24,867 nucleotides of DNA from a virus. A program made the position numbers and the translations under genes. Shown here piece by piece: positions 1 to 24,867 of the stretch (the stretch's first letter is position 1; each line of letters begins with the position of its first letter). Location of the stretch: IMG/VR virus record IMGVR_UViG_3300033388_003061, positions 1-24,867 of that record. One strand, given 5' to 3'. The notes beneath the pieces were generated by a model. That model had not been told where the DNA came from, ran no database searches, and saw nothing but the letters and a program-made list of their open reading frames with translations.

Positions 1-596
1 CCACCCTGTGCCTTAGAGAACAGCCCGCCGCCACTGTCAGCTTTAGCGAAGTCAGCTGCGGTGGGGTTAAGATTCGCGGCTCCCTCGGATACCGCCTCCA
101 TGCCCGCAACATCAAGGCCCACGTCCGCGCCTGTTGAGCCCTTACCAACCACAGAAGATAGTCCCTCGTTCTGGATAGCCTCCTTGATGAGTTCGCTACC
201 AGGACCCTGGCCCTGGATGGTCGCGAGGCCTTGAGTCTCCTTGGCTGCATTGAGCGCCTGGGTGGATTTATCAACCACCTCTACGCCTTCTTTAAGACCG
301 GTGGCGGAGGCTTTCTCAGCGCCACCTACGCCTGTCACAGAGGACATCACTGCCTGCCCGGCCGCAACGAACTTGGACACCATTGTCGCGCCTTCTTTAG
401 CAGCAGCTGCACCCCAGGCGGCGTACCCGGCCGCGAGGGCTGCACCCATCGTCCATATGCTGACGATCACCATCAGCGCCTTACCGAAGCCGGTGTTCAT
501 GAACTTACCGATATGACCCAGGGCTCTCTTGAATCGCTTCTTGATCCCTTTCCACACCGAGCTTAGGCCCTTCTTGATCCCACTGAATAAACCCAT
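1..596 (-). CDS. Putative internal virion / ejection protein, C-terminus cut by window edge
   Basis: The ATG at 596 follows the stop of the GNAT-like gene by two bases and has a strong Shine-Dalgarno (GAGGAG, 7 nt away). About 198 residues are visible and the frame runs open through position 1. Residues 1-35 are strongly basic and amphipathic (MGLFSGIKKG, VWKGIKKRFKR). A hydrophobic stretch at about 39-65 (LMVIVSIWTMGAALAAGYAA) could cross or insert into a membrane. The rest is Ala/Gly-rich with small polar residues. Its place after a gp14-like gene at the end of the virion block fits podoviral proteins ejected into the cell envelope with the genome. No enzymatic motif, such as a lytic transglycosylase, is visible in this part. 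The role is inferred from context and composition only. Confidence 0.6.
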   Translation of the reverse strand, partial: MGLFSGIKKGLSSVWKGIKKRFKRALGHIGKFMNTGFGKALMVIVSIWTMGAALAAGYAAWGAAAAKEGATMVSKFVAAGQAVMSSVTGVGGAEKASATGLKEGVEVVDKSTQALNAAKETQGLATIQGQGPGSELIKEAIQNEGLSSVVGKGSTGADVGLDVAGMEAVSEGAANLNPTAADFAKADSGGGLFSKAQG

Positions 597-598
597 AG

Positions 599-1030
599 TC
601 AGACTCCTCTGTACCAGAGATAGGCTCCGCCGTATGGCAAGAATCCCAGTCTCTGTGCAATGTTCCAAGTACGTGGATCAACATCCATATCCGGTGCGAA
701 CCCGGCCACTCGTACAATTTGTCGCGCGTCTAGCCACTTACGAAACCGACGCAGCATCCCAACCCCGTCGCCGGGGATAGTAGTAGCCCAAAACAAAATG
801 TGACAGCTCTGTTTGTTGGCCCACACGTTCTCGCCGCCCAGGGCTACCAGCGCCCCCTTGATCACGCCATCCTCTTCTGACACCAACATGTAGTTGCGCG
901 CGGTGCTGATCGCCTCGGTGATGAGCTGCATGATCTTTAACTTATGCGGTCGCAGCGGGTAGGCCTCGGCATGCTCAATCGCCAGGTCATACAGCTGCTG
1001 CCTGTCCATCAATGTTGCTGGTCTGATCAT
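599..1030 (-). CDS. GNAT-like acetyltransferase-fold protein
   Basis: A 143-residue protein starting MIRPATLMDRQQLYDL, the usual opening strand and helix of GNAT N-acetyltransferases. A later beta-strand segment (YMLVSEEDGVIKGALVAL) fits the central sheet. Near the C-terminus, WNIAQRLGFLPYGGAYLWYR resembles the GNAT 'lyerlGF' helix-strand. GNATs move an acetyl group from acetyl-CoA to an amine. Here the acetyl-CoA-binding loop (normally Q/RxxGxG/A) is poorly conserved, with GDGVGMLRRF at its likely place, so activity is uncertain. The ATG overlaps the upstream stop by four bases (ATGA), implying translational coupling. GNAT-like proteins occur among podoviral tail and internal-virion genes; their role there is not settled. 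Confidence 0.65.
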   Translation of the reverse strand: MIRPATLMDRQQLYDLAIEHAEAYPLRPHKLKIMQLITEAISTARNYMLVSEEDGVIKGALVALGGENVWANKQSCHILFWATTIPGDGVGMLRRFRKWLDARQIVRVAGFAPDMDVDPRTWNIAQRLGFLPYGGAYLWYRGV

Positions 1031-2412
1031 ATGCCGCCTATGTCGATGTCACCAACCCATTCATCCCACTCCGGTGTCCCGTACGGTGGGATGCCTGCTA
1101 TCGCGCCGATTGGAGTCGGGTTAGGGTCGGCGATTGCGGTCCCATCGTTGTTATCTAGGTTGTCAGCTATTGCGGCATCTATGGCTGCCTGTTGCTCCGG
1201 TGTCAGCTCAAACGCTGGTGTTTCGGGTGCCTCTAGGCCACCAATAACACCCTGGTTGAGCTGGTCGATCAGGTTAAGCCCGTTGTCCAGGCTGATCTGT
1301 AATGCATTCACTGCCGAGGTCACCTTGGCTGCTGTCAGGCCTTTGACGGCCATGATGTCTGCCACCGCTTGAAGGTGAGACTGGTACAGCTTGGCCGCTG
1401 ATTCGTTGCGCGTGATCAGGAGGTCGTACTTTTTGCCCAGCTCAACAAAGTCCAGCTGTTGCTCACCGACCATGAACTGTTTGTTCAGCTCGGTGTTCTG
1501 CGCGAGGACGTCCTGGATGATGTCGTTCTGCTGCTCGGCGTTGAACATATCAAGCTGAGACAACCGGTCAGCGTTCTGCCTGGCGATCTCAGAGCCTATG
1601 CCTGCGTTCTGCAGCATGACGTCGTTCCACTCGGCCGTGTTCTGTAGGCTGACCTGGGTCGTCAGGGAAGCGTTTTCTGCGGCAATGCGCGAGTTCATCT
1701 CTGCGATCGCAATGGCTGCGTTGGTCTGCAGCTCCTGCGTCTGTAGCCGGATCCGGTTAGCCTCCTGCTGGTTGCCCTGGGACACCGCGGTCTCCAGCTG
1801 CGCATTCAGTTCAGACATCTGAGACTCCAGCTGGGCGTTGGTCGCGGATATCTGAGTCTCAAGTTCAGCGTTCGACAAGGCGGACACGTTGGCCGCGTTG
1901 GCGGAGAACCCGAGGGCTGTGTTCTGTGCCTTCTTGTCTTCTAAGAAGTTAGAGAAGTAAGTGCTGGCGTCCTGCTGAGCAAAGGGTGTGGCGGCCTTGA
2001 CCATCTCGGCCTGGGCGGTGCCTGCCGCGATGGAGGAGTTCATCAGTCCACGGCTGTTGGATATCCGTGCGCCTCGGTTGGCGGCCTGGGTCATCAAAGG
2101 ACTGGCCTGGCTGGTGATGTTGGCCAGCTGACCGGCGGAGGTCATCTCCGGGGTTATGTCACCGACGACGGCATCGTAGCCGGTGGAGCCGGAGGCGCCC
2201 GCAAGCCCGGTACCTGCCGTGCCTGAGGCTGCTGTCGCATCCACACTGTCGAAGGCCTCCACATCTACAGGGCCTACCTCGTCTGCCTGGGCGGCCTCCG
2301 CCTGGGCGATATCTTCATCAGATACCTGCCCGACGCTAGGACCCACAAGCGAAGCTGTGGCCGAGGCGGCACCAGGGTTCTCCGAGTACATCTCTTCCAT
2401 TTCTATCGGCAT
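1027..2412 (-). CDS. Internal virion protein, gp14-like
   Basis: A 461-residue protein. I chose the ATG at 2412 because AGGAGG lies four bases before it; a longer upstream reading would run into the preceding gene. The first 90 residues are acidic and Ala/Ser/Gly-rich. The centre (about 120-360) is almost entirely predicted helix with heptad-like Gln/Asn/Ala/Leu patterns (NAELETQISATNAQLESQMS), suggesting a long coiled coil. The C-terminus is acidic and Pro/Gly-rich (AGIPPYGTPEWDEW). This composition and its position between fibre and ejection-type genes match podoviral internal virion proteins such as T7 gp14. Sequence families here diverge quickly, so the call rests on architecture and gene order. 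Confidence 0.6.
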   Translation of the reverse strand: MPIEMEEMYSENPGAASATASLVGPSVGQVSDEDIAQAEAAQADEVGPVDVEAFDSVDATAASGTAGTGLAGASGSTGYDAVVGDITPEMTSAGQLANITSQASPLMTQAANRGARISNSRGLMNSSIAAGTAQAEMVKAATPFAQQDASTYFSNFLEDKKAQNTALGFSANAANVSALSNAELETQISATNAQLESQMSELNAQLETAVSQGNQQEANRIRLQTQELQTNAAIAIAEMNSRIAAENASLTTQVSLQNTAEWNDVMLQNAGIGSEIARQNADRLSQLDMFNAEQQNDIIQDVLAQNTELNKQFMVGEQQLDFVELGKKYDLLITRNESAAKLYQSHLQAVADIMAVKGLTAAKVTSAVNALQISLDNGLNLIDQLNQGVIGGLEAPETPAFELTPEQQAAIDAAIADNLDNNDGTAIADPNPTPIGAIAGIPPYGTPEWDEWVGDIDIGGI

Positions 2413-2431
2413 GTCGCCTCCTGATCGTTGT

Positions 2432-3808
2432 TCATAGTATTCCAAACGCCTGTGCAATCTCCACAGCCCCGCCAGCTCCACCACCAAGCACCGGCCCATG
2501 CATGGCGACAGTAAACGAGAGGCAGTCTTGCGATGTTTGGATTGTGAATGTGCCAGGATCCTCTGTGCCATCATCCGCCATGATAGTTCTGCTCGCGGTG
2601 TTTAAGTACCCTGTGCCTGCTGCCGAGCCTGCATCAAACTCGATAGCACTAAGGCCATCGTAGTCCGTGGGGACCGCCGTTGCTCTAGTGTTGCTAGAGT
2701 CACACGACGCCATGGCAACGTACAGATAGTTTCGCGTTGCGCCTGTTGAATGCGTTACCGAGCTAGGATTAGGCGCGGAGGTTGGTTCTTGAGCATTGAC
2801 TGTAGAAAGCTCTGGCGCGGCATCACCAAAGTCTACGCCGCGTACTTTTAGAACACGAAATCCCGCCTTTTCATTGTTGTTAGTGGTGACCGCGATGGTC
2901 GCGGTTTCTGTCCCATCTGCATCCCGGTAAGCAACCATTGCGGCACCGCTGCCACCGTTTTGATCGTCAAGCTCTGTCCATCCCGCAGGAACACCGAAGG
3001 TCGTGGCTCCCCCATCTGCACCCGCCATCAGCACCAAACCGTCACCGTCTATAATGTCAGCGGGTAGGTTAACCGTGTGGGTTGTAGTGTTAATCCCGCT
3101 TTGGGTGATGCCTTCACCCGCGATATAAGGCTTCCCTACGTTTCCCGTAAAAGGCCCCTCGGTAAACAGTACGCCAATGGAAGCCGTAACGAGGGTGAAA
3201 CTGTCGTCGCCATCAGCAGTCTCTATGGTGACGTCGAAGTCTAGTTCCGTTTGCCCCGCGCCGTAAATGCGGTGCGCCATCGAAGTTGCTTGATCTTCAA
3301 CATTACCAAGTACGCTGCCATAGCTGTTGTTTACGACAGTGTAGGCCTCTGCTGTGGTGCGGCTGTCTTTGAACCCGGCGATAATGCCAAGTGCGGCTGC
3401 CGGGGCTACCTGACCTCGCGTCGCCGCGCAGACCATGTCGTTAGTTGTTCCCGCTCCCGAGTCGTACATACTGGAAAAGACTTCGGCGTCACTGCTGGAC
3501 GTAAAAACCTTGATACACACCCGCGACTGTGCGCCACCAGAGTTGGTTATGGTGTACGAAGAAGGTTCTGATGCGTTGGCAATTTTCCACCACAGGTGTA
3601 CCCCGGCTGAGTCTGGCCCGGCATGCCCATACAGCTCAATCCACGCAGCACCCGCACCTGCGCCTGGGGTCAGCTGCACATCAAGGCCGTTGACATGCCC
3701 TATCAGCACCTCTAAATCACCAGAGTTTATCGTCTGGCCGTGCGTGAGCGTTATGTCCCCACCACCTGTTGCGCTGTCAGTCGCTCCGCCTGTATACCCA
3801 AAGGCCAT
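2432..3808 (-). CDS. Two-domain beta-rich virion protein, possible receptor-binding protein
   Basis: A 458-residue protein starting at an ATG that overlaps the fibre fragment's stop (TAATG). It is Gly/Thr/Ser/Ala-rich and predicted to be nearly all beta-strand. Two halves of about 215 residues look homologous. Each has a 'I..GDgLvl..g..g' strand near its start (NSGDLEVLIGHVNG; IDGDGLVLMAGADG), a W-E/T-L segment (AAWIELYGHAG; AGWTELDDQNG), a WWKIANASEPSSYTI / AYRDADGTETATIAV strand pair, and a closing beta segment (DSFTLVTASIGVLF; DCLSFTVAMHGP). Such jelly-roll-like domains are common in phage proteins coded next to tail fibres. A surface or receptor-binding role is plausible but inferred; no enzyme motif is visible. 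Confidence 0.55.
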   Translation of the reverse strand: MAFGYTGGATDSATGGGDITLTHGQTINSGDLEVLIGHVNGLDVQLTPGAGAGAAWIELYGHAGPDSAGVHLWWKIANASEPSSYTITNSGGAQSRVCIKVFTSSSDAEVFSSMYDSGAGTTNDMVCAATRGQVAPAAALGIIAGFKDSRTTAEAYTVVNNSYGSVLGNVEDQATSMAHRIYGAGQTELDFDVTIETADGDDSFTLVTASIGVLFTEGPFTGNVGKPYIAGEGITQSGINTTTHTVNLPADIIDGDGLVLMAGADGGATTFGVPAGWTELDDQNGGSGAAMVAYRDADGTETATIAVTTNNNEKAGFRVLKVRGVDFGDAAPELSTVNAQEPTSAPNPSSVTHSTGATRNYLYVAMASCDSSNTRATAVPTDYDGLSAIEFDAGSAAGTGYLNTASRTIMADDGTEDPGTFTIQTSQDCLSFTVAMHGPVLGGGAGGAVEIAQAFGIL

Positions 3809-4179
3809 TACGCTTCGAGGTCCCCGGTTGCTTTCCAGACGTTGGAGCCAATGTTGATCAGCGCCACGGTGCCGTTCAGCTTAACCACCAGGCCTAGAGC
3901 TGAGGTCTCGATTGTCGCTGTTCCTGCGGTGAGGGTTGGCCCGGCCGTGGTGCCGTCGTTGATCACGATGATCGCGCAACCTGTCTGGCCGACGGCGGTG
4001 TTCATTGTCCAGGCGTGGGTCGAGGTGCCGCCGGTGTAGAGCCGGATGGTGCCTACGTCCTGAGTCGGTAGTGACCGGCTTCGCAGACTCGTTGTACGAC
4101 ATCGACTTGAGCGTTCCGCCGTCACTGATGTAAAACTCATCAGTGCCAACGGGGGCGACGGACATAGACGTCTGTTCAA
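3808..4179 (-). CDS. Tail fibre C-terminal fragment (frameshifted remnant)
   Basis: This frame is open from a TTG at 4179, but its first 35 or so residues are junk. From about residue 39 it becomes fibre-like (LPTQDVGTIRLYTGG, then TMNTAVGQTGCAIIVINDG, TATIETSALGLVVKLNG, GSNVWKATGDLEA). The missing upstream part lies in another frame at about 4198-4066, reading VAPVGTDEFYISDGGTLKSM and SYNESAKPVTT. Dropping the G at 4066 would read KPVTTTQDVGTIRLY without a break. So this is the C-terminal end of the fibre coded by 4195-7307, not an independent gene. It shares its reading frame with the 4195-6531 segment. The stop overlaps the next ATG (TAATG), which supports the 3' end. Confidence 0.6.
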   Translation of the reverse strand: MNRRLCPSPPLALMSFTSVTAERSSRCRTTSLRSRSLPTQDVGTIRLYTGGTSTHAWTMNTAVGQTGCAIIVINDGTTAGPTLTAGTATIETSALGLVVKLNGTVALINIGSNVWKATGDLEA

Positions 4180-4277
4180 AGTGCCCGGTGACGATCACGC
4201 CCGCAGCGTAGTGCCAACGGGGGCGACGGACATAGACGTTTGTTCAAAGTGCCCGGTGACGATCACGCCCGCAGCGT
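4142..4277. repeat. 68-bp tandem duplication inside the tail fibre gene
   Basis: Positions 4142-4209 and 4210-4277 are adjacent direct copies of 68 bp that differ at one base (C at 4172, T at 4240). Both copies code for VIVTGHFEQTSMSVAPVGT on the minus strand, in different frames. Because 68 is not a multiple of three, the duplication throws the fibre out of frame and creates the stop at 4195. Confidence 0.97.
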
Positions 4278-6531
4278 CGGTTACGAACTTTTCAACGCCG
4301 TTGTGATAGAGGCCGACTAGGCCATCTTCTACCCCTGAAATCCAAGTCTCTTCAAGCGCACCGGAAGAGGCAGTTTGTTGGAGTAAAAACCCGCCTCCGT
4401 TAGCACCAAGATCGTAACCCCCTTCAATGTTCCTCGCGGACAAAGACGCGGCTGCCGATGAGGCTGATCCGTCCATATCGAAGATGAGAACCGACCCAGC
4501 CACCCCAAGCAGTTGCGCACCTAGCGCGAGTGTTGATAGCTTTGTGACTCCGTTGTAGTGCAGGCTGACTTCGCCATTCTTGACCATCTCCACCCAGATA
4601 TCTTCGACATTTCCTGACGGCGTTGTTTGTCGTAGGAAAGCGGTGGAGGTGCTCTCGTCCCAGTAGTATCTGGCTCCGCCGTTAGTGGCGCCACGAAGCC
4701 CTAAGATCGCATCAGTGCTGACACCTGAGCTTACAACGTCAAACAAAGCGCCCGCTGTGTGCAGTACATCTACACCTTCAGCAGTCGTTGAGAGCTTTGT
4801 GATTCCGTTGTGGCTTAGGTTGACTGACGAGTTAGCATTGCAAGCGATCCACACGTCCTCAATCGTTCCACCACTGTTGGTCTGTCGGAGCACAGCCTGC
4901 CCTGCGTCCGCTCGCCACTCGAAACCACCTTCACTGTTCCTGGCTCTGATAAGCGTAGGGGTGGTAAGGCCGCTGTTGTTCAGGTCAACCTGTGTGCCAG
5001 GAACTTCTATGCCGTTGAGAGTGGTGTTTAGCTTTATGGCTCCGTTGTACCAAAGGCTGACCGCGCCATCTCGGACATAAGAGAGTACGTTCTTCTCCCA
5101 CACACCGCCTGCTGTGGTCTGTGCTATCGTCACTCCGGCTGTGGTGCCGGAAACTAACAACCTTGCTCCACCTACGCTGTTAAGTGCGGTGATCCTCGCT
5201 TCTGTTGTTAAGAGACTGTTATCGACATCAAAGTTCGTCCCTAGAACGTCCGCGCCGTTGGCAGTCGTAATAAATACTCGCGTCCCTGCGTTGTACAGGT
5301 CCACCGATCCGTCAGGATCACCAATCAGCATAGATTGACGGAAACCTCCTGCGTCCTCAGCATCAAGCTGCACTTGTCCGCCATGGTTGTTATTTCGGAT
5401 AACCAGATGCGCCGATGTTGGATAACCTATCGAGCCAAGAAGCGTGCCCCCAGAATTACGAAGCAGCGTTATAGTATCTTGCGTCCCGCCTATTGCATTG
5501 TTCAGTGAACCCCACAGATCAACACCGTTGGAGATAGTTCCGAATGTTTTAGTGCCTGCGAAGTACAAGTCCGAAGAACCGTCAGGGTTGAAGGTGGCCA
5601 GACTTGCTGTAGCGACTGCTGAGTTCGTCCCGGTCAGAGCTACCACGCCACTTGTTTTGTTGTTGTCCAGAACAAGCGAGGTATTGGCCGCAGTAAATCC
5701 CAAGGCCGCAACTGTTCCAGAGACATTATCTCGAAATGTGACGATTGGATCGTCTGAGGTTGGGTGCTGAACTATCACCCCGGTTGTGCTGGTTAGCAGC
5801 GCCTCATCCCCTGCGTAGTACACGGAGGCTACGCCGTCAGGATCGCCTAAAAATAGGTTCCTTTGAGTGCCGCCAAGGTCCGCCCCACCAATCACTACTG
5901 GGATGCCGTTTTCCATGCTCCTGATCGTCAGTGATGACCCGCCAAAGTGCGCTATCTCTGTCATCAAAGCGCCGACATTGCTCTGAAAAGATATCTTAGG
6001 GTTAACACTGAGAGTGTCCCTGAAGAACATCCCCGTTGCGCCTGTGAAAAACGCTAGTGCGTTGTCATAGAACAAACTCACATTTGCATCAGGAGAGCCA
6101 GTAAGAAGTGTTGCATCCGCGCCAACACTGTCCGTTCCAATCAGCGTTATGCCACGGTTATTAAGCTCCGCACGCAGAGAAACATTGCCTGCGCCTTCCG
6201 ATTGTAGGCGCGCTTCCAGCGTACCCGAAGCATCTTGCAAATCGAAGTTTGTGGTCGTTCCTGTAGTCCTTTGGACGTTGAAACCTTGCGCTTCTCCGGC
6301 CCAGTTTAAAAGCCCGCCGTAGTAGCCGGTTACGGCAGTGCTTGGATTCGCCTGGAGCATACTCACCGGTACCCCGGCGCCCGTCTCTCCGGTAACAGTG
6401 AACAGCCCTCCATGGACCAGGCTGTTTATGTTGAACGCGCTACCCGCGTTAAATCCAACCGTGGCCCAGTCGATGTTGTTGATGTTCCGCCAGGGCAGAT
6501 TCGCATTCGATGTGCCTGGTGCGCTCGGCAA
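4195..6531 (-). CDS. Tail fibre, central shaft segment
   Basis: 778 codons are open from a TTG at 6531, but the true reading extends upstream in the same frame to about 6732 (SSLHWASGSSAWAIQ, then HWAAKAEASAADVTQVTGTG), so this is the middle of one protein. The segment is a Gly/Ser/Thr/Asn-rich beta structure built of eight shaft repeats. Each has a core of the type DGxVxLYYNGxxKLxTTxxGVxVxG, seen at residues of about 149, 230, 316, 405, 487, 568, 652 and 736. That core is typical of trimeric phage fibres. Residues 775-778 (TLRA) are out-of-frame sequence made by the 68-bp duplication. No chaperone or auto-cleavage domain and no enzyme motif was recognised. The fibre is expected to carry host recognition. 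Confidence 0.75.
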   Translation of the reverse strand: MPSAPGTSNANLPWRNINNIDWATVGFNAGSAFNINSLVHGGLFTVTGETGAGVPVSMLQANPSTAVTGYYGGLLNWAGEAQGFNVQRTTGTTTNFDLQDASGTLEARLQSEGAGNVSLRAELNNRGITLIGTDSVGADATLLTGSPDANVSLFYDNALAFFTGATGMFFRDTLSVNPKISFQSNVGALMTEIAHFGGSSLTIRSMENGIPVVIGGADLGGTQRNLFLGDPDGVASVYYAGDEALLTSTTGVIVQHPTSDDPIVTFRDNVSGTVAALGFTAANTSLVLDNNKTSGVVALTGTNSAVATASLATFNPDGSSDLYFAGTKTFGTISNGVDLWGSLNNAIGGTQDTITLLRNSGGTLLGSIGYPTSAHLVIRNNNHGGQVQLDAEDAGGFRQSMLIGDPDGSVDLYNAGTRVFITTANGADVLGTNFDVDNSLLTTEARITALNSVGGARLLVSGTTAGVTIAQTTAGGVWEKNVLSYVRDGAVSLWYNGAIKLNTTLNGIEVPGTQVDLNNSGLTTPTLIRARNSEGGFEWRADAGQAVLRQTNSGGTIEDVWIACNANSSVNLSHNGITKLSTTAEGVDVLHTAGALFDVVSSGVSTDAILGLRGATNGGARYYWDESTSTAFLRQTTPSGNVEDIWVEMVKNGEVSLHYNGVTKLSTLALGAQLLGVAGSVLIFDMDGSASSAAASLSARNIEGGYDLGANGGGFLLQQTASSGALEETWISGVEDGLVGLYHNGVEKFVTDAAGVIVTGHFEQTSMSVAPVGTTLRA
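4250..6090 (-). repeat. Eight degenerate shaft repeats of about 84 codons in the tail fibre
   Basis: Cores such as DGAVSLWYNGAIKL, NGEVSLHYNGVTKL, DGLVGLYHNGVEKF and DGSVDLYNAGTRVF recur at intervals of 81, 86, 89, 82, 81, 84 and 84 codons. The last four repeats also share a linker of the form ARNxEGGxxxxxxxGxxxLxQT. At DNA level the copies are too diverged to be called satellite repeats. Confidence 0.8.
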
Positions 6532-7307
6532 GTCTGTGCCGGTGCCGGTGACCTGGGTGACATCGGCCGCAGACGCCTCTGCTTTGGCCGCCCAGTGAAG
6601 TGCTGAAAAGGTGGTGGCCCCATCCCCACCAAAATTGGCAACGATCGCGCTGTCCTCGGCCTGTATAGCCCAGGCTGATGAGCCACTCGCCCAGTGCAGA
6701 GAGGAAAACTGGCCTGGGGAGGTGGATATGTCGCGTTGTCAACAACATTGGCCGCCCACTCAGCCGCTATGTTTTCACTGACCAGGGACGCCGCGGCACT
6801 GGCGGCTGAATCCCCCGCGGAGGTCGATGACGCGGCCGCGCTGGCTGCTGAAGCGGCGGCCGAGGCAGCTGCTGCAGCGAGGAAACTGGCACTGGGGCTG
6901 GTCAGCTGAAACCGGGTATTGGCTAAGTCGTACCGGGCGACGTAAAGAACCCCCAGCTGTATGTCCCCCGCAGCAAGCACAACCCCGTCTGTCCGAACCA
7001 TGCTGATCGGCCCAAGACTGTCCACGTTGAGTGTGGCCACGCCGGTGTTGGTTCTGTCTGCGAAGAACACCACCTCGTCGCCATTGGCGTTCGAGAGACG
7101 TGTGTCTGGCATGCTCACAGTGTAAGCATCCCCCGTCCCGGCCGAGACACCCGCAAAGGTCGCCTTGCCTGTCGTCAGGGCGTCAGCTGCTGTAGGCAAA
7201 AGGTCAAACCCAACCGCCACCGCATCTAGCTCGGCATCGACGTTGCCTGATCTCACACGGGTGCCTGGGACGAAGTCGCCTACACGATTGTAGTAGTTGT
7301 TGGCCAT
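6426..7307 (-). CDS. Tail fibre N-terminal segment (virion-attachment end), frameshifted at its C-terminus
   Basis: The ATG at 7307 overlaps the upstream stop (TAATG). Residues 1-30 (MANNYYNRVGDFVPGTRVRS, then GNVDAELDAV) resemble the attachment end of podoviral fibres. Residues 30-138 are beta-rich. Residues 141-175 are an Ala/Ser run (FLAAAAASAAASAASAAASS) typical of the coiled coil that joins attachment domain and shaft. At residue 192 (codon GCG at 6734-6732) sense is lost: what follows is Pro/Arg/His-rich junk. The other frame reads ISTSPGQFSSLHWASGSSAW from the same point, which continues the fibre. One missing base there would join it to the 4195-6531 segment. Only residues 1-192 should be trusted. 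Confidence 0.75.
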   Translation of the reverse strand: MANNYYNRVGDFVPGTRVRSGNVDAELDAVAVGFDLLPTAADALTTGKATFAGVSAGTGDAYTVSMPDTRLSNANGDEVVFFADRTNTGVATLNVDSLGPISMVRTDGVVLAAGDIQLGVLYVARYDLANTRFQLTSPSASFLAAAAASAAASAASAAASSTSAGDSAASAAASLVSENIAAEWAANVVDNATYPPPQASFPLCTGRVAHQPGLYRPRTARSLPILVGMGPPPFQHFTGRPKQRRLRPMSPRSPAPAQTCRAHQAHRMRICPGGTSTTSTGPRLDLTRVARST

Positions 7308-9472
7308 TACCTTTGGATCCTTCTGATGTCGTAGTGCAGCGTGATCCCCTGCAGGATGAATGGGTCCTCTTTAGCTGAGTCATTGAATATGAGGAAACCG
7401 ATGTTCTCGCCGGACCCGGTAAGGTTCGCCTGCGCTCTCGATATGTTGTTGCCGTCCCACAGGAACTCATCCCAGTTATCAGAATCCCAAAACCCGCCGC
7501 CACCGAACACATCCAGCTCGGGCACATCCACGGTGGTGATCGTGGACTGGCCGGTGCCGATGTCAGGGTCACCATAGGAAAGGTCAGAGGTGAACTTGAG
7601 TGTCAGGGTACTGAGCGCCTGCAGCTCCAGGTCAGCCCGGCGGAATCGTTTGCGGTAGGCCGGTGTCTTCACAAAGTGGAAAGGCAGCCGCACATAGGAC
7701 TCAATGTTGGCGCCGTCGAAGCTGCGACCGACCTGGTCCTCGTAGACGAAGCCGTCGGTGGAGCAGAAGAACGTGCGCTCCTTGCCGGTCTCATCCTCAC
7801 TGTTGTATATCTTGCTGACTGGCCGGTCGTACGACAGGAACCCGAACTCCACTGTGCGCTGGCCACCGAACTCCTGGGAGCGCACCTGCCCCGCGGGCAC
7901 GTACATAACCAGGGCTGAGTTGTCAGTGAAGTAGACCCGGTACTGGTTGGACTCGCGCACGATCGTGGAGTCTGTGACGAACTCCCTCTGCGCGTTGACG
8001 ATGGTCTGCACCAGCTGAGATACGGTTGCGCCTACAAAGTCGCCGAAGGCATCGGTCCTGGCCACGTTAGTGATCCCCAGGTCGTCCAGGGCATACACCG
8101 TGTCAATCTTCTGGGTGGTGAACAGCCGCCCGCCGGTCTGCTCGCCGAGTAGTTTCTTCTCCCAGTCCGCGACGCCGGTGCCGAACAGCCCTTGAGTGTC
8201 CCTGTCGGTGGTCATCACAAGTACGCCACCGGCCACGGAGTTGAGCCCTGTCACGTCGTTGCCCAGGCCGAACTCAGCTGCGCCTAAGAACCCGCTGAAG
8301 CACAGGGGCAGCCCAGGCACTGCATGCTGGACAGACCCACCAGGGAAGGCCAGGAACAGGTGGTTCCGGTGCTCCTCAAGGTCAAAGGGGGTGTTGTTGG
8401 CTGGCGCCGTCCCCGTCTCCGGGTTGATCGGCATCAGAATTGGCGAGACGATATTGTTCTCATCGATCTCGAAGGCCGGGTCCAGCCCGTTACAGGCGTA
8501 CGCTCTGTAGGTGGCTGCCCCGCCGAAGAAGTTGTGGTTGTGGAACCGGTAGTGCCCGCCAGGTGAGAGGGCGAACTCGCTGTTCACTCCGTTCGCGTTC
8601 GCGATCGTGGTCAGCGCCGGTGACTCCAGGACCTCGCCGTTCTGGAACGGGCCACCTGCAACGCCGGTCAGTACAAAGTACCCCTCGCCAGTCCCGTCCC
8701 AGGCCACTGACCCGCCGTTGAGGATGATCCGGTGGATGGTGCCTGTCGCGCCTGAGGTCCCGCCGGTAAGTGTGTCACCCTCGACGACTGTGGCGCCCGC
8801 AGCGATGCCTGTGTCGAACCGGATCGTCTCGGCCATGGTGATGCCGGTGGTGGTCCAACCGGTGGCTGAATCTTTATGGAGTATCCCAACCGTCTGCCCG
8901 ATGTTGTCTCGGACGGCGAAGCTAACTGCGTCCCGGCGCCAGGCGCCTCTGACATTCCCCGCGCCAGGGACCTCGGCAATGTCGGCCCGGTACTCATCTT
9001 CCGCCGCCAGCCGGTATGTCTTTAGCAGGTCCTCGGTGGGGGCTACGTCAACCCCGGCCTCGGGTAGCGCGTCCATCGTGTATGAACTGGTGTTGAAGGT
9101 CTCGCCCTGGGTGAATGGTAGCCCTGTCACTTTTGTGAGAGCTACTGAGTTCGTCGGGGCATCGAAGGCTACAACCAGCCCGGAGGCGCCGGAGGCGTCC
9201 CCTGTGAGCACTGTGGTACCCGCCACTAAACCAACGGTCGTATCTAAAGTGAAACCTATGAATGTTTGCAAGTGCGGGCGAGGACGCCCGTCGAATCGTT
9301 CGTAGCCAGGTATGCGTCGGTAGCCACCGTTGTACCAGGGCTCGAAGTTGATCATCGCTAACGCGAAGCCTGGCGGCACAGACAGTGCCGGGGAGACGAC
9401 GTCGAGGCCGCCGCCCAGTGGGTAGTACTGGATTCGAGTGTCGTTCCTGGGTCGTCTGTTCCTTGCAACCAC
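7307..9472 (-). CDS. Large beta-rich structural protein, probable tail nozzle (T7 gp12-like)
   Basis: A 721-residue protein starting at GTG 9472, supported by GGAG seven bases upstream and only four bases after the adaptor's stop. It opens YYPLGGGLDVVSPALSVPPG, then ALAMINFEPWYNGGYRRIPG and YERFDG, a conserved-looking N-terminal block I associate with a large protein that follows the adaptor gene in many podoviruses. The rest is beta-strand-rich with Gly/Thr turns (DTTVGLVAGTTVLTGDASGA; GDTLTGGTSGATGTIHRIIL), two segments that look alike. Length (T7 gp12 is about 790 residues), strand content and position between adaptor and fibre fit the tail nozzle. Direct homology to gp12 is not evident by eye, so the nozzle role is an inference from context. 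Confidence 0.65.
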   Translation of the reverse strand: MVARNRRPRNDTRIQYYPLGGGLDVVSPALSVPPGFALAMINFEPWYNGGYRRIPGYERFDGRPRPHLQTFIGFTLDTTVGLVAGTTVLTGDASGASGLVVAFDAPTNSVALTKVTGLPFTQGETFNTSSYTMDALPEAGVDVAPTEDLLKTYRLAAEDEYRADIAEVPGAGNVRGAWRRDAVSFAVRDNIGQTVGILHKDSATGWTTTGITMAETIRFDTGIAAGATVVEGDTLTGGTSGATGTIHRIILNGGSVAWDGTGEGYFVLTGVAGGPFQNGEVLESPALTTIANANGVNSEFALSPGGHYRFHNHNFFGGAATYRAYACNGLDPAFEIDENNIVSPILMPINPETGTAPANNTPFDLEEHRNHLFLAFPGGSVQHAVPGLPLCFSGFLGAAEFGLGNDVTGLNSVAGGVLVMTTDRDTQGLFGTGVADWEKKLLGEQTGGRLFTTQKIDTVYALDDLGITNVARTDAFGDFVGATVSQLVQTIVNAQREFVTDSTIVRESNQYRVYFTDNSALVMYVPAGQVRSQEFGGQRTVEFGFLSYDRPVSKIYNSEDETGKERTFFCSTDGFVYEDQVGRSFDGANIESYVRLPFHFVKTPAYRKRFRRADLELQALSTLTLKFTSDLSYGDPDIGTGQSTITTVDVPELDVFGGGGFWDSDNWDEFLWDGNNISRAQANLTGSGENIGFLIFNDSAKEDPFILQGITLHYDIRRIQR

Positions 9473-9476
9473 GGCG

Positions 9477-10142
9477 CTACTCCGCGATCACTTCAAAGAA
9501 GCCACCACTGCCTTTGTACCTGGCGCCGTCCTGACTCGGCAGCTCCAGCGATTCTAACCGGCCCAGGAACTCTTCATAAAGCTCCTCGCCCTGGTCCTTG
9601 ATCTCCGGCGCGTTCTCGTAGTTGCCGTACAGAATCAACCCCCGGCCGATGATGATCTGGTGCAGGGCTGCCGGTATCAGCGAAATGTCTATGTTGGCGG
9701 TCAGCGTGACCGGGTTCAGGTAGGCGTCGGCCGTGATCGCGTAGATGGCGTCAGGCACTGGATCGAATCTGAGGTCGCCGTTCGGCATGATGATGACCCG
9801 CCAAGGGATCTCTTCGATGGTGATATCGAACACTTCACGCTTTACGTCGTTGTAGTGGATGGCCTCCATAGGATCGCCGTCCACAAAGAAGGTATCCAGG
9901 TCCCAGGTCTGAATTGTCGCGGGTTTGGTGATATCTCGCTGGGAGGCGACGGTATTCGCGCTGTACTCGAAGCGCAGGAAATTCCACCGGTGCCACAGGT
10001 CCTGAACAAACCGATCAGCCTGTTTTACCCATGACACCAGGCGGGCGTTCTCACCCGTCTGGCCGATGACCGTTGTGGGCGCGAGACCTGACGCACCGGA
10101 TTCCCGATGCAGGTCCTGCACCAACGTAAGAAAGTCTGCCAA
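9477..10142 (-). CDS. Head-tail adaptor (gp11-like connector)
   Basis: A 221-residue protein. Its start appears to be TTG at 10142, with GAGGG six bases upstream and the preceding stop next to it; no ATG fits. The opening MADFLTLVQDLHRESGASGL, followed by APTTVIGQTGENARLVSWVK and the aromatic segment WHRWNFLRFEY, is typical of adaptor proteins that bind below the portal in podoviruses. The middle is beta-strand (WRVIIMPNGDLRFDPVPDAI). The C-terminal half is helical (EIKDQGEELYEEFLGRLES), ending in a flexible tail. Gene order (capsid, adaptor, nozzle, fibre) agrees. I expect a dodecameric ring joining portal and nozzle. Confidence 0.7.
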   Translation of the reverse strand: MADFLTLVQDLHRESGASGLAPTTVIGQTGENARLVSWVKQADRFVQDLWHRWNFLRFEYSANTVASQRDITKPATIQTWDLDTFFVDGDPMEAIHYNDVKREVFDITIEEIPWRVIIMPNGDLRFDPVPDAIYAITADAYLNPVTLTANIDISLIPAALHQIIIGRGLILYGNYENAPEIKDQGEELYEEFLGRLESLELPSQDGARYKGSGGFFEVIAE

Positions 10143-10144
10143 GT

Positions 10145-10468
10145 TTAGCCCTCTTGTTGGGAATCAGCTTGCAGCGCAGCAGCGTTCTCTCGGTTAGCGT
10201 CTTCAATTGGATCAGTCATACCCTCAGAGGCACCTGGGTCGCCTCCAAAATCACCAAGGCGAGCTTCAGCGGCTGAAGTCTCCGGTGCTTCTTCCTGGGC
10301 AGCTTCCACCGTCTCCAACGCCTCAGCTGCCTGAGCAGCTACATAGGTCGGGTCCTCGCGGACTACCTCACCGGCGCCATTGAATATGTGACCTAACTGG
10401 GAGTACTGAATCGGCTTGCCGAGTTCTAATACTTCGTTATATGGCTTTCGTTTGTCTAATTTTGGCAA
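10145..10468 (-). CDS. Hypothetical acidic phage protein
   Basis: A 107-residue protein with a probable TTG start at 10468, preceded by AGGAG six bases away and lying nine bases after the upstream stop. The first 35 residues (MPKLDKRKPYNEVLELGKPI, QYSQLGHIFNGAG) look folded. From about residue 47 on it is a disordered, Ala/Glu-rich acidic tail (EALETVEAAQEEAPETSAAE). I do not recognise it. Position between capsid-associated genes and the adaptor suggests a minor head or assembly protein. Its stop lies two bases before the next gene's start. Confidence 0.6.
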   Translation of the reverse strand: MPKLDKRKPYNEVLELGKPIQYSQLGHIFNGAGEVVREDPTYVAAQAAEALETVEAAQEEAPETSAAEARLGDFGGDPGASEGMTDPIEDANRENAAALQADSQQEG

Positions 10469-10477
10469 CGTGCTCTC

Positions 10478-10750
10478 CTAGAGTTCGCGATGTGGAAACT
10501 GTTTTCGATCAGTGTCTGACGGGGGTTTAGGTCCACCACCCAGACTACGCGGCTGCTCTACAGTGGCCACGCTGGTGTTTTCGTAACAGGTGTCGATTGA
10601 CTTGCGCCCGGAAACGCCTTCAGTCTCGCTGGCATGCGCACTGAACCGTTCCTCGATCCCGCCCATCACATTGTCTTCGTCGATCTCATTGATCTGAAGA
10701 TGCTTGTAGGTGTACGGCTGAGGCACATCTTTTGTCGGATGCATTCCCAT
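10478..10750 (-). CDS. Hypothetical small phage protein
   Basis: About 90 residues with no recognised family. Three ATGs lie close together (10762, 10750, 10744). The Shine-Dalgarno GGAGGAG begins inside the first ATG's codons, so 10750 or 10744 is the more likely start. The protein is hydrophilic, with a Tyr/Gln-rich N-terminus (QPYTYKHLQINEIDEDNVMG) and a Pro/Arg/Lys-rich C-terminus, and looks largely unstructured. It is the first gene after a GC-rich hairpin (10769-10788), so it may start a sub-transcript that includes adaptor, nozzle and fibre. Confidence 0.55.
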   Translation of the reverse strand: MGMHPTKDVPQPYTYKHLQINEIDEDNVMGGIEERFSAHASETEGVSGRKSIDTCYENTSVATVEQPRSLGGGPKPPSDTDRKQFPHREL

Positions 10751-10768
10751 CTTCTCCTCCATGGCAAA

Positions 10769-10788
10769 GACTCCCCCGAAGGGGAGTC
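10769..10788 (-). terminator. GC-rich hairpin, possible weak intrinsic terminator or attenuator
   Basis: On the minus strand GACTCCCC and GGGGAGTC pair perfectly (8 bp) around a TTCG tetraloop, a very stable loop. Only three T's follow (TTTGCC), so termination is probably partial. It lies in the 59-bp gap between two leftward genes, just below the capsid genes, where attenuation would favour capsid over tail expression. Confidence 0.5.
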
Positions 10789-10809
10789 CGCGTGGACTTG
10801 CAGTCTCTC

Positions 10810-11094
10810 TTAGAAGAGATCCATGCTGATGCCTTTCTCGCTCACCTTAGAATTGTAGGTGGACTCGTAAGGCTTGACGTTCTCTTTCGCGTTACCCGTG
10901 ATTGGGTTGCGCGCATAACAGTACGCCGGACCATGGTTCTCTGAGTCGAAAGACTCGTAGCTGGATAGCCCGTGGGATACCCCGCTGCCTTCCTTGCGCT
11001 CAAAGCAAGGTCGCACCATTTCGTTGGAATGACCTGGGGCGGAGTATCCGCCGTTGGCCGATCCTGCTCCCCAGGAGCTGTGTGCATTTTCCAT
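10810..11094 (-). CDS. Hypothetical Gly/Ser-rich phage protein
   Basis: A 94-residue protein with ATG at 11094 and one of the strongest Shine-Dalgarno sites in the window (AGGAGG, 7 nt spacing), implying high expression. It is hydrophilic and rich in Gly, Ser, Asn and Tyr (MENAHSSWGAGSANGGYSAP; SYESFDSENHGPAYCYARNP). It has two Cys and no hydrophobic core, and looks mostly disordered. I do not recognise the family. High predicted expression next to the capsid and decoration genes suggests a minor virion component. The gene ends 22 bp before a stable hairpin. Confidence 0.6.
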   Translation of the reverse strand: MENAHSSWGAGSANGGYSAPGHSNEMVRPCFERKEGSGVSHGLSSYESFDSENHGPAYCYARNPITGNAKENVKPYESTYNSKVSEKGISMDLF

Positions 11095-11129
11095 CGTAGT
11101 ACCTCCTAAGATACTTGCCCAGGTACGTC

Positions 11130-11504
11130 TTAGTACCAGGCTATGGTTACGGTAATGTCCGCTGCACCGGCCGTAGCCGCTGCGTCAGACGACAACTCAA
11201 TTACGGTGTCAGCAGGGAACTCATCTGCAAGATCAAGCTCGGCTTGCGTTGCCGCACCGCCGGTATTGATCGCAGCAATTTCCGCAGCTGTCGTGAACGG
11301 CGCGGTAAGACCCGCAGCCGTGTCCATATCAAGTCCTGCATTACCAACTGTGACACCGGTCGTAAGCACGTACTCGAAGCCGACGAGCTTACCAACCTTG
11401 CCTTCTGGTCCTTGGATGCGTCCAATGACTGCAGCGGCTGTGATCGTTAAGGCATCGAACCGGTAAGTTCTTCGCCCCAATACACCATCATAAAATCCAG
11501 ACAT
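11130..11504 (-). CDS. Putative capsid decoration / head protein
   Basis: A 124-residue protein immediately after the major capsid gene. It begins MSGFYDGVLGRRTYRFDALT and is rich in Ala, Thr, Val and Gly with alternating hydrophobic residues, predicting a compact beta fold (IGRIQGPEGKVGKLVGFEYV; VIELSSDAAATAGAADITVT, ending IAWY). Small, highly expressed beta proteins in this position commonly decorate the capsid, which is the basis for the call. No specific family was identified. The ATG at 11504 has GGAGGG seven bases upstream, and that Shine-Dalgarno lies within a hairpin (11508-11526) that could tune its translation. Confidence 0.5.
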   Translation of the reverse strand: MSGFYDGVLGRRTYRFDALTITAAAVIGRIQGPEGKVGKLVGFEYVLTTGVTVGNAGLDMDTAAGLTAPFTTAAEIAAINTGGAATQAELDLADEFPADTVIELSSDAAATAGAADITVTIAWY

Positions 11505-11507
11505 ATC

Positions 11508-11526
11508 TTAACCCTCCTTGGGTTAA
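11508..11526 (-). promoter_or_regulatory. Hairpin holding the Shine-Dalgarno of the decoration-like gene
   Basis: Minus-strand TTAACCC and GGGTTAA form a perfect 7-bp stem around an AAGGA loop. The Shine-Dalgarno AAGGAGG is split between loop and 3' arm, ending seven bases before the ATG at 11504. Folding would partly hide the ribosome site. A passing ribosome or a bound protein could control access. Confidence 0.5.
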
Positions 11527-11539
11527 TGGGTTGATCAGT

Positions 11540-12466
11540 TTAGGAAACTGAGTCAAACACCACGATGCGTGACTGGGCGGCCGACGTGTGCGCGATTCCA
11601 TATCCCAGGTTCGCGTACCACGCGACACCCCTGGACCGACCATAGTCGGTAGGAATCTTTCCGCGAATCTCTTCCGGTACCGAGAAAGCCTCGACAACGG
11701 TGTCTGATCCGAAGAAGAACACTTGGTCAATGGAGTTGGTGTACGCCGCTGACGCAATGTTTGTCTGCTCGATGAATCGAATACCTTCATAACGGCCTTT
11801 CTCGCCGTTCATGATGACATGCCAACCTTCCGAAACGTACTGATGCAAAAGCTCCAGCTCGTCTTTAAATGCACGGATGGTCGTCGGGCGGGAGACCGCC
11901 AGATAGTTGTTGCCATCAAAAGAAGGGATATCACGCTCAGCCATCGTATCAGCGATAACCTTGACGTGATCCGCACTCAACACATGACTCGCGACGCCCG
12001 AGGGGGTGCCGTTCGTAGTCAGCGTCAGTGCGCTGGCCGTGGTTGAGGTGACACGCAGAAGCGCCTGATTGAACTGGTTGTACGCAGCAGTGTCCAGGGC
12101 CTTACGCGCGTCGTTCTTCAGTACTTTCTGAATGATCTCTGTGACCGGATGTTCTGAGAAATCATCCAGTTTCTTGGTGAACGGCACAGAGTTACCGTAT
12201 TCGGTTACTGTCAGCGTTTGTTGCGCGACAGTGAAATTGCTCTCAGGCATGACAGCTGTTTCCAGTAGGGTTCCACCCTGGGTACCAACATCGCTGTAGA
12301 TATTCCAGTTGAAAGATTCACCCTTGCCAAGTCCGAACGCCTCACGGGCATCACAGAATTGACGAAAACGTACCATGGGCTGAAGAGCTGTTCTGAGTTT
12401 ACGACTCAAGTTCACTGCGAACATGAATCCACCCAGACTGTTGGTTTGCCATACTTGGCCAGCCAT
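11540..12466 (-). CDS. Major capsid protein (HK97-fold type)
   Basis: A 308-residue protein, the expected main shell subunit. ATG at 12466 has AAGGAG eight bases upstream. Segments typical of this capsid class are visible: the N-terminal QPMVRFRQFCDAREAFGLGK, the glycine-rich loop YSDVGTQGGTLLETAVMPES, a long spine-helix region (VTEIIQKVLKNDARKALDTA), the A-domain strand YLAVSRPTTIRAFKDELELL, and the C-terminal IPTDYGRSRGVAWYANLGYG. It follows a scaffold-like gene and precedes a decoration-like gene. No N-terminal scaffold or protease domain is fused. The similarity I recall is to capsid proteins of the N4 gp56 / P22-coat-type families; the exact family would need a profile search. Confidence 0.8.
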   Translation of the reverse strand: MAGQVWQTNSLGGFMFAVNLSRKLRTALQPMVRFRQFCDAREAFGLGKGESFNWNIYSDVGTQGGTLLETAVMPESNFTVAQQTLTVTEYGNSVPFTKKLDDFSEHPVTEIIQKVLKNDARKALDTAAYNQFNQALLRVTSTTASALTLTTNGTPSGVASHVLSADHVKVIADTMAERDIPSFDGNNYLAVSRPTTIRAFKDELELLHQYVSEGWHVIMNGEKGRYEGIRFIEQTNIASAAYTNSIDQVFFFGSDTVVEAFSVPEEIRGKIPTDYGRSRGVAWYANLGYGIAHTSAAQSRIVVFDSVS

Positions 12467-12517
12467 AAGCTTCGCTCCTTAATAAGCGACGCAGCTACTG
12501 CCTTTTTACGATCACCC

Positions 12518-13702
12518 CTACACCTGGCCCCTAGACGCTCTAAGTTCCGCGATGTAATCCGCTGGAGTCTGCTCTGGCTCTTCAGGCTCCGGCTCCTGGC
12601 GACCGGTCTTCGGCGATGGAAGCGGCGTCAGTTCCCGTTTCGTTTCACGACGATCTCTAAGAGGATCAGCTACTACGGGGGCGGGCGCTTTAAAGCTATC
12701 CCTCCACGCGCGTGTCTGTACCCCAGCCTCGGCCATAACCTGAGTCGGATTCCACGTAGGGTGATCCGCCTCGATCGTATCGGTCAGGCCGTCAGCGTAT
12801 CGCACCAGTCCTCGATCAGAGGCCAGGTCTGGGTAGTCTTTGACGAACGTGTTCCATCCGTCTTTTACCGCAACCTGAAACCCTTCTTCTTGGATCTCGC
12901 GCTTCGCTCTGGCTACAGCTCTCGTCTCGATCTCATTCGCATTCACTTGCTGGGCGGGTTGCGCTTGCGGCAAGTTCTTTACAAATTCAACCAGCTTCTG
13001 AGCTGCTAGTTCTTCATCTCCTTGATACATCTCAGAGATGGTCTCTTGAGCTTTCGCTAAGAGTGCGTCGTCGTTTACGTCCGCAGGAGCGGGTGGTAAA
13101 GGCTGACTAACCGTGGCTCTTTGCTGGGTGTCCAGCATGTTTTGCTCACGTAACTGCAAGTCTTTTTGCCAGGCTGCGTTCTCTCTGTGTCTGACGTTAG
13201 CCGCCGACATCGAGTTCTCCGCAGACTGTACCTCACTTAATGGCCGGTAAACCATTTGCCCGTTTACGTTCATCTTCATCATGGGCACGTCGCCCTGCAT
13301 GACGATGAAGTCTGCCAGTGGATTGCCTTGCAGCTCCGCTGGCAGCGGATTGTTGGCGGCGGGGGCTGGGTGCATCGGTTGCACCGACTCCGCGCCGTCT
13401 GGATTTAGAGGAGCCTGTTGCTCTCCGGGTAGTCGGCTGGTTGCGTCCCCTTCGGGAGGCTCAGCTTGGACATCCGGCGGCACCATCCCGGCGACGAGGT
13501 AGTCTTCCGGGGTCTGCTCGTCTATCTCCTCCTGCACTGCCCCATCGTAGTTGGCATACAGGTCGGCCAGTTTCTCGTCTCGTTCACTGACCGCAGGTGT
13601 CGGATCTTCCCCGCCGTCACCAGGCTTGTCAACCATTGGTACTTCGGGGTCTGGAAAAGCTTGTTGCTGTGAAGCATCCTCATTGAGGGTAGGTTCAGCC
13701 AT
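12518..13702 (-). CDS. Putative scaffolding protein
   Basis: A 394-residue protein directly upstream of the major capsid gene. I prefer the ATG at 13702 (MAEPTLNEDASQQQ) because AGGA lies eight bases before it; another ATG two codons upstream is possible. The first 150 residues are acidic, Pro/Gln/Glu-rich and disordered (EEIDEQTPEDYLVAGMVPPD). The middle and C-terminal parts are charged helices with coiled-coil character (NENAAWQ-like region, AKAQETISEMYQGDEELAAQ, then ARAKREIQEEG). The C-terminus is basic/Pro-rich and ends in a short helix (ADYIAELRASRGQV), as in scaffolds that contact the coat by a C-terminal helix. Role is inferred from composition and position; no protease signature is seen. 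Confidence 0.65.
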   Translation of the reverse strand: MAEPTLNEDASQQQAFPDPEVPMVDKPGDGGEDPTPAVSERDEKLADLYANYDGAVQEEIDEQTPEDYLVAGMVPPDVQAEPPEGDATSRLPGEQQAPLNPDGAESVQPMHPAPAANNPLPAELQGNPLADFIVMQGDVPMMKMNVNGQMVYRPLSEVQSAENSMSAANVRHRENAAWQKDLQLREQNMLDTQQRATVSQPLPPAPADVNDDALLAKAQETISEMYQGDEELAAQKLVEFVKNLPQAQPAQQVNANEIETRAVARAKREIQEEGFQVAVKDGWNTFVKDYPDLASDRGLVRYADGLTDTIEADHPTWNPTQVMAEAGVQTRAWRDSFKAPAPVVADPLRDRRETKRELTPLPSPKTGRQEPEPEEPEQTPADYIAELRASRGQV

Positions 13703-14018
13703 TATCATATTCCTGGAGTGATTGTTCGGCCTCATGGCCGACGTGGATTAAGTCCGTACACCAGCGCATGAAAGCCAGGCCACAAGCCGCATCGGCCTGG
13801 GCTTTGGCGATCGCTGCCTGGTCCTCGGGGATGTAAGGGTTGAGCAGTAAAACCTTGTCTCTCGCCTCATCCGCCTGTTGTCTGGCACAGCCGTGCATGT
13901 ATCGGCCTACATCGCTGCGGATAAACTCTGATGCCGCGATCCCGAGCCGAGCTTGTTCAAAGAATAGACGCTCGGCGTCGTTGACGAAATCGATATTACT
14001 GTAGTTGGGTTCAGCCAT
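13695..14018 (-). CDS. Hypothetical phage protein
   Basis: A 107-residue, mostly helical protein starting MAEPNYSNIDFVNDAERLFF at an ATG that overlaps the upstream stop (TGATG). It has four Cys-free helices' worth of Ala/Glu/Arg-rich sequence with two Cys (HGCARQQADEARDKVLLLN; DAACGLAFMRWCTDLIHVGH). It overlaps the scaffold-like gene by a few bases, so the two are probably translated together. I do not recognise the family. A minor head-assembly role is suggested only by position between portal and scaffold. Confidence 0.6.
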   Translation of the reverse strand: MAEPNYSNIDFVNDAERLFFEQARLGIAASEFIRSDVGRYMHGCARQQADEARDKVLLLNPYIPEDQAAIAKAQADAACGLAFMRWCTDLIHVGHEAEQSLQEYDNG

Positions 14019-14440
14019 CAGGTGCTTATGTTACCTCGCCCCAGAATGTGTGATCGAGGGGAGCCACTGCGTCTGCCCGCGCGCCCATGCGCTGCGTTGT
14101 CAGACCTCGATCTGCGCTGTGGCTTCGTTGCACTTTGCGGAGCTGCTGGTCCTTGCCGACCGGCAGGGCCGGAGGGTCTTGCTGGGCGTCCAGGCCTGGC
14201 CCGGTCTGCTCGACTTTGGCCTGGGTCACCGGTTGCGTCTCGCCGTGCCTGGCGCGCAGCTCGCTGCGTCTCAGCTCTGGCCCTGCCGTCTATCTGACCC
14301 TGGCGCGAAGCGATGGCGGACGGGTGTGATCGCGAGTACTCGTGCGTCCCGGTGGTGCCTCCAGCTGCTTGGCTCGCGGCATTGGTGTTAGCGTCCACTC
14401 GGGCGCTATTTAGCCTCGCCACTTTTGCTCTTAGGCTCAT
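14018..14440 (-). CDS. Hypothetical Gln/Arg-rich protein, possibly frameshifted
   Basis: 140 codons from an ATG that overlaps the previous stop (ATGA). Residues 1-55 read sensibly (MSLRAKVARLNSARVDANTN, then SRSHPSAIASRQGQIDGRA). Beyond that the frame becomes Arg/Pro/Ser-rich with poor third-position GC. The +1 frame over about 14028-14290 looks more protein-like and has the GC-rich third positions of its neighbours (PELRRSELRARHGETQPVTQ, then LPVGKDQQLRKVQR and PLDHTFWGEVT). It stops at 14026, eight bases before the next ATG. A frame change near 14250-14290 is therefore likely, through mutation, sequencing error or recoding. No family recognised. Confidence 0.5.
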   Translation of the reverse strand: MSLRAKVARLNSARVDANTNAASQAAGGTTGTHEYSRSHPSAIASRQGQIDGRARAETQRAARQARRDATGDPGQSRADRARPGRPARPSGPAGRQGPAAPQSATKPQRRSRSDNAAHGRAGRRSGSPRSHILGRGNIST

Positions 14441-14913
14441 ACGTCTACCTCCAGTGAGCCGACGACCTGGCCGTTGGCTTCGATTTCAAGGGTTTCCTGT
14501 GCAGGCGCAGAAGCGCGCACACCCGGTTTGATTCGCACCTTATGGGCCAGAATGCTCTGTCGGTTTGCGTTTATGACCAGCTCGAAGTAGTCAGTCATAT
14601 CCTCGCCGCTGTTCAGGCTCCGAGCAATATCAGCGGCCCGGCTGCCATGGACCAGGTCGGTCGTCATGAGTTCCTCGTGGCTTACCTCTGGCACCTCTGC
14701 CACTGCTGCCACCGGCGCAACCGGCGCAACCGCGTCTACCTGAGGTATAGCTGCCTCGAAGGGCACCAACACAGTGACGCCGTCCACGTCCAGGACCTCG
14801 GCCACCTCGGGCACGGCCGCGACGAACAGGACCTCCACCACCTCGACTACCTCGGCCACGGCGGCCACAAACACGACGTCAACTACTTTGCGCCAGCTGA
14901 TGGCTAAAAACAT
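14437..14913 (-). CDS. Hypothetical protein with Val/Glu/Ala repeat-rich N-terminus
   Basis: 158 residues from ATG 14913, with GGAGG nine bases upstream and only two bases after the portal stop. Residues 9-78 are an extraordinary low-complexity tract of V, A, E and P (VVFVAAVAEVVEVVEVLFVA; EVAEVLDVDGVTVLVPFEAA) with repeated VAEV / VEV units and two copies of FVAAV. Residues 82-158 look like an ordinary small domain (LMTTDLVHGSRAADIARSLN; TDYFELVINANRQSILAHKV; ETLEIEANGQVVGSLEVDV). No family recognised. The alternating hydrophobic/acidic pattern predicts beta-strand or amyloid-like structure instead of a membrane helix. Location next to the portal suggests a head or assembly role. Confidence 0.6.
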   Translation of the reverse strand: MFLAISWRKVVDVVFVAAVAEVVEVVEVLFVAAVPEVAEVLDVDGVTVLVPFEAAIPQVDAVAPVAPVAAVAEVPEVSHEELMTTDLVHGSRAADIARSLNSGEDMTDYFELVINANRQSILAHKVRIKPGVRASAPAQETLEIEANGQVVGSLEVDV

Positions 14914-14915
14914 TT

Positions 14916-17198
14916 CTAAGATCCTCCGGCCGCAGTAACGGCCTGTAAATTCGTTTGTCTGGTGCGGATCTGGCCGTCCAGGGCTTTGCCCTCGCGGGTG
15001 GTCTTGTCACGCATCGTCTCGATGTCCAGCTTCTGGTAGAGGTCCTTCAGTCGCAGACCCTCTTCGAGCGCGAGCTTGGCGTAACCCAGCTCCCTGTCCA
15101 TCTCCAGCCGATCCGTCTCGCGCACGTTGCGCATGTCATTTTCTTTGGTACGCATATCGACCTCGGCCTGCTTGATCGCAATGTCTGGCTCGGGCTGCGG
15201 TGGGTTCTCTTCAATGTAGGTCTTGAACTCTTCGTCGTCCATGAAGAACCGGCTGCCGTCGCGGTAACCGAGCGCACCAAATATCTCGTCGGTGATCTTG
15301 CCACCCTTCACGCGCTCGGCCTGGCCGGGGATCTGCAGCGACTGAGTGACGCCGTAGACCAGCCGGTCCACTCGACGCACTGGGTCGGTGTTGCCCATGC
15401 CAACGTCAACAGCGGCGGTCAGGTTCTGGGTCAGCAGTTTGTTGGTTACCACGTCAGTGCCGAACCGTTTCCACAGATCGGACTGGGATGCAGCCAGGGA
15501 CAGCACCACCTCGTCCGTCTCGTAGTGCTGCACCAGGCGCAAAAGCTGATTGAGGACCGGCCCCATCCAGGTGGTCATGAATACCTGGATCGAGTAGTCA
15601 CCGACGGAGTTGGCGTCCTGGGACATCTGCCCCATGCCACCGGCGGTCTCGTTCAAATTCTTGTTGGACTGGACGCTGCCCTGGGAGAAGTTACCCACCA
15701 GCTCGTCCATCTCCACGGCCAGACGGTCGTGCTCGATGTAGGAGGAGTTGGTCACGTCAGGTGTGTCCACCACCACCACGTCCTCTTTGGGGTCATTCAT
15801 CATGACACCGCCGCCGGGCGTGTTGCGTACCAGGGCGTCCAGGTCGGTCTGACTTCCCCGGCGTACGTGGTACCGCTTGTTGAGCACCAGCTTGACGTTG
15901 TCGAGTCGCTGGTTGGCTACGTTGTTGATCTCTTCCTGCAGGCCTGCCGACTGTTCGACGTCACCGGCGGGGTAATTCCTGTGGGCCTCAATGGATGAGA
16001 ACCCTACCTGGAATGGTCGCTCGCCTGGTCGCAGATGTGGGTACAGCTCCTCCAGCGGAACGGCGTCGGTCAGCAGCAGCTCGGTGCCCATGGTCCAGAA
16101 GACCATGTCAGTGCCGTTGACCTTGACGATGTTCATGTGCGCCCACAAGGTGGTGAACGAGTTGCTGTGCTGCTCATCTGCCGGGTCGATCCGCTCCCGG
16201 CCTTCCCGCGCCTGGCGGGTCCTGTCGTACTCCTGGCCGCGTGTTCCGAGTAAAGCCCCGCGGCTGTGTCTGCGCCACACGGGTTGCTTTGTCTTCGGGT
16301 CCTTCATCTCCATCCGCTCTTCAGCCTCGCCGAGATAGATCGGCATGAGGTAGATCAGGAAGGGAGAGGTGTTGACCGGGTCTCGCCAGTCACACATGGG
16401 ATCGAAGCGGAAATTCTCTGGGGCTATGTCGTCGATGCAGGGCTTATCGTGCCTGACCGTGTAATGCTCATAGCCTCCGGGTACCTGGTTGCCCTCGCCG
16501 TCGTCGGTCATCATCATCTTGCCGTCGCCGTCGAAGGCTGGTCGGACGTCGGTGTCCTCCTGGTACTTCCAGTAGGCATGCGAGATACAGATGCCGTAGA
16601 CCTTGGTGTCCTGGTACTGGCCAATGGCCGTCTGGAACCAGGGGATGGTGTGGTCGAGCCGGTACTGCAGGATGCGCTGGTTGATCTGCGCGGAGATGAC
16701 CTGCATCTCATCGCGCGGGTCCTGTGCTTTGACGACCAGCATGTCCTGGGTGGAGAAGGCGGCCACGGCCAGGCCCCGCTCAGACTTTTTCACCATGGCA
16801 CGAGTCTTCGGACGGAAAATCCTTGATCTTTTAATGTTTCGCTTGGTGTTAGAGAAGGGTGATCCTGGCGCGTGTTCGTTGTTGAAGTGGTGGAGGTTCC
16901 GCTCCCACTGATTCGTTATGTTGGCATCCAGATAGTCTGAGCTGGCGCCGTACATCTCTGAAGCTCGTTGGAGCAGCCAGGCGTCGCTGTTAGGCCCGCT
17001 GAACATCCTGACGTCCTCATCCTCCTGAAGACTGTCGGTGCCAGTGGCGCCTGCTTGTCGAGCTGGTGGGTTCTCACCCGGTGGTAGATCCAGGGCGGTG
17101 CGTTCGTAGGCAGGCTGTTGGCCTGAGATGGGCTCGGAGGTCTGGTCGGCCCCCAGTTGATACTCGGTGTTGTCGTCGGGTCTGTGTTGATCAGCCAT
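14916..17198 (-). CDS. Portal protein
   Basis: 760 residues, a size typical of P22-like / podoviral portals, which form the dodecameric ring for DNA entry and exit at one capsid vertex. The first 60 residues are polar and disordered. Then come a helical segment with a conserved-looking basic patch (NIKRSRIFRPKTRAMVKKSE), a wing/stem region (PCIDDIAPENFRFDPMCDWR), GFSSIEAHRNYPAGDVEQSA, and LNETAGGMGQMSQDANSVGD, the last typical of portal crown/stem helices. The C-terminus is a long charged helical barrel region (IKQAEVDMRTKENDMRNVRE; KLALEEGLRLKDLYQKL). It lies downstream of terS/terL and upstream of scaffold and capsid genes. The ATG overlaps the previous stop (TAATG). Confidence 0.85.
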   Translation of the reverse strand: MADQHRPDDNTEYQLGADQTSEPISGQQPAYERTALDLPPGENPPARQAGATGTDSLQEDEDVRMFSGPNSDAWLLQRASEMYGASSDYLDANITNQWERNLHHFNNEHAPGSPFSNTKRNIKRSRIFRPKTRAMVKKSERGLAVAAFSTQDMLVVKAQDPRDEMQVISAQINQRILQYRLDHTIPWFQTAIGQYQDTKVYGICISHAYWKYQEDTDVRPAFDGDGKMMMTDDGEGNQVPGGYEHYTVRHDKPCIDDIAPENFRFDPMCDWRDPVNTSPFLIYLMPIYLGEAEERMEMKDPKTKQPVWRRHSRGALLGTRGQEYDRTRQAREGRERIDPADEQHSNSFTTLWAHMNIVKVNGTDMVFWTMGTELLLTDAVPLEELYPHLRPGERPFQVGFSSIEAHRNYPAGDVEQSAGLQEEINNVANQRLDNVKLVLNKRYHVRRGSQTDLDALVRNTPGGGVMMNDPKEDVVVVDTPDVTNSSYIEHDRLAVEMDELVGNFSQGSVQSNKNLNETAGGMGQMSQDANSVGDYSIQVFMTTWMGPVLNQLLRLVQHYETDEVVLSLAASQSDLWKRFGTDVVTNKLLTQNLTAAVDVGMGNTDPVRRVDRLVYGVTQSLQIPGQAERVKGGKITDEIFGALGYRDGSRFFMDDEEFKTYIEENPPQPEPDIAIKQAEVDMRTKENDMRNVRETDRLEMDRELGYAKLALEEGLRLKDLYQKLDIETMRDKTTREGKALDGQIRTRQTNLQAVTAAGGS

Positions 17199-17713
17199 TA
17201 AGAGTTGTCGAGGTCAACGACCTCCTCCCGGATTGTTCGTTCTCTGTCCTCAACGTCCGTCTCCGTAATGTTAATCCGCGGCATGAGCCCCCTTTCGAGG
17301 ATCTCCCCACCAACCTTCATGAGCATGTCATCTATTTCACGCGGTGACCGCTCCATCGAGATGTGGTAGCCACTGATGGCCGAAACGTCTGGGCACTTAA
17401 TTACCACACTGCCGAGGCTGCTGTCCACTTTAACCTCCCAGTCGATGCCCGGATAAAGTCGGGTCAGCCGGGTGCCGAACCGCTTGGCCAGGTTCATCTC
17501 CACGGTAGCGATGGATTGCTGATCGATGTTGCCTTCGTTGATCTCGACGTCGTTGTAGTCCACCACCCGGTTGTCGGCGCGGTGGTGCTGCGGGATGATC
17601 AGCTGTGGCGCCTCACCCACTGGCTGACCGTTTGGCATCAGTATCCCGGCCTTCTTGGCCGCCTTCTCATCCGCTTTGCGCCGTGCTCTAGCGACGGATA
17701 TCTTCTTAGGCAT
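17198..17713 (-). CDS. Hypothetical phage protein with basic N-terminus
   Basis: 171 residues from ATG 17713 (MPKKISVARARRKADEKAAK), chosen because GGAGGAG lies seven bases upstream; the frame is open further but lacks such a site. The N-terminal 30 residues are strongly basic and could bind nucleic acid. The rest mixes strands and helices (QSIATVEMNLAKRFGTRLTR; IDWEVKVDSSLGSVVIKCPD) and ends acidic (EVVDLDNS). No family recognised. It overlaps the preceding Cys-rich gene by eight bases and the portal ATG by one, so it is made together with the portal. A role in packaging or head assembly is only suggested. Confidence 0.6.
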   Translation of the reverse strand: MPKKISVARARRKADEKAAKKAGILMPNGQPVGEAPQLIIPQHHRADNRVVDYNDVEINEGNIDQQSIATVEMNLAKRFGTRLTRLYPGIDWEVKVDSSLGSVVIKCPDVSAISGYHISMERSPREIDDMLMKVGGEILERGLMPRINITETDVEDRERTIREEVVDLDNS

Positions 17714-17894
17714 CAGGCAGCTCCTCCAGTTCAAGGGTCGGCATCTTATACTTCACGCCCTTGTGTTCACACTTATCGTAGATGCACATGTAGGTGGCCG
17801 TCTTCTGATCAGCCCAGACCCCCTCGTAGTACATGATGTACCCGCAGCTGCAGAGCAGCGATGAGGGCATGAAGTGGAAGGTCTTAGTCGTCAT
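17706..17894 (-). CDS. Cys-rich zinc-ribbon-like mini-protein
   Basis: 62 residues from ATG 17894 with AGGA five bases upstream. Cysteines at 15, 17, 37 and 42 (LLCSCGYIMYY and TYMCIYDKCEHKG) form two close pairs about 20 residues apart, with beta-type sequence between, as in a zinc ribbon; the pair spacings (CxC, Cx4C) are not the usual CxxC. The tail is acidic (LELEELPDA). It begins 27 bases after the tRNA gene. Function unknown; zinc-ribbon proteins often bind nucleic acid or protein partners. Confidence 0.6.
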   Translation of the reverse strand: MTTKTFHFMPSSLLCSCGYIMYYEGVWADQKTATYMCIYDKCEHKGVKYKMPTLELEELPDA

Positions 17895-17921
17895 CTCAAT
17901 CCTATGTTATGTCACATGACA

Positions 17922-17998
17922 TGGAGCCCGCGGCGGGAATCGAACCCGCATATACCGGTTGCCAGAACCGGACGCCTGACCATTCGAGCCACGCGAGC
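17922..17998 (-). tRNA. tRNA with encoded CCA; anticodon ambiguous (TGG Pro by 7-nt loop, or CTG Gln)
   Basis: The minus strand folds into a cloverleaf. The 7-bp acceptor pairs GCTCGCG with CGCGGGC (one G-T pair). The D arm has a 3-bp stem (GCT/GGC). The anticodon stem is CCGGT/ACCGG. The variable loop is TATAT, and the T arm is GCGGG-TTCGATT-CCCGC. A T discriminator and encoded CCA follow (17924-17922). The strict 7-nt anticodon loop is TCTGGCA, which gives TGG (Pro) but puts C at position 33. A one-base shift restores T33 and gives CTG (Gln), as in CTG-type glutamine loops (TTCTGG). There is one extra base between D and anticodon stems. The first base is shared with the stop codon (TAG) of the upstream mini-gene. 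Confidence 0.8.
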
Positions 17999-18132
17999 TA
18001 TCTTAAAAAGTTGGGACCCATCTCATCAGGGCTGACCGGGCCACCGGCCAGGCCTAGCACCAGGCCCACCGCAATTACGCCTATCGCCATGGCCAGGACC
18101 CACAGCCACTGCTCATTTCGTTTAATTATCAT
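17998..18132 (-). CDS. Small one-helix membrane protein
   Basis: 44 residues starting MIIKRNEQWLWVLAMAIGVI, followed by AVGLVLGLAGGPVSPDEMGP. A basic N-terminus leads into one clear hydrophobic helix (about residues 9-30) and a short polar C-terminus, so a single-pass membrane protein is predicted. The ATG overlaps the terL stop (ATGA), and the TAG stop shares its G with the tRNA, so the reading is anchored at both ends. It could be a small holin-like or envelope-acting protein, but size and one helix are the only support; no lysin is visible nearby. Confidence 0.6.
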   Translation of the reverse strand: MIIKRNEQWLWVLAMAIGVIAVGLVLGLAGGPVSPDEMGPNFLR

Positions 18133-19595
18133 ATCTCGTACTCCTCTGGCTCGAACTGATCGTCGGGCTCGAAGTAGTTGATGGAGAAGTCGCCCAGGAT
18201 CTCCGCAAAGGTGTGCGCCAGTGAGTCGCCCTCGTCCGGGGACTCCTGGCCGCGCTTCTTCATGTCCTGCTTGCGCTCCAGGCGGATGCGCTCCTTGTCG
18301 TCGAATGAGAACTCGATGCCGGTCAGGGCGTCACGCAGGTCCTGGTCCTGTGGGATGTCAGCGCCATCGCGAATCCACTCCCGCATCCGACCCCACATCT
18401 CCGCACGTTTGTTGTAGTAGGTCTCGTTGTCCATAGCTTTGGAACCGGCGTTGACCTCGATGACCTCGTAGTTCAATTGTCGTAGCCGATCGACGACCCC
18501 AGCACCGATACCAACCGCATCCACAAACGTCGCCTGTGGCTTGAACTCGCGCATCAGCGTCGCCACACGCTCCGCCACCTCCATGGTATTCAGCTCGCGC
18601 CACTTGAGCTGGGTGAGCAGCTTGCGGCCTTGCCTGATCGAGACCACTGTCTTGTCGTCCCCGTACCGGGCGACGTCCACCCCGAGCACGATCGGCATGG
18701 CGAAGTAAGCTTCCAGCTCGATCTCGAACCGCATCCCCGCATCGACGATATCGGTCGCAATGAACTGGGTCACGGCCAACTTGGGGAACTGGCCGCGGAC
18801 GCGGACACGGAAGAAGTCTGAGTCCTCCCCGTAGGTATCTAGCCACTCCTGCAGCTCCTTCTTGTTGGTCATCTGGCAGGTGCGCGAGTCGATATGCCGG
18901 GTGGTCCAGCGCATCTTGTCGCGCTCGAAGCAGTCCTTGAAACGCCCCGTGTTCCTGGTCGGGTTGCCGTACACGAACCACATCGCGCGCGGGTCCGTCA
19001 TGGCGCCCTCAGTCACCTCCCATATCTTATCCGGGATACCGGAGGCCTCGTCGTAGATGATCATGGAGTGGGTCGCGTGGAGACCAGCGAACGCCTCCGA
19101 GTTGTGCTCAGTGTTAGGCACGGCCGCGACGAACCAGGTCTCCGGGTGCTCCTTGTGGTAGAACCTCGTGGCCGACCAGACGAACCAATGCCCGACCAGG
19201 CTGCGCTTCTGCCACAGCGCGATCTCACGCCAGGTCTTGGTGGACAGCTGGTTGGTGGTGTTGGCTGTGACGACCCCGGACAGGTGTGGCCTGGTGGCCA
19301 TCGCCCAGTTCACCAGCCAGGCCACCTCGGCGGTCTTGCCGATGCCGTGGCCGGACGCAATGGCTTCACGGATCGCGTAGTCGGTGGGGTTGGCGCGGAT
19401 CTTCTCGCCGACCCGAATCATCTGGGCGGCCTGCCAGTCGTCTGGTCCGTTGGGGAACTCCTTCAGCTCACCGGCGCCCCACTCGTAGGCCCACATGGTG
19501 AACCCGAATGGATCGTCGTAGAACTCGCCGACGGCCTCAACCAGGGCAGCCTCGTACTCCGAGTCGGACATGCCCCGCTGGGATGCTGCACTCAC
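18129..19595 (-). CDS. terL: Terminase large subunit (ATPase and nuclease)
   Basis: 488 residues from GTG 19595. That start has AGGAGAAG about eight bases upstream and overlaps the previous stop (GTGA); an ATG eight codons later (19571) lacks a comparable site. It powers DNA packaging at the portal and cuts the concatemer. The Walker A-type loop ASGHGIGKT (about 80-88) carries the GKT, and Walker B is IIYDEAS (about 179-185). The C-terminal RNase H-like nuclease shows three acidic positions: GVDVARYGDD (D307), ATFVDAVGIG (D359) and PDEGDSLAHTF (near 454-457). A downstream NPT/NxxT coupling motif is also seen (YGNPTRNTGRF). Length and motifs are complete. Confidence 0.93.
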   Translation of the reverse strand: MSAASQRGMSDSEYEAALVEAVGEFYDDPFGFTMWAYEWGAGELKEFPNGPDDWQAAQMIRVGEKIRANPTDYAIREAIASGHGIGKTAEVAWLVNWAMATRPHLSGVVTANTTNQLSTKTWREIALWQKRSLVGHWFVWSATRFYHKEHPETWFVAAVPNTEHNSEAFAGLHATHSMIIYDEASGIPDKIWEVTEGAMTDPRAMWFVYGNPTRNTGRFKDCFERDKMRWTTRHIDSRTCQMTNKKELQEWLDTYGEDSDFFRVRVRGQFPKLAVTQFIATDIVDAGMRFEIELEAYFAMPIVLGVDVARYGDDKTVVSIRQGRKLLTQLKWRELNTMEVAERVATLMREFKPQATFVDAVGIGAGVVDRLRQLNYEVIEVNAGSKAMDNETYYNKRAEMWGRMREWIRDGADIPQDQDLRDALTGIEFSFDDKERIRLERKQDMKKRGQESPDEGDSLAHTFAEILGDFSINYFEPDDQFEPEEYEI

Positions 19596-19825
19596 GCGGC
19601 GAGCTTCTCCTGGAACCCGGCGGACTCGGTGGGCGTCTTGCCACAGTAGTCGCAGACGTACTCGGGCAGTCGCTCCATGCGCCCGTCGCGCACCCTGGAG
19701 AAGTACCCCAGGAACCGCATGACTGAGCTGCATATGTGGCAATGTGGTGGTCCCATAAGATCCTCCAGCATGGTGAAAAACCCCTCGGTGGGTAGGATCT
19801 GGTCGCCGTTCTCAAATAGCGTCAT
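19592..19825 (-). CDS. Mini-protein with CxxC / CxxC zinc-binding pattern
   Basis: 77 residues from an ATG that overlaps the terS stop (ATGA). Cysteines at 29/32 (PHCHICSSV) and 58/61 (YVCDYCGKT) make two CxxC knuckles 25 residues apart, a rubredoxin/zinc-ribbon-like arrangement, with a basic segment between (YFSRVRDGRMERLPEYV). Its stop overlaps the GTG of terL, so terS, this gene and terL are translated as one coupled unit. The placement between the two terminase subunits suggests a packaging accessory, perhaps a DNA- or terminase-binding factor; no named family was recognised. Confidence 0.7.
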   Translation of the reverse strand: MTLFENGDQILPTEGFFTMLEDLMGPPHCHICSSVMRFLGYFSRVRDGRMERLPEYVCDYCGKTPTESAGFQEKLAA

Positions 19826-20589
19826 TGCTGCGCCACCACGGACGGGTCCTTGAGCATCTTGGCCTTGCGGTCGTTGGCGGTCTCCATTCGGCGCCGGGCA
19901 CCGTCGAGCTGCTCAATATGATTGACCTGGAGGTTGTTAGTGACCTCCACCAGCGGCTTGTCGCCGTACAGATCACTATAAATCTTCGACATCATCCACT
20001 GCCGGGTGCGGATCCTCACCTCAGCCCGGCGCACCGCGCTAGGATTAGATATCTCAATCGCATTGCCGTGCTTGTCGGTGGACTGGATCACATCATCAGT
20101 AGCGTCATCAGCGATCTTCATGGTCTCATCGGCGTAGGACTCCATGGCAATGTGCCTGGCCGCCTTCAACGAAGAGGCCACCTCCACATCATGGGTGCGC
20201 AGCGCATAAAAAGACCGGATCGGGTCGGTCTCCAGCAGCGGTGAGGCATGCTCAAGGACCGAGGCCCTGACCGTGGCGCCACTGGCCACGGACATGTAGA
20301 CATTATCAAGCACGTCCTCATCCCAGAACCGACGGCTCCAGGTCACTTTCGCATCAGACACCTGATCGCGCTTGTTCTGATCGGTGAGGACGTGGGTGTT
20401 GTAAGTCTCCCTGCTGATATCGCAGGCCTTCAAAGCCTCGTTGATCCGGTAGCCTGAGTTAGCCACATGATCAATGAATCTGCGCCACTTCTCGGTGGTC
20501 AGCTTGATCGCCTGCCGCTCAGGATAAGTCAGTGACTGACTGCCCTTGGCCTTGCGCTTGGTGACGGCGGTATGCTCAACCTCCGCCAT
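19822..20589 (-). CDS. terS: Terminase small subunit
   Basis: 255 residues from ATG 20589 with GGAG seven bases upstream. The role is recognition of the packaging site and control of TerL. After a basic N-terminus (TKRKAKGSQSLTYPERQAIK) comes a helix-turn-helix-like segment at about 38-62 (HVANSGYRINEALKACDISR, ETYNTHVLTDQN). It is followed by a long helical oligomerisation region (KAARHIAMESYADETMKIAD; RIRTRQWMMSKIYSDLYGDK) and a charged C-terminus. Layout and position two genes before terL fit a phage small terminase. The family is poorly conserved, so the call depends on architecture and neighbourhood. The start lies inside the end of the preceding gene (14-base overlap). Confidence 0.8.
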   Translation of the reverse strand: MAEVEHTAVTKRKAKGSQSLTYPERQAIKLTTEKWRRFIDHVANSGYRINEALKACDISRETYNTHVLTDQNKRDQVSDAKVTWSRRFWDEDVLDNVYMSVASGATVRASVLEHASPLLETDPIRSFYALRTHDVEVASSLKAARHIAMESYADETMKIADDATDDVIQSTDKHGNAIEISNPSAVRRAEVRIRTRQWMMSKIYSDLYGDKPLVEVTNNLQVNHIEQLDGARRRMETANDRKAKMLKDPSVVAQQ

Positions 20590-20875
20590 CGCGAATCTCC
20601 ACCATCCAGCCAGGGTTGTTTATGCCGACCTGGGGCTCCAACACCTCATATCCAGGCACCTCGTGGTACCCGGTCAGGTCAACTGTTTCATGTGGAACAA
20701 TCCGCCCGGTGCCCGCTGCACTGATCATCGGATCCTCACCCCAGCGGGCGGCAGCACTCAACCCTTTCGGCAGGAGGAACTCAGGCACCCTATCAAGCAC
20801 CTGGCCGGATTCAAACTCCAGCAGCCAATGGACCAACGGCGTACGGGGGTTTCTGCGCTCCCAGGGCTCACTCAT
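20576..20875 (-). CDS. Hypothetical phage protein upstream of terS
   Basis: 99 residues from ATG 20875 (MSEPWERRNPRTPLVHWLLE). The frame is open further upstream but that part overlaps the preceding gene and lacks sense. It has a mixed helix/strand pattern (FESGQVLDRVPEFLLPKGLS; GYHEVPGYEVLEPQVGINNP), with no Cys, transmembrane or enzyme motif. Not recognised. It ends 14 bases inside terS and begins eight bases after the previous stop, so it belongs to the leftward packaging transcript. Confidence 0.6.
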   Translation of the reverse strand: MSEPWERRNPRTPLVHWLLEFESGQVLDRVPEFLLPKGLSAAARWGEDPMISAAGTGRIVPHETVDLTGYHEVPGYEVLEPQVGINNPGWMVEIRDGGG

Positions 20876-20882
20876 CTGGCGA

Positions 20883-21041
20883 CTACAGCCCTTGGAATGG
20901 GTTGTGATTGGGTCGCTCAAATACTTGCCGGTCTGAGAACTTGTACACGGGATAGGCGCGTTCATTGCCCTCGAAAGCAAACACCAGCGACTTCATGCTG
21001 ACGACGCGGCGGCGGGGTTTCCTGTTCGGTATCGTAGCCAT
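20883..21041 (-). CDS. Hypothetical small basic protein, first gene of the leftward block
   Basis: 52 residues from ATG 21041, supported by GGAGG five bases upstream. The N-terminus is basic (MATIPNRKPRRRVVSMKSLV) and the rest mixed polar/aromatic (FEGNERAYPVYKFSDRQVFE). Family unknown. As the first gene after the divergent control region, with a strong hairpin in its leader, it may be a regulator or packaging accessory, but that is only positional. Confidence 0.6.
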   Translation of the reverse strand: MATIPNRKPRRRVVSMKSLVFAFEGNERAYPVYKFSDRQVFERPNHNPFQGL

Positions 21042-21062
21042 GTGGGCCTCCGTTTGAGAAAC

Positions 21063-21087
21063 GCCCCAGGGACTGTGTCCCCAGGGC
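21063..21087 (-). promoter_or_regulatory. Strong hairpin in the leader of the leftward transcript
   Basis: On the minus strand an 11-bp stem (nine Watson-Crick pairs, one G-T and one T-G pair) closes on an ACA loop; arms are GCCCTGGGGAC and GTCCCTGGGGC. It ends 11 bases before the GGAGG of the 52-residue gene. Only GTTTCTC follows, so it is a weak terminator candidate; RNA stabilisation, attenuation or processing are alternatives. Confidence 0.5.
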
Positions 21088-21142
21088 ATCTCATTCACCA
21101 CTAACAAGGAGACCGGGGAGAAACCGGCAACCTTGGTCGCGG

Positions 21143-21172
21143 AGATTACCCCTGGCTGCGGCCGATAGTCAA
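21143..21172 (-). promoter_or_regulatory. Candidate sigma-70-like promoter, leftward
   Basis: Minus-strand TTGACT (21172-21167; five of six to the -35 consensus) is followed after 18 bp by TAATCT (21148-21143; keeps the TAxxxT frame). Transcription would begin near 21136, about 95 bp before the first leftward ATG. The -10 match is weak, so this is tentative. Confidence 0.35.
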
Positions 21173-21175
21173 ATT

Positions 21176-21190
21176 GTCTCGAAGCGAGAC
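21176..21190. promoter_or_regulatory. Inverted repeat just upstream of the leftward -35
   Basis: GTCTCG and CGAGAC (6 bp) flank a 3-bp centre, three bases beyond the candidate -35 box. Position suits an operator or activator site; it may also be chance. Confidence 0.35.
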
Positions 21191-21274
21191 CCGAGCATTG
21201 TCACGCACCCAAGAAACGCAACTTTGAGTGCGTGGATTCCCAGCAGAATAAATTCTCAGTGTCTGCGGTGAAAG

Positions 21275-21284
21275 TGTACGTACA
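21275..21284. promoter_or_regulatory. 10-bp perfect palindrome TGTACGTACA
   Basis: A perfect symmetric 10-mer in the divergent control region, suited to a homodimeric DNA-binding protein. I saw no second copy in the gap. Confidence 0.3.
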
Positions 21285-21333
21285 TGAGCATTAAGGTCGG
21301 GTGCTGGAATGCTGGGCTGACGAAGATGGGGGA

Positions 21334-21354
21334 TGGGACCACGGGGCGGTCCCA
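21334..21354. promoter_or_regulatory. 7-bp hairpin in the control region
   Basis: TGGGACC and GGTCCCA pair perfectly around a 7-base loop (ACGGGGC). No T-run follows on either strand, so it is not a standard terminator. Confidence 0.4.
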
Positions 21355-21445
21355 CGTCGTCGCTGATTCCGTTTCACTGTCGAGCTCGGCATGGGACCCG
21401 CTGAGATTCTGAGACCCCGAGGCACCCCCTCGGATGTTTGCACGG

Positions 21446-21600
21446 GCCTGTCAGCCTCTGTGTTGGCTTGCTTGTCAGCATCTGGGCATCTCCTCTGATA
21501 GCCCCACTGGTTGCGGGTGCGGGCGCGTGAGCAAATCCTCAGCTGCTATCCAGATTTGTAGAATCCACTCAGCCCCTCCTCCTCACCGAGGCTGATAGGC
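21446..21600. repeat. Dispersed 13-bp inverted repeat (GCCTGTCAGCCTC / GAGGCTGATAGGC)
   Basis: Arms at 21446-21458 and 21588-21600 are complementary at 12 of 13 positions, 129 bp apart. A shorter TGATAG echo lies between them. Spacing suits looping by a repressor or origin-binding protein. Confidence 0.5.
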
Positions 21601-21616
21601 CGCTACGATCAGGGGG

Positions 21617-21657
21617 TTGCAAGCTCGGCCATGCTCGGCTAGGGTCGCTGCGACCCT
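21617..21657 (+). promoter_or_regulatory. Candidate rightward promoter with overlapping operator-like inverted repeat
   Basis: TTGCAA (21617-21622) and TAGGGT (21640-21645) are 17 bp apart, giving a weak sigma-70-like promoter (four and three of six consensus bases). A 7-bp inverted repeat AGGGTCG-CTG-CGACCCT (21641-21657) overlaps the -10 box and start point, where a repressor would block transcription. GCTCGGC is repeated twice in the spacer. Confidence 0.35.
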
Positions 21658-21689
21658 CGTCACTGAGGCGGGGACAAGAGGACGACAAC

Positions 21690-22157
21690 ATGAGTGATAT
21701 CAACGCTTTACCAAGCATCCGGGTTCACAGGAACCTTCACAAGCGGGCTGCGTGGCTCAAAGCCGTCAAGGGCGGTGCGACCCACGAGCAAGCCTCAGCT
21801 TCCATTGGCGGGCAGTGGGTGCGCACTGCAGGTGGACGGGTGGCGGAGTACATGGACAGTGTGGTGCTGACCGGTGTGACGACACGCATCCAACCCGCAG
21901 CTCAACGCAAGTGTCAGGAGTCAGGCACGCGGTCAGTGTGCGCCTACTTCGACGGCACCCGCGTGGACGTTGACCCGCAGGCACCCATCCGCGATTGGCT
22001 GCGTGTCAGCTATGACCCACGGGTCGATGACTGCTTCAGGGCAACAGTGCAGGGTCGCCCCGGCACACCCGTCACCTACCCTTGGAACACCGCCGACGCG
22101 GTAGTGCTCCGGGTGGACGGCTCAACGTGGGTGCTCAACCCAACGTGGGAGGTGTAG
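21690..22157 (+). CDS. Hypothetical phage protein, first gene of the rightward operon
   Basis: 155 residues from ATG 21690 with GAGGA upstream. The N-terminal third (HKRAAWLKAVKGGATHEQAS, ASIGGQWVRTAGGRVAEYMD) could hold a helix-turn-helix-like unit, but I cannot assign it. The C-terminal part is beta-rich (RSVCAYFDGTRVDVDPQAPI; NTADAVVLRVDGSTWVLNPT). It lies three bases upstream of the next ATG and is probably cotranscribed with the PP-loop genes. Confidence 0.6.
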   Translation: MSDINALPSIRVHRNLHKRAAWLKAVKGGATHEQASASIGGQWVRTAGGRVAEYMDSVVLTGVTTRIQPAAQRKCQESGTRSVCAYFDGTRVDVDPQAPIRDWLRVSYDPRVDDCFRATVQGRPGTPVTYPWNTADAVVLRVDGSTWVLNPTWEV

Positions 22158-22159
22158 CC

Positions 22160-22384
22160 ATGAGTGCTATCCAATACGCACGGCAGCGTGTAGCTATCCG
22201 CAAGAACGACTGTGATGAGTTCGAGGTGCCCACGCCGGGTGCCTCATCTCTGACGGCGGGGTTGTACTTCACCGACGACAAACAGGACGCGCTCGACACC
22301 GTCAGCTACTCGTGGGCTCAGTTCCCCGGCGAGGTCATCGACGTCACCATCCGACGCGGCACCTACCTTCAGGAGGATGCGTAA
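22160..22384 (+). CDS. Hypothetical small phage protein
   Basis: 74 residues from ATG 22160, chosen for GGAGG seven bases upstream. Sequence is MSAIQYARQRVAIRKNDCDE, then a beta-type region (LTAGLYFTDDKQDALDTVSY) and VIDVTIRRGTYLQEDA. Not recognised. Its stop overlaps the ATG of the first PP-loop enzyme (TAATG), so their translation is coupled and a functional link is possible. Confidence 0.6.
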   Translation: MSAIQYARQRVAIRKNDCDEFEVPTPGASSLTAGLYFTDDKQDALDTVSYSWAQFPGEVIDVTIRRGTYLQEDA

Positions 22385-23253
22385 TGCCAATGCTCGTAAC
22401 ACCACTAGCCGGGGCGAGCCACGCCCTCGAATTGGCTGCCAAGGGTGCATGGTTCATAGCCTCGCACTCGGGTGGCAAGGACAGCCAAGCTCAGTACATT
22501 GCGCTGCTGCAGCTCGGCATCCCGGAGGAGCAGATTATCGTCTGCCATGCTGACTTGGGTGAGGTGGAACATCACGACTCGAAGGAACACATCATTGGCA
22601 CGGTGCGCCCGCGGCACCGCGACATCCTCATCGCCGACGCCATCCATGCGGACGGCTCCGAGAAGGATTTCTTCAGTGCAGTCAGGGCTCGCCGTGCCAC
22701 GCTCGACAGGACCGACAGGCATGACAAGTCTGCCGCCCCGGACGGGCAGAACCGGTACTGCACCTCGGACCTCAAGACGGCACCCATCTGGAAGGCTGTG
22801 AAGAACCACCTCAAGGCGCGAGGTGTCACGCACGGCATCATCGTCAACTGCGTGGGCATCCGCGCCCTGGAAGGTGGACCCAAGGGACGCCGGGCCAAGA
22901 TGGTTGCGGCTCGCCCCAGGTCACAATTCCAGGTCGCTAAGAAGCCCGACAACAACACCTGGACGTGTTGGGATTGGTGGCCGCTGGCGTACTGGACTGA
23001 AGCTCAAGTGTGGGAACAAATCCACGCCGTGGGCCAGCGTCCCCACACAAACTATGGCTACAACCATGACCTGGGACGTGCCACCCGCAACCAGCGAATC
23101 AGCTGTGAGTTCTGTGTGTTCGGCAGCCCCAACGACCTCCGCCTGGCAGCTGCCCGGCGGCCGGACCTGCTGATCAAACTGATACAGCTCGAAGAAGACA
23201 TCCGCGGCCCGCTGCACATCAGCCGGGTCGCCCTGAAGGAGATAACCGCATGA
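22384..23253 (+). CDS. PP-loop ATP pyrophosphatase, PAPS reductase / DndC-like
   Basis: 289 residues. The PP-loop SGGKDS (29-34) binds ATP for AMP activation of a substrate, as in PAPS reductases, TtcA/ThiI-type thiolases and DndC. Further family-like motifs: CHADLGEVEH (54-63), YCTSDLK (125-131), GIRALEGG (158-165), WWPLAYWTEAQVW (198-210) and CEFCVFGS (241-248). YCTSDLK resembles the substrate-binding segment of PAPS-reductase relatives. The Cys pairs could hold zinc or an iron-sulfur cluster. It is too short to have extra domains. I do not see the C-terminal ECGLH motif of true PAPS reductases, so assimilatory sulfate reduction is not shown. It overlaps its neighbours by one (upstream) and four bases (downstream). 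Confidence 0.75.
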   Translation: MPMLVTPLAGASHALELAAKGAWFIASHSGGKDSQAQYIALLQLGIPEEQIIVCHADLGEVEHHDSKEHIIGTVRPRHRDILIADAIHADGSEKDFFSAVRARRATLDRTDRHDKSAAPDGQNRYCTSDLKTAPIWKAVKNHLKARGVTHGIIVNCVGIRALEGGPKGRRAKMVAARPRSQFQVAKKPDNNTWTCWDWWPLAYWTEAQVWEQIHAVGQRPHTNYGYNHDLGRATRNQRISCEFCVFGSPNDLRLAAARRPDLLIKLIQLEEDIRGPLHISRVALKEITA

Positions 23254-24341
23254 GCTTGTCACACCCCAACCCGGCCGCGCCCCTGATCGTCTCTGACGGC
23301 ATGGGCGTTGACTCGATGGCCATGCTCATCGCCATGCGAGATGCGGGCATCCGCCCGGACCTCATCATGTTCGCTGACACCGGCGCTGAGAAAGACATCA
23401 CCTACGCCTACATCGCTCGGCAGAACGCCTGGCTTGAGGCGCAGGGATTCCCCAGGGTGACAGTTGTCAGCTACACCCCGCTGGACACCACGCCCTACAC
23501 CGACCTGCCGGGCAACTGTGTGTCCAACGAGACGCTACCGTCGCTCGCGTTCGGTATGCACAGCTGCTCAGTCAAGTGGAAGATTGTGCCCCAAGACTAC
23601 TATGTCCAGGGCTGCGGCAAAGGTCCCAACGCCTGCCCCGCCTGGCAGCCTGCTCTGGACGCCTGGGGTGCCGGTATCAAGCCAATCAAGGCTATCGGCT
23701 ACGACGACTCACCCGCTGACCGCAAGCGCGCTGGCAAGGTCCACGGCAAGCTCAGCGACCCCAAGCTCAAGGACTATGAGTTCTGGTATCCACTGCAGCA
23801 GCTCGGCTGGACCCGCAAGGAATGCATCAAGGCGATCCAGGCCGAGGGCCTGCAAGTGCCAGCCAAGTCAGCCTGCTACTTCTGCCCGGCCTCGAAGGTG
23901 TGGGAGCTGTGGTGGCTGGCCGCGAATGAACCGGCCAACCTGATCGACGCGCTCAAGCTTGAGTACGGCGCACTAACAGGCCGACACAGCCGCTGGGACA
24001 CCGTCGAGTTCGGTGCCTGGGAATCGCACCTGGCCACCGGCAAAGACTTCCCCAGCAAGGACCACTGTGGCCTGGGTCGCAAGTTCAGCTGGTGCAAGTG
24101 GGCTTTTGATAACCGTGTCGTTGACCTGGAGACCTGGGAGGTCATCGTTGACCCAGCCCACGCCCAGGCTCAATGCGATGAACTACGCGGCTATGACAAC
24201 GCCGCAGACGTACGCGGGTGCGCAGCCATGGATACCGACGACGGTGTCCAGGTGGTCCAGGTGGGCCAGCTCCCCGATCCACGGCTTGACCCTAACAGGT
24301 CATTCCACGCTACCCCTAAAACATTCAGGAGAATGAGATGA
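23250..24341 (+). CDS. Second PP-loop ATP pyrophosphatase, divergent PAPS-reductase-like
   Basis: 363 residues starting at an ATG that overlaps the previous stop (ATGA), with GGAG eight bases upstream. A divergent PP-loop, SDGMGVDS (15-22), is followed by LIMFADTGAEKDITYAYI (38-55), CSVKWKIVPQ (106-115), IGYDDSPADRKR (149-160), FWYPLQQLGW (178-187) and CYFCPAS (209-215). The order of motifs matches the first PP-loop protein (ATP site, acid-loop, Cys-x-x-K substrate segment, aromatic-PL strand, CxxC) but sequence is very different, so this is a distant relative and not a recent copy. The substrate is unknown. The C-terminal 120 residues have more Cys and Trp (DHCGLGRKFSWCKWAFDNRV) and may be a separate module. 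Confidence 0.75.
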   Translation: MSLSHPNPAAPLIVSDGMGVDSMAMLIAMRDAGIRPDLIMFADTGAEKDITYAYIARQNAWLEAQGFPRVTVVSYTPLDTTPYTDLPGNCVSNETLPSLAFGMHSCSVKWKIVPQDYYVQGCGKGPNACPAWQPALDAWGAGIKPIKAIGYDDSPADRKRAGKVHGKLSDPKLKDYEFWYPLQQLGWTRKECIKAIQAEGLQVPAKSACYFCPASKVWELWWLAANEPANLIDALKLEYGALTGRHSRWDTVEFGAWESHLATGKDFPSKDHCGLGRKFSWCKWAFDNRVVDLETWEVIVDPAHAQAQCDELRGYDNAADVRGCAAMDTDDGVQVVQVGQLPDPRLDPNRSFHATPKTFRRMR

Positions 24342-24867
24342 GTGACTTCACACTACGCCCCGACGCAAAGGGCGCACGCTTCCAATGCAACACCGACGCC
24401 GCCCGTGACTATGTTGCCACGCGCTTCTACATGATGGCTGACCCCATCGTGGACGACGCTGGTGTCCGCGCCTGGATAGCCATGATCAACAAGTGTGGCA
24501 TGACCGTGCAGCCTGGGACCGACTATGTCATCCGGGAGCACCAACCATCCTGGGCTGAGGATCATGACCCGGTGCCTGACGCCGCCGAGATGCACTACTA
24601 CGTCGAATACAAAGACCAGGGCCTGCGCCAGGCGGTCACCGTGACGGCGAGGTCAGTCGGCGAGGCCCTGGACATCTGGGGTGACAACTACCCCGGCGAC
24701 GAGGTGATCAGCTGCGAGCCTGCTGTGCGCCTCAAGGCCTGCGAGGATTGGGCTCCTACCCTGGTGCCGTCCCCGATCTACGACACCGATACTGGCCGGT
24801 GCATTGGCCAGCTGCAGCCGATCAACCCCGAGGCCATCGCGGCCAGCCCTGGGATACAGGACTGGTC
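24338..24867 (+). CDS. Hypothetical protein, C-terminus cut by window edge
   Basis: Starts at ATG 24338, overlapping the previous stop (ATGA), with AGGAGAA upstream. About 176 residues are visible and the frame is open at the right edge. It begins MSDFTLRPDAKGARFQCNTD and contains TRFYMMADPIVDDAGVRAWI, VIREHQPSWAEDHDPVPDAA and VTVTARSVGEALDIWGDNYP. It is acidic and Trp/Tyr-rich, with no motif I can assign. Position after two PP-loop enzymes makes it a candidate partner protein. Confidence 0.6.
   Translation, partial: MSDFTLRPDAKGARFQCNTDAARDYVATRFYMMADPIVDDAGVRAWIAMINKCGMTVQPGTDYVIREHQPSWAEDHDPVPDAAEMHYYVEYKDQGLRQAVTVTARSVGEALDIWGDNYPGDEVISCEPAVRLKACEDWAPTLVPSPIYDTDTGRCIGQLQPINPEAIAASPGIQDW

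What the first reader, a model, noticed from the sequence alone, without database searches (positions are those of the whole stretch)
22384..24341. Two consecutive, divergent PP-loop enzymes in a phage operon with unknown partners
Seen: two genes, one after the other with a 4-base overlap, both with PP-loop and paired-Cys motifs in the same order, yet with very different sequence (SGGKDS versus SDGMGVDS; CEFC versus CYFC). Known: PP-loop proteins of the PAPS-reductase/DndC/TtcA group activate substrates with ATP, often for sulfur insertion into nucleic acids or for sulfate reduction. Inference: the two may act in one pathway or as a heteromeric enzyme, with the coupled 74-residue gene and the edge-cut gene as partners. 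No cysteine desulfurase or Dnd partner is in view, so a phage-specific nucleic-acid or nucleotide modification is possible.
Basis: partly seen in the sequence, partly recalled or inferred. Interest (0 to 1): 0.7.

Follow-up and report, generated by a model that had tools for sequence, protein, structure and literature searches.

The report
Paired sulfur-transfer-like enzymes of mobile DNA
A virus carries two back-to-back genes for distantly related ATP-splitting enzymes that look like DNA-sulfur-adding enzymes rather than ordinary sulfur-metabolism ones; the pair recurs in other viruses, and relatives often sit beside DNA-modifying enzymes and carry short tags that normally dock proteins onto the DNA-copying clamp, so they probably modify the element's own DNA.

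Summary
In detail: gene A (22384-23253, 289 aa) and gene B (23250-24341, 363 aa) overlap by ATGA inside a tightly coupled operon. They are remote homologues of each other (hhalign probability 97.8) with confident PP-loop models. Neither is a plain PAPS reductase: they fail or miss the Pfam cut-off, lack the catalytic ECxLH tail, and keep three of the four APS-reductase cluster cysteines. A's family is closest to BrxP/SspD/DndC; B's 'long-B' subfamily matches only SspD among PADLOC models. The pair is conserved: 13 of 23 viral long-B genes have an A gene in the same locus (6 of 47 other B genes), four lineages overlap start-to-stop, and A and B distances correlate. Long-B also sits on plasmids (including TOL plasmid pWW0), repeatedly beside cytosine methyltransferases or DpdA. 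New here: 19 of 70 long-B proteins carry sliding-clamp-binding-like peptides, N-terminal in one clade, C-terminal in another. Best reading: a DNA-directed, ATP-dependent sulfur-transfer module using host sulfur, with variable partners. Chemistry and DNA target are inferred. This window's own pair lacks the clamp tag and has no methyltransferase or DpdA in view. New variant of a known kind.

The parts
21690..22157 (+). 155-aa small phage protein (phrog_586, unknown), first gene of the coupled run
   Evidence: homologue upstream of the B-A pair in L030
22160..22384 (+). 74-aa protein P0003 (phrog_7884, unknown); stop overlaps the start of gene A by one base
   Evidence: homologue upstream of B in L004 7540-7762
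22384..23253 (+). gene A: PP-loop enzyme, PAPS-reductase/DndC/SspD/BrxP-like; SGGKDSQA loop, C126 (RYCTSDLKTAPI) and C241-x-x-C244
23250..24341 (+). gene B: 'long-B' PP-loop enzyme, SspD-like; SDGMGVDS loop, C106 (HSCSVKWKIVP), C209-x-x-C212, C-terminal NAxDxR motif
23250..23253 (+). ATGA start/stop overlap coupling A to B
24338..24865 (+). edge-cut gene P0004 (187 aa in the near-identical contig L002), no recognised family; overlaps B's stop by ATGA

Best explanation
A and B form a mobile-element module of two divergent PP-loop ATP-pyrophosphatases that most likely act in one pathway, together or in succession, to put sulfur into the element's own DNA. In the proposed chemistry each enzyme adenylates its target with ATP at the PP-loop and replaces the AMP with a sulfide held on a [4Fe-4S] cluster bound by three cysteines, as TtuA/NcsA do on tRNA and DndC/SspD are thought to do on DNA; sulfur comes from the host's cysteine desulfurase. 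In relatives, terminal sliding-clamp peptides would bring the enzymes to newly replicated DNA, and the module works beside exchangeable base-modifying enzymes (cytosine methyltransferases, DpdA). Probable benefit: protection from host restriction. Shown here: the homology, the fold, the three-cysteine motif, conservation of the pair, the neighbourhoods and the clamp-like peptides. Inferred: the cluster, sulfur transfer, the DNA target, the partnership of A with B, and the protective role.
For: Profile affinity: all 60 A-family members match BrxP (best 5e-22), 59 SspD and 59 DndC, 52 NCBIfam DndC but only 3 cysH; all 21 long-B members match SspD (best 3.8e-15) and no other PADLOC model. Fold: A pLDDT 93.8, B 85.6; best matches are APS/PAPS reductases, TtuA, NcsA, LarE and YcfA at Z about 10-14. 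Three invariant cysteines in each; no ECxLH in 94 A or 198 B ORFs. Pair conserved in viruses (13/23 long-B versus 6/47 other B), paired A genes clustered on the A tree (7 changes versus 15 shuffled, 0 of 500), Mantel r 0.65, p 1e-4, start/stop overlaps in four lineages. DNA context: DpdA directly after long-B in L192, L224 and L240 and after B-A in L195, near A in L023 and L131; cytosine methyltransferases beside long-B. Clamp-like peptides on 17/73 long-B versus 8/684 other genes, half of those being the module's own methyltransferase, at opposite termini in two clades.
Against: The window's own A and B have no clamp-like peptide. DpdA and DndB were not found in the window, nor DpdA, DndB, C5 methylase or phrog_757 in its near-identical contig; both contigs are incomplete. 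A and B often occur apart. DpdA is absent from 96 of 98 viral records searched, although one of those two searches rang nowhere, controls included. No DndB except in one distant phage; DndD/DndE and SspB/C were not searched. PP-loop folds also serve tRNA, nucleotide and amide chemistry, so fold gives no substrate. The clamp-peptide statistics are not corrected for relatedness, and no structure of a complex was made.
Confidence: 0.45

Rival explanations
1. They are cysH-type auxiliary metabolic genes that boost host sulfate reduction, as such genes are usually annotated in viromes.
For: Homologues are annotated 'phosphoadenosine phosphosulfate reductase' in phage records and cysH is routinely reported as a viral auxiliary gene.
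Against: Below the Pfam PAPS_reduct cut-off (A) or no hit (B); only 3 of 60 A-family and none of 21 long-B members match cysH; no ECxLH catalytic tail in any ORF tested.
Confidence: 0.07
2. They thiolate tRNA (or another RNA), for example to protect viral translation from tRNA-cutting defences.
For: TtuA, NcsA and TilS are among the structural neighbours, and three-cysteine [4Fe-4S] chemistry is typical of tRNA thiolases (own knowledge).
Against: Profile affinity is to DNA-phosphorothioation enzymes; TtcA is matched by only 2 of 60 A members; neighbours are DNA methyltransferases and DpdA; clamp-like peptides point to the replication fork.
Confidence: 0.12
3. The PP-loop enzymes modify a nucleobase or nucleotide without sulfur (amidation, nitrile or 7-deazaguanine chemistry), feeding DpdA or a methyltransferase partner.
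For: DpdA directly downstream of long-B in several backgrounds; GMP synthetase, Cap9 and nitrile synthetase ArtA also appear among B's structural matches.
Against: The invariant three-cysteine motif suggests a cluster; DpdA is absent from the window's lineage and most viral relatives.
Confidence: 0.15
4. The proteins are counter-defence or superinfection-exclusion factors that interfere with host phosphorothioation or BREX-4 machinery by mimicking its PP-loop subunit, without modifying DNA themselves.
For: Resemblance to SspD/BrxP/DndC without the rest of those systems; location among small variable genes.
Against: Active-site motifs (PP-loop, cysteines) are invariant, which a decoy would not need.
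Confidence: 0.12
5. The two genes are unrelated in function and stand together only because both belong to a variable accessory region.
For: A alone and B alone are both common; in L030, a structural-gene relative of this virus, A is next to a different, short B; the neighbouring genes vary.
Against: 13/23 versus 6/47 co-occurrence, repeated direct overlaps and correlated distances; A is a rare gene, about 364 confirmed stretches among 2.9 million viral contigs in a pattern scan.
Confidence: 0.09

Closest known systems
SspD / BrxP / DndC (PP-loop sulfurtransferase of DNA phosphorothioation)
   Same: PP-loop domain, three-cysteine motif of the kind described for DndC (PMC10853773), best profile relatives of both A and long-B
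   Different: Far below the curated DndC cut-off (21 versus 290 bits); no cysteine desulfurase found, DndB in only one distant phage; two different paralogues side by side
PAPS/APS reductase (CysH)
   Same: Fold (Z 11-14) and the C-x4-K-x2-P ... CxxC pattern
   Different: One cysteine instead of the CC dyad, no ECxLH tail, below the Pfam cut-off
TtuA / NcsA / LarE sulfur transferases
   Same: PP-loop plus three-cysteine arrangement and fold
   Different: About 10-20% identity in structural alignments; no RNA-modifying genes noticed nearby
phrog_424 phage 'PAPS reductase' family
   Same: Both proteins match it
   Different: It lumps A-type and B-type; the long-B subfamily with its C-terminal extension, its pairing with A and its clamp-like peptides are not distinguished there

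Membership tests
PAPS/APS reductase (CysH) | Passes the Pfam PAPS_reduct gathering score | tested here: not met
   A 12.2 bits against 22.5; B no match
PAPS/APS reductase (CysH) | C-terminal catalytic ECGLH-type motif | tested here: not met
   0 of 94 A-family ORFs and 0 of 198 B-family ORFs with EC.[LIVM]H
PAPS/APS reductase (CysH) | CC-x~80-CxxC cluster motif (APS type) | tested here: not met
   single invariant Cys (A C126-T127, B C106-S107) plus CxxC
PAPS/APS reductase (CysH) | PP-loop alpha-hydrolase fold of the family | tested here: met
   Z 14.2 (rmsd 3.9, 200 aligned) to 2goy for A; Z 13.0 (rmsd 3.6, 170 aligned) to 7rge for B
DndC / SspD / BrxP DNA phosphorothioation sulfurtransferase | Sequence-profile relationship closer than to other PP-loop families | tested here: met
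   A: 60/60 BrxP, 59/60 SspD and DndC versus 3/60 cysH; long-B: 21/21 SspD
DndC / SspD / BrxP DNA phosphorothioation sulfurtransferase | Curated equivalog score for DndC | tested here: not met
   A 21.2 bits against cut-off 290.4; B no match
DndC / SspD / BrxP DNA phosphorothioation sulfurtransferase | Encoded with cysteine desulfurase and DndB | tested here: not met
   Aminotran_5 in 0 of 42 records, DndB in 1 of 41; contigs incomplete. DndD/E and SspB/C not tested
DndC / SspD / BrxP DNA phosphorothioation sulfurtransferase | Phosphorothioate in DNA | not testable with these tools
   needs mass spectrometry
Three-cysteine [4Fe-4S] sulfur transferases (TtuA/NcsA/TtcA/LarE) | PP-loop plus one Cys and a CxxC, no fourth cluster ligand | tested here: met
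   invariant residues; cluster itself not shown
Three-cysteine [4Fe-4S] sulfur transferases (TtuA/NcsA/TtcA/LarE) | Family-level sequence match | tested here: not met
   TtcA model matches only 2/60 A members and 0/21 long-B; TtuA only weakly in PDB profile search (E 0.011)
Sliding-clamp-associated proteins | Terminal QL[S/D]LF-type motif (consensus in PMC12309361) | tested here: inconclusive
   19/70 long-B relatives but not the window's own proteins; binding not testable here

The most novel reading that the evidence does not exclude
A previously unrecognised, clamp-tethered, two-enzyme DNA modification module shared by viruses and plasmids (its long-B half including a copy on the TOL plasmid pWW0), which installs a new sulfur-containing mark, on a base or on the backbone, at the replication fork, and which plugs into exchangeable partners such as cytosine methyltransferases or the 7-deazaguanine transglycosylase DpdA.
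Probability: 0.25. Interest if true: 0.88.

Novelty: new variant of a known kind. Interest (0 to 1): 0.62.

Why it matters
Viral 'PAPS reductase' or cysH genes are routinely read as sulfur-metabolism helpers; here one conserved pair looks instead like DNA-sulfur chemistry, which would change how many virome studies interpret them. The long-B family also lies on well-studied conjugative plasmids (pWW0, clinical Pseudomonas plasmids) with no assigned function. If clamp tethering and sulfur transfer are confirmed, it would be a way for mobile DNA to mark itself during replication, possibly to evade restriction.

Tried and rejected
Pfam, NCBIfam and PADLOC on the single window proteins gave only sub-cut-off or weak hits; phmmer against the PDB gave nothing usable. 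A cysteine desulfurase partner was sought and not found. A general cytosine-methyltransferase link was tested: phrog_757 proved confined mainly to one viral lineage, so it is presented as recurrent, not universal. A general DpdA link was tested and rejected for viral relatives. A conserved C-terminal cysteine on long-B (RTC), which looked like the CysH tail, is not kept in bacterial members. PptA (PDB 21fy), a weak A hit, could not be identified in the library. A clustering at 60% identity to correct the clamp statistics merged nearly all long-B proteins and was uninformative; the tree replaced it. DndC or SspD structures are not listed among the structural matches; their absence there proves nothing.

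Full report
Observation. The window is a 24,867-base viral contig. Gene A (22384-23253) and gene B (23250-24341) are as described, overlapping by ATGA, in a run of same-strand genes whose starts and stops nearly touch or overlap (155 aa, 74 aa, A, B, and an edge gene that is 187 aa in a near-identical contig). A second contig holds the same pair with five nucleotide differences and one amino-acid difference.

What they are. Singly, A falls below the Pfam PAPS_reduct cut-off and B matches nothing in Pfam, though both match phrog_424. BLASTP sees no significant similarity between them, but profiles built from 60 and 56 relatives align with probability 97.8 and E 9.5e-13. AlphaFold models are good (mean pLDDT 93.8 and 85.6) and match APS/PAPS reductases, TtuA, NcsA, GMP synthetase, LarE and YcfA at Z about 10-14. 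In each family three cysteines are invariant: one in a C-x4-K-x2-P motif and two in CxxC. APS reductases have a CC pair at the first place and an ECGLH tail (own knowledge); neither is present. DndC is described as a PP-loop enzyme with a 4Fe-4S centre held by three cysteines (PMC10853773). Scanning whole families, A matches BrxP 60/60, SspD 59/60 and DndC 59/60, with cysH in only 3/60; long-B matches SspD 21/21 and no other PADLOC model. So they resemble DNA-phosphorothioation sulfurtransferases more than CysH, but they are not members by the curated DndC score, and no cysteine desulfurase was found in 42 related records, so sulfur would have to come from the host.

The pair. Profile scans of viral contigs and a search of the fetched loci show A and B together in about twenty contigs. 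On a tree of 70 B proteins the window's B lies in a 23-row clade (100/99) here called long-B; 13 of these have A in the same locus against 6 of 47 others, and several of the rest are cut by contig ends. Paired A genes cluster on the A tree (7 changes, shuffled mean 15, 0 of 500). A and B distances correlate over 12 pairs (r 0.65, p 1e-4), which shows co-inheritance but not interaction. Direct A-to-B overlaps occur in the window, L134, L121 and L122. A alone is common, B alone too, and L005 holds a broken A before B.

Context outside viruses. Long-B relatives are numerous in bacterial genomes and plasmids, including the TOL plasmid pWW0, where a small gene separates long-B from a DNA cytosine methyltransferase, as on a P. 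aeruginosa plasmid. Unbiased clustering of neighbours followed by Pfam shows DpdA, the enzyme that puts 7-deazaguanines into DNA, directly after long-B in L192, L224 and L240 (L240 by cluster membership), and after B and then an A-type gene in L195. DpdA is also near A-type genes in Streptomyces phage Gilgamesh and in L131. DpdA occurs in 13 of 47 long-B genomes against 0 of 14 controls, though most of those copies are not adjacent. It is absent from the window's viral relatives. Cytosine-methyltransferase-like genes stand between or beside A and B in one viral lineage.

Clamp-like peptides. The bacterial sliding-clamp motif is QL[S/D]LF, more loosely QxxLF (PMC12309361). Such peptides lie at a terminus of 17 of 73 long-B proteins against 8 of 684 other genes of the same loci, four of those eight being the module's own methyltransferase, all five copies of which match the looser pattern. 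In the tree, N-terminal motifs (9 rows) and C-terminal motifs (10 rows) fall in separate clades, so docking peptides seem to have arisen or been kept at opposite ends. Some paired A proteins also end in one (QADLF in L114, QLELAL in L134). pWW0's copy ends QLELW. The window's own proteins lack it. The Fisher test (p about 5e-13) ignores relatedness.

Reading. Inference from these facts: an ATP-dependent sulfur-transfer module acting on DNA at or behind the fork, with A and B as successive or joint enzymes. The cluster, the sulfur, the substrate and the A-B complex are not shown. The rivals (RNA thiolation, non-sulfur base chemistry, decoy counter-defence, sulfate metabolism, coincidence) are ranked in the report sections. 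The literature in the library calls such phage proteins PAPS reductase homologues that deserve further investigation (PMC11437467), and SspD- and DndC-like hits in Sinorhizobium prophages were noted as needing verification (PMC12429752). No paper found in the library links them to the clamp or to DpdA, or describes the pair; the library holds open-access papers only and ten searches were possible.

Noticed in passing
L005:7376-7937 (contig 037153_615): A broken A gene (N-terminal start, foreign middle, intact C-terminal CxxC part) just upstream of an intact B; either a decaying gene or an assembly chimera.
   Followed up: partly
L005:4775, 6758, 7959, 8908: A repeated element CCAAGGGCAWWTGCCCGGGAG sits just before several gene starts, possibly a shared regulatory or ribosome-binding cassette.
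   Followed up: no
L163:1888-2970 and L167:1444-2574: A B-family gene is interrupted in frame by the same TGA codon in two contigs (PQE*YLKQ), though other genes there end in TGA; pseudogene or readthrough unknown.
   Followed up: partly
L278:7902-8993 (pWW0, HXE35_RS00095): The TOL plasmid encodes a long-B homologue annotated 'hypothetical protein', ending in the clamp-like QLELW, one small gene upstream of a DNA cytosine methyltransferase.
   Followed up: yes
L020 (Pseudoalteromonas phage KB12-38): B-type and A-type genes flank an NAD-dependent DNA ligase, with a C5 methylase and DndB nearby: a richer version of the neighbourhood.
   Followed up: partly
L083:5938-10765: Three A-type PP-loop genes lie close together on one strand in one viral contig.
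   Followed up: no
long-B family, C-terminus (window B residues about 317-322): A conserved NAxDxR motif in a disordered C-terminal tail of most long-B proteins, of unknown role.
   Followed up: partly
A family, PADLOC model PDLC03333: 14 of 60 A-family members match a model labelled Type II methyltransferase, hinting at fused or mislabelled PP-loop-methyltransferase proteins in that model.
   Followed up: no
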